This document shows, piece by piece, positions 1 to 59,684 of a stretch of 59,684 nucleotides of DNA. Within the stretch, counting starts at the first letter, position 1. Each line of letters opens with the position of its first letter. Source of the stretch: a virus. The DNA lies in IMG/VR virus record IMGVR_UViG_3300030451_000571, positions 1-59,684 of that record. The stretch is one strand, 5' to 3'. Under the pieces are notes generated by a model. That model was not told the origin of the DNA. It did no database searches and saw only the letters and a list, made by a program, of their open reading frames with translations. Made by a program: the position numbers and the translations under genes.

Positions 1-98
1 GGTATTACTGCTGAAGAAATTGCTGCACAAAGAAAACTTCTTGAGCCTATGGCAGAGTCACAGCGTTTGGCACAGCAGCAAGCTTTTCAAGGTGCTTT
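1..98. repeat. Terminal direct repeat marking the circular junction
   Basis: Bases 1-98 are identical to 59586-59683; only the last base of the window (A at 59684, G at position 99) differs. An open frame continues in phase across this join. This is either an assembly overlap from a circular or circularly permuted molecule, or less likely a short true terminal repeat. Unique genome length is then about 59,585 bases. Confidence 0.9.
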
Positions 99-1641
99 GA
101 GAGATATTGGTGTTGGTGCGGCTGGTGCTGGTGAAGGCGCAGTAACTGGCGCACGTGCAGATATTTTACGTGGTGGTGCAGCAGGTGAGCTTGCTCTTGG
201 TGCGGCACAGATTGAAGGAGATTTACAACGTCAGGCATTGGCACAAGCGGAGGCTGACCGTGCTAGACAGGCAGCGGGTGCAACTTCATTAGCGCAGCTT
301 GCTGGTCAACAACTTGGAGTAAGTCAGGCAGGATTTGGAGAGCAAGTAGAGCGAATTGGTTTGGGTGCAGGTGTTGGTCAAGAGCAAAGAGAATTGGAAC
401 AACAGCTTATCGGAGCAGAAATGCTTAAGTTTGCTGAAGAAGACCCAATGGCATTTACTGAAAGATACTTGCAAACAATTTATGCTGCTCCTACAACGGG
501 TGTTCAACGTGTTCAAAAGCCTAGTGGATTACAGCAAGCTCTGGGAGTTGTTACTGCTTTATCAGGAGCAGCAAAAGCAGGAGCGCCTATACCTGGATTT
601 AGTAAACATGGCGGTGGTATTGCTGCTCTTGCAATGGGAAGCAATGTTAAAACTGCAGCTAAAAAATATAAGCTTGCAACAGAAGGTAAGCTTGACGAAA
701 CAATGACGGTTGAAGACTTAGCAAAAGCTTTAGAAAGTCCTAAAGTTAAAAAAGAAGTTCAAGAAAAATTTAAAAAAGATTTAGCTACAGTTGCACCCGC
801 AAGTGATAATTCTGCTATGCAAGGCGGCGACCAAACACCTACAGAATTTGGTCAGGGTCAAATAGACCCGAAACCTTTAGCTCCAGCAGATAACTCTAGA
901 ATGTTTGCAAATCAGGCTCTGGCTAGACAGTTAATGATGCAACGACTTGGTGCTTATGGAATGAAAAATACGGGTGGTGGTATTGCTCAACTGCAAGAAG
1001 GTGGTCAAGCTGAAAAAGAAGAGGGTGCTTTTGGTCGTATTATGTCTAGCGTAGGTAGCGGCCTTCGCTCTGTAGCTTCTGATTTTATGTCGCCAGTTAA
1101 ATATTATTCAGAAAATTTAGACCCATTTAGAGGGTACGATGGATATGACAGAATGAGAATAGGCTTGTCTATTCTTGCAACACAGCCAGAGTTAGGTGAG
1201 TCTAGCTTGGGAACTATTAGTCGTGGTGCTTTGGCTGGTGTTCAAGCTGCTGCAGAAGATAAGTTAGAACGTGAAGACATAGCTTCTTCAGGCTCAACAA
1301 GTGTTGGAACTTTTTCTGATACAGAGTTTATGAATATTGCAGAAAGATTTTTTAAACAACAAAACATTTCAGGTAAGAAATATGCAGATGTACTAGATAA
1401 CTTAATTCGTGAGTCTAAATTAGAAGCTCTTAATTTAGCGCAGCAAGGGTTGTTATCAGGAAGAGGTTCTGCTTTCTTGCGTCAAGCTGGTGAAGATATA
1501 TTTAGAGATAAACTAAAAGGTTTGTTGCCACCTGATGATAAAGACGATGAAGTAGTTGATAATTCTAAAACAAAAAGGACTGGAATGAATCGTGCGGCAA
1601 GAGGAACTCCTGCAGCAAGAAAAAATTTAGAAGATTTTTAA
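1..1641 (+). CDS. Putative internal virion/ejection protein, C-terminal part (gene crosses the junction)
   Basis: The frame is open from base 1 and joins in phase to the frame starting at 59190, giving one protein of about 678 residues. The part here is rich in Ala, Gly, Gln and Glu with long predicted helices (for example QLAGQQLGVSQAGFGEQVE), two similar Gly-rich stretches (KHGGGIAALAMG and NTGGGIAQLQEGG) and a Lys-rich C-terminus. It sits just before a 1239-residue virion protein and after the tail genes, where T7- and P22-like phages keep proteins ejected into the cell. No catalytic motif was recognised. The ATG at 49 lies inside the gene and is not its start. Confidence 0.75.
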   Translation, partial: GITAEEIAAQRKLLEPMAESQRLAQQQAFQGALRDIGVGAAGAGEGAVTGARADILRGGAAGELALGAAQIEGDLQRQALAQAEADRARQAAGATSLAQLAGQQLGVSQAGFGEQVERIGLGAGVGQEQRELEQQLIGAEMLKFAEEDPMAFTERYLQTIYAAPTTGVQRVQKPSGLQQALGVVTALSGAAKAGAPIPGFSKHGGGIAALAMGSNVKTAAKKYKLATEGKLDETMTVEDLAKALESPKVKKEVQEKFKKDLATVAPASDNSAMQGGDQTPTEFGQGQIDPKPLAPADNSRMFANQALARQLMMQRLGAYGMKNTGGGIAQLQEGGQAEKEEGAFGRIMSSVGSGLRSVASDFMSPVKYYSENLDPFRGYDGYDRMRIGLSILATQPELGESSLGTISRGALAGVQAAAEDKLEREDIASSGSTSVGTFSDTEFMNIAERFFKQQNISGKKYADVLDNLIRESKLEALNLAQQGLLSGRGSAFLRQAGEDIFRDKLKGLLPPDDKDDEVVDNSKTKRTGMNRAARGTPAARKNLEDF

Positions 1642-1655
1642 GTAAGGAGTGAAGA

Positions 1656-4600
1656 ATGGCAGTAAGTTATAGGTCAGCCAGTTTTCAAGAAGCTTACAAA
1701 AAACTTCAAGAAGAAAATGAGCAAGGTTTAATTAAGTCGGGAGATGATGTTTCACGCAGACTTAATGAGCTTGGTTATGATTTTTCTAAAGAAGAATTTC
1801 AAGACGCAATTAGAAAACAAAAAACTGAGGTTGGTAAGGATGCTGACCCAGAAGATTTGCGTGCAGAAACAACTGCTATAGGTAGAACTGTAGGTCGCAC
1901 ACTGGGAGAAGTGGGTGGCGCACTAGTAACCTTCGGTGAGATTGTCCTGCCCGAAAGCGTTGAAAATGTAATTGGCGAAGCTGCTGATTCTTTGGGAGAG
2001 GCTCTTCCTGAAAGTTTTAAAGAACTAAGCAGTGAATTTTTTGACCCGTATCATGGCTCTGGCTTGCAGGCAGGTGGTGAAGAGATTGTAGGTACTATTG
2101 CCTCCTTTATTATACCTGGCACTGGTATTATCAAGGGTGTTAATGCAGCAAGCAAAACTGCAAAAGCTATGTCTCCAGGCGCACGGGCTGTAATGACTAA
2201 TAGCGCACGTAAGTTATCAGGTAAACAACGTAAGATTGCACAGGCCACGGGTCGTGGTACTGCATATGCGGCTGGTGCTACTCTTGTAGCTCCCGAAGAA
2301 AACATTGCTAACTTAATTGTAGAAGAGTTTCCAGATGCAGAAGAGTATTTGGAAAGGCTTGCCTCTAATCCTGATGATAGTGAAGCGGAAAAAATTCTAA
2401 AAACATTTGCTACTAATTTAGGTATCGGTGCTGTGTTTGCTCCGTTAGCTGTTGCTAATGCGTATAAACGCCCTATATCTAAAGCAGTGGGTGCAGCTTT
2501 TAAGCCTCTTAATAAAGTAAAAGATATTCTTCCAAAAATTAAAATGCCTGCAAACTTCTCATCACGTATGGGAACTGATGATACTATATTGCAAGCAGCA
2601 GTAGAAAGAAGCGGTGCTGCTCGTGCTGCTACGTTACGTGCTGAAGGATTAGCAAAAGATTTAAAGGCAGCTGTAAAAAAAGAATACGGCAAGGAAACAC
2701 CAGAAGTAATTGAAAAAATAAATCAGGCATTGTCTGCCAAGACAGGACGCTCTGGTTTTGTTACTGGCCTTAAACCAGAAACACGTAAGCTTGTCCAAGA
2801 AATGCGTGATAACATTGATACTCTTTCTAAAGAAGTTATTGGCAGTGCTAAAGGAGAGCTAAAGGGTAAGATTAGTAAGGGTCTAGGTACATACATTACA
2901 AGAAGTTATGATTTATTTGATGACCCTACATATGCAAAAAACATGCGTAAGAAATGGGAAAGGTTTACTAAAAGTAATTTCCAAGATGACCCTCAAGGTG
3001 TATTTCAAAATGCAATTGATGACCTTGCTAAAGCAGGGGTAAAAGAACCACGTGCAGCATTAGCAAAACTTATTAATAAAGAAAAAACTGATGATGGTGT
3101 GTTGGGTGTATTGTCTTCTCTTACGGCTCATAGTGGTAGCGCACAGTCTGCCAAGTCAGGAATGAAAAGAAATGAAAACTTGCCACAAAGTGTTCGTGAT
3201 TTGTTTGGTGAAGTTAAAGACCCATATGGAAATTATGTTAAAACATTTTCTAACCTGTCTGAGATTACATCACAACAAAGATATGCTAAAGATGTGGCTG
3301 ACCATCTATTAAGTAAGGGTCTTGCACGCAAAACAGACACTGATGGAACTATGTTGGCTTCTCTTTCCGATACTACATCTGACAAGATGTCAATGATTTT
3401 TGGTGGTAAGGGAGCAGCGCAACTAGACAATCCTTTGCAGGGATTATACACAACTGATGTTTATAAAAAAGCAATTCAAGAAGGGCTTGATTTGGCAAGA
3501 CCTGATGGATTGGCTATGAAAACATTTATGACTGCCAAAGGTATTTCACAAGCAGCTAAAACTGTGTATAGTCCTATTACTCATGGACGAAACGTAATGG
3601 GTAACACCTTTATGTTGATGGCTAATGGTATGCTGCCTGGTACTAAAATGAAGCAAGCTGCTTCTGCAATTATGCCTAAGTCAATCACAAGACGATTGCT
3701 TAATAAATCTAACAAAGAACTAGCAGATACTTATGCTAGGTATGTAGAGCTTGGCATTGCTAATAGTGGACTGGGTGTTAACATTGTTAGAAGAAACCTT
3801 GCAGCTTTCGATGGTAACCCAGAGGCTTGGTTAAAAAATAAGTCTGTTGTTGAAGCGGGTAAAAAATTAAACAAAGGTGTTACAGACTTATACCAAGCTG
3901 AAGATGACTTATTTAAAATTGCACACTTTGAAAAAACTCTAGACTATATTAAGCGCTCTGATAAGTATAAAAGTTTACCACTAAAGGAACAGGAAAGAAT
4001 TGCGGCACAACGCACACGTGACTTGATGCCTAATTACAACCTTGTTCCTAAAGCTTTAAAAAGTTTGCGTGGTTCTGTGTTTGGAGACTTTTTGTCTTTT
4101 CCCGCAGAGATGGCTCGTATTAGTAAAAACTTAGTTAAGTATACTTTGGATGATTTAACAAGCGGAGATGCTGTTCTTGCTAGGCAGGCCGCTAAACGTG
4201 CAGCGGGTATTACAGCTGTGGGTGTAGCTGGGGATGCCTTGTCTGATTTTAGTAGAAGCCTTGCAGGTATTGATGACGAGCAAGAAGAGGCGATTAATAA
4301 TGTTGTTCCTCAATGGGAGTTTAATCAGGATAGAATTTATTTAAGTGGTATTGATGAAGATGAGCGTGGTCATAAAGGAGTAGACTATATTAACCTTGGT
4401 CCTATTGACCCGTTTGCCTACATTAAAACTGCAGGTAAGGGTATGCACAGTTTGATAGCAGCGGGAATTGACCCTAACTCTGATGTAACCTCTGCAGAAC
4501 TTAGCAAGGTAGCTCTTGGTACGCTTGATTCTACACTTGGTCCTTTCCTTGACACCTCAATGATTACCGATGCTTTAATTGAATCTTCTACAAAATTAAA

Positions 4601-5375
4601 AGAGATAGACAAAGCTCCTACTGCAGTTGATGGTATAGCAGATGCACTAAGCCCTATGGTTGATTTGTTTACCCCTGGCTTTGTAGACTTGCTAGAGAGG
4701 CGAGCAGATTATAATAAAAGCATTGCACAGAAGCAAGAGTTAGCAGGACAACCTTCTTCAAGAAGTTTGGCTCAACGTGCTGGTCTTTCTTTGCGGGATG
4801 CTCCTCCAGGAATTTACCCTGAAAAAAGTTTCTTGGCTCAGTTTCCAGAGGGTGAGGTTGATTTAGCTGCATCATTTGGTATGAAGCGCCAGCGTCTTGA
4901 TTTAACTGCAGGCATGAACTTTGCTGTTCGTCCTTTATTGGGTGAGATTAAAGGAGCAGGCAGCGGTCTGTATGATTTGCTAAATAAAAGCAATTTAATG
5001 CAAGAAGACCAAGACAAAATTGTTAGTGAATATGTAGACGCTCAAAAGCAAACACTAAAGGGTTACGAAAAACTCAGAGCATTAATGAAAAATTATCAAT
5101 CTTTGTTTGGTGATGAGTATGATAATGAAATAAATAAAGGCTTGACTATGCGTGGTGACCAGATATTTACAGATGCTGATGCTGGAATTATTAGTAATGC
5201 TATGTTTGTCAATCCTTTTACTGGTGAGGATAGAGGATACTTTGAACCTTTTGTATTAAAGGACAGGGATATTTATGAATCAAAAGGTACTCCAATTCCT
5301 TGGCAACGACTAGATGATATTTATCAAATGTTAAATGGTAATGCAATTGATGTTATAGTAGAGGAAAATGAGTAA
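1656..5375 (+). CDS. Very large internal virion (ejection) protein
   Basis: This 1239-residue protein has an SD (AAGGAG) upstream of the ATG and ends in a 1-base overlap with the endolysin. The first 60 residues look like a helical phage-protein N-terminus (FQEAYKKLQEENEQG). Residues near 130-220 hold hydrophobic, Gly/Ala-rich segments (GTIASFIIPGTGIIKG). The middle and C-terminal parts are mixed helical sequence with FPAEMARISKNLVKYTLDDL near 810. I saw no lytic transglycosylase motif. Size and position between tail/internal genes and the lysis cassette match the large internal virion proteins of marine podoviruses, which are ejected with the DNA. Function is inferred from size and place. 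Confidence 0.7.
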   Translation: MAVSYRSASFQEAYKKLQEENEQGLIKSGDDVSRRLNELGYDFSKEEFQDAIRKQKTEVGKDADPEDLRAETTAIGRTVGRTLGEVGGALVTFGEIVLPESVENVIGEAADSLGEALPESFKELSSEFFDPYHGSGLQAGGEEIVGTIASFIIPGTGIIKGVNAASKTAKAMSPGARAVMTNSARKLSGKQRKIAQATGRGTAYAAGATLVAPEENIANLIVEEFPDAEEYLERLASNPDDSEAEKILKTFATNLGIGAVFAPLAVANAYKRPISKAVGAAFKPLNKVKDILPKIKMPANFSSRMGTDDTILQAAVERSGAARAATLRAEGLAKDLKAAVKKEYGKETPEVIEKINQALSAKTGRSGFVTGLKPETRKLVQEMRDNIDTLSKEVIGSAKGELKGKISKGLGTYITRSYDLFDDPTYAKNMRKKWERFTKSNFQDDPQGVFQNAIDDLAKAGVKEPRAALAKLINKEKTDDGVLGVLSSLTAHSGSAQSAKSGMKRNENLPQSVRDLFGEVKDPYGNYVKTFSNLSEITSQQRYAKDVADHLLSKGLARKTDTDGTMLASLSDTTSDKMSMIFGGKGAAQLDNPLQGLYTTDVYKKAIQEGLDLARPDGLAMKTFMTAKGISQAAKTVYSPITHGRNVMGNTFMLMANGMLPGTKMKQAASAIMPKSITRRLLNKSNKELADTYARYVELGIANSGLGVNIVRRNLAAFDGNPEAWLKNKSVVEAGKKLNKGVTDLYQAEDDLFKIAHFEKTLDYIKRSDKYKSLPLKEQERIAAQRTRDLMPNYNLVPKALKSLRGSVFGDFLSFPAEMARISKNLVKYTLDDLTSGDAVLARQAAKRAAGITAVGVAGDALSDFSRSLAGIDDEQEEAINNVVPQWEFNQDRIYLSGIDEDERGHKGVDYINLGPIDPFAYIKTAGKGMHSLIAAGIDPNSDVTSAELSKVALGTLDSTLGPFLDTSMITDALIESSTKLKEIDKAPTAVDGIADALSPMVDLFTPGFVDLLERRADYNKSIAQKQELAGQPSSRSLAQRAGLSLRDAPPGIYPEKSFLAQFPEGEVDLAASFGMKRQRLDLTAGMNFAVRPLLGEIKGAGSGLYDLLNKSNLMQEDQDKIVSEYVDAQKQTLKGYEKLRALMKNYQSLFGDEYDNEINKGLTMRGDQIFTDADAGIISNAMFVNPFTGEDRGYFEPFVLKDRDIYESKGTPIPWQRLDDIYQMLNGNAIDVIVEENE

Positions 5376-5818
5376 TGCAAATAAGTAAAAACTTTTCATT
5401 GTCTGAACTGACCAAGAGTCAGACTGCGTTGCGTCTAGATATTTTTAACGAGCCGCACCCAGAGGACTTGTATAACTTACATATGTTGTGCGATAATATA
5501 CTGCAGCCAGTGCGTGAATACTTTGAACGTCCTGTTACTATTAACAGCGGCTATCGCTCACCTGAGTTGTGTGTAGCCATTGGCAGTAGCGAGAACAGTC
5601 AGCACGCCAAGGGTGAGGCAGCAGACTTTGAGGTGCTGGGTGTAGACAATAAAGTTGTGGCAGAGTGGATTAGAGACAATCTGGACTTTGACCAGCTGAT
5701 ACTAGAGTTTTATAAAGACGGTGAGCCTACGTCAGGGTGGATTCACTGCAGCTATTCGAATAGAAAGCGTGGTTCTGTGCTTCGTTATGATGGCAAGAAC
5801 TACACAAAGGGATTGTAA
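5375..5818 (+). CDS. Endolysin, peptidase M15 family (D-Ala-D-Ala carboxypeptidase type)
   Basis: This 147-residue protein carries the zinc-peptidase M15A layout: INSGYRSPEL (about 56-65), SQHAKGEAADFEV (about 74-86, with the His and Asp ligands) and WIHCSY (about 132-137, third His). Such enzymes cut peptide cross-links of peptidoglycan. The gene overlaps the large virion protein by one base and is followed after three bases by a holin-like gene, so it opens the lysis cassette. There is no signal peptide, so release would need a holin. Length is normal for single-domain phage M15 endolysins. Confidence 0.9.
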   Translation: MQISKNFSLSELTKSQTALRLDIFNEPHPEDLYNLHMLCDNILQPVREYFERPVTINSGYRSPELCVAIGSSENSQHAKGEAADFEVLGVDNKVVAEWIRDNLDFDQLILEFYKDGEPTSGWIHCSYSNRKRGSVLRYDGKNYTKGL

Positions 5819-5821
5819 AAT

Positions 5822-6229
5822 ATGATTAGTGGTATTGTAAGTGCATTGTTGCCATCGGCAGGTAAGGTAATTGACCGCCTTGTACCTGACAAGAATGCTG
5901 CAGCAAAGGCAAAACAAGAGCTAGAGGCAGAGATGATTAAGGCCGCTACCAAGGCTAACCTAGCACAGCTAGAGATTAACAAGGTAGAGGCAGGACATAG
6001 AAGTATATTTGTTGCAGGCTGGCGACCTTTTATTGGGTGGACATGTGGTGTCGCTATGGCTTGGCATTTTGTGGGCGTGCCTATCACATTATTTGTGGCG
6101 GCATGGATTGGGGCAGACATACCAGAATTGCCCCAGTTTGATATGGAAAGCTTGATGACAGTCTTGCTTGGTATGTTAGGCTTGGGCGGTATGAGAACAT
6201 ACGAGAAGTTTAAAGGTGTTTCAAAGTAA
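5822..6229 (+). CDS. Holin-like protein (3TM holin family, GTA-type)
   Basis: This 135-residue protein has an amphipathic helical N-terminus (residues about 1-55), then GHRSIFVAGWRPFIGWTCGVAMAWHFVG, a second hydrophobic stretch to about 100 and a third around LMTVLLGMLGLGGMRTYEKF. The WRPFIGW motif and the GLGGMRTYEK ending are typical of the 3-transmembrane holins of alphaproteobacterial phages and gene transfer agents. It lies directly after the M15 endolysin. The expected role is to permeabilise the inner membrane. Confidence 0.85.
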   Translation: MISGIVSALLPSAGKVIDRLVPDKNAAAKAKQELEAEMIKAATKANLAQLEINKVEAGHRSIFVAGWRPFIGWTCGVAMAWHFVGVPITLFVAAWIGADIPELPQFDMESLMTVLLGMLGLGGMRTYEKFKGVSK

Positions 6230-6872
6230 TGCGAGAGCAACAGCACTAGTTCTTTTTGTCTTGGCATTTATGCCAGGGCTTGCTCATGCGCAGACAAATG
6301 ACCAGACGGGCGACCTAAACACCAGCACAGTAAATACTAACAGCACGGTTAGTAGTAACAATCCATCGACAACTAACAACTATAATGGTGCAGGTGCTGC
6401 CTCACGAGAGACACCGCCGCCTTCTGCTATTGCTCCATCATATATGTCTAACGGGCAGGACACTTGCCTTGTTGGTCGTAGCGCAGGCGCACAGGTAAAC
6501 GTATTTGGCCTGTCTCTTGGCGGTTATAAGCAAGACGAGGAATGTAATAGGCGGCGGGACGCAAAGATATTAAAAGACCTTAACATGAACATTGCGGCTG
6601 TAGCGCTAATGTGTCAAAAGAAAAGCATATGGATTTCTATGTTTGACTCTGGCACACCTTGCCCACTAACTATCAATGGCAAGCTTATAGTAGGAAGAAG
6701 TGCCTACATGACAATGAAACGGAATCCAGCTAAATTTATACCAGACTATAAAAAACGTCAGGAACATTACGATACTATTCTTAATATAGGGGGAGAGGAG
6801 TCAGATGAAGAAGATACTGATAGCGGCTTGTCTATTAGTGAGCGCTTTAGGACAAGCGCACGCAGAGACTGA
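6216..6872 (+). CDS. Exported protein with signal peptide, unknown function
   Basis: This is a 218-residue protein from a GTG start that overlaps the holin gene by 14 bases. The N-terminus (ATALVLFVLAFMPGLAHAQ) is a classical signal peptide with an AHA|Q cleavage site near residue 26. A low-complexity Asn/Thr/Ser linker follows (TSTVNTNSTVSSNNPSTTNN). The rest holds four cysteines that could form disulfides (about 83, 107, 134 and 149) and an acidic tail. It is probably periplasmic. Its place between holin and spanin-like genes suggests a role in lysis or envelope disruption, but no family was recognised. An in-frame ATG exists inside the signal peptide, so the start is not certain. Confidence 0.7.
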   Translation: MFQSNARATALVLFVLAFMPGLAHAQTNDQTGDLNTSTVNTNSTVSSNNPSTTNNYNGAGAASRETPPPSAIAPSYMSNGQDTCLVGRSAGAQVNVFGLSLGGYKQDEECNRRRDAKILKDLNMNIAAVALMCQKKSIWISMFDSGTPCPLTINGKLIVGRSAYMTMKRNPAKFIPDYKKRQEHYDTILNIGGEESDEEDTDSGLSISERFRTSARRD

Positions 6873-7593
6873 AATAGATAGGCTGGTTGCGGCTAGTAAG
6901 ATTATTGCTAACAAGATACAGCAAGGGCGTAACGCTGTTGGTGGTCTAGCATACTATGCGGTAGATGGTAAGATTGCACCTGATGGTACTGTGCTGCCTG
7001 CCTTTATTACACCCGCAGAGGTGCAGGCATATAATGATTCTGTTAGTGATGTGTCTCAGCGCATTTATTACAATACGCAGATGATGCTTGAAGACCAATA
7101 TAACGATACTATGGTAAAGCTAGAGGAGGCTATTGATACATTTGTTGATGCGACTGCCGTTATTGCGGTAGCTGTAGAGGTTGCTGACAAGGCAGAAACA
7201 ACTGACCAGAACAGCGTAGCTGAACAAGAGCAGCTTCAAGACTTTGTGCAAGAAAATGATGTTATGCTAGAGCAGCAGGATGTCAATGTGTATAATGATG
7301 CACTGGGAGATGTAGAAGACTTGGCTCAAGACGCTGCTGCGTTTCTTGCTGCATCACGAATAGAAACTATTACTGGGTCTGTTGACGAGGATACTCAGCA
7401 ATTTAATATAAACATGTCTGATGCTATTGCTACATATGATTCTGCAAATGAAGCTATAAAATTTGCTTGGTCAACTACTGGTTTTACACATACTTTTTAC
7501 AACTTTTTTTCGTACAATAATGCAACAGTTACTGTAGAAGATGTTATGGGTATGGGGCAAACAATTTATGACGAACAGGAGAGCTTAAACTAA
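6805..7593 (+). CDS. Exported protein with signal peptide, unknown function
   Basis: This 262-residue protein has a strong SD (GGGGGAGAGGAG) upstream of the ATG and overlaps the previous gene by 68 bases. MKKILIAACLLVSALGQAHAE is a clear signal peptide with cleavage near residue 20. The mature part is acidic, Ala/Asp/Glu-rich and mostly helical, with few basic residues and no recognised motif. Two consecutive secreted proteins in a lysis cassette suggest a periplasmic pair. It overlaps the next gene by one base. Confidence 0.75.
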   Translation: MKKILIAACLLVSALGQAHAETEIDRLVAASKIIANKIQQGRNAVGGLAYYAVDGKIAPDGTVLPAFITPAEVQAYNDSVSDVSQRIYYNTQMMLEDQYNDTMVKLEEAIDTFVDATAVIAVAVEVADKAETTDQNSVAEQEQLQDFVQENDVMLEQQDVNVYNDALGDVEDLAQDAAAFLAASRIETITGSVDEDTQQFNINMSDAIATYDSANEAIKFAWSTTGFTHTFYNFFSYNNATVTVEDVMGMGQTIYDEQESLN

Positions 7594-7988
7594 TGTCATT
7601 AGAAGATACAGAACTAAAAATAGGGGGTGTAAACCTCAAGGGTGTATGGATTGCTATTGTTGTGTCGATTGCTACGACTTTGGCAGGCGGCATTTGGGCA
7701 GTAGCAGAGTTTTATGGCCGTATAGAAAAGGTAGAGTCGGCTGTACAAGCGCTTCCTGATGCGTCAGATAAGCTGATTGAGTTGGGTGCTAATCTTGACA
7801 GCATTATGAAGAACCAAGAACAACTGCTTGACCTGCGTGACAAAGTTGCTGACATGGAAACTACTATGGCAGAGTCTGTATTAAAGGTGAATCAAGCAGC
7901 AGAAAAAGCAGAGAACATTGGCAAGGTACAAAAAGAGATTGAGGACTTATGGCGTGGAATGGATGCACTAGCCAATCCGCTTCAATAG
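7593..7988 (+). CDS. Membrane-anchored coiled-coil protein, inner-membrane-spanin-like
   Basis: This is a 131-residue protein with one N-terminal transmembrane segment (about 18-40, VWIAIVVSIATTLAGGIWAVAEF) followed by a long charged helical region rich in heptads (VESAVQ..., LIELGANLDSIMKNQEQLLDLRDKVADMETT). This shape, a short cytoplasmic end and a periplasmic coiled coil, resembles i-spanins. The partner lipoprotein is not next to it, so the spanin role is inference. Confidence 0.65.
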   Translation: MSLEDTELKIGGVNLKGVWIAIVVSIATTLAGGIWAVAEFYGRIEKVESAVQALPDASDKLIELGANLDSIMKNQEQLLDLRDKVADMETTMAESVLKVNQAAEKAENIGKVQKEIEDLWRGMDALANPLQ

Positions 7989-7997
7989 GAGAATCAA

Positions 7998-8210
7998 ATG
8001 TCAGAAGAAAATAATATTGTAGACAAGCAAGCATATCAAAAGAACCGCCGTTACATGGCATGGACTTGCCTTGGTATGATGGTAATTAGCACAGTAGCTG
8101 TGCTGGTTTCACCCGCACGCTTTGAGTCTGCTGAAGCTATCCTGATGATGATGTATGGCTCACTGTCTGCAGTGGTTGCTGCATACTTTGGCTTTGCTAA
8201 GAAGCAGTAG
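7998..8210 (+). CDS. Small two-TM membrane protein, possible second holin
   Basis: This 70-residue protein has an SD (TAGGAG) upstream. It has two hydrophobic segments (about 20-37, AWTCLGMMVISTVAVLVS, and 44-65, AILMMMYGSLSAVVAAYFGFA) and a charged C-terminus (KKQ). It is the last gene of the late arm and meets the GDP-mannose dehydratase gene head-on, overlapping it by 14 bases. Size and topology fit a class II holin or antiholin. Confidence 0.65.
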   Translation: MSEENNIVDKQAYQKNRRYMAWTCLGMMVISTVAVLVSPARFESAEAILMMMYGSLSAVVAAYFGFAKKQ

Positions 8211-9225
8211 CTTCCTGCATCATTTGGTCAATCATAGAATCAAACGTATATTTAGGCTTCCAACCCAGAACCTTACGGGCTTTGGATGAGTCACCAAGTA
8301 GTAGGTCTACCTCTGCAGGGCGATAGAACTGTGGATTAATCTTTACTACTGTATTGTCATTCTCATCTATAGCAGTCTCATCTAGGCCGACATCACCTAC
8401 CCACTTGATTCGCATGTCTACTGCGGCAAAACACTTTTCAACAAGCTCACGTACAGAATGTAGCTCACCTGTGGCAAGCACGTAGTCATCACCTGTGGGC
8501 TGCTGCATCATAAGATACATACCCTCAACGTAATCTTCGGCATGACCCCAATCTCGTTCTGCATCTAGGTTGCCTAGCTCTATGTGCGGCAGGTTGCCAC
8601 GTGCAATATCAGCTACACCCTGCACAATCTTCTGCGTAACGAACTCTTTACCCCGCCAGGGAGACTCGTGATTAAATAGAATACCGTTGGAGGCGTGCAT
8701 ATTATACGCCTCACGATAGTTTTTTACTGTCCAGAATGCAAACTGCTTAGACACGCCATATGGACTGCGTGGATAGAAGGGTGTAGTCTCAGATTGGGGT
8801 GTTTCTAAAACCTTCCCATATAGCTCTGAGGTGGACGCTTGATAAAATTTGGTGTGTTCAGTCAAACCAAGTGTACGAATGCACTCTAAGAGCCTTAAAA
8901 CACCCATAGCGTCCACGTTAGCAGTGTATTCTGGGACATCAAATGAGACACGCACGTGAGACTGGGCTGCAAGGTTGTAAACTTCGTCAAATAAATGGGT
9001 ATCAAACAGCTGCATAAGGCTACCTGTATCGGTCAAATCACCGTAGTGTAGATGAAAGTTAGGCCGACCAATTAGATGGGCAATGCGCTTAGATGGCTCC
9101 GAAGATACACGCCGCTGCAGGCCGTGTACAATGTAGCCTTTGTCAAGCAGAAGCTCTGCAAGATAGCCACCGTCCTGCCCCGTTACGCCAGTAACAAGTG
9201 CAGTTCTTTCTGTAAACTTACTCAT
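8197..9225 (-). CDS. gmd: GDP-mannose 4,6-dehydratase
   Basis: This is about 342 residues from the ATG (MSKFTERTALVTG), which overlaps the terminase small subunit stop by 8 bases; a longer in-frame start at 9255 is less likely. It is a short-chain dehydrogenase/reductase of the GMD type. It has the NAD(P) loop TGVTGQDGGYL, then YNLAAQSHV, and the catalytic STSELYG...YPRSPYGVSK (Ser-Thr-Tyr-Lys), followed by LFNHESPWRGKEFVTQKI and ERDWGHAEDYVEGM. It converts GDP-mannose to GDP-4-keto-6-deoxymannose, a precursor of GDP-fucose, rhamnose or perosamine. Neighbouring glycosyltransferases suggest the sugar is used on host surface glycans or on virion proteins. Confidence 0.93.
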   Translation of the reverse strand: MSKFTERTALVTGVTGQDGGYLAELLLDKGYIVHGLQRRVSSEPSKRIAHLIGRPNFHLHYGDLTDTGSLMQLFDTHLFDEVYNLAAQSHVRVSFDVPEYTANVDAMGVLRLLECIRTLGLTEHTKFYQASTSELYGKVLETPQSETTPFYPRSPYGVSKQFAFWTVKNYREAYNMHASNGILFNHESPWRGKEFVTQKIVQGVADIARGNLPHIELGNLDAERDWGHAEDYVEGMYLMMQQPTGDDYVLATGELHSVRELVEKCFAAVDMRIKWVGDVGLDETAIDENDNTVVKINPQFYRPAEVDLLLGDSSKARKVLGWKPKYTFDSMIDQMMQEATAS

Positions 9226-9673
9226 CGGGGGTAGCTTCATCTTCTTCGTCCTCAAAGTCTTCAGGCCATGTAGACATAAATAGTTCGTACATTTTTTCTT
9301 TGCCTATGATTTTCATTGATGCACATATCTTACCCTCAAGACCTGCTACGTCCTGCGGTCCTTCGTCCTCTGCATTGTTACCACGTACACGGGACAGCAA
9401 CTCAAGAGCTTTGAGTGCGGTTTGACCATTGCCGTTTGCTTTGGCCTGCTCATATTGCTTCTCAAGTTCTGATACTACATCTACATCTGTGCTGTATTCT
9501 TCCTCAAGCTCTTCTAGTCTGCGCTGAATAGCAGGTTCTTGTAGTAGTCTATAGCCCTGATTGTGGGCAGACTTCTCACTGTAGCCAGCAGAGATAGCAG
9601 ACTGTGTAGCATTCTTGTTTATAAGATATGCTTGACAGAACTTTTCTTGACGCTCTTTAAGCTGCCCTGTCAT
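9218..9673 (-). CDS. Terminase small subunit
   Basis: This 151-residue protein has the N-terminal DNA-binding helix-turn-helix typical of small terminases (KERQEKFCQAYLINKNATQS, then AISAGYSEKSAHNQGYRLL). A Glu-rich helix (LEELEEEYSTD) and an acidic tail follow (EDFEDEEDEATPDE). It would recognise packaging sites and hand DNA to TerL. It is about 23 kb from the large subunit and on the opposite strand, embedded in the glycan operon and overlapping both neighbours, so it would be transcribed with those genes rather than with the late head genes. Confidence 0.82.
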   Translation of the reverse strand: MTGQLKERQEKFCQAYLINKNATQSAISAGYSEKSAHNQGYRLLQEPAIQRRLEELEEEYSTDVDVVSELEKQYEQAKANGNGQTALKALELLSRVRGNNAEDEGPQDVAGLEGKICASMKIIGKEKMYELFMSTWPEDFEDEEDEATPDE

Positions 9674-11939
9674 TCATAAATTCCTCAAAGGTTTGGAACT
9701 CTTGATTGTAATATGATTGGTCAAAAACTTGAGCAGCAAGGGTGTTCTCACCATAGAAGTCTATACGCACTGACAGGTCTTTTCGTTCAAACATTTTTTC
9801 AAGGTCTTGTGCAAGGGCAAGAAGTTCGCCAGTTGTCCAGAACTTGATGCCGCCAGTTTCTACGTGTAAATACTTTGGATTATCCATTTCATCTTTAGCA
9901 TCTTTGTCAACAGCGTCTTCTGGTACGCAGCAATCAAATCCAAATAGGTGTAGATTGCGATAGCCTAGCGTTTCTAATAGACCAACGGTTCGTGTTGCTG
10001 AAGCTGTACCACCAGAAATAAATACTGTACCGCCAGGGATAGGCAACTTAGGATTGACAACAAACTTGTCATCTCTTTCTGTATCACGCACCGCATCTGT
10101 AAAGGCGTGGAAGCCTTTGACATTATCTGTCTTTGACATAATATAATCTACTGCAGATATGTCGGTCATGCTGGCGATTACAAACAGGGTGCTAGGGTCA
10201 ACCTTTTTAAACAGGTCTTTACGCTTTACACCGTGTGTGCTTACACCATCGACAGGCCGTGGGTCAAGGATAACACAGGCTGTAGGCTTGATACCTGCCT
10301 CAAGAAGGCGAGGATATGAGTGCTTAACACACCACACTTCGGCATCGTATTTTTCTTGAACCTCTTTAATCTTATCCATATCAAGCTGACCACCTGATGC
10401 AATGATGGCATGTTTGTTATTTGTTTTGTATTGTTTGACCCAATCAAAGTCGCCAATCTTTTCTACATTATAGATAATATTTTTATGAATGTCATCCTGT
10501 GGCATTGAGTCTTTAGGCTTTACAATAATTGGAACACGCATAAACTCTTGTGGTAAATCTTTTTCTTTTTTAGATACAACTACACCAAGATGCACCTTGC
10601 CGCCAAAGGCAGTTGGGTCATCTGATGGCAAGACATATTTGTTGGTGTCTTTAATTTCTTGGAACGTTCTGATTATGCCGTTGTAATCAGGATTATTTAA
10701 AAACTCTTCGTCTTCGTGAGAATAATAATCGTCAAATACCACAACAGGAACATCTTTTAAAAACGTGTAGTCGCTTTTAACTGTGTCGTATGAGTGACCA
10801 CCATCAATATATGCAAAGTCTACATCGTCAAAGCGCTTACCCTTCATTGTTTCTTTTGTATTACCGCAGTGCAGGGTGTGCGTAAAGTTTTTACCCTGCT
10901 CTTTCATCTTAACTGTGAACTCTGCAAGCCTTCGGCCTACGGCTTCAGTGGCATTATGTGCCTTGATGTTTAGTTCTAGCTTGTCAGTTTCTTCTGTTGC
11001 TTCTTCAAACAAATCAAAGCCACGATAGTGTACCGTATCTACTTTTTCAAAAGCAGCAAGAGCCATCTCAATAGCACGCCCACCATTCCATGTGCCTGTT
11101 TCGACAATAGTAAATGTATCACGGCCTTCTGCATAGAAGCGAACCATGTCGGCAAGCTGCTTGTAGCGCTTTGGACCAACAACATCAGGAGATACTTCTT
11201 GTTTGTTCTGCCATTTGCGATTACCCTTGTTGTGTGTAAAGTGTTCGTTTAGCATACAGTTTTCAAACACCTCTAGGCCACGCACACCTTCTGACAGATT
11301 GCGTACTCTAGCGCCGTGTGCCTCATATACCTTTAGCAGTCGTGTATATACAAACGAATCAGTCCACTCACGATAGCCAAACACTTCGTCAGTATCGTAT
11401 GCACCACGAATATCTACAATATGTGAGCAGGCGTTATGATATGCCATGTTCCAAGCAGTAAAGCCTGTCTCGCTGTAGTCAATATCAATGCGACCAAGGT
11501 GTACCATGTCTACCTCGTCAAGCATAATCTTGGCTGCGTCCTCTGCAGTGAATCTTTTCTTTGTGATAGTGTCAGCATCAAGCCATGCCAACCAACCTTT
11601 ATACTCTTGGTCAATAAGCTCAAAGGCAAGGTCAGAATATGCGTATACTTTATTACAGAATCGAACAGCATCTAGTCTGTAATTATAAGGAGCTTCTGCA
11701 AAGCGTCCGTTTTTGTCTGCGTTGCGCTCAATAAAATCGTTACGTGCTTGCACATCCTCGATGTGTCGATAGGTAATAAAGCTTACTTGTGGTAGGTTAT
11801 CTGTATTACCCTCATATCCCTCTAGATATACGTATAGTTTAAAATCTGTTGGCTTCCATTTATTAACAACAGACTCCAGCATCGGCAGTCCGTAGTCTTT
11901 TTCAAATTGTTTTGGAAAGCTGGTTACAAAAGTATACAT
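9657..11939 (-). CDS. Three-domain glycan enzyme: glycosyltransferase - methyltransferase - DUF115/Maf-like domain
   Basis: This protein has 760 residues. Residues about 1-250 look like a GT-A glycosyltransferase with a WLDAD motif (119-123, metal/nucleotide-sugar binding). Residues about 255-455 are a class I SAM-dependent methyltransferase of the Methyltransf_24 type: VETGTWNGGRAIEMA (280-294), FAYIDGGHSYDTV (375-387) and VVFDDYYSHE (400-409). Residues about 505-720 match the DUF115/MptE-like core of flagellin Maf sugar transferases: HAIIASGGQLDMDKI (509-523), CVILDPRP (555-562) and a Gly-rich SGGTASATRTVGLLETLGY segment (643-661). Activities are inferred from motifs. With the adjacent GT and GDP-mannose dehydratase it probably builds or caps a modified sugar. 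The order of domains is unusual. Confidence 0.75.
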   Translation of the reverse strand: MYTFVTSFPKQFEKDYGLPMLESVVNKWKPTDFKLYVYLEGYEGNTDNLPQVSFITYRHIEDVQARNDFIERNADKNGRFAEAPYNYRLDAVRFCNKVYAYSDLAFELIDQEYKGWLAWLDADTITKKRFTAEDAAKIMLDEVDMVHLGRIDIDYSETGFTAWNMAYHNACSHIVDIRGAYDTDEVFGYREWTDSFVYTRLLKVYEAHGARVRNLSEGVRGLEVFENCMLNEHFTHNKGNRKWQNKQEVSPDVVGPKRYKQLADMVRFYAEGRDTFTIVETGTWNGGRAIEMALAAFEKVDTVHYRGFDLFEEATEETDKLELNIKAHNATEAVGRRLAEFTVKMKEQGKNFTHTLHCGNTKETMKGKRFDDVDFAYIDGGHSYDTVKSDYTFLKDVPVVVFDDYYSHEDEEFLNNPDYNGIIRTFQEIKDTNKYVLPSDDPTAFGGKVHLGVVVSKKEKDLPQEFMRVPIIVKPKDSMPQDDIHKNIIYNVEKIGDFDWVKQYKTNNKHAIIASGGQLDMDKIKEVQEKYDAEVWCVKHSYPRLLEAGIKPTACVILDPRPVDGVSTHGVKRKDLFKKVDPSTLFVIASMTDISAVDYIMSKTDNVKGFHAFTDAVRDTERDDKFVVNPKLPIPGGTVFISGGTASATRTVGLLETLGYRNLHLFGFDCCVPEDAVDKDAKDEMDNPKYLHVETGGIKFWTTGELLALAQDLEKMFERKDLSVRIDFYGENTLAAQVFDQSYYNQEFQTFEEFMNDRAA

Positions 11940-12616
11940 TATTCTTCCTCTGTGTATAAGTTGTTAAATATTTGGTTGGTATCAAGAGTATAATCCAAAT
12001 CGCTCTTGCTATAATGTATTTGTGCTGATGGCTTAAAGTCTGGCGCACCTTCTCCTGTAACAAACCAGGCGGGGTGTGTTACCCGCACCCTGTTGTTTGG
12101 CAGTGCCACAATATTACCTGTCCATTCACCCGCATCTAACAAGCACATAACGTGGCTTTGTTTGTGCTGCGCTGGGTCATCTGCAATCTCACTGTCTGTA
12201 TAATCAACAGTAAAGAGATATTTTGCTGGATACATTTCGCCATCTATTTTAGCAAGCCACGGGGCGGGTGTTGCCCTATCAATAACATACACTGAATGAG
12301 TATGTGACGGACAGTCCCACGGTTGCGCTTGATGAGTAGCCATTTGCTGCGGCCACTCTTCTACTGGTATGTCACCCATCAATCCTGTAATAGGCATCCT
12401 TGCCCACATTGCGCCGCCATGCACAGTATCTTCTTCTTCGCCTTCAGCAGCTATGCCTGTAAATATAATCTGGAAACTAAGACTACGGTTTGGCAGGGTA
12501 GTTACGCCAACTGCCATACCATGTAAGAACTCTCCATGATAGGCTTCGTGATTGTGTGTAAAGTCACGGCGAACCCAACACTTGAAGTGTGGTATATTGC
12601 TGTGAAGATACGGCAC
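11939..12616 (-). CDS. Conserved phage protein of unknown function
   Basis: This is about 225 residues from a GTG that shares its first base with the stop of the upstream glycosyltransferase and has a good SD (GGAG, 8 bases before). A longer GTG start at 12670 would add 18 residues overlapping that gene. The protein is rich in His, Trp and Pro (VPYLHSNIPHFKCWVRRDFT, HGGAMWARMPITGLMG, PWDCPSHTHSVYVID), suggesting a beta-rich, possibly metal-binding fold. No family was recognised. It sits between two glycosyltransferase genes, so a role in the glycan pathway is possible. Confidence 0.7.
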   Translation of the reverse strand: MPYLHSNIPHFKCWVRRDFTHNHEAYHGEFLHGMAVGVTTLPNRSLSFQIIFTGIAAEGEEEDTVHGGAMWARMPITGLMGDIPVEEWPQQMATHQAQPWDCPSHTHSVYVIDRATPAPWLAKIDGEMYPAKYLFTVDYTDSEIADDPAQHKQSHVMCLLDAGEWTGNIVALPNNRVRVTHPAWFVTGEGAPDFKPSAQIHYSKSDLDYTLDTNQIFNNLYTEEE

Positions 12617-13380
12617 TACATGTTCTCCAATATAAGCTGTGTGGTTATTTCTTTTTCGGTGGCTTGCCACTCTTCTGCGTACGCTTCGTCAATAGGCCGC
12701 TTGGGTTGCCATCCCTTAAACCACGGACCGCCCGTTGTAAAATGAGCATTCTTCGCCTCAACATGTTCGCTTGAATGTCCGTCAAGCCAGTTCCATTCTT
12801 CATGTATATCTCCAATCTCGTCATCGTCAAGCCACCCAAAAGAGTGCAGCCAAGAACCTGATTGCAGGTTCACTGCATCAACAGTAAGCTTTTTGTTGCT
12901 GGGGTGGGAGCAGTTGAATAACATAAAGCTAGACCAGTTCTTTCTGCGATAGCGGGTTTGGGCAACCCCGTCCATCTTTGCTCCTTCAGGTGGCTCATAT
13001 TTGTGCTTGACACATTGAACAGCAAACTCTGTTCTCTTGCCATACACACCGAATATGCCTTCGATGTCACCACGCACAAACATATCGGCATCCATAAACA
13101 ATGCCAACCCTTGATACTGGTTCAATGCGGGAACAAGGAAACGAGTAAACGTAAAGTCTGTGCTGAATGGTTTGTTGTCGAAGACATCATAGCGTTGCTT
13201 CGGGTCGTGTTCAAAGACACGTGAAGCCCTGCGATACAAGCCAATGCGGCGAAGCTCTGGCTCAAGCAGGGGGATAATATCATATGTTTTGTTGTACTTG
13301 CGGATGGAGTGTTCCAGAACCTCATAGGCTCGATGGTCACGCTCGTCATATCCTACATAAATAACTGGTCTTCTTTTCAT
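12616..13380 (-). CDS. Glycosyltransferase, GT8-like
   Basis: This 254-residue protein starts MKRRPVIYVGYDERDHRAYEVLEHSI, a nucleotide-sugar-binding opening, and carries FMDADMFVRGDIEG (about 94-107), the DxD motif used to bind metal and sugar nucleotide. The C-terminal part has SFMLFNCSHP and HFTTGGPWFKGW, matching GT8-type retaining transferases found in marine phages. SD GGAG lies five bases before the ATG. It is the first gene of the glycan operon behind a strong promoter at 13455-13483. The acceptor is unknown. Confidence 0.82.
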   Translation of the reverse strand: MKRRPVIYVGYDERDHRAYEVLEHSIRKYNKTYDIIPLLEPELRRIGLYRRASRVFEHDPKQRYDVFDNKPFSTDFTFTRFLVPALNQYQGLALFMDADMFVRGDIEGIFGVYGKRTEFAVQCVKHKYEPPEGAKMDGVAQTRYRRKNWSSFMLFNCSHPSNKKLTVDAVNLQSGSWLHSFGWLDDDEIGDIHEEWNWLDGHSSEHVEAKNAHFTTGGPWFKGWQPKRPIDEAYAEEWQATEKEITTQLILENM

Positions 13381-13400
13381 AACTGCTCCAATATAAGGGT

Positions 13401-13445
13401 GCGGTGGACAGGAGAGAGAAAGGACTGAAGAACTCTGCCCACCGC
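13401..13445 (-). promoter_or_regulatory. 5'-UTR hairpin ahead of the glycan operon
   Basis: An 11-bp stem (GCGGTGGACAG / CTGCCCACCGC, one G-U pair) closes a 23-base loop in the leader between the promoter at 13455-13483 and the glycosyltransferase ATG. There is no U-run after it on the minus strand, so it is not a simple terminator. It could stabilise the mRNA or regulate the operon. Confidence 0.55.
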
Positions 13446-13454
13446 TTGTCTTAT

Positions 13455-13483
13455 ATTATATGAAAATTATGCAGCTAAGTCAA
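13455..13483 (-). promoter_or_regulatory. Strong sigma70-like promoter for the glycan/terS operon
   Basis: On the minus strand, TTGACT (13478-13483), a 17-base spacer and TATAAT (13455-13460, perfect) form a near-consensus promoter. The start would fall near 13448, giving a leader of about 68 bases. It would let glycosyltransferases, the three-domain enzyme, small terminase and GDP-mannose dehydratase be expressed separately from the upstream replication genes. Confidence 0.75.
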
Positions 13484-13982
13484 GGACTTTTTTATAGTCC
13501 TCTAGTTGTGTTTGATTTAAATACCAACAAGAGTGCCTAAACCTTCCATCGTTGTTGCCAAAATTTGAATCCTTGTACAGTGTGTCTGCTTGTATTGCGC
13601 CACGGCATTCATACTTACCATCTGACCCTACCATTAACATGAACACATCTATATTTTTATTCTTGTGATTTGAAACAAGACAGCCGCTTTGCCATTTTGT
13701 CGCCTTAACATCAATGCGAAAACCATTATGCTCTATGTCGCCCATCTCTAAACCAGACTTAACTCCTTTTGTACCAAGGGTAAACAAGTCTGCGGGATAA
13801 GCATTGAGAAGCTTACAGGCAGCAATTTCTGATTCCGCACCCATAATATCTGGCTCTAACTTAGACATATTTTCAGCATATAAATATTCATTCACGCCGT
13901 TACTTCTGTTGCTGGCGTATCTGGTTTTTGCCACAAAGAGGGCAATCTTTTTTTCTAGCTCGTTCAAAACAATCTCTGTCAT
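13467..13982 (-). CDS. Putative PD-(D/E)XK-type nuclease
   Basis: This is 171 residues from the ATG (MTEIVLNELEKK) with SD GGAG six bases upstream; the longer frame from 14009 overlaps the cupin gene. The core has the restriction-endonuclease-like order: a helix with AESEIAACKLL, then GDIEHNGFRIDVKATKW (GD...DVK) and a hydrophobic strand IDVFMLMVG. The D-x-K dyad fits the metal site. Substrate is unknown; roles in DNA repair or host DNA breakdown are possible. Its 3' end overlaps the promoter of the glycan operon. Confidence 0.6.
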   Translation of the reverse strand: MTEIVLNELEKKIALFVAKTRYASNRSNGVNEYLYAENMSKLEPDIMGAESEIAACKLLNAYPADLFTLGTKGVKSGLEMGDIEHNGFRIDVKATKWQSGCLVSNHKNKNIDVFMLMVGSDGKYECRGAIQADTLYKDSNFGNNDGRFRHSCWYLNQTQLEDYKKVLDLAA

Positions 13983-13983
13983 G

Positions 13984-14316
13984 TTATCTCCGCTCAATGT
14001 CTTCTTCATCTAAGATGCTGCCCAGCCATACTTCAATTACCTTGGCATCTTCGTCACCGATATTGCCAACATGATGCCACATCTTTTTTGGTATCGTAAG
14101 TTTGTCATCTTTGTGGTATACAAGGCTACGTTGTAGCGCACGGTCTGTTTGTAGCACAACATTGATGCTACCCGATACTACAAGCCACTCTTCTTTCCTG
14201 TGTTGGTGACGTTGATTAGATAGATATTTGCCTGGATGTATGGTAAGTTCTTTTACTAGATAGCCGTTGCCTTCTAACAGGACTGTATAATATCCCCAGT
14301 CTCTATCAACCCTCAT
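13984..14316 (-). CDS. Stand-alone cupin of the mannose-6-phosphate isomerase type II family
   Basis: This 110-residue protein opens with RDWGYYTVLLEGNGYLVKEL and continues with HPGKYLSNQRHQHRKEEWLVVSG (metal-binding His/Glu set), IPKKMWHHVGN (final His) and IEVWLGSILDEEDIERR. This is the C-terminal cupin of ManC-type bifunctional enzymes, here without the guanylyltransferase domain. It would interconvert fructose-6-phosphate and mannose-6-phosphate, the first step to GDP-mannose. That fits the GDP-mannose 4,6-dehydratase 5 kb downstream. Catalytic sufficiency of the lone cupin is inferred. Confidence 0.8.
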   Translation of the reverse strand: MRVDRDWGYYTVLLEGNGYLVKELTIHPGKYLSNQRHQHRKEEWLVVSGSINVVLQTDRALQRSLVYHKDDKLTIPKKMWHHVGNIGDEDAKVIEVWLGSILDEEDIERR

Positions 14317-14543
14317 AGCGTCAACTCCGCATTGAGTTCGGCAAAGCCACCAATGTGTGTGCCATTAATCATAATTTGTGGCACTGTCTTCTTGTGAGGG
14401 AACAATCGGGCAAACTCTGACACATCTATATCAGTGCCTATCTCGTAATAGGTGTAAGGAAGACCACGCTTCTCACACAAAGTCTTTGCTTTGTCACAGA
14501 AGCTGCAGCCTTCCTGTCCATATATTTCAATCTTGTCTGTCAT
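14313..14543 (-). CDS. grx: Glutaredoxin
   Basis: This 76-residue protein has the CSFC redox pair (Cys13, Cys16), the cis-proline motif TVPQIMING and the GG glutathione-binding turn (HIGGFAEL). It lies immediately after the class II ribonucleotide reductase, sharing one base, so it most likely re-reduces the reductase's active-site disulfide. Length is standard for a single-domain glutaredoxin. Confidence 0.92.
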   Translation of the reverse strand: MTDKIEIYGQEGCSFCDKAKTLCEKRGLPYTYYEIGTDIDVSEFARLFPHKKTVPQIMINGTHIGGFAELNAELTL

Positions 14544-16462
14544 TATGCCGCAGTCAAGTCAACAACTTCGCAGCTGTCGCCAGAGCAAGCCAGCGTCTGT
14601 GTTCCTGCGGTGTTGTCTTCCTTCTCGTAATCAGAAAGCTTTGACCAGTCGATTGACTTAGGCATGGCCTTCAGTGCATCAGTGTACACCTTCTTGTCAC
14701 AGTCCTGATAGGGAGCTTGAGCATAGGTGTGGTCGCTGTGCGGCAAGAAGGATACGCCAGAGCAGATGTCAAAGTTATCATACACCCATGCGCCTACCTT
14801 GAGCCACTCTTCATCACGTACTGTGATGGTTACTGATGGCTTGTGTTCACACCACTCAAGGGCATACATTTTCCACAACTCAAGCTGCTCAATGGCAGAC
14901 ATATCATTGCGTGTAACTGCACCAGCAGGTGACTTGACAGGGAAGCTAAACACTGTCGTGCTGTCAGGCTTCATCACACAGGCTTCTGATGGGATGCCTG
15001 CGTCCTGCATGAACTGTGTTAGCGGGTCTTTGTTATCGCCCCGTACAGTGCGGATATAATACTCGCTATGACGAGCGTGAATGCCAGAGGCAGAATCAAC
15101 AAGCTGCGATACAGTACCCGAAGGTTTGACGCAAGTGATGGCCGCAGATGCACTAATTCCAAGTTGCTGTGCAACATCGTTGTTTGTTTGTACAGCAGTG
15201 TCACGAAGCTTGTTAAGAAGCTTTGCAGTCGGCTTGTTAGTAATTTCATTGTCCATAATACCTGTCAGGCTTACACCCAACAGCCTTTCTTCTTCAGTGT
15301 TACGCCGCCACACTGGCCGCAGATACGGCATGTGAGTGTACGTAGATTGAATAGTACCCAAGATTGTAGCAAGCTTTACCTTACGTGTCAAGGATTTTTC
15401 TGAGTCGGTTGGTCGAATCACAACCTCTGTCAGATTACAGAACTGGTAAGGCCGCAGGATAATTTCACTGCAGGGGTTTGTTCCCCAGTCCTTACCAATC
15501 TCACGGCGACCATTACGTGCTACGTGTTTGTCTGCTGCATCACGGCTGAAGATGCCACGCTCACCTGACTTAGACTCGACCAGGGCTGTCCACTCACGCA
15601 GGAATGTTTCCATGTCGGGCTTTTCAGTGTAGGCAACAGAGTTGTTAGCCAAGGCACGCTGACCCTCATTCTCCCACCACTGTCCCGACTTGGCATGACG
15701 CATACGGTCATCCGACAGGTTGGACAGGCTAATCATTGCACTGCGGCGTACACCACCGACAACTACAACCTCGCCAATCTTACACATGATGTCGTGACAC
15801 TCAACGCTGTTGAGCTTGCGGCCTGCCGCACCCTTAAACTTACCAACGACAAACTTAAACAGGTCATTGAGAGGCTCTGGTCCAGAGGCACGACCACCAA
15901 ACGTCTTGAGCCTTGCGCCAGCTGGGCGAATCTTAGACAAGTCCCATGACGGGATGTCACCTACATAGAGCAGAGAAATAAGTTTACGCAATCCCTTTGC
16001 CCAGCCTTCTTTGCTATCCTGTACCACGATAATATCTTCTACTTCTGCAAGGTCTTCGGGTACTTGTGGCAGCTTCTGGATTGCCTGACGCTCAACAGAG
16101 AAGCCGACACCTGTGCCACACAGAAGGATAAACATTGCCTCGTCAAAGGCACGGGGGTGGTCAACAGGCAGATAGCTACAGTTGTATACGCATGTGTTGT
16201 CACGGTCAGCTGCTTGGCCTGCGGTCATCAAGGCACGCATGGAAGGCATAACCTCTAGGTTCAGGATGGCTTCCTCAATCTCGTCTGTTGTTTTACTGTC
16301 AAGCCCAGAGGGACGCACGATGTTGTCTATGAATCTACCTACTGTTTCAGGCCATGTCTCTCTTCGGTTCTCATCTTCCAACCATCTGGCATATCGTGAT
16401 GTGGCGATAAAGGTTTGATAGTCGGTGGGTAGGTGGTTAGTCATAGTCATATTGCTTGTCAT
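14543..16462 (-). CDS. nrdJ: Adenosylcobalamin-dependent (class II) ribonucleoside-triphosphate reductase
   Basis: This protein has 639 residues, close to the monomeric Lactobacillus-type enzyme. The signature NPCSEIILRPYQFCNL near residue 340 holds the radical Cys and the Asn/Glu active-site residues. LSLTGIMD-like (VSLTGIMDN) and VKPSGTVSQLVDSASGIH follow. The C-terminal redox pair is CSGDSC (Cys626/Cys631). It makes deoxynucleotides without oxygen using B12, so the host must supply or import cobalamin. Three in-frame ATGs lie within the first seven codons; all overlap the thyX stop. It forms a block with thyX upstream and glutaredoxin downstream. Confidence 0.93.
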   Translation of the reverse strand: MTSNMTMTNHLPTDYQTFIATSRYARWLEDENRRETWPETVGRFIDNIVRPSGLDSKTTDEIEEAILNLEVMPSMRALMTAGQAADRDNTCVYNCSYLPVDHPRAFDEAMFILLCGTGVGFSVERQAIQKLPQVPEDLAEVEDIIVVQDSKEGWAKGLRKLISLLYVGDIPSWDLSKIRPAGARLKTFGGRASGPEPLNDLFKFVVGKFKGAAGRKLNSVECHDIMCKIGEVVVVGGVRRSAMISLSNLSDDRMRHAKSGQWWENEGQRALANNSVAYTEKPDMETFLREWTALVESKSGERGIFSRDAADKHVARNGRREIGKDWGTNPCSEIILRPYQFCNLTEVVIRPTDSEKSLTRKVKLATILGTIQSTYTHMPYLRPVWRRNTEEERLLGVSLTGIMDNEITNKPTAKLLNKLRDTAVQTNNDVAQQLGISASAAITCVKPSGTVSQLVDSASGIHARHSEYYIRTVRGDNKDPLTQFMQDAGIPSEACVMKPDSTTVFSFPVKSPAGAVTRNDMSAIEQLELWKMYALEWCEHKPSVTITVRDEEWLKVGAWVYDNFDICSGVSFLPHSDHTYAQAPYQDCDKKVYTDALKAMPKSIDWSKLSDYEKEDNTAGTQTLACSGDSCEVVDLTAA

Positions 16463-17114
16463 CGGTGCGTAGCTCCTCTCCTGTTAGTGCTTTCCAGCTG
16501 TGTTTAAAATCAAATCTTGCGGCTTCCTGACTAATCATATCAGCAATCTCACGTGTCTCCTTCTGAGCCGTATCGTGTAGGCGTTGATTGACCACACGGG
16601 CAAAGGCATATAGAGAGCCAGACCAATACCATTCTGTGTACATGTTCTGCGGCAACACCATACGTGCAAGCTCTGGTGCTACGCCATCTTTCAGCATGTT
16701 GTCGTATGTTTCCAAAGCCTCTTGCATGAAGGGGCGTATGTCATACGGAACTTTATCGTCTGCACTGCCCTGTTTTACATTGTCTGCACGCTTCCGCCAC
16801 ATTTTAGGTGTGTAGAATTTAGGTTCATAGTCAACATAGCGGCGGCTGACTTCATTCCAAGCCAACCCCACTTGGTGTTTGACTAGCTGTCGTGCTACAA
16901 ATAGGGGTGCTTCAATACGAAACTGCAAGAAGCAATGTGAGAACGGCGACCAGTGTGCGTGTTCAGCTAAGTAGTTGATAAGCTTCTGGTCTTTCTCTGT
17001 TAGGTCGAGATGGTTGCCCACCTTGACACGTTCTGATTCCTTGTTGAAGGAAACACGGGCAGCGTTTACCACAGTAAGGTCGCTGCCCATAAAATCAATC
17101 AATGATACTTTCAT
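16437..17114 (-). CDS. thyX: Flavin-dependent thymidylate synthase ThyX
   Basis: This 225-residue protein shows the ThyX signature at about 79-93 (KHQVGLAWNEVSRRYV). The usual RHR is KHQ here, while the WNEVSRRY part with the Ser is kept. Other family landmarks are NAARVSFNK, HWSPFSHCFLQFRIEAPLFV and the C-terminal ARMVLPQNMYTEWYWSGSL. It converts dUMP to dTMP using FAD, NADPH and methylene-tetrahydrofolate. It is coupled to the ribonucleotide reductase by a 26-base overlap. Confidence 0.93.
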   Translation of the reverse strand: MKVSLIDFMGSDLTVVNAARVSFNKESERVKVGNHLDLTEKDQKLINYLAEHAHWSPFSHCFLQFRIEAPLFVARQLVKHQVGLAWNEVSRRYVDYEPKFYTPKMWRKRADNVKQGSADDKVPYDIRPFMQEALETYDNMLKDGVAPELARMVLPQNMYTEWYWSGSLYAFARVVNQRLHDTAQKETREIADMISQEAARFDFKHSWKALTGEELRTDDKQYDYD

Positions 17115-17135
17115 TAGTCGAAGACTCCAATTATA

Positions 17136-17417
17136 CTACACTTGTTCCAGCGAGGCAATAAGCCTATCCAAATACCACTGACATTTTTTCAAATCTTCCA
17201 CAGGCTTGCCCTTGTATTGGTAGCGCCACATGTATTTCATGCAGTTGCCCTTCAGGTAGCCACGGTATTCTTCGGGTGACATGCTTGCCTCGATGGCCTG
17301 GATTGCCTCCACACCCTTGCGGTTGTAGTGTGCGGGGCTGTTCACTGGGTCATCGCTTGGTTCTTCAAAGTGCTTGAACTTAGTGTCCAAGGATTGCGTT
17401 GATTCGTTTTCTGACAT
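17136..17417 (-). CDS. DUF3310-like protein (SaV-like, nucleotide-kinase-related)
   Basis: This is 93 residues from the ATG preceded by AGGAG. DPVNSPAHYNRKGVEAIQAI, then GYLKGNCMKYMWRYQYKGKPVEDLKKCQWYLDRLI, is the DUF3310 pattern (DPVN-P-HY...GN-KY--R...K--DL-KA--YL). The family is common in phages next to nucleotide metabolism and replication genes. Its biochemical role is unsettled. Confidence 0.85.
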   Translation of the reverse strand: MSENESTQSLDTKFKHFEEPSDDPVNSPAHYNRKGVEAIQAIEASMSPEEYRGYLKGNCMKYMWRYQYKGKPVEDLKKCQWYLDRLIASLEQV

Positions 17418-17712
17418 ACTCAATTTCTCCTGTGTGCAACACCTTATAGGCGAAGTCTCTCATATAGTTCGGGTCAACACCTGCATTGGTACAGACCTCT
17501 TCGAAGTCCTGTGCCGTAGTTCCTATTGAAGCAAAGAACCACGCCGTTGCCCTGTCCCTTTCAATGCGTGCTTCTGATGGCTCACCCTTGTATGGTTGCT
17601 TGGTCGCATCGAGTAGTGCCTGAAGTATGACACATAGAAACAGCGTCTGTTCAGGCGATGATGGGTCTGGTCTAAACTCGTCCAGATGAATTGTTATTCT
17701 ACTATTTGACAT
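17380..17712 (-). CDS. Conserved hypothetical protein in the replication operon
   Basis: This is 110 residues from the ATG (MSNSRITIHLDEF), which overlaps the endonuclease I stop by 11 bases. Central sequence SEARIERDRATAWFFASIGT, then TAQDFEEVCTNAGVDPNYMRDFAYKVL, is helical and well formed; the end overlaps the DUF3310 gene. No family was recognised. Position suggests a role in DNA metabolism. Confidence 0.75.
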   Translation of the reverse strand: MSNSRITIHLDEFRPDPSSPEQTLFLCVILQALLDATKQPYKGEPSEARIERDRATAWFFASIGTTAQDFEEVCTNAGVDPNYMRDFAYKVLHTGEIEYVRKRINAILGH

Positions 17713-18100
17713 TTGCTTTGTCAAGCCATTCTTTCGGAATGCCCTCATTTAATTTACAGAACTGGTAGCCATACTTGTTGCACCAGTCTGCATAGGTCAT
17801 CTTGCCGCCCTTGTATAGCTTGCGGTATGGATTATCAAACACAAAGCGTATGTCTATGTCTGGGTATTGGCTCTTGATGAAGAGGTGTTTCTTCCTGTCC
17901 TCTGCCATGAACCTACCCTTTACTTCTAGCACGACACCGTTGGGTAGGAAGAAGTCTGGGGTGTACTTCTTATCCTCACGCCACTCGTATGGTAGCGTGT
18001 CCCTCTCGTACTCGAAGGCTATCTTTAGTTTGTGAAGCTGCTGTGCTGCCTCGTATTCTGAATTGGATTTGTATTCGTGTTTATATTTTTTTCTTTTCAT
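17702..18100 (-). CDS. Endonuclease I, T7 gp3-like Holliday junction resolvase
   Basis: This 132-residue protein has YTPDFFLPNGVVLEVKGRF (about 46-64), the catalytic PD...E-V-K core of phage endonuclease I, after an N-terminal positively charged helix. It ends with WCNKYGYQFCKLNEGIPKEW. It resolves branched DNA before packaging and helps degrade host DNA. Its start overlaps the preceding nuclease by four bases (ATGA). Confidence 0.88.
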   Translation of the reverse strand: MKRKKYKHEYKSNSEYEAAQQLHKLKIAFEYERDTLPYEWREDKKYTPDFFLPNGVVLEVKGRFMAEDRKKHLFIKSQYPDIDIRFVFDNPYRKLYKGGKMTYADWCNKYGYQFCKLNEGIPKEWLDKANVK

Positions 18101-18954
18101 AACTCCAGTTCTTCGACATTCGGTGTCTTGGCTACCTGCGTCAGATACCTCACGCCATTAGAATATTTGAATGCACGAAGACCAGTGCCACCATTGGCAT
18201 CAGCCCAGCATTTTTTCTTGTATGGACAGAACACACAGCCAATCACCAGCTTGCGGTTGCCTGACTCTCCGTCCTTCGTATCGCTGTAGCAACGGGCAGG
18301 CGGCTGCTCACTTGTGACCATGCCCTTCAGGTGACGGACACGAGCAGGAGCATCAATCATCTCAAGCTCATGTACACGGGTCACTGCAAGCTCACCACTG
18401 TTCTTGTCAATGGCAAGGAACGCTGCCTCATTGCGGTTGTTCTTGGTTGCGTATGCACTAATCTGTGCAATGTACCCAAACGGGTCATCGTCTGACAGCT
18501 TGTTCTCTTTGAACTTCTTGAAGCCAAAGGCAGATGCAGACTTGATGTCTGTCAGCACGCCATCAATCACGCAGTCCTGATGTCCAAGCACGCCCTCTAC
18601 CTCTACAGTATCCTGCGCCTCTTCCACTGTATGCCCAGACACTTTGGTCAGGCAAATCAGGAGAGCCTCAAGAACATGACCCATCAGGAACTTAATACGG
18701 GTCTGTCCACTAAGAGGCTCTCCTTCTTCTCCCTGTACTCCGTACCAGATTTGACGGTCTGGCTTTCCGATTTGAGAGAGTCGTAGGTTAGATGCACCTG
18801 TACGCTCTCCCTCACGAAGCACAGTTTCAGCAGCCTCTCGCACCAAGCTGCCGACTTCATCCAGTGCTTCTTGCACTGATGGCTGTGAGACATCGACACC
18901 CTGTTCAAGTGTCGTGTATATATCCTGTACGAGTGTGTCGAGTGTCTTAGTCAT
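18097..18954 (-). CDS. Cas4/RecB-like PD-(D/E)XK exonuclease with likely Fe-S cluster
   Basis: In this 285-residue protein the nuclease core GHQDCVIDGVLTDIKSAS (about 124-141) carries the D...D-x-K dyad, and GYIAQISAYA supplies the motif-IV-like Gln/Tyr helix. The C-terminal cysteines are spaced C-x17-C-x2-C-x5-C (CVFCPYKKKCW near 255-265), like the cluster of Cas4 and AddB-type nucleases. It probably acts as a DNA end-processing exonuclease in recombination-dependent replication. There are no CRISPR genes nearby, so an adaptation role is unlikely. Confidence 0.82.
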   Translation of the reverse strand: MTKTLDTLVQDIYTTLEQGVDVSQPSVQEALDEVGSLVREAAETVLREGERTGASNLRLSQIGKPDRQIWYGVQGEEGEPLSGQTRIKFLMGHVLEALLICLTKVSGHTVEEAQDTVEVEGVLGHQDCVIDGVLTDIKSASAFGFKKFKENKLSDDDPFGYIAQISAYATKNNRNEAAFLAIDKNSGELAVTRVHELEMIDAPARVRHLKGMVTSEQPPARCYSDTKDGESGNRKLVIGCVFCPYKKKCWADANGGTGLRAFKYSNGVRYLTQVAKTPNVEELEL

Positions 18955-18956
18955 GG

Positions 18957-19484
18957 TTATCCTTTCAAGTCTGCGAGAATGTTTTGCGGGGCTGACTCAA
19001 CATACGGGTCATCCTCTACGTTATGCCCCCATCCGTCTTCAACCCAGCTGCGTACAATGTCCATACCTTTTGTATGCACAGCGTAACGCCATGAACGTGC
19101 GCCGAATCCTAGATTGTCTTTGAACACCAGCATATTCATGCCGTTGGTGAACTTGGCTGACCCATCAGGGATTACCTTGACGTTCTCAAGGTTCTGGTCT
19201 TTTGCCCACTTGTTCATTACAAATGAATCGTTCACAGACAGGCAGTAGATTTCGTCAATGCCCTGCTCCTTGAACTCGCCATACATCTTCTCGAAATATG
19301 GCAGCTGATACGTTGAACACGTAGGTGTGAATGCGCCTGGGAGAGCAAACAGAATACATTCCTTGCCCTCGAACAGGTCTTCGGTTGTTACTTCTTGCCA
19401 GCGATACGGGTTATTCCCGCCTATGCTTTCGTCACGCACTCGTGTCTGAAACACTACGCTTGGCAATCGCTTGGGTAAATACAT
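18957..19484 (-). CDS. Peroxiredoxin (Prx5-like)
   Basis: This 175-residue protein has PGAFTPTCST with the peroxidatic Cys56, and SVNDSFVMNKW and IPDGSAKFTNGM further on, as in atypical 2-Cys/Prx5 peroxiredoxins. It reduces hydrogen peroxide or alkyl peroxides using thiols; a phage glutaredoxin is encoded 4.5 kb away. It is an auxiliary host-like gene, probably protecting infection or the reductase from oxidants. Start ATG is preceded by AGGAG. The tRNA gene lies 15 bases upstream. Confidence 0.9.
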   Translation of the reverse strand: MYLPKRLPSVVFQTRVRDESIGGNNPYRWQEVTTEDLFEGKECILFALPGAFTPTCSTYQLPYFEKMYGEFKEQGIDEIYCLSVNDSFVMNKWAKDQNLENVKVIPDGSAKFTNGMNMLVFKDNLGFGARSWRYAVHTKGMDIVRSWVEDGWGHNVEDDPYVESAPQNILADLKG

Positions 19485-19499
19485 TTGCTTCTCCTATTT

Positions 19500-19576
19500 T
19501 GGCGAACACGGCAGGACTTGAACCTGCAACCTGCAGATTAGAAGTCTGCTGCTCTATCCAGTTGAGCTACGTGTCC
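19500..19576 (-). tRNA. tRNA-Arg (anticodon UCU)
   Basis: A full 77-base cloverleaf is present on the minus strand. The acceptor stem is GGACACG/CGTGTTC with one G-U pair, the D arm GCTC...GAGC, the anticodon stem GCAGA/TCTGC with loop CTTCTAA (anticodon TCT), and the T arm GCAGG-TTCAAGT-CCTGC. Discriminator G is followed by an encoded CCA. It reads AGA (and AGG), codons common in the A+T-rich late genes. Its first base overlaps the last stop base of the upstream small membrane protein. Confidence 0.95.
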
Positions 19577-19782
19577 TACTTCTTACGGCGTGTACGCTTA
19601 CGGATGCGTTCTACTTTGTGTGCAATATACTCTTCCTCGTCTGCGAAGAAGTTGTGTAAGCCTTTAAGTAGCCGCAATTGCAGGGCTTTTAGATACTTGC
19701 CACGAGGCATAGCCCATCCTAAAAAGAAGCCAGCTACTGCAAAATAAAACAACACCAGTTGCACTGGTAAATCTGTCATCAT
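19576..19782 (-). CDS. Small single-TM membrane protein
   Basis: This 68-residue protein has an SD (GGAG) seven bases before the ATG. One N-terminal membrane segment (LVLFYFAVAGFFLGWAM) is followed by a strongly basic tail ending KRTRRKK. It should sit in the inner membrane with the tail in the cytoplasm. No family was recognised. The stop abuts the tRNA. Confidence 0.6.
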   Translation of the reverse strand: MMTDLPVQLVLFYFAVAGFFLGWAMPRGKYLKALQLRLLKGLHNFFADEEEYIAHKVERIRKRTRRKK

Positions 19783-19872
19783 GTTAATCTCCTATGTAAG
19801 TGATAGCGTTCCCGCCCTCGCAGCTATCTCCAGCGACCAAATCCAAATGTCGCCCCCGTGCATATCAACTAC

Positions 19873-20340
19873 CTAGAACGGAACTTCGTCATTCAGTTCT
19901 TCATTAGCTGACGGTGCTTCTGTCGCAGTAAAGCCATCTTCGACATCGAAGTCTTCCCCTGCTTTGTACTCAACCAAGTCAACGACTTGAACTTTCTTGA
20001 GCAATGGCGAGACACCTGACTTGCCATTCATTTCCCACGCAAACGGTGTGTACATTACATTCACAATGCTTCCGTTACCGATAAGGCCAGTGAACGGTTG
20101 CTTCTGTGCATCCACAACTGAAGGCGCTTCATTCTGCGTACCATCACGGCGTGCTACACGCTGACGGATGTGAACGAAGTCACCACGCTCGTCATCTTTG
20201 TTCTTAATCGGAACACCATCCGCTTCGAATGCTGCACGATTGTTGTCATCAACAAGAATGTCGATTGCCCACTCAGGTTCATAAGTGGTGTTTGGTTGTT
20301 GTACTGATGCCCAATAGGCTTTACCTTTTACTACGGTCAT
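19873..20340 (-). CDS. Single-stranded DNA-binding protein-like (gp2.5-type)
   Basis: This 155-residue protein has beta-rich sequence with aromatics (GKAYWASVQQPNTTYEPEWA, RGDFVHIRQRVARRDG, IVNVMYTPFAWEMNG) and an acidic C-terminus ending NDEVPF. That recalls the DDDIPF tip that SSBs use to contact partner proteins. Similar proteins lie next to DNA polymerase in T7-like phages. It is the first gene downstream of the polymerase and has its own promoter-like region at 20399-20427. Confidence 0.75.
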   Translation of the reverse strand: MTVVKGKAYWASVQQPNTTYEPEWAIDILVDDNNRAAFEADGVPIKNKDDERGDFVHIRQRVARRDGTQNEAPSVVDAQKQPFTGLIGNGSIVNVMYTPFAWEMNGKSGVSPLLKKVQVVDLVEYKAGEDFDVEDGFTATEAPSANEELNDEVPF

Positions 20341-20369
20341 TTCGTTTTACCTTTCGTTTTGGTTGTCAT

Positions 20370-20392
20370 GTCGTGGCGGTATTGCCAACGAC
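20370..20392 (-). promoter_or_regulatory. Hairpin in the SSB gene leader
   Basis: GTCGTTGGC and GCCACGAC can form an eight-pair stem with one bulge around a short loop, between the candidate promoter and the SSB-like start. Its role is unknown. Confidence 0.35.
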
Positions 20393-20398
20393 CACTAT

Positions 20399-20427
20399 AT
20401 AGTGCCACATCTGGAATCAAATGTCAA
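20399..20427 (-). promoter_or_regulatory. Candidate early/middle promoter before the SSB-like gene
   Basis: The minus strand reads AAAAAAAGTGTTGACATTTG: a perfect -35 TTGACA (20422-20427) behind an A-tract. At 17 bases the -10 is weak (CACTAT); TATA-like sequence lies 1-3 bases further on. The A-tract plus TTGACA is shared with the sites at 24556-24584 and 32092-32120. Confidence 0.5.
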
Positions 20428-20437
20428 CACTTTTTTT

Positions 20438-22105
20438 CTAGTGGGTTTCTGCCCACGTATTCCCGACCTTGTATTCACTGTCGAGAGGACAACGAACCTT
20501 GAGCGATTGCTCTGTCAGTTTCATTGCCAGCTTTGTAACCTCGCCAAGTTCTTCAGCGTGGTCTTTGCGAACCTCGAACTGGTACTCATCGTGAATACTC
20601 GCAACGAGTTTGAAGTCAAGGTTACGCTTGGTTGCCTGTATGATAATGTGCTTGAGCCATTCCTTACAGACGATTGCACCTGCCCCCTGGAGTAGGGAGT
20701 TGAGTGCTGCATGTGCAGAGCGTATCTGCAACACACGCCCATCAATGCCTAGCACATAGCCACGTGATGCAAGCTTGTCTACCTTGCTGCGTAGCGCCTT
20801 GAGTGCAGGCATGTTGGATAAAAACTTATCAATTAATTTCTTACCATCTTTAGCTGTACCATCTACAATCTTACCAATCTTAGCCGCACCTGCACCATAC
20901 AGGAAGGCATAGATGAATGTCTTGGCGTTGTCTCGTGTTGGTAATCCTGCTGCGTTCTGGTTTGCGGTATGCACATCACCATCGACAACCTCACGTGTGA
21001 AGTCTCTATCGTTCATGTAATGTGCCAGCATACGAAGCTCTAGTCCTGACGCATCGCAACCCAGAAGTACACTATTGCCAATGCTATCAGCGTGGGTTCT
21101 AGTAGTCCAGACATCTCTACATTCCTTTCCATATGGTGAATAGACAGCAGGTATCTGCGCCATGTTGGGCGAGGTGTGTGTCATACGACCAGTGATTGTA
21201 CCCAGCGTCCACACTTTACCATGTACACGCCCGTCATCACCGACTGCTTCTATCCAAGATTTAATTTGTGAGACACGTTTCTCCAAGAGAAGAAAGCGTG
21301 CGACCATTTGTGCCTCTGGTATGTCAACCTTTGACAGCACATCCTCTGATACAATGGCCTGACCTTTTTCTGTGTAGGCATGAGGCTTCCAGCCCAACTC
21401 CGACAGGCGTTCTGCAATCTGCTTGCGTGATGCAGGGTTGAACACAGTCACCTTGTCTTTCAATCGCTTGCCAGTCTTTTCGGATATACGAACCTCAACA
21501 ATCGGCGGGAACTTATGCTGTAGTTGTTCCTTTATTTGTGACGCTTCGTCCGACAGCCTAGCCATCAGCTGCATAGCAGCAGGCACATTGAGTGCGAAGC
21601 CGTTACGCTCTTGCTGGTCTACAATTGCACGCACCTGATGCTCAAGTCGTATGCTGCGTGGTGAGAACCGCTTCATCTCTGGCACGAGGATGTTATACAC
21701 ACGCTCTGTAATCTCTACGTCACGTATGCAATACTTCAACATCTCGTCTGAATACTCTGACCAATCGTCAAACTCTATCTTGTTATACCCCAGAGACTTA
21801 CCCCATGCTTCAAGCGAGTGACCGCCTTCACGCACAGGGTTAGCCATCTGTGACAGGATAAGCGTATCACGTATCTTGTCTAGAGGTATGTTGATATTGA
21901 GTAGACGCTTCAGAACAGGAGCATCAAAAGACACGCCATTGTGAAACACCAGAATATCAGCAGACTCCAAGAGTTGCTTACAATTCTCCAGAGTGTTAGG
22001 CGTAAATGTGTAGGTTCTTTTTTCATCTAAGTCTCGTGCTACTACGCAGTAGATTTCTTTGGCATCAAGGCCATCTGTTTCAATGTCTACTGCTAATCTC
22101 TTCAT
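20438..22105 (-). CDS. polA: DNA polymerase, family A (T7-type) with 3'-5' exonuclease
   Basis: This protein has 555 residues. The exonuclease domain is at the N-terminus (AVDIETDGL with Asp7/Glu9; FHNGVSFDAPVL; YCIRDVEITERVY). The polymerase domain carries motif A GCDASGLELRMLAHYM, motif B RDNAKTFIYAFLYGAG and motif C VASIHDEYQFEV. The residue equivalent to E. coli Pol I position 762 is Tyr (last Tyr of RDNAKTFIY), as in T7, a state linked in the literature to virulent phages. At 555 residues it is shorter than T7 gp5 (704). It works with the primase-helicase and SSB-like protein nearby. Confidence 0.95.
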   Translation of the reverse strand: MKRLAVDIETDGLDAKEIYCVVARDLDEKRTYTFTPNTLENCKQLLESADILVFHNGVSFDAPVLKRLLNINIPLDKIRDTLILSQMANPVREGGHSLEAWGKSLGYNKIEFDDWSEYSDEMLKYCIRDVEITERVYNILVPEMKRFSPRSIRLEHQVRAIVDQQERNGFALNVPAAMQLMARLSDEASQIKEQLQHKFPPIVEVRISEKTGKRLKDKVTVFNPASRKQIAERLSELGWKPHAYTEKGQAIVSEDVLSKVDIPEAQMVARFLLLEKRVSQIKSWIEAVGDDGRVHGKVWTLGTITGRMTHTSPNMAQIPAVYSPYGKECRDVWTTRTHADSIGNSVLLGCDASGLELRMLAHYMNDRDFTREVVDGDVHTANQNAAGLPTRDNAKTFIYAFLYGAGAAKIGKIVDGTAKDGKKLIDKFLSNMPALKALRSKVDKLASRGYVLGIDGRVLQIRSAHAALNSLLQGAGAIVCKEWLKHIIIQATKRNLDFKLVASIHDEYQFEVRKDHAEELGEVTKLAMKLTEQSLKVRCPLDSEYKVGNTWAETH

Positions 22106-22566
22106 AGTTCAATCAACTCTGCTTTCTCGTATGGTATGTGGAAGAAGTGTTCACCCTTCACAATGTTACGTCCCTGTGCCTCACGCACCTCTGACTCTGC
22201 AACTACGTTGTCCTTGATACGCCATGCTGCCTTGCGGTCAGAGCGTAGGATGTAGAAGTTGAAGAAGCCATCTGCATCGGCCACCTTGTTAATCAGCTTG
22301 TGCTTGCGATACGGAATGCGTATCTCTTTCCAGCTGGGATTCCAGTCACCCTTCCACCCATACTTGATTTCCACTTCGCTGAAGTATGTATTATCGCCTT
22401 TCTTTGACTTAATGTCAACAGAAAAATCTTCTTTGCTGTCAAGAATCTCGTGACCATTACGCTGTAGGTAATCCATCACGATGTCCTTCGCTGGTGCGTC
22501 AGATGTCTCGTAACGCTGGCGGCTGAACGGGATGTTCACTGCGCCGTGTATCGGTTTGAGTTTCAT
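22102..22566 (-). CDS. Putative PD-(D/E)XK nuclease between polymerase and helicase
   Basis: This 154-residue protein overlaps both neighbours by four bases (ATGA type). Residues about 30-75 read MDYLQRNGHEILDSKEDFSVDI and then FSEVEIKYGW: a helix, an Asp, and an E-x-K dyad, the pattern of restriction-endonuclease-fold nucleases. No family name was recognised. A replication-linked nuclease is plausible. Confidence 0.6.
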   Translation of the reverse strand: MKLKPIHGAVNIPFSRQRYETSDAPAKDIVMDYLQRNGHEILDSKEDFSVDIKSKKGDNTYFSEVEIKYGWKGDWNPSWKEIRIPYRKHKLINKVADADGFFNFYILRSDRKAAWRIKDNVVAESEVREAQGRNIVKGEHFFHIPYEKAELIEL

Positions 22567-24203
22567 AGGTAGTCTCCTGCTTCTACTGTGTCAAAGTCTT
22601 CGGCGTTAGGGTCATCAATCTCCTGCATACGACCAGTCTCACGGTCATACAACAGGTAGGTAGCGATGCCTGTCTCACCTGCATAGCGATTCTTGAGGAC
22701 ACGGATGGTCGTGGTGTTCGCAACCACAGGGTCGGATGCCTGCTGGTCACGCTCCATTGCAATCACTGCGTCACTGATTTGTGCGATGCTGTGTGAGCCA
22801 CGTAGCATGGACAGACTAATCTGCACACCCTGCTCCTGTCCCTTGTCACCTGATGCACGGCGCAAGTGTGACACCAGAAGCATACAGCACTGTGTCTCCT
22901 CGACCAGTGAGCGTAGCTGCGTCATCATCTTGTCAATGTTGCGGCGCTCGTCCTCACCTTCCAAGCCCGATACAAGTATCGAGAGGTGGTCGATGATGAT
23001 GTAGCGACAGTCAAGTGCCTTGACCATGTAGCGTACACGTGCCAGGATTTCGTCTGTCTGTATCGAACCGAAGTGGTCGAAGGCAAACACACGGCCTGTG
23101 CCTACGGTGGCTTGCTCGTATTGTGTAAGCTGTTCCTGCGGAACTTGCTCACGAATCTCCTTGATGTAGAGTCGCTTGTTTGCCTCGACAGACATCAGAT
23201 GGAAGATGGTCTGCTTGACGTTCTCCTCAAGGCTGATGATGCCGATGTTGCTGTCGGTGTTGTTGAGCAGGTGATGCTCAAGCTCACGCATGATGCTGGA
23301 CTTACCTGCGCCAGTGCCTGCTGTGAACGTGATAAGCTCACCTGTTCGCATACCGTATAGCAACTCGTTCATGCCCTTGTATGGGTAATCAACGGACTGC
23401 CTGTCTTCGTCATCATACAATCCCTCGAAGTCCTTGAGGTTCACGATACCTGCAGGCGTGTAAGGTGCTGCGTCCCACCACCGCTTGATAAACTCTTCGG
23501 TCTTGCCGTGCTTGAGATACTCGTTGGCATCCTTTGCCTTCAGCTTGACGATGCGGCACTTGTTAGGCTCGAAGATGGACGCAACCTTTGCGGCTGCTGC
23601 GTTGCCATGCTCGTCATTGTCGAAGCACACAACGATGTTGTCGAACTTGTTGAGCCACTCGAACTGTGCCTTCACATCCTTGACCGCAGACTGTGCGCCG
23701 TTACGGACGGACACGACAGGCCACTTGCAACCCATCATCTGATAGGCAGACACGGCATCCAACTCACCTTCGGTGATTGTGATATACTTGCCGCCATCAC
23801 GAAACTGGTTCTGTCCAAACAGCCCTGCCTGTGGCAGTCGGCCTTCGGCGTGGAAGTCTTTGGTCTTGACATGACGAACCTTGTTCGCCACGTGCTGCCC
23901 ATTCACATCATAGTATGGGTATATCTGCTTGTCACCTGCGACAGTGATGCCGTATGCCTTCGCTGCTTCGAGCGAGATGCCACGGTCTTCGATGGCAGAG
24001 AACTGCCCCTGACTCAATGGTGTATTCATTGTATGAACCTTTCGTTCTGTGACGCTGACAATTTTGTCAGAGCCTTCTGCTGCCGTGTATGTCTCACACA
24101 CAAAGCAATAGCGTGACCCATTGTCATATAGCACATTGCCATCGGACGAGCCACACTTGCCGCATTCACCACGGCTGACTACATTTGCTCTTTCAGTGTT
24201 CAT
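22563..24203 (-). CDS. Primase-helicase, T7 gp4-like
   Basis: This protein has 546 residues. The N-terminal zinc-binding module has CGKCGSSDG and YCFVCETY. A TOPRIM primase core follows (ITEGELDAVSAYQM; VVCFDNDEHG). The C-terminal DnaB/RecA-type helicase has Walker A TFTAGTGAGKSSIMRE, Walker B YIIIDHLSIL, and VSHLRR and LRGSHSIAQISDAVIAMERD near the end. It unwinds DNA and primes lagging-strand synthesis for the family A polymerase. Gene order helicase-nuclease-polymerase is tightly coupled. Confidence 0.95.
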   Translation of the reverse strand: MNTERANVVSRGECGKCGSSDGNVLYDNGSRYCFVCETYTAAEGSDKIVSVTERKVHTMNTPLSQGQFSAIEDRGISLEAAKAYGITVAGDKQIYPYYDVNGQHVANKVRHVKTKDFHAEGRLPQAGLFGQNQFRDGGKYITITEGELDAVSAYQMMGCKWPVVSVRNGAQSAVKDVKAQFEWLNKFDNIVVCFDNDEHGNAAAAKVASIFEPNKCRIVKLKAKDANEYLKHGKTEEFIKRWWDAAPYTPAGIVNLKDFEGLYDDEDRQSVDYPYKGMNELLYGMRTGELITFTAGTGAGKSSIMRELEHHLLNNTDSNIGIISLEENVKQTIFHLMSVEANKRLYIKEIREQVPQEQLTQYEQATVGTGRVFAFDHFGSIQTDEILARVRYMVKALDCRYIIIDHLSILVSGLEGEDERRNIDKMMTQLRSLVEETQCCMLLVSHLRRASGDKGQEQGVQISLSMLRGSHSIAQISDAVIAMERDQQASDPVVANTTTIRVLKNRYAGETGIATYLLYDRETGRMQEIDDPNAEDFDTVEAGDYL

Positions 24204-24401
24204 CTATTTGCCTTCCTCTACGTAGTAGATACCAAACTCTTTGCCCTTGTCATACAAGTATAACTTGTCGTTAACCAGTTCTGTGGTCAAGCCCATACCT
24301 GTTGCAAGTAATTCACGATGGCGAAAGAACTCTTCTTTGTCTTTCACATTTTCCATGAAGGCTGCACCGCAGCCCTCTGTCTTATACATCATCCGATACA
24401 T
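24204..24401 (-). CDS. Small protein, unknown function
   Basis: This 65-residue protein starts MYRMMYKTEGCGAAFMENV and has a mixed charged sequence with YLYDKGKEFGIYYVEE. It ends directly before the primase-helicase and overlaps the gene upstream by 20 bases. No family was recognised. Confidence 0.6.
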   Translation of the reverse strand: MYRMMYKTEGCGAAFMENVKDKEEFFRHRELLATGMGLTTELVNDKLYLYDKGKEFGIYYVEEGK

Positions 24402-24522
24402 TCTGAACCTCTCTCATTGCTTCGGCCATTGTAAGTTTGCGGCTGCTGTTGTTCTGAAACCTGATAGCCTTGCGCCGCACTGCTTTCAGTTCTTGCTTGG
24501 GTGTTCGCTTTGGTTTTTTCAT
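24382..24522 (-). CDS. Small basic protein, unknown function
   Basis: This 46-residue protein (MKKPKRTPKQELKAVRRKAI...) has a very basic N-terminal half and a helical C-terminus (MAEAMREVQN). Its ATG overlaps the stop of the preceding small gene (ATGA), the usual coupling in this arm. No family was recognised. Confidence 0.55.
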   Translation of the reverse strand: MKKPKRTPKQELKAVRRKAIRFQNNSSRKLTMAEAMREVQNVSDDV

Positions 24523-24677
24523 TCCTCGTCCTTCCGTGTCAATTCCATTGGGTGAAATCTACTCCATGCTCTCGCAAATGTCAAGCGCTTTTTTTCATGC
24601 CACTCTGGTGTCTGCCGTTTCTCTTGCTTACGGCGGCGAACCAAGTTGCGGTGACGCTTCAGTTGTTTCTCATTCAT
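24519..24677 (-). CDS. Small basic protein, unknown function
   Basis: This 52-residue protein (MNEKQLKRHRNLVRRRKQEK...) is rich in Arg/Lys with one Trp-containing helix, RLTFARAWSRFHPMEL. It is joined by ATGA overlaps at both ends. A promoter-like TTGACA-N17-TAGATT lies inside it. It may be nucleic-acid binding, judged only from charge. Confidence 0.5.
   Translation of the reverse strand: MNEKQLKRHRNLVRRRKQEKRQTPEWHEKKRLTFARAWSRFHPMELTRKDEE
24556..24584 (-). promoter_or_regulatory. Candidate promoter for the helicase-polymerase genes
   Basis: On the minus strand an A-tract (AAAAAAAGCGC) precedes TTGACA (24579-24584), a 17-base spacer and TAGATT (24556-24561). It shares A-tract-TTGACATTTG with the site before the SSB-like gene. 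Confidence 0.55.
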
Positions 24678-24877
24678 AACGCTTCTCCCTTGTGTAGGTA
24701 GGCCAGGGTAAGGTAGGTGTCATCCTCTGCCTTCCACGGCTGGTGTCCATAGGTGTAGCCCATACCCATCTTGCGTTGGATACGCTCAAGCCAGTCATAG
24801 GCATCGCCTTCGTCATGGAAGAGCCGACCATGAAAGTCCTGCATCTTCTTCAGTTTACGTATCGGCACTGCCTTCAC
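24674..24877 (-). CDS. Small protein, unknown function
   Basis: This 67-residue protein has MQDFHGRLFHDEGDAYDWLERIQRKMGMGYTYG near its centre. It is coupled by ATGA overlaps to both neighbours. No family was recognised. Confidence 0.6.
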   Translation of the reverse strand: MKAVPIRKLKKMQDFHGRLFHDEGDAYDWLERIQRKMGMGYTYGHQPWKAEDDTYLTLAYLHKGEAL

Positions 24878-25065
24878 TGGTCAAACTCCATGTCGGCTGC
24901 GTCCATTGCGAAGTCCACGCTGTCTGAGTATATCTCAGTGGCTTCCTCTCGTGCCAATCGCTTGGCTTCTTTCTGGCTGTAGCCTTCTTCAATGTATTGG
25001 TGATACAACTCTCGAAAGAGTTGCTTGCGGTCTTTTTCCCATAGGTTGTTAGTGTAATGTGACAT
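24874..25065 (-). CDS. Small helical protein, unknown function
   Basis: This 63-residue protein is highly charged, with helix LYHQYIEEGYSQKEAKRLAREEATEIY and acidic end MDAADMEFDQ. It overlaps the next gene by four bases and the previous by 17. No family was recognised. Confidence 0.6.
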   Translation of the reverse strand: MSHYTNNLWEKDRKQLFRELYHQYIEEGYSQKEAKRLAREEATEIYSDSVDFAMDAADMEFDQ

Positions 25066-25273
25066 CGCTAAAAGTTTTCTCCATCATTGCTATCTCTACT
25101 TCCTCTTCGGGAAGCGTTCCATTTAATATAAAGGCAATCTCTTCCTGTGTCAAGTCAGGGAAGGCACGGTCAATCGACCACCCGTCCTGCCATCTGCGTA
25201 TCTGTGCATAGGTCAGGGGTAAGTCCATCTCGTGCATGTTGCCAGAGTATATTGAGCGTCTAATTAGTTTCAT
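25049..25273 (-). CDS. Small conserved phage protein
   Basis: This 74-residue protein starts with SIYSGNMHEMDLPLTYAQIRRWQDGWSIDRAFPDLTQEEIAFILNG, a pattern I know from short phage proteins of the form YSG-h-MD-P-T-Q---W--G--IQ-AFP-L---ER-F--.G. Function is unknown. It is coupled to both neighbours. Confidence 0.7.
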   Translation of the reverse strand: MKLIRRSIYSGNMHEMDLPLTYAQIRRWQDGWSIDRAFPDLTQEEIAFILNGTLPEEEVEIAMMEKTFSDVTLH

Positions 25274-25544
25274 TGTTTTTCCACCTCGCTTCGCCTGTCA
25301 ACAAGAAAGCATTGCCAAAGAATGACAGAGCCATAGGCCACGTGTCATCCTCGTTATACATAACGAACACTTCCTCGTTGATAGGTTTGTTCATGTCTTG
25401 TTTCTTCTCAATCACAAGCTGTCGGCCATCTTCAAGCTGCACCATGCGGCACTCGCCACCGATGAAGCCTTCGGCCACCTCACGTGTGGGTGACTCACGC
25501 TTGTCTGAGCAGTGAACAAGAACGGCTTTGGATTTATCAATCAT
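25260..25544 (-). CDS. Conserved hypothetical protein
   Basis: This is 94 residues from the ATG (MIDKSKAVLVHCSDKRES), overlapping the glycosylase-like gene by 8 bases; the longer frame to 25589 is inside that gene. It has beta-type strands (MVQLEDGRQLVIEKK, EVFVMYNEDDTWPMALSFFGNAFLLTGEA). No family was recognised. Confidence 0.65.
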   Translation of the reverse strand: MIDKSKAVLVHCSDKRESPTREVAEGFIGGECRMVQLEDGRQLVIEKKQDMNKPINEEVFVMYNEDDTWPMALSFFGNAFLLTGEARWKNNETN

Positions 25545-26019
25545 TAGGCCACCAATCTGGTGTCGGCACACCCTTCTCCCACTTGGCAAAGCGTTTCTTG
25601 TCGTTGATGTAGTAGGTGCGGTATGCAGTCACTGCGTCCTCATCCTTGTATTCGTCAGGCATAGCCTGTGCAAAGTCCGTCATGCTTGTGTCGCTGACGA
25701 TAGGTTCGGGTGGCCGCATGAGCCTGATGCTGTGGTCAGCGTATGACTTGTGCATCTTGCCGAAGCGCCACCAATAGTTGAAGGCCAGCCGCACAAAATG
25801 GTGGTAAGCCCAGCGATAGTTACCGCCAGTCTCACGCACCCACTTCGAGCAAGGGTGGTTTAGATGTGCTACCTTATACATCCCGTCCCTGGCTACGCCA
25901 TGTGCGTGGTGTGCAGTGGTCAGCATTTGTGCCAACTCAAGCACCATCTTAGGCACATGCTTGTCGCAATACATGTCGGCTGCTTCGATAGCATCTTCGT
26001 GTAATACAAATATATTCAT
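25537..26019 (-). CDS. Pyrimidine-dimer DNA glycosylase-like protein
   Basis: This is 160 residues from MNIFVLHEDAIEAADMYCDKHVPKMVLELAQMLTTAHH, the opening I associate with phage proteins annotated as pyrimidine-dimer glycosylases in cyanophages. Further Trp/His-rich sequence follows (HPCSKWVRETGGNYRWAYHHF; WRFGKMHKSYADH). A repair role against UV damage in surface water would fit. The exact activity is not shown by the sequence. Confidence 0.65.
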   Translation of the reverse strand: MNIFVLHEDAIEAADMYCDKHVPKMVLELAQMLTTAHHAHGVARDGMYKVAHLNHPCSKWVRETGGNYRWAYHHFVRLAFNYWWRFGKMHKSYADHSIRLMRPPEPIVSDTSMTDFAQAMPDEYKDEDAVTAYRTYYINDKKRFAKWEKGVPTPDWWPND

Positions 26020-26456
26020 CAGTCCCACCTGTAAAAAATATGGCTGTCAATCTTGACAATCTTCGTGTGATGTGCTGCCCATGTGGGAAACACATAGTCG
26101 GCGTGGTAGTGTGTAGCACCTTCGAGGAACGTGCCTGTCCACCCTTCCAGCACCATCGCTGCAACCTCTTGCGATTGCGTGAAGGCTTTGCTGTTGCGTG
26201 GTGCATCACCTAGCCCGTCACAATACCAGCTGAAATGGCAGCGGTCTTTGACAGGATAGCGGATGCCCTCTTTGGTCATGTAATGTTTACCTTGAGTGAC
26301 CACTTCACATACTGTGTTCGGGAAGCGTTCATCTGCAACACGATTCATCACGACCTGCCCGACTGCAATCTGTCCAATGACAGACTCGTTGCGTGCTTCG
26401 TGATAGATGTTGATTGCCATGCACATCAGTGCATTAGCGAAGAATGTTTCAATCAT
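26019..26456 (-). CDS. Cell-wall hydrolase, SleB-like
   Basis: This is 145 residues from the ATG that overlaps the preceding gene (ATGATTGA). MAINIYHEARNESVIGQIAVGQVVMNRVADERFPNTVCEVVTQG is the SleB/hydrolase_2 signature, with the catalytic Glu in YHEARNE; CHFSWYCDG and THYHADYVFPTW follow. It should cleave peptidoglycan. It is in the early arm, separate from the late M15 endolysin, and has no clear signal peptide. Confidence 0.85.
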   Translation of the reverse strand: MIETFFANALMCMAINIYHEARNESVIGQIAVGQVVMNRVADERFPNTVCEVVTQGKHYMTKEGIRYPVKDRCHFSWYCDGLGDAPRNSKAFTQSQEVAAMVLEGWTGTFLEGATHYHADYVFPTWAAHHTKIVKIDSHIFYRWD

Positions 26457-26628
26457 TCCAAATCCTTTCGTGTTCCCACTCACGGCCAAGCCTATCGTCC
26501 TTGTGTGAACGTATGTGCTTCACCTTCTCGTAAGTGTATGATTTGTCACCAGTTTTTACCTTCCGCCACGGGCTGAGAATGTTGTCCTCATACCACGGGC
26601 GGAACATTTTCGTGTGCTTATTTGTCAC
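26449..26628 (-). CDS. Small protein, unknown function
   Basis: This is 59 residues from a GTG start. Sequence MFRPWYEDNILSPWRKVKTG, then KSYTYEKVKHIRSHKDDRLGREWEHERIWND, is rich in Trp, Lys and Arg. It overlaps the SleB-like gene by 8 bases. It is probably coupled to it; no family was recognised. Confidence 0.5.
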   Translation of the reverse strand: MTNKHTKMFRPWYEDNILSPWRKVKTGDKSYTYEKVKHIRSHKDDRLGREWEHERIWND

Positions 26629-26782
26629 GATGTTTTCCTTTTCGTTTATAGCTGCCTTTGCCTTTCTTGGCAGGGATTACTTGGGGTTTGTTCTGCCCTT
26701 CCATCAGGGCAATAGCCGCTTTGTTTCGGGCTTTTGTTTTATTCCTTTTCAGGAACTTCGGTATGTTTAGTATCGTTGTCAT
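26618..26782 (-). CDS. Small basic protein, unknown function
   Basis: This 54-residue protein is very basic (KFLKRNKTKARNKAAIALME; KKGKGSYKRKGKHRDK), with its start inside the preceding gene (44-base overlap). Evidence is charge, open frame and gene spacing only. Confidence 0.4.
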   Translation of the reverse strand: MTTILNIPKFLKRNKTKARNKAAIALMEGQNKPQVIPAKKGKGSYKRKGKHRDK

Positions 26783-27029
26783 CGTTGTTCACCACTAGTT
26801 GTAGGGTTGGCTTCGGCGGCTCTGGCTTCTGCACCATGTCAATCACATTGATTGTATCAGGCATGAACTCAACATCCAATACCTGTTCGTCCACCTGCAG
26901 GTCACGAACCATAACATACTCAAGCCACTCGATAGGCATAGGCTTCTCACCCAGCATGAGCCACCACGGCTGCTGTCCTGCATCTTCAATGTCTGTGTCA
27001 ATCACAAACGAAACTTCATATCTAGCCAT
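26739..27029 (-). CDS. Conserved hypothetical protein
   Basis: This 96-residue protein has a good SD (AAAGGATAGCC ATG). Beta-type start MARYEVSFVIDTDIEDAG, a middle with WLEYVMVRDLQVDEQ and a Pro/Asp-rich acidic end are seen. It is the first gene after the candidate promoter at 27102-27130. Confidence 0.65.
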   Translation of the reverse strand: MARYEVSFVIDTDIEDAGQQPWWLMLGEKPMPIEWLEYVMVRDLQVDEQVLDVEFMPDTINVIDMVQKPEPPKPTLQLVVNNDDNDTKHTEVPEKE

Positions 27030-27032
27030 AGG

Positions 27033-27134
27033 CTATCCTTTCAAAAAATTATACACGTTGATTGTTGTGTTAAGCCACACGCCAATCAGGATTCCGATTT
27101 CAATATACGATATTGATAGGGGTATGTCAAGCAT
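27033..27134 (-). CDS. Possible 33-residue membrane peptide
   Basis: The frame MLDIPLSISYIEIGILIGVW ends in NFLKG. Its start overlaps the upstream stop, and one hydrophobic segment is predicted. It overlaps a strong promoter-like sequence, so the frame may be accidental. Confidence 0.3.
   Translation of the reverse strand: MLDIPLSISYIEIGILIGVWLNTTINVYNFLKG
27102..27130 (-). promoter_or_regulatory. Candidate early promoter
   Basis: On the minus strand TTGACA (27125-27130), a 17-base spacer and TATATT (27102-27107) form a near-consensus sigma70 promoter upstream of the gene starting at 27029. Confidence 0.6.
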
Positions 27135-27492
27135 CTTTTATCCACTTTCTCCAAATCATTTTCAATGATGTCTTTAGTTTCCTGTCACCATAGGTGCAGC
27201 GAATATACTTCAGATTGCTGCCTGTTATCCAAGACACAAGAACAACGGGCAGGGTGAAGCCGCCTTCCCAATGGTATGCCACATAAGGTATGCGATACCG
27301 CCTGTAGCCTGTCACCAAGCCAAGCGATACTCTGCCCAGCTTGATGCCAGCGAAGCGGGACACACGATAGAACGAGTTGAGATACCACCCCTGCTCACGC
27401 CAACGTGTTGTGACGATGCGGCAGGGGTGAACCTCATTATACTTGCCCTTCGGGTCATGCTCCGAAGTAAAGAAGTAGTAGCGATTAGTCAT
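27127..27492 (-). CDS. Conserved hypothetical protein
   Basis: This is 121 residues from the ATG overlapping the preceding stop by 8 bases. It is basic and rich in aromatics (YYFFTSEHDPKG; TRWREQGWYLNSFYRVSRFAGIKLG; FTLPVVLVSWITGS), with one weakly hydrophobic stretch near residue 80-92. No family was recognised. Confidence 0.6.
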   Translation of the reverse strand: MTNRYYFFTSEHDPKGKYNEVHPCRIVTTRWREQGWYLNSFYRVSRFAGIKLGRVSLGLVTGYRRYRIPYVAYHWEGGFTLPVVLVSWITGSNLKYIRCTYGDRKLKTSLKMIWRKWIKDA

Positions 27493-27880
27493 CAATTCCT
27501 AATGCTTCAAGCAGTTCCTCTGCGCTATCATAGCCACGCACCTCGAAGCGAGGTTCGACAGTCAGCCCTTCGGGACACCACTCTACCATATCTTGTATCT
27601 GTTCTACAGTCTTGCTACTATCGGTAGAGTCACCATCGGGGGTGCAGCCAAGCACAAGGCCACGCCCAGCCAGGGGCTGCGGGTATCCTTCCCACTTGAA
27701 GTATCGCTGGTCTTCTACATACAAACCTTCGTCATCTATGTAGAGTGTATCTTCGTCATCAATGTAGACAGTCGTGAACAGGTCGCAACCCAGTAGGGTT
27801 GAGATGTCCCGCCAGTCTCCAGAATAGTCCACCACCTCAATGGTTTCGGTGAACGGGTCAATAAGTATTGCTAACATCAT
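27485..27880 (-). CDS. Acidic hypothetical protein
   Basis: This 131-residue protein is strongly acidic. It has a repeated DDEDTLYIDDEGLYVEDQRY stretch, and CTPDGDSTDSS and EELLEALGIDD at the end. A start one codon later (27877) is equally possible. No family was recognised. Confidence 0.6.
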   Translation of the reverse strand: MMLAILIDPFTETIEVVDYSGDWRDISTLLGCDLFTTVYIDDEDTLYIDDEGLYVEDQRYFKWEGYPQPLAGRGLVLGCTPDGDSTDSSKTVEQIQDMVEWCPEGLTVEPRFEVRGYDSAEELLEALGIDD

Positions 27881-28034
27881 TTATCACATCCTCTGCTGTC
27901 ATTTCACGCACGAGTGCTGCCGCTTGTTCAAGCGTATAGCCATCATACGATGAGCCTTCGTCAATACGGACGCACCACGACCACCTAGTCATTGAGTGTT
28001 CGTCTGTGTCCAGAAATATGTTTGGGTATTTCAT
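27858..28034 (-). CDS. Small acidic protein, unknown function
   Basis: This 58-residue protein (MKYPNIFLDTDEHSMTRWSW...) has VRIDEGSSYDGYTLEQAAALV further on. It has an ATGA overlap with the upstream gene and overlaps the downstream start by 23 bases. No family was recognised. Confidence 0.55.
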   Translation of the reverse strand: MKYPNIFLDTDEHSMTRWSWCVRIDEGSSYDGYTLEQAAALVREMTAEDVINDVSNTY

Positions 28035-28228
28035 TTGTCATCTCCATCATGCACAACGTCATATATCTTGAAGTCTCCGCCGTTAGGCTGCTCTGTGTAA
28101 GCACCCTGTTCGGCAAGGTGGTGGGCATACTCCCACTCGTCCATGCCTGCGGGGATTTCGTCTTCGTCAAACTCAACCTCATAAGCCATGCTCATTTCGG
28201 CCAGTGCTGTGTATCTTTTCTTAGGCAT
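28031..28228 (-). CDS. Small acidic protein, MPKK family A
   Basis: This is 65 residues from MPKKRYTALAEMSMAYEVEF, whose ATG overlaps the preceding stop in the string ATGCCTAA. It is acidic (DEDEIPAGMDEWEYAHHLAEQG). It begins like its upstream neighbour (MPKKYTVFLQ), so the two may be diverged copies. Confidence 0.6.
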   Translation of the reverse strand: MPKKRYTALAEMSMAYEVEFDEDEIPAGMDEWEYAHHLAEQGAYTEQPNGGDFKIYDVVHDGDDK

Positions 28229-28412
28229 TCTCCTGCTCCTCGTCATCTCTAATGTAAGAACATTCCCAATCTTTGGCTGCGTCCCAACCAATAGCATCTT
28301 GCAGAAGGTCAAATGCTTGCTCCTCTGCTTCGCCTTCGTCTTCCGCATTTACTTCGTATTCGTAATACGTATCACTGATAGGCTGTAAAAATACTGTGTA
28401 TTTCTTAGGCAT
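28221..28412 (-). CDS. Small acidic protein, MPKK family B
   Basis: This 63-residue protein opens MPKKYTVFLQPISDTYYEYEVNAEDEGEAEEQA and ends in EEQENA. Junctions on both sides are ATGCCTAA. It is similar in opening and charge to the next gene. Function is unknown. Confidence 0.6.
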   Translation of the reverse strand: MPKKYTVFLQPISDTYYEYEVNAEDEGEAEEQAFDLLQDAIGWDAAKDWECSYIRDDEEQENA

Positions 28413-28926
28413 CTTGCAACTCCTGTTCTTGCTCACGCTTCCAATCGTGCCAGTCGCTCTCGACCCACGGGAAGGCATCAAGCACATGGTCGGGAATGTA
28501 TGTGGACGGGTCAGCATCGGTGTAGGTTTCCCAGCACTCGTCAAAGTGAGACTCGCCATCACCTTCGGTGTGTCCGATAAAGCAGCAGCCGCCTTCCTCG
28601 TAATACAGGTCAAAGGTGTAGCCATGCTGCAGCATACCTGTCACCAGTGCCTCAATGGGCGGCGACCATGCAGTTGCAAACGATACCTCTAGCGTGTCGC
28701 CATCGAGGGACGCATAGGTTACATCGAAGATGTCCCACTTCGTTCCCCAGTTTTCTACGCACCAGTTGTAGTCCCAGTCATAGTTGATGTCGGCAGTAAA
28801 CGGCACAAGTTTCTCAAGAAACTTTGGGTTGTCGCTATCGTCCATCTTCAATTCGTTCATCAGGCTTTGCAGAAAGCCTGTGTCATCTGACTTGATAGTC
28901 AGGGTGTTGTTGCAATGATTAGGCAT
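28405..28926 (-). CDS. YubB/Api92-like ferredoxin-fold protein (DUF1281 type)
   Basis: This 173-residue protein opens MPNHCNNTLTI, followed near residue 50-65 by WCVENWGTKWDIFDV and then FATAWSPPIEAL and FIGHTEG. This is the pattern of the Api92/YubB family found in plasmids and phages. Biochemical role is unknown. It is coupled by ATGCCTAA overlaps at both ends. Confidence 0.75.
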   Translation of the reverse strand: MPNHCNNTLTIKSDDTGFLQSLMNELKMDDSDNPKFLEKLVPFTADINYDWDYNWCVENWGTKWDIFDVTYASLDGDTLEVSFATAWSPPIEALVTGMLQHGYTFDLYYEEGGCCFIGHTEGDGESHFDECWETYTDADPSTYIPDHVLDAFPWVESDWHDWKREQEQELQDA

Positions 28927-29053
28927 CGGCGTTCTCCTTTTCTGCCATGATTTGCTCTGCCTCCTCTAAGGCCAATTCGAAATAGTATTCGCTGTTATCT
29001 AACAGCCAGCGTGCTATCTGTTCCACAGTCTCACATTCCCATAGTTCTTGCAT
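28919..29053 (-). CDS. Small acidic protein, unknown function
   Basis: This 44-residue protein (MQELWECETVEQIARWLLDN...) is a mostly helical, acidic protein. It overlaps the YubB-like gene by 8 bases and touches the upstream stop. No family was recognised. Confidence 0.5.
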   Translation of the reverse strand: MQELWECETVEQIARWLLDNSEYYFELALEEAEQIMAEKENADA

Positions 29054-29232
29054 CAGTCTTCATCTCCATGTTGCCACCAGCCACAGGCAAACAAAGCCTC
29101 ACGGGCTTCTTCCTGTGCCTTCAGAATGTCTGCTCCGCTATACGGATACTTCACATGGTCATGGTCATACGCAGCCATGTGTAAATCTTGCAGTGTCTCG
29201 CAGGACACCATCACCATTGGTTTATCGCTCAT
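29053..29232 (-). CDS. Small acidic protein, unknown function
   Basis: This is 59 residues from MSDKPMVMVSCETLQDLHMA, overlapping the upstream stop as ATGA. It ends FACGWWQHGDED. No family was recognised. Confidence 0.55.
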   Translation of the reverse strand: MSDKPMVMVSCETLQDLHMAAYDHDHVKYPYSGADILKAQEEAREALFACGWWQHGDED

Positions 29233-29405
29233 TTCTTTGCCTCCTGATACCAGACCCAATCGTTGATTGTCGGGTCGTGTAGAATGAGTGCCTCTGTGCC
29301 ATGAAGACGCATATAAAAGCGTGCGTCCTCTTGTGTGAAGTTGGTCACGCCTTCTTTCAGACGGGCAACAGTTGCGGTTTCAACACGGGTTTGGTTATTC
29401 GACAT
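29229..29405 (-). CDS. Small protein, unknown function
   Basis: This 58-residue protein (MSNNQTRVETATVARLKEGV...) contains FTQEDARFYMRLHGTEALIL and ends WVWYQEAKK. ATGA coupling to the next gene supports it as real. No family was recognised. Confidence 0.55.
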   Translation of the reverse strand: MSNNQTRVETATVARLKEGVTNFTQEDARFYMRLHGTEALILHDPTINDWVWYQEAKK

Positions 29406-29709
29406 CTTCAGTCTCCAGTTCTTCTGCTTCTACGTCTTCTAAATCTATTTGATTTAGTGTCGCTTGGTTACAGCTATCAATACGCACCTCATCGCTGCAA
29501 TGATAGCCCATATTATCCATCACTGCTTCAATATAAAATTGAACAGCTTCTTCGATTTCGTATTTCATATCTTCGATAAACTCGTCCATATCTTCGGCTT
29601 CGCCTTCAATACGGGACAATTCATACAAGGGTATATCGAAAGATATATCAAGCGTTGCTTGGGCATAGCCTGTGGCTAGTCCATCTACAATTTCAAACTT
29701 TTTCAACAT
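29395..29709 (-). CDS. Acidic hypothetical protein
   Basis: This is 104 residues from MLKKFEIVDGLATGYAQATL, overlapping the upstream stop by 17 bases. The second half is very acidic (IEGEAEDMDEFIEDMKYEIEE) and ends EAEELETEDVE. No family was recognised. Confidence 0.6.
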   Translation of the reverse strand: MLKKFEIVDGLATGYAQATLDISFDIPLYELSRIEGEAEDMDEFIEDMKYEIEEAVQFYIEAVMDNMGYHCSDEVRIDSCNQATLNQIDLEDVEAEELETEDVE

Positions 29710-29983
29710 CGGCAAATTCCTCCATGCCATGCGGGGTTGTCATACACCACTTGCCGTGCATTGCACGGACTTCGGGTATATCGTCTATCAGTATGTTGCG
29801 AACATACCACACTTTCAGTCCTAGCCAATCGGCTATCTCATTCACTATGCCATCATGCACGTGATGCTCATAATCACAGCCATAGTAAATCTCAAGGTCA
29901 CGTTCAGCGAAGCTGTCGTAGCCTGTCAATTCAACCAGTGCGTCCATTACGCACGTTACATCATGTTCGTCATGGTGATACAT
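29693..29983 (-). CDS. Conserved hypothetical protein
   Basis: This 96-residue protein opens MYHHDEHDVTCVMDALVELTGYDSFAERDL and is rich in His and Asp. IADWLGLKVWYVRNILID follows. Possible metal binding is judged from composition only. Spacing to the upstream gene is five bases. Confidence 0.6.
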   Translation of the reverse strand: MYHHDEHDVTCVMDALVELTGYDSFAERDLEIYYGCDYEHHVHDGIVNEIADWLGLKVWYVRNILIDDIPEVRAMHGKWCMTTPHGMEEFADVEKV

Positions 29984-29988
29984 TTCTA

Positions 29989-30129
29989 TCAGCCTTTCAT
30001 TTCTACGATATGAACATCTTCATATCCATCGTCAACATAATCGTCTGCAAGCCTTATTGCATCGTCCATTGTCAAGTAGTAGTCGTTCACTTCTGAACCA
30101 CCTACCCAAACTGAAAATACTTTATCCAT
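29989..30129 (-). CDS. Small acidic protein, unknown function
   Basis: This is a 46-residue protein (MDKVFSVWVGGSEVNDYYLT...). The pattern VWVGG-EVNDYYLT then DA--LADDYVDDGYEDV resembles short phage proteins of unknown function. It begins one base inside the upstream stop. Confidence 0.55.
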   Translation of the reverse strand: MDKVFSVWVGGSEVNDYYLTMDDAIRLADDYVDDGYEDVHIVEMKG

Positions 30130-30401
30130 TATCGGTTATCCTTTATGTAAACATACTCTTTAGCGAAGTGCAACAATTCGAGAACATCGTGTGCATCTAC
30201 AAATCGCACAACGTCATCTGCATCTGTCGGGTCTGCTACCCAATTCGCTGCCCACTCGCCACAGTTGACGAAGCCTTTGTCTACGCCATCACGCTTGTAG
30301 AGCAGTGCTACTTCTGCGAAGCCTTTTCTGTCTACCTCTTGCGAGATTGAGAAAGTGTATTGGTCATCTAAGCGTAGCTTTACGTTGCTTGCAATATCCA
30401 T
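30129..30401 (-). CDS. Conserved hypothetical protein
   Basis: This is 90 residues from MDIASNVKLRLDDQYTFSIS (SD GGAG eight bases upstream; an ATG two codons earlier is too close to it). It has GFAEVALLYKRDGVDKGFVN and DVLELLHFAKEYVYIKDNR. It is the first gene after the promoter/palindrome at 30420-30462. Confidence 0.65.
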   Translation of the reverse strand: MDIASNVKLRLDDQYTFSISQEVDRKGFAEVALLYKRDGVDKGFVNCGEWAANWVADPTDADDVVRFVDAHDVLELLHFAKEYVYIKDNR

Positions 30402-30419
30402 TGTCATACTCCATTATCA

Positions 30420-30438
30420 AAAACTGTTGAGCAGTTTT
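30420..30438. promoter_or_regulatory. Perfect palindrome over a promoter start site
   Basis: AAAACTG-TTGAG-CAGTTTT has seven-base perfect arms. It covers the -10 (30434-30439) and predicted start (about 30427) of the candidate promoter at 30434-30462, so it could be an operator. No U-run follows on either strand, so it is not a typical terminator. Confidence 0.5.
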
Positions 30439-30462
30439 AACACATACTCAGGTGCTTGTCAA
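30434..30462 (-). promoter_or_regulatory. Candidate early promoter
   Basis: On the minus strand TTGACA (30457-30462), a 17-base spacer and TAAAAC (30434-30439) precede the gene starting at 30401. Confidence 0.5.
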
Positions 30463-30464
30463 GC

Positions 30465-30668
30465 CTAGCCAGCGAGATTGTGTAAGGCACGGCGATAGTT
30501 GCCGCCCTCGATATACAGGCTACGTTTGCCGAAATGAAAACCAGTCATGCTATCGCCACGTTTGATACCAAAGCGGCGGATAGATACACGCTTACGATAC
30601 AAGCCTTGCAATCCTGCAATGTTGAAACGAAAGCCATTGGTGTTGTCATTCAGTGTGTTGATACGCAT
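30465..30668 (-). CDS. Small basic protein, unknown function
   Basis: This is 67 residues from MRINTLNDNTNGFRFNIAGL with SD GAGG. It is strongly basic (YRKRVSIRRFGIKRGDSMTG). A longer frame to 30773 has no good start. No family was recognised. Confidence 0.6.
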   Translation of the reverse strand: MRINTLNDNTNGFRFNIAGLQGLYRKRVSIRRFGIKRGDSMTGFHFGKRSLYIEGGNYRRALHNLAG

Positions 30669-30751
30669 AGTATATACCTCATAAGTTTGCGTTACAGTTT
30701 GGGCTGTTTTGAGACAAACCCAAGTCTTATCTAATCTGTAGTGTGTTTTAT

Positions 30752-30779
30752 CAAACCTTTCACTAAAGCTCAAGGTTTG
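30752..30779. repeat. Inverted repeat between early genes
   Basis: CAAACCTT (30752-30759) and AAGGTTTG (30772-30779) form a perfect 8-bp inverted repeat with a 12-base loop. The string ATCAAACCTTTCA at its left also occurs at 32311-32323. Stretch 30669-30802 holds no gene I can support. Confidence 0.4.
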
Positions 30780-30802
30780 TAAAACTCATCTACATATTAG
30801 TG

Positions 30803-31519
30803 TTATGCTGCCACAGTGTCGATTACAAAGCCAGTGGCATCTTTCTTGGCATCACCCTTCGCATACAGCGCCACAATGCTGCGTGGCGTGTCTAGAAAGC
30901 GCAAGTCATCTTTGTCACCATCAATCACTGTAGAGCCAGCAAAGCTGGTAGGGATAGTGTTTTTGTCACGGAACACAACGGCTACGCTTACACCCGTCAG
31001 CTTGTGAGCATTGAGGATAGCTTCGGCATAGTCAGCGTTAGCTTCGCTATATGACAAGGTAAGGTGATAGTTGCTAGGCAAATCTTTGTAAGCCCGAAGA
31101 TACAGCTTGCTGTAATCGTAGAATTGCACTTGCGGAAACTCTGTTTCCATGTCGATATACTTCTCCCACATGATGTCACTAGTGCCGTTCAGTCTTACGA
31201 CTGGCTGAATATCACGCTTCTCGCAATAGCGAGCAAACTTGGCAATATCTTCTCGTAGCTGTTGCAAAAATGCAACACGATTGTCTCGCCATAGCATGGT
31301 CTTGCGGATACGGCCAGCTTGCACATTGCTCATACGGCCACGGCCTGCAGTGTATAGGCAAGCTGCTTTGCAGCCAGCGACTTCGGCCATAGCACAGACA
31401 TTCACGCCCTCTAGGTTGTCTGCAGGAGCAAGATACAGAATAGCCGTAAGGTATTCTGACCCGTCACCTTTGACAGTCTTGGCATTATTGCCAACAGATA
31501 GCAGCTTGTAATTAGACAT
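30803..31519 (-). CDS. GP88-like phage protein
   Basis: This is 238 residues from MSNYKLLSVGNNAKTVKGDG. The segment LTAILYLAPADNLEGVNVCA, then EVAGCKAACLYTAGRGRMSNVQAGRIRKTMLW, matches the GP88 family of actinophage and other phage proteins (C...GC--AC--TAGRG). RLNGTSDIMWEKY and YHLTLSYSEAN follow. The clustered cysteines suggest metal or Fe-S binding, but the function is not known. Confidence 0.8.
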   Translation of the reverse strand: MSNYKLLSVGNNAKTVKGDGSEYLTAILYLAPADNLEGVNVCAMAEVAGCKAACLYTAGRGRMSNVQAGRIRKTMLWRDNRVAFLQQLREDIAKFARYCEKRDIQPVVRLNGTSDIMWEKYIDMETEFPQVQFYDYSKLYLRAYKDLPSNYHLTLSYSEANADYAEAILNAHKLTGVSVAVVFRDKNTIPTSFAGSTVIDGDKDDLRFLDTPRSIVALYAKGDAKKDATGFVIDTVAA

Positions 31520-31670
31520 TTTCAACCTCATTTGTGTATTTCAGTTTGACTATTTCATAGTCATAGTCACCAATCCAATCGGCAACGTCAGCGTCATTGT
31601 GGCATTTATCTTCGATAATCAGGCCAGTGTCTCGACACTTCGCCCAGATGATTGCATACGGCCTTGCCAT
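31512..31670 (-). CDS. Small protein, unknown function
   Basis: This is 52 residues from MARPYAIIWAKCRDTGLIIE, starting just after the upstream stop and overlapping the GP88-like gene by 8 bases. It is acidic. No family was recognised. Confidence 0.55.
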   Translation of the reverse strand: MARPYAIIWAKCRDTGLIIEDKCHNDADVADWIGDYDYEIVKLKYTNEVENV

Positions 31671-31672
31671 TG

Positions 31673-31879
31673 TCAAGCACCAATTCCAAAGTAAAACTTT
31701 GGGTCTGCATTGCAGCACACTTTAGCTTGCTTCACATTAGTGAAGTAGCGGCGATACTCTGGGTTTACCCCAGACAATGCCAGCCATTTACCTTTGGTAA
31801 ACTCTAGCGTGCCGATAGGCTTGCCTTTGTGTGTGATGATGCGGAAGCCTTTGGCAAGTTTCTTGAATTGAAAATTCAT
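31673..31879 (-). CDS. Small basic protein, unknown function
   Basis: This is 68 residues from MNFQFKKLAKGFRIITHKGK with SD AAAGGA. It ends VCCNADPKFYFGIGA. No family was recognised. Confidence 0.6.
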   Translation of the reverse strand: MNFQFKKLAKGFRIITHKGKPIGTLEFTKGKWLALSGVNPEYRRYFTNVKQAKVCCNADPKFYFGIGA

Positions 31880-31904
31880 AGCAATATCCTTTCTTGCTTG
31901 GCCT

Positions 31905-32060
31905 TTAGGCCATATACTCAAGTTCAGAGGCAATGTCAATAGCCATTTCATGGTCAGTCCACACAGACACCATGACACCTTCACGGGTATCTTCGATACC
32001 ATAGGCAGGTTCGCCATACACTTCGGTCAGGTCTTTTACTTCGTAAATATATGTTCGCAT
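31905..32060 (-). CDS. Small acidic protein, unknown function
   Basis: This is 51 residues from MRTYIYEVKDLTEVYGEPAY, SD GGAG seven bases upstream. GVMVSVWTDHEMAIDIASEL follows. It is the first gene behind the promoter at 32092-32120. Confidence 0.6.
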   Translation of the reverse strand: MRTYIYEVKDLTEVYGEPAYGIEDTREGVMVSVWTDHEMAIDIASELEYMA

Positions 32061-32091
32061 TTCAAACTCCATTGGTTGCAAAAACAATTAC

Positions 32092-32120
32092 TTTGTAAGG
32101 GCATTTGAAACCCTTGTCAA
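32092..32120 (-). promoter_or_regulatory. Candidate early promoter with A-tract
   Basis: On the minus strand AAAAAAAGTG precedes TTGACA (32115-32120), a 17-base spacer and TACAAA (32092-32097). The start would be near 32085, about 25 bases before the ATG at 32060. Confidence 0.55.
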
Positions 32121-32128
32121 CACTTTTT

Positions 32129-32308
32129 TTAATCCATAGGATTACTACAGGACATCATCACCATGCCGCTAATGCACAAGCCCAATGCAAGCACTGGCAA
32201 GAGCAGCGTAGCGAGTGGCGGGAAGTCTATCTGCGCCACTACGATAATCACAGCAAATATAGCTAGGCTAAAGCCTAAAAGCGAGTTAATCAATCCATTC
32301 CAAAACAT
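32129..32308 (-). CDS. Small two-TM membrane protein, first gene of the early arm
   Basis: This is a 59-residue protein with SD AAAGG upstream of the ATG. Two hydrophobic segments (LLGFSLAIFAVIIVVA and LATLLLPVLALGLCISGMVMM) are joined by a short polar loop QIDFPP. It is probably an inner-membrane protein, perhaps acting early on the host envelope. No family was recognised. Confidence 0.6.
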   Translation of the reverse strand: MFWNGLINSLLGFSLAIFAVIIVVAQIDFPPLATLLLPVLALGLCISGMVMMSCSNPMD

Positions 32309-32336
32309 TCATCAAACCTTTCATCAAATGTATCAA

Positions 32337-32382
32337 GTGTTTTATATATTCCCTCACCTTTTCAAGGGGAATATTAAAACAC
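32337..32382. repeat. Long imperfect inverted repeat
   Basis: GTGTTTTATATATTCCC (32337-32353) and GGGGAATATTAAAACAC (32366-32382) pair over about 16 bases with one bulge around a 12-base loop. It lies upstream of the first early gene, so it may be an operator or leader structure. Confidence 0.6.
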
Positions 32383-32514
32383 GTAGATACATGTTGTATG
32401 TATGCACGGGTAGTTATTTCCGCAAGCATTACAAGCACTTACACATGACAGGGGAGGGTCTGGTCATATCTTTGATATGGGGAGGGTGTGGCATATTAGC
32501 AACATCATCTGTTA

Positions 32515-32540
32515 AAATCTGCTCAAATCTACTCAAATCT
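32515..32540. repeat. Iteron-like direct repeats, 10-base period
   Basis: AAATCT occurs at 32515-32520, 32525-32530 and 32535-32540, the last two as CTCAAATCT. Spacing of one helical turn suggests sites for a DNA-binding protein. Confidence 0.45.
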
Positions 32541-32660
32541 TGGCAGTGTCTGTGATATTTTTGCCACAGTAAGGTATCCTTTACGGATAATCCCAGATTC
32601 TCACGGGTATACACGCACACACCCACCCACAAAAACGCACGTGCATGTATATATATAATA

Positions 32661-32696
32661 TACCCCTGGAATATACTGACCAAAATTACCAGGGTA
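32661..32696. repeat. Inverted repeat next to the A+T-rich block
   Basis: TACCCCTGG (32661-32669) and CCAGGGTA (32689-32696) form an 8-bp stem with one bulge. It directly follows the TATA-rich block. Confidence 0.4.
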
Positions 32697-32709
32697 CTTC
32701 ATCAGACAC

Positions 32710-32732
32710 AAAAAAACCCCCACGGGCGGGGG
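32710..32732 (-). terminator. Rho-independent terminator, minus strand
   Basis: On the minus strand a CCCCC-GCCCGT-GGGGG hairpin (32717-32732) is followed by TTTTTTT (32716-32710). It would stop leftward transcripts entering from the promoter at 32896-32924, before the early genes. Confidence 0.75.
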
Positions 32733-32773
32733 CTTCTGGAGTTGGCAGATGTTTTATGATGTAGTTATTGTGC

Positions 32774-32802
32774 TTGTGTAGTAGTTGTGTCCGAAGTATA
32801 AT
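32774..32802 (+). promoter_or_regulatory. Candidate late promoter before terL
   Basis: TTGTGT (32774-32779), a 17-base spacer and TATAAT (32797-32802) face rightward, about 150 bases before the large terminase ATG. It matches the TATAAT-type late promoter seen elsewhere in this genome. Confidence 0.55.
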
Positions 32803-32895
32803 AGCTGTAGTTGTCCAGAATTACCTAGCGGGGGCTGTACAAATCTATATAGACTATCCTCCTATATATTTACCTCCGAACTTTAAAGTAAAGAT

Positions 32896-32924
32896 AGTAT
32901 AGCATGGATTCAAACAGTTTGCAA
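32896..32924 (-). promoter_or_regulatory. Candidate leftward promoter
   Basis: On the minus strand TTGCAA (32919-32924), a 17-base spacer and TATACT (32896-32901) predict a start near 32889. The -35 overlaps the TGCAA repeats. Confidence 0.55.
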
Positions 32925-32940
32925 TAGTGCAAATATGCAA
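32920..32940. repeat. TGCAA triplet repeats, 8-base period
   Basis: TGCAA is repeated at 32920, 32928 and 32936, each eight bases apart, overlapping the -35 of the leftward promoter and just before terL. It may be an operator. Confidence 0.35.
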
Positions 32941-32961
32941 CACTGACTGCAGAAAAGCAAT

Positions 32962-34518
32962 ATGGAATTAGAAGAAATACAAGATGTAGTAGAATCTGGT
33001 GGCTATTTAGACCATCAGACACTAGATAAAGCACTAGATAAATATATTCAGGAAAAATCAAAGGAAGATTTCCTTACATTTGTACGCAGAGTAGCTCCAA
33101 CCCTAGTAACTGACTTCAAGATGGGGCGGCATATCGAGCTATTGTGCGACAGATTGCAGAAAGTAGCCGATGGTGAGATAAAAAGATTGATGGTCTTCCT
33201 GCCACCACGCTCAAGTAAGTCGCTTATTACCAGTAAAATCTTTCCTGCGTGGTATATTGGCCGTGAACCGAACCATGAGATTATGTCTGTGTCACACAGT
33301 GACCAGCTTGCCAGTGACTTTGGCCGTTCTGTCCGTGATATTGTAAACACGGAAGACTTCCAGCGTGTGTTCAAGGGTGTGTCCCTGCGGTCAGACGTTA
33401 AGGCAGCAGGTAAATGGAAAACAAACCACAATGGCTCCTACTATGCTGCGGGTGTGCGGTCACAGATTGCAGGTCGTGGTGCGCATCTAGCTTTGCTGGA
33501 TGACGTTATGTCAGAAGAAGACAGCTTCAGCGACTCAGGCCGCAGATACATCAAGGAGTGGTGGCCTTCTGGTCTGCGTACCCGCCTGATGCCGAATGGC
33601 AGTATTATTATTATTAACACACGCTACCACTTTGATGACCTGTGTGGCTGGTTGCTCAAGCAAGAGTCAGAGTTTACCACAGAGCCATGGGAAGTAATCA
33701 GCATTCCTGCATGGCTAGACGAAACTGCAGCAGACCTGCTAGGGTTGCCCGAAGGTACATCATACTTTCCAGAGTGGAAGCCAGATGAAGTATTGAAGCT
33801 GGACGAGCAAGAGATACGAGCAAGTAACGGGAGTAGATACTGGGATGCGCTATACATGCAAAACCCATCGCCAGACGAAGGTGGGATTATTAAAAAGAAT
33901 TGGTTTCAGTGGTGGGAGTACGAAGACCCGCCGCACTGCGAGTTTATCATTCAAACGTATGACACGGCCTTCTCTACTAAAAAAACGGCAGACTATAGTG
34001 TCATCCAAACCTGGGGCATCTTTCACCAAGTCGAGCAAGATGAGTACGGCGGAGAGTATGTCGTACCTAATCTCATCCTTCTTGGGAATATCAAAGACCG
34101 CTTCGAGTATCCTGACCTTCGCAGAACGGCTCAAATGCTGTACCAAAAACACAAGCCAGATGTGTGCATTATCGAGAAGAAAGCTTCTGGACAATCGCTC
34201 CTCCAAGATATGCGACTCGCTGGGCTTCCAGTTCTTGACTACCTACCTGACAGGGACAAGGTATCACGTGTCTATGCCGCCACCCCTCTTATGGAGTCGG
34301 GTCGTATATACATTCCCACGGGTAAAGAGTGGGCAAAGGATTTATTCGATGAATGCCTAGCATTTCCCAATGGCGCACACGATGACCAGGTGGACGCAAT
34401 GACTATGGCTATCCATTATATGCGGGACAGCTGGCATGTGTCACACAATGAAGACCCTAGCTGGGAAGACGATTATAATCCCCGTAGAACAAAGAGGGTT
34501 GGATACTGGAGAACTTAG
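32962..34518 (+). CDS. terL: Terminase large subunit
   Basis: This protein has 518 residues. The N-terminal ATPase has a Walker-A-like MVFLPPRSSKSLITSKIFPAWYIG, Walker B HLALLDDVMSEEDS and coupling SIIIINTRYHFDDLCGWL. The C-terminal RNase-H-type nuclease has QTYDTAFS, CIIEKKASGQSLLQDMR and HDDQVDAMTMAIHYM, with the acidic metal ligands. It drives packaging and cuts the concatemer. It is the first gene of the late arm; its small-subunit partner is at 9218-9673 on the other strand. It has no obvious SD close to the ATG. Confidence 0.95.
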   Translation: MELEEIQDVVESGGYLDHQTLDKALDKYIQEKSKEDFLTFVRRVAPTLVTDFKMGRHIELLCDRLQKVADGEIKRLMVFLPPRSSKSLITSKIFPAWYIGREPNHEIMSVSHSDQLASDFGRSVRDIVNTEDFQRVFKGVSLRSDVKAAGKWKTNHNGSYYAAGVRSQIAGRGAHLALLDDVMSEEDSFSDSGRRYIKEWWPSGLRTRLMPNGSIIIINTRYHFDDLCGWLLKQESEFTTEPWEVISIPAWLDETAADLLGLPEGTSYFPEWKPDEVLKLDEQEIRASNGSRYWDALYMQNPSPDEGGIIKKNWFQWWEYEDPPHCEFIIQTYDTAFSTKKTADYSVIQTWGIFHQVEQDEYGGEYVVPNLILLGNIKDRFEYPDLRRTAQMLYQKHKPDVCIIEKKASGQSLLQDMRLAGLPVLDYLPDRDKVSRVYAATPLMESGRIYIPTGKEWAKDLFDECLAFPNGAHDDQVDAMTMAIHYMRDSWHVSHNEDPSWEDDYNPRRTKRVGYWRT

Positions 34519-34527
34519 TGGTATAAT
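34499..34527 (+). promoter_or_regulatory. Late promoter, leaderless type
   Basis: TTGGAT (34499-34504), a 17-base spacer and TATAAT (34522-34527) end seven bases before the ATG at 34535. The transcript would begin at or next to the start codon. Confidence 0.55.
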
Positions 34528-34534
34528 ATGCCGT

Positions 34535-34771
34535 ATGGATATTAGAACTAAGAGTTTAGTGGTTCTTTTGGTCATACTAACAGTTCTTTTTTTATCAGCT
34601 TGCACACCAATGTTTGCAGCTGCCAAGATGAAAAGAGAACTAGACCTACAACAGATAGCATTAAGCAATGCCCTAAAGCTGTGTACAAAGTTTGGACACA
34701 CCGAAGGAACAACACAATACACACGCTGCGTAGAACAGCGATATGACGAATTTATTCTAACTAATAAATAG
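34535..34771 (+). CDS. Small lipoprotein, outer-membrane-spanin-like or surface lipoprotein
   Basis: This is 78 residues from MDIRTKSLVVLLVILTVLFLSAC. The lipobox LSAC with Cys23 predicts lipid attachment and export. The mature part is helical (MKRELDLQQIALSNALKLC) and ends in a polar tail. It could be the outer partner of the spanin-like protein at 7593, or an envelope protein that blocks superinfection. It has no SD and lies directly behind a promoter. Confidence 0.7.
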   Translation: MDIRTKSLVVLLVILTVLFLSACTPMFAAAKMKRELDLQQIALSNALKLCTKFGHTEGTTQYTRCVEQRYDEFILTNK

Positions 34772-34781
34772 GAATTAAAAG

Positions 34782-35177
34782 ATGGCTGAATTTAAAATTA
34801 ATCTTCCTACAGCAAAATCTTTACATAACTCCATATCAAAAGAATTTAAAGACTCTTTTGAAAAAAAAGCAATGGATGCAGGACCATCAGTAGGTATGGG
34901 ATTATTTGGAAAAAATGCAGCCCAGCAAAGAGTTAAATTTAAAAAAGCTCAAAATAAATTAAGAGCAGTAGTAAGAGAAAATAAAAAAAGAATAAAAGAT
35001 TCTAATTTATCTGTTGAGCAAAAAAAAGTAAAAGATAAACAGCTTATAGAAAATGCAACAAAAATTGACAAACAAATGATGGAAATGTTTGGATTGAAAA
35101 AAAGTCCAACAAAAAAAGCTATTGGTGGTAAAGTGTCCACCAAGAAAAAACAAACTGGTCACAATAGACTTTATTAG
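34782..35177 (+). CDS. Small basic A+T-rich protein with C-terminal HNRLY tag
   Basis: This 131-residue protein is Lys-rich and helical (FKKAQNKLRAVVRENKKRIK) and ends KKAIGGKVSTKKKQTGHNRLY. The final HNRLY and the preceding GGK-rich tail match three other small late proteins (43178, 43642, 44592). Codon choice is A+T-rich with many AGA Arg codons. It sits between terminase and portal. It is probably a minor virion protein; function unknown. Confidence 0.7.
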   Translation: MAEFKINLPTAKSLHNSISKEFKDSFEKKAMDAGPSVGMGLFGKNAAQQRVKFKKAQNKLRAVVRENKKRIKDSNLSVEQKKVKDKQLIENATKIDKQMMEMFGLKKSPTKKAIGGKVSTKKKQTGHNRLY

Positions 35178-35185
35178 GAATAGAT

Positions 35186-37684
35186 ATGGCAACAGAGAGA
35201 AATCCTTATGAGCAACGCCCAGAGGGTGATAATGTTATTCGCATGGAAATGCAGCAACCCTCCGAAACGGAAGCAACCTTTGAGTTAGACCCAGAGACAG
35301 GCGAGATTACTGTAGACCTTGAAGGGTCAGCAGAGTCAATCGAAGTAGAGGTTAACATGAACTCAGGATTCTACGAGAACCTTGTAGACATCTTAGACGA
35401 AGATAAGCTTGAAGAGATTGGACACACAGTTATTGACAAGTTTGAAGCAGACAAAGATTCTCGTGCAGAGTGGGAATCAATGTTTGAGCGTGGCTTTGAC
35501 CTGCTTGGTCTGAAACTAGAAGATACGACTGAACCATTTGAAGGTGCAGCTACTGCTGTTCATCCACTGTTGATTGAGTCGGCAGTTAAGTTTCAATCCA
35601 AAGCTTCACAAGAATTGTTTCCTGCTAAAGGACCAGTCAAAGCACAGGTTCTTGGTGATGCAACATTAGAAAGGCAACAGCAAGCCAATCGTGTACAGAA
35701 CTTTATGAACTATCAGGTAACTACTCAGATGCCTGAATATTTCGATGAGTTTGAGCGTATGCTGTTTCATCTGCCGCTGATTGGTTCTGCTGTTAAGAAG
35801 ATTTATTATGATTCAAGTCTTGACCGACCCGTTAGTGAGTTCGTACCTATTGACCAGTTTTATGTGTCTTACTATGCGTCTGACCTTCGTAGAGCAGACC
35901 GTTACACTCATGTTATTTACCGCAGCCCTGTCGATTTATCTCGCCAGATAGAAGCAGGAATGTATGCCGACATGGAACTTCCTGATGCAGGTGTCCCTAC
36001 TTTGTCAGGCATGGCAGAAAAGATGGACACAGTTCTTGGTCTGTCACCCGCAGGAGATAATGACCCGCAGTATGTGTTGCTGGAACAGCACTGTTACCTA
36101 GAACTTGAAGAAGATAAGATGCACAAAGGCAAGACTGCCTGCCCATATATTGTAACTGTAGAACAGCAGTCGGGTCAGGTGCTTTCGATTCGCCGTAACT
36201 GGTCAGAAGGAGATGACAAGTATGTTAAGAAAATGCACTTCACTCATTATCGCTACGTACCAGGCTTCGGTTTCTATGGTCTGGGTCTTATTCACTTCCT
36301 TGGTAACCTTACTATGTCTGCTACCGCTGCTATGCGCAGCTTGCTTGATGCTGGTCAGTTCGCTAACCTCCCTGGTGGCTTCAAAGCTAAAGGCGTGCGT
36401 ATGGTGGGTGACAACGACCCTATTGCGCCTGGGGAATTTAAAGAAGTAGAAGCAACAGGCATGGACTTGTCTAAGTCTATTATTCCGTTGCCGTTCAAAG
36501 AACCTTCACAAACTTTGTTCAACATGCTGTCCTTTGTGACAGGAGCAGGTCAGAAGTTTGCCGACAGCACAGAGCAAGTCATTGCAGACAGCGGCGGCTA
36601 TGGTCCAGTCGGTACAACAATGGCTTTGCTCGAAGCCTCAAGCAAATTCTTCTCTGCTATTCACAAGCGGCTGCACAAAGCACAGGGTGACGAGTTCAAA
36701 GTATTGGCACGTGTTAACCACGAGTCATTGCCTGGAGAATATCCGTATGACCTTCCAGGTGTAAGCGAAAAAGTATTCAAGTCAGACTTTGATGGTCGTG
36801 TAGATATTATTCCAGTATCTGACCCGAACATTCCATCTAACGCACAGCGCATGATGCTTGTTCAAATGGTACAGCAAATTGCTGCTCAGTCAGAACCAGG
36901 AATGTTCGACATGGAAGCAATTAACAGAATGTTGCTGACCACTGCCAATGTTCCTGATGTTGAAAAACTTATGCCTTTCAAAGAAGAAGCTCAACCTCTT
37001 GACCCGATGTCAGATATTTTGGCAGCAGCAGAAGGCAAGCCTATCAAAGCATTTGAAGGGCAAAACCATGAAGCTCACATTGCAGTAAAAACTGCCTATC
37101 TTCAAGACCCTAAAAATCAACAGAATCCAGTATTCCAAAAATTAGCTGGAGCTTTATCTTCTAATATTTCTGAACACATGATGGTTCAATATAAAGAGCA
37201 GATGATGGGTCTGTACAATACTGCATTGCAGAATCCAGAAACACTTGGTCAAATCGCACTTGACCCTTCAGTCATTGAACGGGTACAGGCACAAGCCGCC
37301 CAGCAGATTTTGCAGGCTAATGCCGCAGCTGCTCAAGGTCCAATGACACCTGAACAACAGATGCTACAAATTGAAGCACAGAAACTTCAGGTAGAACAAA
37401 ATAAAACTGCTGCACAGATTGCCAAAGCACAGGCAGATGCAGCACTTAAAAATCGTGACCTTGACTTGAAAGAACAGAAGATTGTTCTCGATACGCAAGC
37501 CAAAGGAGCGCAGGAACAAATGAAAGCTTACCAGAAGCAAGAAGACAGAGATGCCAAGCGTGCATTGAAAGCTATGGACGTACTGGCCGACTTGCTGAAA
37601 GCCCAAGAAAATAATGACTTGGAAGAAGCTAAAGTTTCTGCTAAACTATTGGCAGACGTAATCAAGCAACAAGGCATTGAATAA
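35186..37684 (+). CDS. Portal protein
   Basis: This 832-residue protein has a large acidic N-terminus, then WESMFERGFDLLGLKLEDTTEPFEGAATAVHPLLIESAVKFQSK, the conserved opening of marine podovirus/P22-like portals. The core includes FERMLFHLPLIGSAVKKIYYD and GFGFYGLGLIHFLGNLTMSATAAMRSLLDAGQFANLPGG. The C-terminal 150 residues are Gln/Ala/Lys-rich coiled coil (QMLQIEAQKLQVEQNKTAAQ), expected for the barrel. It forms the dodecameric DNA entry ring. The length is that of large P22-type portals with a C-terminal barrel. Confidence 0.9.
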   Translation: MATERNPYEQRPEGDNVIRMEMQQPSETEATFELDPETGEITVDLEGSAESIEVEVNMNSGFYENLVDILDEDKLEEIGHTVIDKFEADKDSRAEWESMFERGFDLLGLKLEDTTEPFEGAATAVHPLLIESAVKFQSKASQELFPAKGPVKAQVLGDATLERQQQANRVQNFMNYQVTTQMPEYFDEFERMLFHLPLIGSAVKKIYYDSSLDRPVSEFVPIDQFYVSYYASDLRRADRYTHVIYRSPVDLSRQIEAGMYADMELPDAGVPTLSGMAEKMDTVLGLSPAGDNDPQYVLLEQHCYLELEEDKMHKGKTACPYIVTVEQQSGQVLSIRRNWSEGDDKYVKKMHFTHYRYVPGFGFYGLGLIHFLGNLTMSATAAMRSLLDAGQFANLPGGFKAKGVRMVGDNDPIAPGEFKEVEATGMDLSKSIIPLPFKEPSQTLFNMLSFVTGAGQKFADSTEQVIADSGGYGPVGTTMALLEASSKFFSAIHKRLHKAQGDEFKVLARVNHESLPGEYPYDLPGVSEKVFKSDFDGRVDIIPVSDPNIPSNAQRMMLVQMVQQIAAQSEPGMFDMEAINRMLLTTANVPDVEKLMPFKEEAQPLDPMSDILAAAEGKPIKAFEGQNHEAHIAVKTAYLQDPKNQQNPVFQKLAGALSSNISEHMMVQYKEQMMGLYNTALQNPETLGQIALDPSVIERVQAQAAQQILQANAAAAQGPMTPEQQMLQIEAQKLQVEQNKTAAQIAKAQADAALKNRDLDLKEQKIVLDTQAKGAQEQMKAYQKQEDRDAKRALKAMDVLADLLKAQENNDLEEAKVSAKLLADVIKQQGIE

Positions 37685-37685
37685 A

Positions 37686-38321
37686 ATGTTAGGAAGACTT
37701 TTATCAGAAGGTTTAAAAGCTACAGCAAAGCAATCATCTAAAAAAAGTAAAAATTTAGATGATATTAAAAATATTAAACTTAATAAAACAGAAGCTGAAA
37801 TTGTAGAATCTTCTCCAAATTCATTGAAAAATTTATTTGATAAAGATATTGATTATGTTGTAGATACATTTGAAAATTCTGGTATATATACTTCCCTTAA
37901 AGAAAATCCTACTAAAATTAAAAAAGGAACTACAGATAATTTTAAAAATAAAATATATTTACAAACTCAAGAAAGTTTAAAAGACCAGCCCAATAAAATG
38001 ATTGTCTATAGGCATGGAAAATTAGACCCTGGAATAAATGTAAATAAAAATGAACCACTTTCTTTTACTCTTTCTCCATTTAGGGGAGAATTACCTGGCG
38101 GTAAAAAAGCAGATTTAAAAAATTTTGAAGCTTATGAAGTAAATAAAAAAGATATATTAGCTAATTATGAAAAGATAGTTCCAAATTATTCTAAAAGAGG
38201 AACATCAAATGAAAGAGAAGTTTTAATTTTTCCAGAAAATGTAAAACCTATTGAAGGATTTTTTAAAGGTGGTAGGGTTGAAAAAAACCCATATGGAATT
38301 AATTATCAAAAAATGATATAA
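37686..38321 (+). CDS. Putative ADP-ribosyltransferase-like virion protein
   Basis: This is 211 residues from an ATG one base after the portal stop (an in-frame TTG lies nine bases earlier). It is very A+T-rich and Lys/Asn-rich compared with the portal gene. The second half shows an R-S-E arrangement: IVYRHG (Arg about 109), LSFTLSP (Ser-Phe-Thr about 126-128) and NEREVLIF (Glu-x-Glu about 176-178), as in mono-ADP-ribosyltransferases. It ends FFKGGRVEKNPYG, a basic tail like other late proteins here. If the motif is real, it could be carried in the head like T4 Alt and modify host proteins. The fold is not proven. Confidence 0.5.
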   Translation: MLGRLLSEGLKATAKQSSKKSKNLDDIKNIKLNKTEAEIVESSPNSLKNLFDKDIDYVVDTFENSGIYTSLKENPTKIKKGTTDNFKNKIYLQTQESLKDQPNKMIVYRHGKLDPGINVNKNEPLSFTLSPFRGELPGGKKADLKNFEAYEVNKKDILANYEKIVPNYSKRGTSNEREVLIFPENVKPIEGFFKGGRVEKNPYGINYQKMI

Positions 38322-38504
38322 ATGTTATACGAAGAGTTAGTAAAAGAAATACAAAAAGAAATTGAGTCTATAAAAAATTCGCTTGCGTATGGAGCCGCTT
38401 CGGATTATTCTAGATACTGTGAATCAGTGGGAACAATCGCTGGTTTAGAAAAGGCCGTAGGTCTTATCAAAGATTATCTGAATAAATATATCGAAGAGGA
38501 GTAA
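38322..38504 (+). CDS. Small conserved phage protein
   Basis: This is a 60-residue helical protein (MLYEELVKEIQKEIESIKNS...) with SDYSRYCESVGTIAGLEKAVGLI further on. It resembles short proteins found beside portal genes in marine phages. It starts directly after the preceding stop. Function is unknown. Confidence 0.65.
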   Translation: MLYEELVKEIQKEIESIKNSLAYGAASDYSRYCESVGTIAGLEKAVGLIKDYLNKYIEEE

Positions 38505-38506
38505 AT

Positions 38507-38914
38507 ATGCAAGCTGCATCTAGTGCTTTGAAAAACGATGAATGGATTACAGACGAGGATATTGCAGACCCAAATCCGCTTCCAGGAATCCCTGGATACC
38601 ATATCCTTGTTCGTCCAGTATCAGTTAAGTCAGCAACTAAGGGTGGTATCCTTTTGCCTGACTCAACCAAATCGGACATGGCTTACCTTACAACAGTTGG
38701 CCGTGTTCTAAAAGTTGGCGACCTAGCTTATAAAGACGAGAAGTTTGCCAATGGACCTTGGTGTAAAGAAGGTGACTTTGTGTGTTATGGAAAGCATACG
38801 GGAAGCAAGTTCTTTTACAAGGGCATAAATCTTTTGCTATTGTTTGATGATGACATCAAGATGGTGGTCGAAGATGCAAAAGACTTAGACCCTACATTTA
38901 ATCTAAGCAATTAA
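38507..38914 (+). CDS. GroES-like co-chaperonin
   Basis: This is a 135-residue protein. PGYHILVRPVSVKSATKGGILLPDSTKSDMAYLTTVGRVLKVGD corresponds to the GroES start (D-hhV---.---.T.GGI.LP.....-..--G.V..VG.G). WCKEGDFVCYGKHTGSKFFYKGINLLLLFDDDI matches the second half (VGD.V.f....G..-.-.g..hhhh...DI). The GGILLP loop is the likely GroEL-binding mobile loop. Its place between portal and scaffold suggests it helps host GroEL fold the capsid protein, as T4 gp31 does. It has N-terminal and C-terminal additions. Confidence 0.75.
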   Translation: MQAASSALKNDEWITDEDIADPNPLPGIPGYHILVRPVSVKSATKGGILLPDSTKSDMAYLTTVGRVLKVGDLAYKDEKFANGPWCKEGDFVCYGKHTGSKFFYKGINLLLLFDDDIKMVVEDAKDLDPTFNLSN

Positions 38915-38917
38915 AAA

Positions 38918-38941
38918 AATTCACAGCTACCCTTGTGAATT
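38918..38941. promoter_or_regulatory. Hairpin over the -35 of a late promoter
   Basis: AATTCACA (38918-38925) and TGTGAATT (38934-38941) form a perfect 8-bp stem. On the minus strand it is followed by a short U-run, so it could also end antisense transcripts; on the plus strand no U-run follows. Confidence 0.45.
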
Positions 38942-38961
38942 AAACAATCATACTATATAAT
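38933..38961 (+). promoter_or_regulatory. Late promoter before scaffold and capsid
   Basis: TTGTGA (38933-38938), a 17-base spacer and TATAAT (38956-38961) lie upstream of a 50-base leader with SD AGGAG before the ATG at 39020. Confidence 0.6.
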
Positions 38962-39019
38962 ATTATGTATCGGCGTTATTCGTCTATTTCGCCGCAGACG
39001 TTAAACAGGAGAAAATACT

Positions 39020-40048
39020 ATGGCAGAGACTGAATGGTCTACCATCGAACCAGGCTCACCCCCTGAACAAGAAAAGGTGGAATTTGAAATCGAAGGGCAA
39101 GAAGCCGCAGAAGTAGAAGCCCCCGAAGCAGAAGTAGAAACTAAAGCCGAAGAGCAACAGCCTGAAGCAAAAGTGGAAGCCGAAGCACCCCAAGAAGAAA
39201 CTACCCCTACAATTGAAGAAGAGCAAGAAAAAGAAACAAAGGGTGTAGAAACATCTGGCGCTCAAAAACGCATTCGACAACTGGTAAAACAGAAAAAAGA
39301 ACGTGAAGCTGAAATTGAAAACCTTCTGGCACAACAGAAGGAAATGCAAACCAAGCTTCAACAGAGAGAAGAAGAATACAAGAATCTCTTAAATAATAAT
39401 GTTGAATCTAACGAGCGTCAAGTGACGGAACGTTTAGAGCTTGCTCGTGCTGCGTACCGTCAAGCCGTAGAAAGCGGCGATGCCGATAATATCTTGAAGG
39501 CACAAGAATCTCTTAATACTGCCCAGCAAGATAACTATAGGCTGACAGAGTTTCGCCAGCAGGCCGACTCTTTTGAACCTCAAACATTTGAGGAGCAACA
39601 ACAAGCTCAAACTGCTAATGTGTCAGAGGCACAGCGCAAAGCAACAGATTGGGCAGCAGCAAATGACTGGTTTAATAGTGACCGTGTAATGACTGCAGTT
39701 GCTCTAGAGATTGATACTCAGGTTCAGGAAGAAGGGTTTGACCCAGCTGACGATGATTATTACGAAGAAATTGACCGCCGCATGGCAGAACAATTTCCAA
39801 AAAAGTTTGGACAAGTCACCGAAGAAGTGGCAACCGAAAACCCCGTAGCGCAGGAAACGTCAACACCTGCTCAAGTGGTCGCAGGAGCTTCGCACACTCC
39901 AGCACCTTCATCAAGTAAAAAGGTAAAGCTCTCACAAGAAGATGTACGCCTTGCAGAAAAATGGGGCATATCACTTGAACAGTATGCAGCCGAAAAGCTA
40001 AAAGTCGAAAAGGCAGGCGAAGGCGAGTATACTACCATTAACAGATAG
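39020..40048 (+). CDS. Scaffolding protein
   Basis: This 342-residue protein is strongly acidic in the first 80 residues (long Glu/Ala runs), then has a Lys/Glu/Gln coiled coil (KRIRQLVKQKKEREAEIENL...) and helical sequence to a basic C-terminus. Composition, coiled coil and position two genes before the coat protein are typical of podovirus scaffolds, which are removed during head maturation. SD AGGAG is present. Confidence 0.8.
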   Translation: MAETEWSTIEPGSPPEQEKVEFEIEGQEAAEVEAPEAEVETKAEEQQPEAKVEAEAPQEETTPTIEEEQEKETKGVETSGAQKRIRQLVKQKKEREAEIENLLAQQKEMQTKLQQREEEYKNLLNNNVESNERQVTERLELARAAYRQAVESGDADNILKAQESLNTAQQDNYRLTEFRQQADSFEPQTFEEQQQAQTANVSEAQRKATDWAAANDWFNSDRVMTAVALEIDTQVQEEGFDPADDDYYEEIDRRMAEQFPKKFGQVTEEVATENPVAQETSTPAQVVAGASHTPAPSSSKKVKLSQEDVRLAEKWGISLEQYAAEKLKVEKAGEGEYTTINR

Positions 40049-40068
40049 TTGCGAAAGGATATACACTT

Positions 40069-40557
40069 ATGGCACGAAATACCACACGTAGCACCCAGAG
40101 TCGTGAACTGGAAACAAGAGAAGCCGAAGACTTTGAATATCGTGAACCGAATCTTTTGGATATTCCCGAATCAGTAACCGCAAGGTTTGAAGACCAAGGA
40201 ATGAAACTTCGTTGGATACGTACAACCCTAAAAGGTGGTGACGATTATACAAATGTTGGGAAAAGAATGGCCGAAGGCTGGGAGTTCGTTTCTCTTGAAG
40301 AAGTACCTGAACTAGCGCACACCTCTGCAATTAGAGAGGAAGGTCGCTACAAAGGCACTGTATGTCGAGGAGATTTGGCGCTTGCTAAGTTGCCAATTAA
40401 ACGTGCAGAAGCTCGACAACGACATTTTGAAAACGCATCTGCAGAGATGGTTGATGCTGTCAATGCACAGCTTGAAAACTCATCAGACCGCAGAATGCCA
40501 ATTCAAAATCAAAGTAGAACCAATGTAACTAAGGGTCGCACCCCTTCTTTTGATTAA
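40069..40557 (+). CDS. Conserved head-module protein, unknown function
   Basis: This 162-residue protein has SD AAGGA. The core MKLRWIRTTLKGGDDYTNVGKRMAEGWEFVSLEEVPE has a pattern I know from marine phage head modules, placed next to scaffold and coat genes. Function is not known. The C-terminus is polar and basic. Confidence 0.7.
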   Translation: MARNTTRSTQSRELETREAEDFEYREPNLLDIPESVTARFEDQGMKLRWIRTTLKGGDDYTNVGKRMAEGWEFVSLEEVPELAHTSAIREEGRYKGTVCRGDLALAKLPIKRAEARQRHFENASAEMVDAVNAQLENSSDRRMPIQNQSRTNVTKGRTPSFD

Positions 40558-40606
40558 AAGGGTGGCGAAGTCTGGTTACAGAATTTAAACACTGAAGGAG
40601 AAAAAT

Positions 40607-41194
40607 ATGTCTGCTACTAAAGTAACTGGACTTCAGCCTTCCCGTGTTCGTGGTGCTGCACCAAATAGTAACGGCCTGAATGAATATCCTATTGCTTCAG
40701 GCGCTACGGCAATGTACACAGGTACGCCTGTGCGTATTGCCTCTGGTACGCTTACACCGTGCGTAACGACTACCGAAGTACCCGTTGGTATTTTCCAAGG
40801 TTGCCGTTATGTAGAAGATGGGGAACAAAAATTTAAATCTTACTATTCTGGCGTGTCTGCTTCAGACATCGTTGGTTTGGTAAATGACAATCCTGGTCAA
40901 ACTTACATCATTTCTTCAAATGCTACGGTTGCCGCTGGCATCGTGGGAAGAAACGTAGAAGTTAGCTCAATTGCTGGTGGCTCTACCTTTACTGGTAAGT
41001 CAACCATTGTTGCTAAAACGACTGCTGGTACAACTGGTAAAGCCACCAATGGTGCTTTGCGTGTTATTGCTATCGTTGATGAGCCTGGTAATGCAGTTGG
41101 TGATGCTTTCACGAAAATGGAAGTTGAATTTAACCATCAAGCTGCTGATTATCAGAATGTTCTGACTTCAGCCGTTGTGACCACAACCAACTAA
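40607..41194 (+). CDS. Putative capsid decoration or minor head protein
   Basis: This 195-residue protein has SD AAGGAG. It is Gly/Thr/Val-rich beta sequence (GATAMYTGTPVRIASGTLTP, VPVGIFQGCRYVE) ending in EVEFNHQAADYQNVL. It lies immediately before the major capsid gene, the usual place for head decoration proteins. No definite family was assigned. Confidence 0.65.
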   Translation: MSATKVTGLQPSRVRGAAPNSNGLNEYPIASGATAMYTGTPVRIASGTLTPCVTTTEVPVGIFQGCRYVEDGEQKFKSYYSGVSASDIVGLVNDNPGQTYIISSNATVAAGIVGRNVEVSSIAGGSTFTGKSTIVAKTTAGTTGKATNGALRVIAIVDEPGNAVGDAFTKMEVEFNHQAADYQNVLTSAVVTTTN

Positions 41195-41209
41195 GGGAGA
41201 TAAATAATA

Positions 41210-42130
41210 ATGGCTATTAATAGAGCAAGTATTGCAAAAGAGCTACTCCCTGGTCTTAACGCCGTATTCGGCCTTGAGTATGGGGAAGTTGCTGACGAAC
41301 ATGCACCGTTGTTTGACGTTGAAAACTCAGACCGTGCATTTGAAGAAGAGGTTCTCTTCACTGGCTTCGGCACTGCACCTGTTAAAGGTGAAGGCGCTGC
41401 CGTATCTTATGACGATGCCCAAGAAAGCTACACCTCACGCTATACGCATGAGACAATCGCTCTTGGCTTCGCCGTTACGGAAGAAGCTATGGAGGATAAC
41501 CTCTATGACACATTCGCTAAACTGCGTGCCAAAGGTTTGGCTCGTGCTATGGCGAACACTAAACAAGTTAAAGCTGCTGATGTTTTCAACAACGGTTTTA
41601 ACTCCTCCTTTGCTGGTGGTGACGGACAAGCTTTCTTTTCCGCTTCACACCCCACCATTGGTGCTGGCGACCAAAGCAATGCCTTGGCTGCTTCTGACCT
41701 TTCAGAAGCCGCTTTGGAAACTGCATTGATTGCTATTTCTAAAACTAAAGATGACCGTGGCATCCTGATTGGTGCGCAAGCTGAAAGCCTGCACATCCCG
41801 TCAGACCTGGCCTTCACTGCAGACCAGATTCTGAACTCGCCGCTGTCAACCACGATTGCTAACTCTGCTACCAATGTCAACGACATTAACAGCATTCGCA
41901 ATCAAGGTCTTGTCCCGAATGGCTTCTACGTGAATCGCCGTTTCACGGACACGAATGGTTACTTCATTAAGACTGATGTGCCGAATGGTGCGAAAATGTT
42001 CGTCCGTTCACCGCTTCAGACTAAAATGGAGCCTGACTTCGACACTGGCAACCTGCGCTTTAAAGCTCGTGAGCGTTATGCGTTTGGTTTCAGTGACTGG
42101 CGTGGTTTCTACGGAAGCCAAGGTGCTTAA
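41210..42130 (+). CDS. Major capsid protein
   Basis: This is a 306-residue protein. LLPGLNAVFGLEYGEVADEHA, then ETIALGFAVTEEAMEDNLYDTFAKLRAKGLARAM, FFSASHPTIGAG, and the C-terminal MFVRSPLQTKMEPDFDTGNLRFKARERYAFGFSDWRGFYGS follow the layout of Mu gpT-like HK97-fold coat proteins (N-arm, E-loop, P and A domains). It lies downstream of the scaffold and a decoration-like gene and is followed by a strong terminator. Base composition is more G+C-rich than neighbouring small genes, as often seen for highly expressed coat genes. Confidence 0.9.
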   Translation: MAINRASIAKELLPGLNAVFGLEYGEVADEHAPLFDVENSDRAFEEEVLFTGFGTAPVKGEGAAVSYDDAQESYTSRYTHETIALGFAVTEEAMEDNLYDTFAKLRAKGLARAMANTKQVKAADVFNNGFNSSFAGGDGQAFFSASHPTIGAGDQSNALAASDLSEAALETALIAISKTKDDRGILIGAQAESLHIPSDLAFTADQILNSPLSTTIANSATNVNDINSIRNQGLVPNGFYVNRRFTDTNGYFIKTDVPNGAKMFVRSPLQTKMEPDFDTGNLRFKARERYAFGFSDWRGFYGSQGA

Positions 42131-42158
42131 TTAAAACACCTATTAGCTAACCTTTGAA

Positions 42159-42190
42159 GGGGGTGGGACTTGTATCTCACCCCCTTTTTT
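42159..42190 (+). terminator. Rho-independent terminator after the capsid gene
   Basis: A 10-bp stem (GGGGGTGGGA / TCTCACCCCC, one G-U pair) with a 6-base loop is followed by TTTTTT (42185-42190). It should end the coat transcript. Confidence 0.9.
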
Positions 42191-42198
42191 AGTATAAT
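42170..42198 (+). promoter_or_regulatory. Late promoter overlapping the capsid terminator
   Basis: TTGTAT (42170-42175), a 17-base spacer and TATAAT (42193-42198) restart transcription immediately after the terminator, in front of the gene at 42230 (SD AGGAG). Confidence 0.6.
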
Positions 42199-42229
42199 AT
42201 AGCTATTGACATTTTTATAGGAGCAATCA

Positions 42230-42535
42230 ATGACTAATATTAGAACAGCATTTGTTTCTGGGACTGGTACTTTTGTAGACGCATATTCAAGTGTGACGGT
42301 AGCAAATACTCGTGTTCGTGCTATTAACATAGCACCTGCCTCTCAAAACGGACGAGGACAAGTTATTATTACAGGAACAACTACAACACCTTTCGGAGAA
42401 ACTGTAGGCAATAGAATTAAATTAGCAGTAAATGATAGATTATATTTTTCACTTCCAGATAACGGAGTAAGATTCCCTGGCAAGATTATTGTATCTGCTG
42501 CTGGTTCAATTGCTACAACTATTTACTATGGCTAA
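42230..42535 (+). CDS. Small structural-type protein, unknown function
   Basis: This 101-residue beta-type protein (VANTRVRAINIAPASQNGRG; GKIIVSAAGSIATTIYYG) has SD AGGAG. It is related in size and style to the protein at 48488-48817. It is probably a minor head or decoration protein, judged from position. Confidence 0.6.
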   Translation: MTNIRTAFVSGTGTFVDAYSSVTVANTRVRAINIAPASQNGRGQVIITGTTTTPFGETVGNRIKLAVNDRLYFSLPDNGVRFPGKIIVSAAGSIATTIYYG

Positions 42536-43178
42536 TTATACTTATCTTGTTACCGACATTATCGAGGCTACCGAAAATGATGGCAGCGAATTTGTTTCGG
42601 CTATTCCAAAAATGGTTAATCGTGTAGAAGAACGACTAACTAAAACATTGGACGATTATGGTTTGGTAACAACTACAACAGTTACACTATCAGCAGGCAA
42701 GAACAGCCTTACACTTCCTTCGGAAACACGATATGTAAAGAATCTTCGCATTGAAGATAGTGGCACTAAAATTAATCTGCTACAGAGAACAGATGAGTTT
42801 ATTTATGACTACTGGCCTGTCAGCGCAAGTACAGGAACTCCAAAGTATTATGCAAAGAAAACAAACACAGATGTTATCATTGCTCCTACTGCAAGCGCTA
42901 CTTACAGCGGGGAACTTGTATATGTCGCTAGACCGACTACACTAACCAGTGTAAATCAAACTAACTACTTCTCTGATTTTTGCTATGACGCTTTGTTTTA
43001 TGGCTGCATGGTAGAGGCAGGAGATTTTATGAAAAACTTTTCAGTAAGTAATTATTATGAACAGCGTTATCAAAACGCAATTGAAGCATTAAGAAATCAA
43101 GCACGTAGAACACGGCGTGATGATATGGAAGCACCTGGCTCTATGGCAGGAGAAAATACATTAGGAGGAACACAATAA
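42528..43178 (+). CDS. Head-tail adaptor protein (T7 gp11/SU10-adaptor-like)
   Basis: This is 216 residues from the ATG (MANYTYLVTDIIEAT), which overlaps the upstream stop by 8 bases. FVSAIPKMVNRVEERLTKTLD, then LPSETRYVKNLRI, FIYDYWPVSASTGTPKYYAK and LVYVARPTTLTS, is the pattern of phage adaptor proteins that ring the portal. The C-terminal helix is basic (ALRNQARRTRRDD). A second, gp4-like head-completion protein is encoded at 45402. Confidence 0.75.
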   Translation: MANYTYLVTDIIEATENDGSEFVSAIPKMVNRVEERLTKTLDDYGLVTTTTVTLSAGKNSLTLPSETRYVKNLRIEDSGTKINLLQRTDEFIYDYWPVSASTGTPKYYAKKTNTDVIIAPTASATYSGELVYVARPTTLTSVNQTNYFSDFCYDALFYGCMVEAGDFMKNFSVSNYYEQRYQNAIEALRNQARRTRRDDMEAPGSMAGENTLGGTQ

Positions 43179-43627
43179 TGGCTACAGGTAAACTTATTGC
43201 AGGTATTATAAAGGCTGCAAAAAGCCAAGGCAGACAACCTAATTTTGGTGCTGCCAAAGCAAAACTAGAAAAAAAAGTTCGTGAAGGAACTGCAACAAAA
43301 GAAGACAAAGAACTTTTAAAAGAGTTGAAGAAAAAAGATGCCGAAGCAACGAAATCTCAAAAAGTAAAACAGTCTCAATCAAGTCGTAAAACTCCTGTTT
43401 CTTTAGCAGGTTCTAAAAAAGTTGGTGGTACGCAAAAAAAGGGTGGCGGTAAAATGAAAAGCAAAGGTTACAAAGGCGGCGGCAAAATGAAAAGCAAAGG
43501 CTATGCAGCTGGTGGCAAAATGAAAACTAAAGGTTATGCAGCTGGCGGTAAAATGAAAACCAAGGGCTATAGGGCTGGCGGTAAATTAAATAAAAAAGGT
43601 GGCGCACCACATAATCGTTTATATTAA
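43178..43627 (+). CDS. Basic repeat protein with C-terminal HNRLY tag
   Basis: This 149-residue protein is Lys-rich throughout. The C-terminal third has tandem copies of GGKMKSKGYKG / GGKMKTKGYAA and ends GGAPHNRLY. Tail repeats come from a 33-base DNA unit. The net charge is very positive. Repeats of this kind occur in marine phage late genes; a DNA-binding role inside the head is plausible but unproven. It starts one base inside the upstream stop. Confidence 0.7.
   Translation: MATGKLIAGIIKAAKSQGRQPNFGAAKAKLEKKVREGTATKEDKELLKELKKKDAEATKSQKVKQSQSSRKTPVSLAGSKKVGGTQKKGGGKMKSKGYKGGGKMKSKGYAAGGKMKTKGYAAGGKMKTKGYRAGGKLNKKGGAPHNRLY
43445..43600 (+). repeat. 33-base tandem repeat inside a late gene
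   Basis: About four and a half copies of a 33-base unit encode (A/K)GGKMK(S/T)KGY. Copy boundaries fall at GGT/GGC codons 43448, 43481, 43514, 43547 and 43580. Copies differ at third positions, so the amino acids are kept. Confidence 0.85.
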
Positions 43628-43641
43628 AGGAACTGTAAATA

Positions 43642-44142
43642 ATGGCTAAATCAGTACAAGAAATGACAATTGCTGAACTAAAGCAAGTGTTAAAAGATAA
43701 TCAAGAAATTATCAATGCAGGATTAAGACGGTCAAGTAAAGGCAGTTACATGAGAACTCCTGTAGGAAAAAACGCCCAAGCACGTTTTGATAGAGCCGCA
43801 AAAGAATTAGCAAAGAGACAAGGAAGAACTACTAGAACTATTGATGAGGTTGTTCGTCCTATAGATAGAAGTCCTAAAGCACAGCGTGAGCGTACGATTC
43901 GTGCCAGAAAAAAACCTATTGGTGGTGCAGCTGCTACACGTAGGGCAGCGCCGCCTTTAAGAGTATCTCCTGTTGTAAAAAAAGCAGCGCCTGTTAAAAC
44001 TGCCAAACCTACTAAACCCGCAGAACCTAAAGCAAAACCAAAGAAAAAAATGAAGGTTGGTAAACCTGGTTATAATCGTAGAACTATAACTAAAAATACT
44101 GGCGGTAAAGTAAGCGGCGCACCTCATAATCGTTTGTATTAA
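43642..44142 (+). CDS. Basic protein with C-terminal HNRLY tag
   Basis: This is a 166-residue protein with a helical N-terminus (MAKSVQEMTIAELKQVLKDN), a basic middle and a long Lys/Pro/Ala linker like a histone H1 tail (PVVKKAAPVKTAKPTKPAEP), ending GGKVSGAPHNRLY. It shares the final residues with three other late proteins. It may bind DNA or sit in the virion. Confidence 0.7.
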   Translation: MAKSVQEMTIAELKQVLKDNQEIINAGLRRSSKGSYMRTPVGKNAQARFDRAAKELAKRQGRTTRTIDEVVRPIDRSPKAQRERTIRARKKPIGGAAATRRAAPPLRVSPVVKKAAPVKTAKPTKPAEPKAKPKKKMKVGKPGYNRRTITKNTGGKVSGAPHNRLY

Positions 44143-44166
44143 TATATTTGAAAGGGTATTAAGATA

Positions 44167-44583
44167 ATGAAAAAAGTACCAGAAGATAACCCAGGTCTTG
44201 CAAAGCTTCCTAAAAAAGTTCGCAATCGTATGGGATACCTTGATAAAGGAAGGCGTGTAAAAGAAGCAAGCACACGTGGCACACCTGCACAAGGTCAGCG
44301 TGCTTATGAATCTGAAAAAGCTCAGATGGAAGACTTTAAAAAACATATGGCCTATATTGAGTCACAGCTTTCTGATAATCGTGGGGGTAAAAAAAAAGTA
44401 AATAAAAGTGGCGGTAGCCGTGTTAATGAGGCAGGCAACTACACAAAACCTGGTATGCGTAAAAGATTATTTGAAAGCATTAAGGCAGGTGGAAAGGGCG
44501 GAAAGCCTGGTCAGTGGTCAGCAAGAAAAGCTCAAATGCTGGCGAAGCGTTACAAAGAAAAAGGTGGGGGCTACAAATCGTAG
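44167..44583 (+). CDS. Basic phage protein with KPGQWSARKAQ motif (DUF5872-like)
   Basis: This is a 138-residue protein. YTKPGMRKRLFESIKAGGKG, then GKPGQWSARKAQMLAKRYKEKGGGYKS, at the C-terminus is a strongly conserved block that I know from short basic proteins in marine phages and some other viruses (I believe classed as DUF5872). Function is unknown. It is the first of four neighbouring basic genes with related motifs. Confidence 0.75.
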   Translation: MKKVPEDNPGLAKLPKKVRNRMGYLDKGRRVKEASTRGTPAQGQRAYESEKAQMEDFKKHMAYIESQLSDNRGGKKKVNKSGGSRVNEAGNYTKPGMRKRLFESIKAGGKGGKPGQWSARKAQMLAKRYKEKGGGYKS

Positions 44584-44591
44584 TATGATAT

Positions 44592-44876
44592 ATGGCAAAA
44601 TCAAAATCTCAAAAGTCTCTCGACAGCTGGACAAAGCAAAAGTGGAGAACTAAGAGTGGCAAGAAGTCGAGCGAAACTGGCGAAAGGTATTTACCAGAGG
44701 CGGCTATTAAGGCACTCACCCCAGCAGAGTATGCGGCTACATCGAGAGCAAAAAGAAAAGGAAGCAAACAAGGAAAGCAATTCGTTAAGCAGCCTAAAAC
44801 TATAGCAAAGAAAACTGCTAAGTTTCGCAAGGCAGCAAAAGGCGGTAAAATTTCAGGACATAACAGGTTATACTAA
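44592..44876 (+). CDS. Basic phage protein, KSLDSWTKQKWRT type, with HNRLY tag
   Basis: This is a 94-residue protein. KSLDSWTKQKWRTKSGKKSS, then RYLPEAAIKALTPAEYAATSRAKRKGSKQGKQFVKQPKTIAKK, is a conserved block seen with the neighbouring gene's family. The C-terminus is AAKGGKISGHNRLY. It is very basic and has no cysteines. Its stop shares a base with the next ATG. Confidence 0.75.
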   Translation: MAKSKSQKSLDSWTKQKWRTKSGKKSSETGERYLPEAAIKALTPAEYAATSRAKRKGSKQGKQFVKQPKTIAKKTAKFRKAAKGGKISGHNRLY

Positions 44877-45232
44877 TGGCACTGACAGACGCAGAAAAAA
44901 ATAAACTAAAGAAACTGGGATTATCTGGTTTGAATAAACCTAAGAGAACTCCTAATCATCCAAGCAAAAAGGCCGTAGTGGCCGTGAGGGGAGACAATGG
45001 AAAAGTTAAAGTCATTCGGTTTGGCGCTCAAGGAATGGGTCACAACTACAGCCCAGAAGCTCGTAAAAACTTTAAAGCAAGGCACGGAAAGAACATTGCT
45101 AAAGGCAAGACTTCAGCTGCTTACTGGGCTAATAAAGTCTTTTGGGCAGGTAAGTCTGGCAGTAAAAAGCGGCCTCCTAAAAGTCAAAAACAGACTTTTG
45201 GTCTTGGTCGCAAGAACAGAAAAAAAACTTAA
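44876..45232 (+). CDS. Basic phage protein, GKVKVIRFGAQGMG type
   Basis: This 118-residue protein has HPSKKAVVAVRGDNGKVKVIRFGAQGMGHNYSPEARKNFKARHGKN followed by IAKGKTSAAYWANKVFW. This pattern recurs in cyanophages and other marine viruses next to the two preceding families. It is highly basic. It may be a nucleic-acid-binding virion component. Confidence 0.75.
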   Translation: MALTDAEKNKLKKLGLSGLNKPKRTPNHPSKKAVVAVRGDNGKVKVIRFGAQGMGHNYSPEARKNFKARHGKNIAKGKTSAAYWANKVFWAGKSGSKKRPPKSQKQTFGLGRKNRKKT

Positions 45233-45237
45233 AGACA

Positions 45238-45402
45238 ATGGCGATAAGTAGGTCAGCGACCAGCCAGCAGGTGAGTAAACCTGGTTCCAAGAAAAGGAGG
45301 TGGTCTGCAAAGCGCAAAAAGTCTATCAACTGTAAAAGTCCAAGAGGCTTCAGTCAAAAGGCTCACTGTGCTGGTCGCACCAAACGTAGGAGAAAAGCAT
45401 AA
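45238..45402 (+). CDS. Very small Arg/Lys-rich protein (SPRGFSQKAHCAG motif)
   Basis: This 54-residue protein (MAISRSATSQQVSKPGSKKR...) contains KSINCKSPRGFSQKAHCAGR and ends KRRRKA. Two cysteines and one His lie in the motif. About 20 of 54 residues are Arg or Lys. It shares its stop base with the next ATG. The motif resembles short proteins of the same neighbourhood in other marine phages. Confidence 0.65.
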   Translation: MAISRSATSQQVSKPGSKKRRWSAKRKKSINCKSPRGFSQKAHCAGRTKRRRKA

Positions 45403-46073
45403 TGGCAACATCAGGAACATATAGCTTCTCAATGGATATTGATGAGGTAATCCAAGAAGCAATGGAAATGATTGGCGGTGAGCCGACACTAGGCGAAGAG
45501 CCTCGCTCTGCACGCCGTTCTATAAATCTACTCCTGCAAGATTGGCAAAACCGTGGTATCCAGCTTTGGACAATCAATACTACGGCGGTGACCGTGGCAA
45601 CAAGTGTCACAGCCTATAGTCTAGACGCACACAACATTGATGTAGTTGAGGCAGTTGTCAACAGAGACAACACTGACCTGCAACTAGAACGCATTAGCAT
45701 GGAAGAGTATCTCAAGATTCCACGCAAGGGACAAACGGGTCGCCCGACACAATACGCAGTACGCAGAGAGCGTGACAATCCTGTTGTGTATTTGTGGCCT
45801 GTACCCGAAAACAATACAGACAAAGTTAAGTTTGAAACTGTAAAATATTTTCAAGATGTCTCACGGTCTTCACAGACTGCAGACATCTCTCGCCGTTTTT
45901 ATCCCTGCCTTACTGCAGGTACGGCATACTTTATGTCCATGAAGCGACCAGGTGTTGATATGGGCAGAATCCAAATGTTGAAGACGGAGTACGAAGAAAG
46001 GCTGGTGCGAGCGCAAGAGGAAGATAAAGAACGTGCAAGCTTATATCTTACGCCCCGCCTGAACTATAAGTAA
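45402..46073 (+). CDS. Head-completion/tail accessory protein, P22 gp4-like
   Basis: This 223-residue protein has DEVIQEAMEMIGGEPTLGEEPRSARRSINLLLQDWQNRGIQLWTI near the N-terminus and ISMEEYLKIPRKGQTGRPTQYAV, then PVVYLWPVPENN, in the middle, the pattern of P22 gp4-type proteins that extend the portal and seal DNA in the head. It ends LYLTPRLNYK. Confidence 0.82.
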   Translation: MATSGTYSFSMDIDEVIQEAMEMIGGEPTLGEEPRSARRSINLLLQDWQNRGIQLWTINTTAVTVATSVTAYSLDAHNIDVVEAVVNRDNTDLQLERISMEEYLKIPRKGQTGRPTQYAVRRERDNPVVYLWPVPENNTDKVKFETVKYFQDVSRSSQTADISRRFYPCLTAGTAYFMSMKRPGVDMGRIQMLKTEYEERLVRAQEEDKERASLYLTPRLNYK

Positions 46074-46321
46074 TGGGAGCAACTAAATCATTAGGACTCT
46101 GTGACATCTGTGGCTTTAGGTATCCCCTGCGGGAACTGAAAAAGAATAGCTATGGTATGATGGTTTGCAACATGGACTACGAAGGAAAGTATGACCGACA
46201 CAACCATCCACAAAACAGAATAGCTAGAGTAACCGATGACGAAAACATTAGGGATGCTAGACCACAACGACCTTCTCTTGTTTCTGCAGTAGCGGTGTCG
46301 GCGTGGCTACCAAGTTTGTAA
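46073..46321 (+). CDS. Zinc-ribbon protein A
   Basis: This 82-residue protein has LGLCDICGFRYPLRELKKNS and MMVCNMDYEGKYDRHNHPQNR. CxxC plus a further Cys and His/Asp residues suggest a zinc ribbon or treble-clef. The HPQNR ending of the domain is shared with the next gene. A short hydrophobic tail (VSAVAVSAWLPSL) follows. Probably part of the virion, by position. Confidence 0.7.
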   Translation: MGATKSLGLCDICGFRYPLRELKKNSYGMMVCNMDYEGKYDRHNHPQNRIARVTDDENIRDARPQRPSLVSAVAVSAWLPSL

Positions 46322-46621
46322 ATGGCACGAGGCAAGCATGTTAAAGCAGAATGTGATGTATGTGGTTTTTCTTATCCTCGCAGCAGGCTTCGAAAGAACA
46401 GCTATAACTTGTGGGTCTGTCCCGATGACTGGGATGGGTCATACAACAGGGTAGACCATCCGCAGAATAGAACACCCGATATGCGGGACAGAAGTAACTT
46501 CGTAATGAATGCACGACCTGACCCTAATATTGACAGGAATATAAACTGGGAAGATGCCACTGAACGACACACGATTATTTATCAGTGGGAACTATTAGAT
46601 AAGAATTGGAATACAGTATAG
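46322..46621 (+). CDS. Zinc-ribbon protein B (tandem paralogue)
   Basis: This 99-residue protein has AECDVCGFSYPRSRLRKNSYNLWVCPDDWDGSYNRVDHPQNR, with the same spacing as protein A and no intervening bases, so it is a tandem duplicate. The C-terminal half is unrelated (DRNINWEDATERHTIIYQWE). Confidence 0.7.
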   Translation: MARGKHVKAECDVCGFSYPRSRLRKNSYNLWVCPDDWDGSYNRVDHPQNRTPDMRDRSNFVMNARPDPNIDRNINWEDATERHTIIYQWELLDKNWNTV

Positions 46622-48466
46622 ATGGCAGACTTAACAGGTAAAAAGATTGCAAATACCTATAAGGATTTGTTGCAGATTAATTCTAGTGCATCTAATAGTG
46701 GCATAGATGAAACACTGCGCAGGGTTCAAGATGGTGCTGGCACTAACTCTTCACTAAAACTTTCACAAACTTCTGCTGCCTTTACAGGTAATGTAAGCAT
46801 TGCAGGCAGCTTGAAAGTTACGGGAACATTTCAACCAAGCAATCTACAAACTACTAATATCATAGCTACAAGCATTACAACAAGCACGTTGAATGCTACC
46901 AATCTTATATTTCAAGATGTAAGTGTTAGCAGTTTACGCACTGGTGATTTATTTGCTACAACTGTTAGCGCAGGTACGGTAAGTGCAACTACTGTTGCTG
47001 CTACCAATATTACATTGGCAGGTGAGCCAGTAGCTACATCAGCAGGATTAGCAACAGTTAGTTCAACTATGGCTACTAGTATTGCTAATGTATCAGCAGC
47101 ATTAGAGACTCGCATTGCAGGTGTAAGCTCTACCTTTGCTTCAACCTCTGCGACTTTGGAAAGTCATATTAACACAGTTTCGGCTACCTTGTCAACCACT
47201 AATGTAGCTTTACAAACATCTATTGCAAATGTTTCTAGCACAATGGCGACAAGCATTGCCAATGTGTCAGCTGCTCTTGAGACACGTATTGCAGGTGTAA
47301 GCTCTACTTTTGCTAGTACGTCTGCTACGCTTGAAACAAGAATTGCCACAGTATCTTCTACAATGGCAACAAGTATTGGCAATCAAATGCCTAAATCTGG
47401 AGGAACGTTTACTGGTAATGTGGCTTTTGATGCTGCCATTTCTGTTGTTGGTCAAGTGCATACTACAAATGGGGTTAAAGTATCATCTTCATATCCTTAT
47501 GTTAATCTTTCAGAAACAGACACAACAGATTTAAATTCATCTTTAATTAGTAACAACGGTAAATTTCAACTTGGAACAGCAAGTAATAGCTTTGGTAGTT
47601 TTAATACTCGTTTTGAAATTGACCATTCAACAGGTAATGCTAACTTTACTGCCAATGTAACTGCCACAGCTTTTTATGGTGACGGTAGTAATCTTACTGG
47701 AGTTGCTAGTGCAGGAACTTCGGCTACGCTTGAAACACGTATTGCAGGAGTGTCATCTACATTTGCTACAACATCAGCTACACTTGAGACACGTATTGCT
47801 ACGGTATCTAATACTTTGGCAACAAGCATTGCAACCGTATCCGCAGCCTTACAAACAAAAATAACAACAAATATTAATGCTATTACATCTATTAACAATG
47901 TAGTTAGCGCACTTAGTTCTATTGTTAATGATGTTAATGCTTCTGCTATTGCTGCTAACGCACAGGCAATTGCTTTGGCTAATACATCTATTGCTGCCAA
48001 TGCTTCTAGTGTTGCAATTAATATGTCAGCTATTACCTCTGTCAATAATATTGCTACTGCAAATGCTGCTGCAATTACATCTGTTAACACTATTGCTGTA
48101 GCAGCAGCAAGCGCTGGGACATCAGCTACATTAGAAACCAGAATTGCAGGGGTGTCAAGTACGTTTGCAGCTACCTCTGCTACCTTAGAAACAAGGATTG
48201 CTGGAGTATCTGTTTTAACTAAAACTAATTTAGATGCTATAGCCTCAGTTAACACTATTGCTGTAGCAGCAGCAAGCGCTGGGACATCAGCTACATTAGA
48301 AACCAGAATTGCAGGGGTGTCATCTACCTTTGCCACAACTTCGGCTACATTAGAAACACGAATAGCAGGTGTATCATCTACATTTGCTGCAACCTCTGCA
48401 ACTTTGGCTACCTCCATTGCAACCGCAGCTGCCGCTGCCGTGGCCTTTGCCATTGCATTGGGCTAA
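46622..48466 (+). CDS. Long tail fibre with VSSTFASTSATLETRIAG repeats
   Basis: This is a 614-residue protein. The N-terminus (DLTGKKIANTYKDLLQINSS) is a fibre-attachment start seen in marine phages. Most of the rest is a repeating pattern, (S/A)ATLETRIAGVSSTFA(S/T)TSA, in several blocks with Ala/Val/Ile-rich linkers. It is likely a trimeric coiled coil or beta-helical shaft. A 75-base segment is duplicated exactly (48083, 48248). It should be the main host-recognition fibre or its shaft. Confidence 0.75.
   Translation: MADLTGKKIANTYKDLLQINSSASNSGIDETLRRVQDGAGTNSSLKLSQTSAAFTGNVSIAGSLKVTGTFQPSNLQTTNIIATSITTSTLNATNLIFQDVSVSSLRTGDLFATTVSAGTVSATTVAATNITLAGEPVATSAGLATVSSTMATSIANVSAALETRIAGVSSTFASTSATLESHINTVSATLSTTNVALQTSIANVSSTMATSIANVSAALETRIAGVSSTFASTSATLETRIATVSSTMATSIGNQMPKSGGTFTGNVAFDAAISVVGQVHTTNGVKVSSSYPYVNLSETDTTDLNSSLISNNGKFQLGTASNSFGSFNTRFEIDHSTGNANFTANVTATAFYGDGSNLTGVASAGTSATLETRIAGVSSTFATTSATLETRIATVSNTLATSIATVSAALQTKITTNINAITSINNVVSALSSIVNDVNASAIAANAQAIALANTSIAANASSVAINMSAITSVNNIATANAAAITSVNTIAVAAASAGTSATLETRIAGVSSTFAATSATLETRIAGVSVLTKTNLDAIASVNTIAVAAASAGTSATLETRIAGVSSTFATTSATLETRIAGVSSTFAATSATLATSIATAAAAAVAFAIALG
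48083..48157 (+). repeat. Perfect 75-base direct repeat, copy 1 (copy 2 at 48248-48322)
   Basis: The two copies are identical over 75 bases and 165 bases (55 codons) apart, inside the long fibre gene. They can recombine to add or remove repeats in frame. Confidence 0.9.
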
Positions 48467-48481
48467 CTTTTAGGGTATAAT
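48453..48481 (+). promoter_or_regulatory. Late promoter, leaderless type
   Basis: TTGCAT (48453-48458), a 17-base spacer and TATAAT (48476-48481) stand six bases before the ATG at 48488, inside the end of the preceding fibre gene. Confidence 0.55.
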
Positions 48482-48487
48482 ATTGAC

Positions 48488-48817
48488 ATGGCTAACTCTT
48501 TTAAATTATCTACCGCATCCTCTGTAGGCACAGCTGAAGTGTCTGTGTATCAATGTCCAGCATCTACTTCAACTACAATTATTGGGTTGACGGTTGCTAA
48601 CATTATTAATTCACAGATTGCTGTGGATGTAAAGATTAATGATGGCGGCTCTTCCAAGATTCACTTGGTTAAGAATGCCCCAGTGCCTGCAGGTGGTACA
48701 TTAGTAGTGGTGGGTGGCGACCAAAAGGTTGTCCTTGAACCTACTGATGTTGTAATTGTTCAATCAGATACTGCGTCATCTGGTGATGTAACAATGAGCT
48801 ACCTGGAGATTACCTAA
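48488..48817 (+). CDS. Small beta-type virion protein
   Basis: This 109-residue protein has VSVYQCPASTSTTIIGLTVA, then VDVKINDGGSSKIHLVKNAPVPAGGTLVVVGGDQKVVLEPTDVV, typical of small beta-sandwich head or fibre-accessory proteins in marine phages. It sits directly behind a leaderless promoter and has no SD. Confidence 0.65.
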   Translation: MANSFKLSTASSVGTAEVSVYQCPASTSTTIIGLTVANIINSQIAVDVKINDGGSSKIHLVKNAPVPAGGTLVVVGGDQKVVLEPTDVVIVQSDTASSGDVTMSYLEIT

Positions 48818-49644
48818 TGGCAATCAGTAAAATTATTAATGACGGTATTGGTGATATTGACGAACTGACCGTTGACACTAATACACTTGTAGTTGACAGC
48901 ACGAATAATCGGGTCGGCATTGGCACGAGTTCGCCTAGCTATAATCTTGATATTCAAGGCGCAACAGATGGTAATGTTATACATAGAATAAAAAATTCAA
49001 CGGCTGGAACATCTGCTCGTGCAGGATTGTATATTGACGCTGATGATGGCAATAAGGGGAATTTACTTGCCACATCATCTGCCTACACAGGCGTTGGAAG
49101 CTGGCAAGATGCCACTGTATTAAATGCTGGAAGTATAGCAAGCGGTGGCCTTATTTTAAACGCTCAAGGCGGAGACATTAAGTTTCAAAGGGCTTTGGCA
49201 GAAAAAGTTAGGATAACGAGCAATGGCTTAACATTCAACGGCGACACCGCAGCCGCTAATGCGCTGGACGATTATGAGGAAGGCACTTGGACGCCATCTG
49301 TTGCCGCAGGAACTGTCACTGCTGCAAATGCAAGATATACAAAAATTGGTGATTTAGTTCACATTACTTGCGTTTTATCAAATTTTAGCGACAGAACAAC
49401 AGCAACAAATGTTCGTATTAGTGGTTTGCCCTTTGCATCATCAAGTAGCACTAATTCAGTGTCTGCGGTTTTGGGACGATACGCAAATGTTGGCGGAGAT
49501 GCTATTGTTAATTGGATGGCTGCATCTAGTTCTATATTATATTTTTACTCAACTTTAAAGGGTGGTAATTATTTTACTATAAACCATAACAATTTGAATA
49601 ATTCTAGCGCATCATTTTATGTTTCTCACACTTACAAAGCATAA
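48817..49644 (+). CDS. Tail fibre protein, STNNRVGIG / DYEEGTWTP type
   Basis: This 275-residue protein shares the opening AISKIINDGIGDIDELTVDT, the VDSTNNRVGIGTSSPS repeat and GLTFNGDTAAANALDDYEEGTWTPSV with the fibres at 49664 and 52359. The C-terminal 100 residues differ among them and are the likely receptor-binding tip. It begins one base inside the previous stop. Confidence 0.75.
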   Translation: MAISKIINDGIGDIDELTVDTNTLVVDSTNNRVGIGTSSPSYNLDIQGATDGNVIHRIKNSTAGTSARAGLYIDADDGNKGNLLATSSAYTGVGSWQDATVLNAGSIASGGLILNAQGGDIKFQRALAEKVRITSNGLTFNGDTAAANALDDYEEGTWTPSVAAGTVTAANARYTKIGDLVHITCVLSNFSDRTTATNVRISGLPFASSSSTNSVSAVLGRYANVGGDAIVNWMAASSSILYFYSTLKGGNYFTINHNNLNNSSASFYVSHTYKA

Positions 49645-49663
49645 CCCGTAAGGAAATTAAATT

Positions 49664-50764
49664 ATGGCATATTTAGGACAGGGAGCAGAAGGTAACTTTA
49701 CTACGACCAACGCTAAAGATACGTTTAGCGGTGACGGGTCTGAGACTACCTTTACCTTATCGCAGCGTGGTACTGAAAACAATGTAGATGTTTTTGTAAA
49801 CAATGTTAGGCAAGAGCCAGGGGTGGCATATAACATTGAGGGCAATGGAACGTCACTGGTCTTTACTGCTGCCCCTAGCACAGGTACTAACAATATCTAT
49901 GTAGTTAACCGTGGTCCTGCAGAGCTATCTGCTAGTCATCCTGCTGCACAGAATCTTGAGGCAGCTGACGGAACATTTACTGGCGACCTGACAGTTGACA
50001 CTAGCACCTTAAAGGTTGACAGCACAAATAACCGAGTTGGCATTGGAACTATAAATCCTTCACAAGCTCTTACAGTTAACGGTGCTGGAGCAAGAATATA
50101 TCTTACTGGTGCAAACGAAGATATAGATATGGATGGAAGTGCTAATGGGCAAATACAGATTGATGGAAATGGGTATACAGGAGCAATAGCTCTAAACGCT
50201 AATGGTCTGCAAATTTACAATAATTCAGCTGGTCGAGCAATTATATTTGGAACAAATGAAACAGAACGCATGCGCATCCTTTCTGGGGGTGGCCTTACAT
50301 TCAACGGCGACACTGCTGCGGCCAATGCGCTGGACGATTATGAGGAAGGTACATGGACACCTACATATAGTGGTAGTACCACAAATCCGACTGTTTCTTA
50401 CACAGAGCAACACGGAGAGTATGTAAAAATTGGTAGGCAGGTTATTGCTAGACTTGAATTAAAAACAAGTTCTTTTTCTGGTGGCAGTGGGATTGTTACA
50501 GTTGGGGGTTTGCCATTTACAACTACATCTAATGATGGTGCTAGGTCTGGTAATTTAATTGTTGGATATAGTCAAGGCTTTGCTTCTACTACTCATGCGC
50601 CTCAAACAGGATATGCAAATCAGAATACTACTTCAATTGTATTGGGGCATAGAGCTAGTGATACAGGAGCAAACGCTGAATTATCAGGAACATTTGCTAT
50701 GAGCAATTTGCATTCAAGCGGAAATAACTTTTTGATGGCAACTTTAATATACACAGCAGCATAA
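49664..50764 (+). CDS. Tail fibre protein, second copy type
   Basis: This 366-residue protein has an N-terminal domain (MAYLGQGAEGNFTTTNAKDTFSGDGSETTFTLSQ), then VDSTNNRVGIGT and GLTFNGDTAAANALDDYEEGTWTPT, followed by a variable tip. Same architecture as the fibres at 48817 and 52359. Confidence 0.75.
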   Translation: MAYLGQGAEGNFTTTNAKDTFSGDGSETTFTLSQRGTENNVDVFVNNVRQEPGVAYNIEGNGTSLVFTAAPSTGTNNIYVVNRGPAELSASHPAAQNLEAADGTFTGDLTVDTSTLKVDSTNNRVGIGTINPSQALTVNGAGARIYLTGANEDIDMDGSANGQIQIDGNGYTGAIALNANGLQIYNNSAGRAIIFGTNETERMRILSGGGLTFNGDTAAANALDDYEEGTWTPTYSGSTTNPTVSYTEQHGEYVKIGRQVIARLELKTSSFSGGSGIVTVGGLPFTTTSNDGARSGNLIVGYSQGFASTTHAPQTGYANQNTTSIVLGHRASDTGANAELSGTFAMSNLHSSGNNFLMATLIYTAA

Positions 50765-50805
50765 CCCGTCTGGAAGTCGGGTTGGACAGGTGGCAATTCC
50801 GCCAC
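50763..50805 (+). promoter_or_regulatory. Two adjacent hairpins between fibre genes
   Basis: AACCCG/CGGGTT (50763-50783) and GTGGC/GCCAC (50790-50805) form two small stems. No U-run follows, so they are more likely processing or stability elements than a terminator. Confidence 0.4.
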
Positions 50806-50827
50806 GATAAATAGAAGGAGAAAACAA

Positions 50828-51106
50828 ATGGCATTAACTAAAGAATTTGAATATGACTGCGAAGTAAGGGGCGAACACAAAAACGTCCAAGTTCGCAAAG
50901 CAACAATCGTAAAAGATGACGGTGAGGAAATTAGCCGCACTTACCATCGCCACGTTTTACACTGCCGCACCAAGACAGATGGCACTTGGGGCGACACTGA
51001 CATTAGTGGTGAGGACGCAGCAATCCAAGCTGTATGTAATGCAGTATGGACAGATGCAGTCAAGTCAGCTTATGAAACTGCAATGGATTCAGCAACAGAC
51101 CTATAA
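50828..51106 (+). CDS. Small protein beside a fibre cassette
   Basis: This is a 92-residue protein with SD AAGGAG. Sequence EFEYDCEVRGEHKNVQVRKA ... TYHRHVLHCRTKTDGTWGDT, then AVCNAVWTDAVKSAYE, does not match a known family. It may be a fibre chaperone or accessory protein. Confidence 0.6.
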   Translation: MALTKEFEYDCEVRGEHKNVQVRKATIVKDDGEEISRTYHRHVLHCRTKTDGTWGDTDISGEDAAIQAVCNAVWTDAVKSAYETAMDSATDL

Positions 51107-51115
51107 GGATAACCA

Positions 51116-52180
51116 ATGGCTTCACAGGCACGACAACTAGCAGATAAGTCTATAGCACCACCAGGTCGCCGTAACCTGATTATCAATGGTGCTATGCAAG
51201 TGGCGCAGCGTGGAACATCAGTTACAGGTATTTCAGGTCCTGGATATAAAGCACTTGATAGGATGAGGCACTCTTCGGCAAACACAAGCACATCTAGATT
51301 TACGCAAGAACAAGTATCGGATGCTCCTGATGGATTTTCTAATTCACTTAAACTTACAACAACAACTGCAGAAGGCGGCATTCCTGCAGATGGTCGTGTT
51401 AGTGTTATTGACTACCGAATTGAGGCGCAAGATTTACAGCACTTAAAATATGGAACTTCAGATGCCAAAAAAATAACTTTGTCTTTTTGGGTTAAGTCAA
51501 GTTTAACAGGTCTTACAACAGTAGGCATTTATGCTCCTGATGGAGTTAGAAGTATTGGTCGGTCATACACTATAAATTCGGCAAACACTTGGGAATATAA
51601 AACATTAACTTTTGATGGCGACACTGGTGGAACTATAAATGATGATAATGGTATAGGCTTAGAAATACTTTTTCAAGTTGCGGCTGGGTCTGATTATACA
51701 AGCACCCCTATTCAAACAAGCTGGGGAGCTTCTAGCAATTTCAATGATGAGTTTAACGGCGGCAATACGTTTAACTTAATTGACACGCTTAATGCTACAT
51801 TTCAAATTACAGGTATTCAACTTGAAGTAGGTAGCACTGCCACTGAGTTTGAGCATCGCAGCTATGGTGAGGAGTTTGCATTGTGTGAACGGTATTATGA
51901 AATAGCCAATCCTTTAGCCACTGTTGCAAGTGGCACTTATCTTTACGGTCAAGTTATTTCAGCCATTGCAAAAAGGGCTGCTCCAACAGGTTCGTTGATT
52001 AGCGCTAGATATTATCGCCCTGGAGTTTTTGATGTATCAGTAACAAGTGGTTTTACAATGGGAGGAGCTTCATTTTCAACAAACTCAAATGGCTATTACT
52101 TTTTTAACACTGCAACAGGAGTAACTAGTGGTGATGCTACGACTATTTACGGAAAAGTTGTCTTAGATGCGGAGTTATAA
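51116..52180 (+). CDS. Tail fibre/tip protein, NLIINGAM type, copy 1
   Basis: This 354-residue protein has GRRNLIINGAMQVAQRGTSVTG at the N-terminus and the C-terminal LEVGSTATEFEHRSYGEEFALCERYYE. This layout is common in phage tail fibres: a carbohydrate-binding-like jelly roll with FWVKSSLTGLTT in the middle. It resembles the gene at 53669, and the 58-residue gene after it is a copy of the one at 54785. Confidence 0.75.
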   Translation: MASQARQLADKSIAPPGRRNLIINGAMQVAQRGTSVTGISGPGYKALDRMRHSSANTSTSRFTQEQVSDAPDGFSNSLKLTTTTAEGGIPADGRVSVIDYRIEAQDLQHLKYGTSDAKKITLSFWVKSSLTGLTTVGIYAPDGVRSIGRSYTINSANTWEYKTLTFDGDTGGTINDDNGIGLEILFQVAAGSDYTSTPIQTSWGASSNFNDEFNGGNTFNLIDTLNATFQITGIQLEVGSTATEFEHRSYGEEFALCERYYEIANPLATVASGTYLYGQVISAIAKRAAPTGSLISARYYRPGVFDVSVTSGFTMGGASFSTNSNGYYFFNTATGVTSGDATTIYGKVVLDAEL

Positions 52181-52182
52181 AA

Positions 52183-52359
52183 ATGAGTGAAATGACATTT
52201 ACATCGGCTCAATATGTCAACGTCCTTAACAACCAAATAATAAAAGTGGTTGTTGATGGTGTTGAACTATCTATTCCTCCCGTTGCTGGCAATCGCCACT
52301 ATGACGAAATCATGCGACAAGTAGAGGCAGGAACTCTAACAATACAGGAAGCAGACTAA
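52183..52359 (+). CDS. Small AGNRHYDEI protein, copy 1
   Basis: This 58-residue protein has MTFTSAQYVN, then ELSIPPVAGNRHYDEIMRQVEAGTLTIQEAD. It is paralogous to the 60-residue protein at 54785. It overlaps the next fibre ATG by one base. It may be a fibre assembly chaperone. Confidence 0.65.
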   Translation: MSEMTFTSAQYVNVLNNQIIKVVVDGVELSIPPVAGNRHYDEIMRQVEAGTLTIQEAD

Positions 52360-53657
52360 TGGCATATATTGGTAAATCACCCGCAGGACTTGGAGTTCGT
52401 GCTAGATACTTTTACACTGCCACAGGCGGTGAGACTAGTCTGTCTGGTGCAGATGACAATGGCCGTGTGTTACAGTTTACAGATGGCGAGTATGTTGATG
52501 TATACTTGAATGGTGTCTTGCTTGTGGCAGGCACTGACTATGGCACAGGCACTGCCAATACTATTAGTGGTCTTGATGCTCTGTCTGCAGGTAACATTGT
52601 AGAGATTGTTGCATATGATATATTTAGTCTTGGCAAAGCAAATACAGAGGCTTTGCGTAGACGTTACTATAAGACTGCTTCAGGCGGTGAGACTTCTATT
52701 AGTGGGTCAGATGATAACGGCCTGACAATTACTTTTGCTGCTAATGCAGAGATTGAAGTATATCTCAATGGTGTTGCCTTGGTTCAGGGCGATGACTATA
52801 ATACTTCTACAGCAAATACTGTGGGTGGTTTGTCTGCTCTTGATGCAGATGATATTGTAAGCATTGTAGTATATGAAGAATTTATTTTAGGTGATGTGGT
52901 AAGCAAAAAATCTGGCGGTACATTTGGCGACAGCATTAGTGTAGACGGTAGTATAACAACTAATTCTGGTGGTATAACAACTAATTCTGGAAGCTTAAAA
53001 CATAAGCTTCACCATTCTACAGTGAATGATTTTATTATTCATAGATTTACTACAGAAACTACTGACGATGATAAATATATTATTGCTTACGGTCCAGGAA
53101 ATGGTGATGGTAGTCTTGACAATCAAATAGCTATAAAATCAAATAACTCTGCAGGAACAATAGCATTTCATACAAATTCCACAGAACGTATGCGTGTTCT
53201 TGCTGGCGGCGGTCTAACATTTAATGGCGACACTGCTGCGGCTAATGCGTTAGATGATTATGAAGAAGGCTCTTGGACACCTGGCGTGGTTGGCATGACT
53301 TTTGAACTGGCAGAAGGAAGATATAGTAAAATTGGTTCAAGAGTTCAATGCTCTGGTGCATTAATAAATTGCACCAGCGGAACAGCATCAGCGAGTCAAG
53401 CTAAACTAAGTGGACTTCCTTTTACTGTTGGCAATCATTTATCTATCACTGCTTTAGAAGATGGCGGTCTTATTACGTATTGGGCTAATTTAGGACATGT
53501 AGCAAGCGCTATGAGTCTTGCGCCTGATGATAGTTCAACAGAATCTTATATGTATTACTCAGTTGGAACTGGGTCAACAACAATATCACCAGTGCTTAGA
53601 ACTGCCTTGGACGCAAGTAATTTTAGCTGTAGATTTGCTTTTTCTTACACTATATAG
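52359..53657 (+). CDS. Tail fibre protein, third copy type
   Basis: This is a 432-residue protein. Two tandem N-terminal modules are alike (RARYFYTATGGETSLSGADDNGRVLQF and RRRYYKTASGGETSISGSDDNGLTITF), followed by MRVLAGGGLTFNGDTAAANALDDYEEGSWTP and a variable tip. Internal duplication of the N-terminal module is clear. Confidence 0.75.
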   Translation: MAYIGKSPAGLGVRARYFYTATGGETSLSGADDNGRVLQFTDGEYVDVYLNGVLLVAGTDYGTGTANTISGLDALSAGNIVEIVAYDIFSLGKANTEALRRRYYKTASGGETSISGSDDNGLTITFAANAEIEVYLNGVALVQGDDYNTSTANTVGGLSALDADDIVSIVVYEEFILGDVVSKKSGGTFGDSISVDGSITTNSGGITTNSGSLKHKLHHSTVNDFIIHRFTTETTDDDKYIIAYGPGNGDGSLDNQIAIKSNNSAGTIAFHTNSTERMRVLAGGGLTFNGDTAAANALDDYEEGSWTPGVVGMTFELAEGRYSKIGSRVQCSGALINCTSGTASASQAKLSGLPFTVGNHLSITALEDGGLITYWANLGHVASAMSLAPDDSSTESYMYYSVGTGSTTISPVLRTALDASNFSCRFAFSYTI

Positions 53658-53668
53658 CGGAGATAAAA

Positions 53669-54781
53669 ATGAGTAAAGCAAGACAACTAGCACAAAGAAC
53701 TAATCAGGCAGGTCGGAAAAACCTGATTATCAATGGTGCTATGGATGTTCACCAACGTGGTGGAACAATAACTGTTTCAAATGGAACAGGCTATACATTA
53801 GATAGATTTAATATTAGCAGAGGGTCTTCTTATAACTTTAATGTTGATGTAAGCCAAAGTACTACTGCTCCTACTGATTTTGTAAACTCACTTAAAATAG
53901 ATGTGCAAGCAACAGCAACGCCATCTGGTGGTGAAAATGCTGTATTACAACAGTATATTGAAAGTCAAAATACTACACATTTAAACTATGGGTCTTCTTC
54001 TGGTAAGTACATAACCGCATCTTTTTGGGTAAGGTCTAATAAAACAGGAACATATGGATTTCAGTTAATGCACGATGGTAAGACTAGAAACTTTGTTAGT
54101 TCTTACACAATTAGTTCTGCTGATACTTGGGAAAAGAAAACAATAGTCATAAATCCTGATACAGCGGGGGCAGCTTTTGATGATGACAATGCGATTGGCC
54201 TTAGAGTTGTTTGGCATTTATCTACTGGTCCAGATGATATACTTTCAGGTAATCGTGATTGGACAGACGATAGTGCGTTTAGGTCTGTAACTGGTCAGGT
54301 TAATCTTTTCGATAGCACAAGCAACGAGTTTTATATTACAGGTGTTCAGCTTGAAGTTGGTAGTTCTGCGTCTGAGTTTGAGCATCGAAGCTTTGCTGAA
54401 GAGTTGGCATTATGTCAAAGATATTATCACGTAGCAGCAACATCAGCAGATACAAACCAAGCTGGTTTAGGTTTATGTTATGCTCATTCAGATACTGAAT
54501 ATAGAGCAGCTATTGATTTGCCTGTTGCGATGAGAACCATACCTAGCCTTGATAGTCCAACAGCTACAAACGGATATAGGTTTATTGTAGGGTCAACATC
54601 AAGCGCCATTGAGCAATTAGTTAGTTCTTTAACTCTATCTTATGCAGCTTGGAATACAAAAAGAAGGATTCTTATTGGCAGTGGTACAGGTCAAACAGAC
54701 CAAAATGGTGGTGGTAAAGCAGGATATTTACAAATTTATTTATCATCGACAGCCTATGTAGCCTTTGATGCGGAGTTATAA
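53669..54781 (+). CDS. Tail fibre/tip protein, NLIINGAM type, copy 2
   Basis: This 370-residue protein has NLIINGAMDVHQRGGTITVSNG and YFITG/EFYITGVQLEVGSSASEFEHRSFAEELALCQRYY; a paralogue of the gene at 51116. The final FDAEL is also shared. Confidence 0.75.
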   Translation: MSKARQLAQRTNQAGRKNLIINGAMDVHQRGGTITVSNGTGYTLDRFNISRGSSYNFNVDVSQSTTAPTDFVNSLKIDVQATATPSGGENAVLQQYIESQNTTHLNYGSSSGKYITASFWVRSNKTGTYGFQLMHDGKTRNFVSSYTISSADTWEKKTIVINPDTAGAAFDDDNAIGLRVVWHLSTGPDDILSGNRDWTDDSAFRSVTGQVNLFDSTSNEFYITGVQLEVGSSASEFEHRSFAEELALCQRYYHVAATSADTNQAGLGLCYAHSDTEYRAAIDLPVAMRTIPSLDSPTATNGYRFIVGSTSSAIEQLVSSLTLSYAAWNTKRRILIGSGTGQTDQNGGGKAGYLQIYLSSTAYVAFDAEL

Positions 54782-54784
54782 ATT

Positions 54785-54967
54785 ATGGAAAATATGAACA
54801 TTACATCAGCACAATATGTTTCTTCGGAAGAAGAGTCAAATAGTTTTATTGAATGTATGATAGAAGGAAAAAGATATGTTGTGCCGTGCGTTGCTGGCAA
54901 CCGTCACTACGATGAAATTGTAAGCCAAGTAGAAGCTGGAACACTTACAATTGCAGACGCAGACTAG
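54785..54967 (+). CDS. Small AGNRHYDEI protein, copy 2
   Basis: This 60-residue protein has NITSAQYVSSEEE, then VVPCVAGNRHYDEIVSQVEAGTLTIADAD, paralogous to the protein at 52183. Each copy follows an NLIINGAM-type gene. Confidence 0.7.
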   Translation: MENMNITSAQYVSSEEESNSFIECMIEGKRYVVPCVAGNRHYDEIVSQVEAGTLTIADAD

Positions 54968-54996
54968 TTGCTTACTGGCCGTTTATAAGGTATAAT
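54968..54996 (+). promoter_or_regulatory. Late promoter before the 53-residue membrane protein
   Basis: TTGCTT (54968-54973), a 17-base spacer and TATAAT (54991-54996) are followed by a leader with SD AAGGAG before the ATG at 55030. Confidence 0.6.
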
Positions 54997-55029
54997 ATAG
55001 AATCTGCAGACTTTTCAAGGAGAAAAATA

Positions 55030-55191
55030 ATGAATGAACCAGATAAGCTTATGCTAGACTTTGGAGCGCTAGGAATAACAGCAGGCGCTTTCTTTCAAAT
55101 ATTGCCTAGCATTACGGCGCTGGCTTCTTTGGTGTGGGTCTGCATCAGAATTTATGAAACAGAAACAGTAAAGAAACTGTTGGGTAAATAA
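55030..55191 (+). CDS. Small single-TM holin-like protein
   Basis: This 53-residue protein opens MNEPDKLMLDFGALGITAGA, then FFQILPSITALASLVWVCIRIYETETVKKLLGK. One or two hydrophobic stretches precede a conserved RIYET-TVKKL ending that I know from tiny proteins in marine podoviruses, some annotated as holin-like. It has SD AAGGAG. Confidence 0.65.
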   Translation: MNEPDKLMLDFGALGITAGAFFQILPSITALASLVWVCIRIYETETVKKLLGK

Positions 55192-55204
55192 TAGGAATTA
55201 AGAT

Positions 55205-56128
55205 ATGGCTTCTGATTATAGTACAAGAATTAGATTAGAAAAGCAAGGCTCTGGTGAAAATGCTAACACTTGGGGTGAGAGGCTAAATCAAAATGTAGTT
55301 TCTCTAGTTGATGCAGCAATTGCAGGTGTAACTGCAGTTGATGTAAATGGTGCTGGCGGAACTGGTGTAACACTTACTACAAACAATGGCTCACCTGACC
55401 AGGCAAGAAGCCTTGGCCTTAGAATGACGGGTACTCTTGCTGCTGATGTTACTGTTACTTATTCTACTTCACCAGAAAAGATTTACTTTGTTAATAATGA
55501 AACCGTAGGCGGTTATAATGTTATTATGAACAATGGTAGCACAATGGTTACTGTTGGTGATGGCGCAGCATTGATTGCCACTAATGGTTCTAATAGCTAT
55601 GCCATTAGGGATTTTGAATCAGGAACAAGGCTGGCATTTAATCAGAATACTGCCCCACAGGGTTGGACAGTTATTACCTCCGCCTCTCATAATGGTGCTG
55701 GTCTTCGTATTGTTAATGCAGCAACCAGTGGCGCACAAGTAGGCGGCTCTAACGAATTTACTTCTGTGTTTAATTCAGCTATTACAATAAGCAATATAAC
55801 AGGTGCTACAAATAATGCTACACTAACTGGAAACACTGACGGCTGGGCATTAACAAGGTCTCAAATTCCTCCTCATAACCACACAATCGCTCACCGTGAA
55901 GTTGCTGACCGTGATGATGATGAAAATAAAAACACTGTTATTGGCGGTGGTTCAACAACAACCAGTAATGGTAACGTTGGTGAAAACCTTAATGGTACAG
56001 GAAACGCCGCAGAACACTATCACAGCCTAGAAGGATTAGGTGAACACCATCACACAGGAGTCAGCGCATCTGGCTCATTTAACTTAAACGTTAAATATGT
56101 TAACTTTATTGTATGCGAAAAGGATTAA
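55205..56128 (+). CDS. Tail collar/fibre protein
   Basis: This 307-residue protein has a fibre start (DYSTRIRLEKQGSGENANTWGERLN) and a phage tail-collar-like domain: GTRLAFNQNTAPQGWT, then RSQIPPHNHTIAHREV and HYHSLEGLGEHHHTGVSASGSFNLNVKYVNFIVCEKD. His-rich PPHNH and EHHHTG segments are typical of metal-bound collar/tip domains. Confidence 0.8.
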   Translation: MASDYSTRIRLEKQGSGENANTWGERLNQNVVSLVDAAIAGVTAVDVNGAGGTGVTLTTNNGSPDQARSLGLRMTGTLAADVTVTYSTSPEKIYFVNNETVGGYNVIMNNGSTMVTVGDGAALIATNGSNSYAIRDFESGTRLAFNQNTAPQGWTVITSASHNGAGLRIVNAATSGAQVGGSNEFTSVFNSAITISNITGATNNATLTGNTDGWALTRSQIPPHNHTIAHREVADRDDDENKNTVIGGGSTTTSNGNVGENLNGTGNAAEHYHSLEGLGEHHHTGVSASGSFNLNVKYVNFIVCEKD

Positions 56129-56131
56129 TAG

Positions 56132-56422
56132 ATGGAATTAAAGGTTAAGAACGGATGTCCGTTACATAACTTTGAGCCATGTAAACAATTAGACTGCGCT
56201 TGGTTTACAAAATTAGCAGGCAAAAATCCCCAAGGGGGTGCAGATATAGAGGAGTGGGGTTGCGCAGTAACTATGATGCCACTTCTTTTGGTTGCTCAAA
56301 CAAACGCTGCCAGAGGCACTCAAGGTGCAGTTGAATCATTTAGAAACAGAATGGTTGAGCAGCAAGATGAATTGCTACAGCTGGCAAAGCAGGGTGATAT
56401 AGAAACAAAACTTATTGAATAG
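56132..56422 (+). CDS. Conserved tail-module protein with Cys pattern
   Basis: This 96-residue protein has NGCPLHNFEPCKQLDCAWFTKLAGKNPQGGADIEEWGCAVTMMPLLL and QGAVESFRNRMVEQQDELL. The four Cys could bind metal. The family is frequent in marine phages next to gp10-like genes; function is unknown. Confidence 0.7.
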   Translation: MELKVKNGCPLHNFEPCKQLDCAWFTKLAGKNPQGGADIEEWGCAVTMMPLLLVAQTNAARGTQGAVESFRNRMVEQQDELLQLAKQGDIETKLIE

Positions 56423-56424
56423 AC

Positions 56425-58266
56425 ATGGCTTCTACAGACACACAGTTTTTTAATTTAAAGTTTATCCCTGGCTTTCATAGGGAGTCAACCAAATATGCCG
56501 AAGAGGGTAAATGGTTTGACGGAAACCGTGTGCGCTTTCGTGAGGGTAAGCCAGAAAATCTGAGGGGTTATGAAAAGTTTTCTACCGATACTATATCTGG
56601 TTTTGCTCGTGACATTCTTACATGGACTGATAATAACACTCGTAAATATGTAGCCTATGGAACTAATATACAGTTATATGTAGTACAAAACGAAGACAGA
56701 ACAGATGCAACCCCAATCGCTAGTTCAACAAGTGTAGCTAATAATTTTGTTACATCAGCAGGAACAGACAGAGTTAAAGTTAATTTAGGGTATACACCTC
56801 CTCATACTGTTAGTGTTGGAGATAGAATTGAATTTACTGGCGTAGATAATTTTGCTGGAACAAGTATTAACGGAACGTTTGCAATTACATCTGTTAGCGC
56901 ACAGGATGCTTTTTTTATTACTGCAAATGCTACTGCTACGGCTAATGCTAATAATACAGGCGGCACTAATGGTAAGATAAATCTTTTGATACCAAATGAA
57001 GAGCCGAATGATATTCAAGGCTTGGGATATGGTGCTGGTGCTTGGAACGGTAACAGAGGGTGGAACTCTGCTGCAGCTTTTTCTGATATTATTTTCCAAG
57101 GCGCACAGTGGAAACTTGATACATATGGTGAAGACCTTATAGCTTTACGCCGTAAAAGTAAAATTGCATATTTAAATGTTTCTGATGATAACTATACAGT
57201 TACTCGTGCAAGCATTGTAGATACTGCGCCATTTGCAAATACTTTTATTGTGTCGCCTAATGATGGACATGTTGTTTGTTATGGGGCATCAGAAAGCCCG
57301 TCTAGCTCTGCTATTATTCCAATGCGTGTTGCCTGGTCAGACCAAGAAGATTATCAAGATTGGACACCTTCAGCTACAAATACTGCAGGCTCTGTTATCT
57401 TAACTGAAGGCTCTCGTATTATTGGTGCAATACGTTCACGTAATACAATTAACATTTGGACAGACAAGGCTATGTATATTCAAGAGTTTGTAGGAACTCC
57501 GTTTATATTTAGATTTACACAGGTTGGTTCTAACTGTGGTATGATTGGACCACATGCAGCTGTAGATATTGATGGTGTATCTTATTGGATGGGCGACAAT
57601 AATTTCTATATGTATGATGGCCGTGTTAATACTATGCCCTGCACAATACGCCGACATCTTTTTGATAATTTTAATATGGTTCAAAAAGATAAAGTATACG
57701 CAGGAATTAACAGTGAGTTTAAAGAAATTATTTGGCTGTATCCACAGGATAATAGCCTAGAGCCTAATGCCTATATAATTTATAACTACGAAGAACAAAC
57801 ATGGGTATATGGAAATTTATTTGAAGATGGTATTACCACTACGTTTGCAGACCGTGGCGTGTTTGACACTACTGTTTTAACTGGCCGCACATCTGCAACG
57901 GGCGATATGCTTGTATGGAGCAACGAACCTGATAACATTTACACTGGTGATGGTCAAGCGCTTACTTCGTTTATTGAGTCTGCAGAATTTGACCTTGATG
58001 AGGGCAAGCAGTTAATGTTTGCAGATAAACTTATTCCTGATTATACATTTAGCACAGGAGAGCAGATTAAATTTTCCATTAAGACACGCAGGTATCCATC
58101 GGATGATTTCCAAGAGAAAGGTCCATTTACGATTAATGCTGACACACAAAAGGTAAACATGCGTGCTAGAGGTAGACAGTCTGTTGTCCGTGTGTCTGCA
58201 GATGCTGCGGGTCAGTGGCGCTGGGGTAGCGTAAGATTGGCTATGCAACCTGATGGTGAAAGATAA
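56425..58266 (+). CDS. Packaged-DNA stabilisation protein, P22 gp10-like
   Basis: This 613-residue protein opens FFNLKFIPGFHRESTKYAEEGKWFDGNRVRFREGKPENLRGYEKF, continues with GNRGWNSAAAF, TEGSRIIGAIRSRNTINIWTDKAMYIQEF, and SYWMGDNNFYMYDGR, and ends in NMRARGRQSVVRVSADAAGQWRWGSVRL. This is the gp10 family that, with gp4, closes the portal and holds tail spikes or fibres. Length is near the usual range. Confidence 0.85.
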   Translation: MASTDTQFFNLKFIPGFHRESTKYAEEGKWFDGNRVRFREGKPENLRGYEKFSTDTISGFARDILTWTDNNTRKYVAYGTNIQLYVVQNEDRTDATPIASSTSVANNFVTSAGTDRVKVNLGYTPPHTVSVGDRIEFTGVDNFAGTSINGTFAITSVSAQDAFFITANATATANANNTGGTNGKINLLIPNEEPNDIQGLGYGAGAWNGNRGWNSAAAFSDIIFQGAQWKLDTYGEDLIALRRKSKIAYLNVSDDNYTVTRASIVDTAPFANTFIVSPNDGHVVCYGASESPSSSAIIPMRVAWSDQEDYQDWTPSATNTAGSVILTEGSRIIGAIRSRNTINIWTDKAMYIQEFVGTPFIFRFTQVGSNCGMIGPHAAVDIDGVSYWMGDNNFYMYDGRVNTMPCTIRRHLFDNFNMVQKDKVYAGINSEFKEIIWLYPQDNSLEPNAYIIYNYEEQTWVYGNLFEDGITTTFADRGVFDTTVLTGRTSATGDMLVWSNEPDNIYTGDGQALTSFIESAEFDLDEGKQLMFADKLIPDYTFSTGEQIKFSIKTRRYPSDDFQEKGPFTINADTQKVNMRARGRQSVVRVSADAAGQWRWGSVRLAMQPDGER

Positions 58267-58532
58267 TGGCTAACTATCCAAAGTATCCCATAGGCAAACC
58301 AGCTACTGCTGATGAGCTACACTCAGATTTAACTCGCTGGGCTAATGAACTTACACGTGAACTGGATACCGAAAGCTTGCGGCAGGATAGCGCACCGTCA
58401 ACAAAAATATATACAGTAGTTACAATTACTGATATTGGTAGGCCGCAGCAGGGCGATGTAGCCTATGCAATTAGTGCGGCTAAGTTTAAAGGATACACAA
58501 CTACTGCTGGTGGATGGGTAGATTTCCACTAG
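58266..58532 (+). CDS. Small tail-module protein
   Basis: This 88-residue protein has TADELHSDLTRWANELTRELDTESLRQDS, a helical start, and a beta end GYTTTAGGWVDFH. It begins one base inside the gp10-like stop. No family was recognised. Confidence 0.6.
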   Translation: MANYPKYPIGKPATADELHSDLTRWANELTRELDTESLRQDSAPSTKIYTVVTITDIGRPQQGDVAYAISAAKFKGYTTTAGGWVDFH

Positions 58533-58537
58533 GTAGC

Positions 58538-58566
58538 TGGTATATTTGATATAAATAGGGTATAAT
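58538..58566 (+). promoter_or_regulatory. Late promoter, leaderless type
   Basis: TGGTAT (58538-58543), a 17-base spacer and TATAAT (58561-58566) end six bases before the ATG at 58573. The -35 is weak; the TATAATAT block matches the other late sites. Confidence 0.5.
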
Positions 58567-58572
58567 ATTACA

Positions 58573-59187
58573 ATGTATGAGGGTCTTGCAAACATATTAC
58601 AGCTAAAGGGAATGGGCATGACAGAGGATGCCACAGGCTTTCAGCGTGCCTTTCGTTTGGCCGATATGATTCCTGTGGTTGCTGCACAGGCTATGCCTAA
58701 ACAAGCTATGCGACCTGCTCCTATGCCGCCGCAAATGTCTGCTCCTGTATATAGAGAAGAAGGCGGTCTGGTAGATGGCGGCAAGGTAGACGGTGATGAC
58801 TATGTAATTGATGCCTACACTGTGTCTGCTCTTGGCAACGGGTCATCCGATGCGGGTGGTAAACTTCTTGACCAGTCTTTGCCCCAAGTAGAAAATACTG
58901 ATGGAAGTAAAACTGGTATGGTTCAAGAAGAGATTGGTGATGGAATGTCTGACAATGTTTCATATGATGTGGCTAACGGGGGCGACATTACTGAGGCAAG
59001 AATTAGTCAAGACGAGTATATTGTAGACGCAAATCAAGTTAAAGCTTTAGGTGATGGTGATGTAGATGAGGGTACAGCACGCCTTGATAAGCTTAGAGAA
59101 GAAATAAGACAACAAGCATATGGCACTAAAAAGCAACCTAAACAAATTAGTGCGGCAAAAACACTACGTGAATTAATGAGGACATAA
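58573..59187 (+). CDS. Virion protein with GNGSSDAGGKLLD motif
   Basis: This 204-residue protein has GGLVDGGKVDGDDYVIDAYTVSALGNGSSDAGGKLLDQSL and a second similar block ISQDEYIVDANQVKALGDGDVDEGTARLDKL. It is an internal duplication of a D-x-YVIDA-x-V-x-x-LG-G module known from marine phage virion proteins upstream of internal-core genes. No SD is visible, consistent with a leaderless transcript. Confidence 0.65.
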   Translation: MYEGLANILQLKGMGMTEDATGFQRAFRLADMIPVVAAQAMPKQAMRPAPMPPQMSAPVYREEGGLVDGGKVDGDDYVIDAYTVSALGNGSSDAGGKLLDQSLPQVENTDGSKTGMVQEEIGDGMSDNVSYDVANGGDITEARISQDEYIVDANQVKALGDGDVDEGTARLDKLREEIRQQAYGTKKQPKQISAAKTLRELMRT

Positions 59188-59189
59188 TT

Positions 59190-59684
59190 ATGGAACGCTT
59201 TGAAGATTTAATGGGTATAACGCACGATACTGGCGATGCTTTCTTAGATAAAAAGTTAAATCAAAATACTGCTTATATTCTTGGTAAAATTGCAGCTGGT
59301 GTTGTAGGTGCTGGAATATTAGGTAAAAAGTCTAAAGTAAAAACATATGGTGGTGATTTTGCTAAAGCTATTCGTCCATATGCTACACAAGGTCTTAAAG
59401 ATTTGCAGAAGATATATGAGCAAGGACCACGAGTTTTTGAGGGAGAAAGGGTAGCTGGATTTACAGACCCACAACTTGCTGCTCAAACTTCTTTGCTTGC
59501 TTTGTCAACTGCACAGCCTGACTATTATAAGACTGCTTTAGGTGGTATTGAAGAAGCAATGGGTATGCAGCGTGAGGCAGCTGCAGGTATTACTGCTGAA
59601 GAAATTGCTGCACAAAGAAAACTTCTTGAGCCTATGGCAGAGTCACAGCGTTTGGCACAGCAGCAAGCTTTTCAAGGTGCTTTA
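59190..59684 (+). CDS. Putative internal virion/ejection protein, N-terminal part (continues at base 1)
   Basis: From ATG (MERFEDLMGITHDTGDAFLD) the frame runs 132 codons to 59585 and then in phase through the junction to 1641. It has a hydrophobic segment (KIAAGVVGAGILG) at residues about 30-42 and IRPYATQGLKDLQKIYEQGP ... VAGFTDPQLAAQTSLLAL. The VAGFT-PQ motif recurs in large phage virion proteins. Together with the part at 1-1641 it gives about 678 residues. Confidence 0.75.
   Translation, partial: MERFEDLMGITHDTGDAFLDKKLNQNTAYILGKIAAGVVGAGILGKKSKVKTYGGDFAKAIRPYATQGLKDLQKIYEQGPRVFEGERVAGFTDPQLAAQTSLLALSTAQPDYYKTALGGIEEAMGMQREAAAGITAEEIAAQRKLLEPMAESQRLAQQQAFQGAL

Follow-up and report, generated by a model that had tools for sequence, protein, structure and literature searches.

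A shared C-terminal peptide, HNRLY, on unrelated small basic late proteins of one phage capsid clade: a probable docking tag

Four open reading frames of the window (the whole stretch of DNA analyzed here, a viral record of 59,684 bases) end in the same five residues, HNRLY, which is far above chance. The peptide is very probably a docking tag of some kind that operates at the level of the protein. That it serves to load basic proteins into the phage head is the use that we, on balance, favor; partner, encapsidation and delivery are what we infer for it. For the majority of small late genes in abundant marine phages, no function is known. A selected C-terminal label would single out a defined set of such genes that act through one partner, and would supply both a sequence rule for finding more of them and a prediction, open to test, on the cargo of virions. 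Should HNRLY prove to load heads, it would be the C-terminal equivalent, five residues long, of the phage T4 capsid-targeting sequence (CTS), and a handle for placing chosen proteins in phage heads.

The tagged genes and their setting

Each of the four ORFs (genes A, B, C and E of Table 1) ends in HNRLY followed by a stop codon where the first-pass annotation had placed it, and the codons that specify the pentapeptide differ among the four genes exactly as listed there. Its description of the proteins also holds: all four have a GGK-type linker, and the bodies are unlike one another, segment-masked pairs yielding no significant similarity (lowest E-value 0.68). A search of all six frames of the window finds no further HNRLY. 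When the residues of the 88 gene-like ORFs were shuffled within each protein, at most two ORFs shared a last pentapeptide in any of 20,000 shuffles. The four tagged proteins have isoelectric points of 10.3-11.6 and a Lys+Arg content of 25-29%. Pfam returns nothing reliable for genes A, D, E and F (A and E have no domain above the cut-off), and a sequence search of the PDB returned nothing useful.

Table 1. Late-module features of the window
Feature	Position	Strand	HNRLY codons	Description
TerL	32962-34518			~40% identity to pelagiphages HTVC023P and HTVC027P
Gene A	34782..35177	+	35160-35174	131 aa basic protein in the TerL-portal gap
Portal protein	35186..37684	+		phrog_1216 match; candidate tag partner
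Post-portal gene	37677..38321	+		second tag class in the window, GGRVEKNPYGINYQKMI (ERNPY class)
Acidic scaffold-like protein	39020..40048	+		putative, from composition and position, with no Pfam match above the curated cut-off; candidate partner
Major capsid protein	41210..42130	+		tag limited to its clade; candidate partner
Virion structural (adaptor-like) protein	42489-43178			late module
Gene B	43178..43627	+	43610-43624	149 aa; GGKMKSKGY repeats, then GGAPHNRLY
Gene C	43642..44142	+	44125-44139	166 aa; GGKVSGAPHNRLY
Gene D	44167..44583	+		phrog_17747; co-linear neighbor without tag
Gene E	44592..44876	+	44859-44873	94 aa; phrog_14910 body and disordered 13-aa tail, end GGKISGHNRLY
Gene F	44876..45232	+		phrog_7595; neighbor without tag; weaker match to phrog_220 (minor head protein and DNA pilot)

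Tagged genes occupy slots in the TerL-portal gap, 3' of the adaptor-like gene, and next to lysozyme, where large internal-protein-like genes precede them. Several features of this region are recorded for their own sake. The tag of gene B is preceded by tandem GGKMKSKGYAA repeats that are also found, with a different tag, in loci L011 and L012. In Aphanizomenon phage CL131 the gene F domain lies within a gene with a portal annotation, and in two Vibrio phages within Peptidase_S78_2 proteins. The head module also encodes a GroES-like co-chaperonin (window 38507-38914, phrog_3188) that is kept in relatives.

The tag in related phages

Approximately 340 loci were assembled from IMG/VR by searches with the portal, the capsid protein and gene E, together with two DNA-pattern scans. 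Their ORFs, comprising 1.95 million residues, contain HNR[LI]Y 205 times at a C-terminus and not once internally (duplicate loci counted), and on the late strand in all 196 cases in which that strand can be told. Removal of duplicates leaves 112 distinct tagged proteins, with a median length of 97 aa (maximum 247 aa) and a median pI of 10.8; every one of them has a pI of at least 9.8. BLAST of the bodies sorts them into ~17 families, an approximate count that more sensitive methods could merge or split (107 distinct proteins were available at clustering, and 112 once loci had been added). The His is preceded by Gly, Pro, Thr or Ser, and the basic linker varies freely across families while HNR[LI]Y stays fixed; the rare variants are HNRIY, PNRLY (in three capsid relatives) and HNSLY (in one).

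The tag is specified by 35 distinct 15-nucleotide encodings. The pattern scans are biased toward HNRLY, but the 29 proteins that were obtained independently of the tag pattern have the same residues, in 19 encodings. Synonymous codon turnover, recurrence on ~17 body families and exclusively C-terminal placement strongly support what the first-pass annotation had proposed from four genes, that selection acts on the peptide and that a recent DNA copy is not responsible. The codon differences rule out recent copying of the tag as DNA. The tag pattern is found in 86 stretches of the viral collection, as against one for a reversed control of equal degeneracy. The species genomes of bacteria and archaea (84,980) contain 6 matches, compared with ~7 by chance (our estimate, for equal base frequencies); mimicry of a host peptide was considered and is rejected on this chance-level count.

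The distribution of the tag follows the capsid. In a capsid-protein tree of 61 loci, all of which cover the downstream genes, 33 rows form one supported clade (96/87), of which 27 have the tag (PNRLY included), whereas the other 28 rows all lack it; none of 500 shuffles was as clustered on this tree. Scans of whole contigs (41 records) find 1-3 tags per tagged contig, all on a single strand (the built-in control gave 0), and none on the long contigs outside the capsid clade; absence from short fragments is uninformative. A few members of the clade have no tag (the 56-kb contig of locus L056 is an example), and the tag is therefore not essential everywhere. Six cultured relatives, searched in their entirety, do not have it, and tblastn of short tail queries against isolates gave no match, although queries of this length hardly reach significance. 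Absence of the tag from relatives, which would have told against the first-pass annotation, is not what is seen: relatives have the ending, although often on other genes.

A graft on existing bodies

To judge from homologous sequences that end differently, the HNRLY tag is a graft on pre-existing bodies. The body of gene E is a clear member of phrog_14910, a family of small basic phage proteins that are in part DUF5872-like: its residues 1-80 match positions 1-80 of the 80-position profile (E 1.6e-37). Whereas most phrog_14910 members stop near residue 80-82 and have no tag, gene E extends beyond this point, and its homologs in the clade share ~80 residues followed by a tail that ends in HNRLY or HNRIY. 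An AlphaFold model of gene E is mostly confident for residues 1-81, with pLDDT below 50 for the tail (82-94). Foldseek with this model finds no PDB match at E <0.001, and its BFVD matches are unnamed viral proteins only.

Genes B and C provide the complementary case of bodies kept while the tag changes. Over 119 body columns the gene B protein is 73% identical to its homolog in L004, which ends in GVGCAKGGYGKAMK instead of HNRLY; the N-terminal ~52 aa of gene C are common to proteins of L015 and L017 that end in GVGCAKSGYGKAMK, of the GYGKAMK type. The alternative tag on the parts homologous to genes B and C in these near relatives is RGxGxAxRGYGKAMK. Bodies and tags thus assort independently.

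Other shared C-terminal tags

Two points are absent from the first-pass annotation: HNRLY is one among several shared C-terminal tags in related phages, and the window itself has a second tag class (37677-38321). A search for C-terminal octapeptides common to unrelated late ORFs, in which the weaker clusters include spurious ORFs, ranks HNRLY first (16 families), and further yields RADGxAxRGKTRG (12), RGxGxAxRGYGKAMK and its forms (10 and 7), DNRKKK (8), ERNPYNYEPKGI / ERNPYGxNYQKLI (6 and 4) and GGQVVDSSYD (4). A GG-containing linker precedes most of these named tags. Sister lineages of the HNRLY clade have other shared C-terminal tags, some with a [KR][LIM]Y end; outside the HNRLY class, 13 of 15 such ends follow a GG linker, compared with 0 of 8 for permuted residue orders, in a post hoc comparison of small numbers in which some of the 15 are PNRLY variants. 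Two or more tag classes within one genome would imply more than one partner or site.

In relatives, an ERNPY-type end marks the post-portal slot on several unrelated bodies, and the slot looks like an effector slot. Its occupants (window 37677-38321 and loci L054, L057, L062, L069, L072, L291, L323 and L335) have a partly common N-terminal segment and unrelated middles. For the L054 protein, Pfam gives a match to PF25735 that is below threshold (E 1.4e-5). A single-sequence AlphaFold model of the protein of the window is poor (mean pLDDT 41); by eye it gives an impression of an ADP-ribosyltransferase, an assignment that we do not claim.

These observations suggest a wider scheme, which we put forward tentatively as a possibility: aquatic podovirus-like phages might share a general code in which C-terminal tags are exchangeable and specific to lineages (HNR[LI]Y, RGxGxAxRGYGKAMK, ERNPYGxNYQKLI, RADGxAxRGKTRG, DNRKKK and GGQVVDSSYD), often two or more to a genome, each with its own site in the assembling head, such that almost any small protein could be made into virion cargo by the addition of a tail.

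Proposed docking and head loading, and the alternatives

The suggestion that HNRLY is a C-terminal address or docking site is strongly supported by its presence on ~17 body families, its C-terminal exclusivity, the tag swaps on homologous bodies and its limitation to one clade; a strictly terminal and clade-specific peptide that keeps its invariant residues while moving among unrelated basic proteins points to a docking tag for a conserved component of the phage. In the mechanism that we propose, HNR[LI]Y-COOH would be a docking peptide at the end of a Gly/Lys tail that is flexible and positively charged, and the small, basic, late-expressed proteins that bear it would form a changing set. One conserved assembly component (the major capsid protein, the scaffold or the portal) would bind the free C-terminus during head assembly, and the tagged proteins would thereby enter the particle. 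Inside it, their bodies, rich in Lys and Arg, could bind the packaged genome and would be passed on to the next host. If loading depends on the tag alone, as is proposed, bodies could be swapped with the tag kept, and lineages could drift to different tags. Loading into the head is plausible by virtue of gene position, basic charge and the T4 precedent, and would be the most economical use of the tag: these are late genes amid head genes, their basic bodies resemble DNA-associated internal proteins, the tag tracks a capsid clade, and the logic is that of T4. Counted against head loading are the tagged genes that also adjoin lysis genes, the capsid-clade members without the tag, and the coexistence of more than one tag class in a genome. 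Neither a tagged isolate nor a virion proteome of a tagged phage turned up in the sources searched; the cyanophage proteome examined is of a distant T4-like phage, and is uninformative.

The docking tag might instead serve a partner that is no part of the head, such as a chaperone for assembly, a lysis or membrane complex, or a host factor working on these proteins in the course of infection. One tagged family does lie directly 3' of the lysozyme gene, restriction to a clade is equally expected if the phage clade tracks the host, and the families of genes E and F exist in many phages without any tag, so that their basic job is independent of it. We nevertheless consider such a partner rather unlikely: tags recur beside the TerL, portal and capsid genes, the lineage-specific tag types shift with the structural module, and the bacterial genomes, at chance level, give no sign of mimicry. 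It is improbable that a separate partner is dispensed with altogether, the tag making the basic proteins associate mutually or with DNA and so condense the genome; every tagged protein is indeed strongly basic, but nonspecific DNA binding calls neither for a free carboxylate nor for a strictly terminal pentapeptide in which four residues are invariant, and variation in these proteins is tolerated in the basic linker and not in HNR[LI]Y.

That the ending is a stability cap, shielding unstructured basic tails from C-terminal proteases of the host, would fit with the predicted disorder of the tail and with the hydrophobic or aromatic ends of several related tails; it is made decidedly improbable by the fixed H, N and R across 112 proteins, which protection would not require, and by the untagged and differently tagged homologs in closely related phages. 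A nucleotide-level signal, or recent gene conversion of 3' ends, has the shared segment at the gene ends as its sole support and, with synonymous codons differing at every position, can scarcely be credited.

Comparison with known systems

Encapsulin cargo is directed to a shell of HK97 fold by a loading peptide that sits at the C-terminus on a flexible linker. HNRLY is likened to this peptide by layout: both lie at the C-terminus of several proteins after a flexible linker (judged here from the low pLDDT of the gene E tail and the variable linkers), while the shell in the present case is the capsid of a DNA phage, in which the partner is only a candidate. The T4 CTS is N-terminal and is cleaved off by the prohead protease, and the encapsidation of proteins that carry it is established. 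Like HNRLY, it is one short peptide on otherwise unrelated proteins of the same phage; it differs in position, HNRLY always being C-terminal, and in that head loading by HNRLY is proposed where encapsidation in T4 is demonstrated. The internal proteins of T4 are diverse, fast-changing small bodies that have only the capsid-targeting sequence in common (PMC3012670).

The polyvalent proteins of Iyer et al. (2017), found mostly in portal-terminase phages, are predicted to be packaged in the virion and injected, as is proposed for the HNRLY cargo, and are multidomain, with 2-15 domains (PMC5512222). HNRLY proteins are, in contrast, single small basic bodies in place of several disparate domains; the polyvalent class may have closer kin in the ERNPY-tagged post-portal proteins. 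The phrase 'C-terminal motif' does not occur in the text of PMC5512222, and a literature search of open-licence papers for shared C-terminal tags or motifs on such phage virion proteins yielded nothing relevant. The principle of a cargo tag is known; what seems new is the sequence, its placement at the C-terminus and the set of tags that differs by lineage.

Two further sets of shared ends were seen. Up to four unrelated small proteins per contig end in RADGxAxRGKTRGxxx in L249, L255, L257 and L258. In the window, two short ORFs amid tail-fibre-like genes (52183-52359 and 54785-54967) have a long end in common, GNRHYDEI..QVEAGTLTI..AD, and are probably paralogs.
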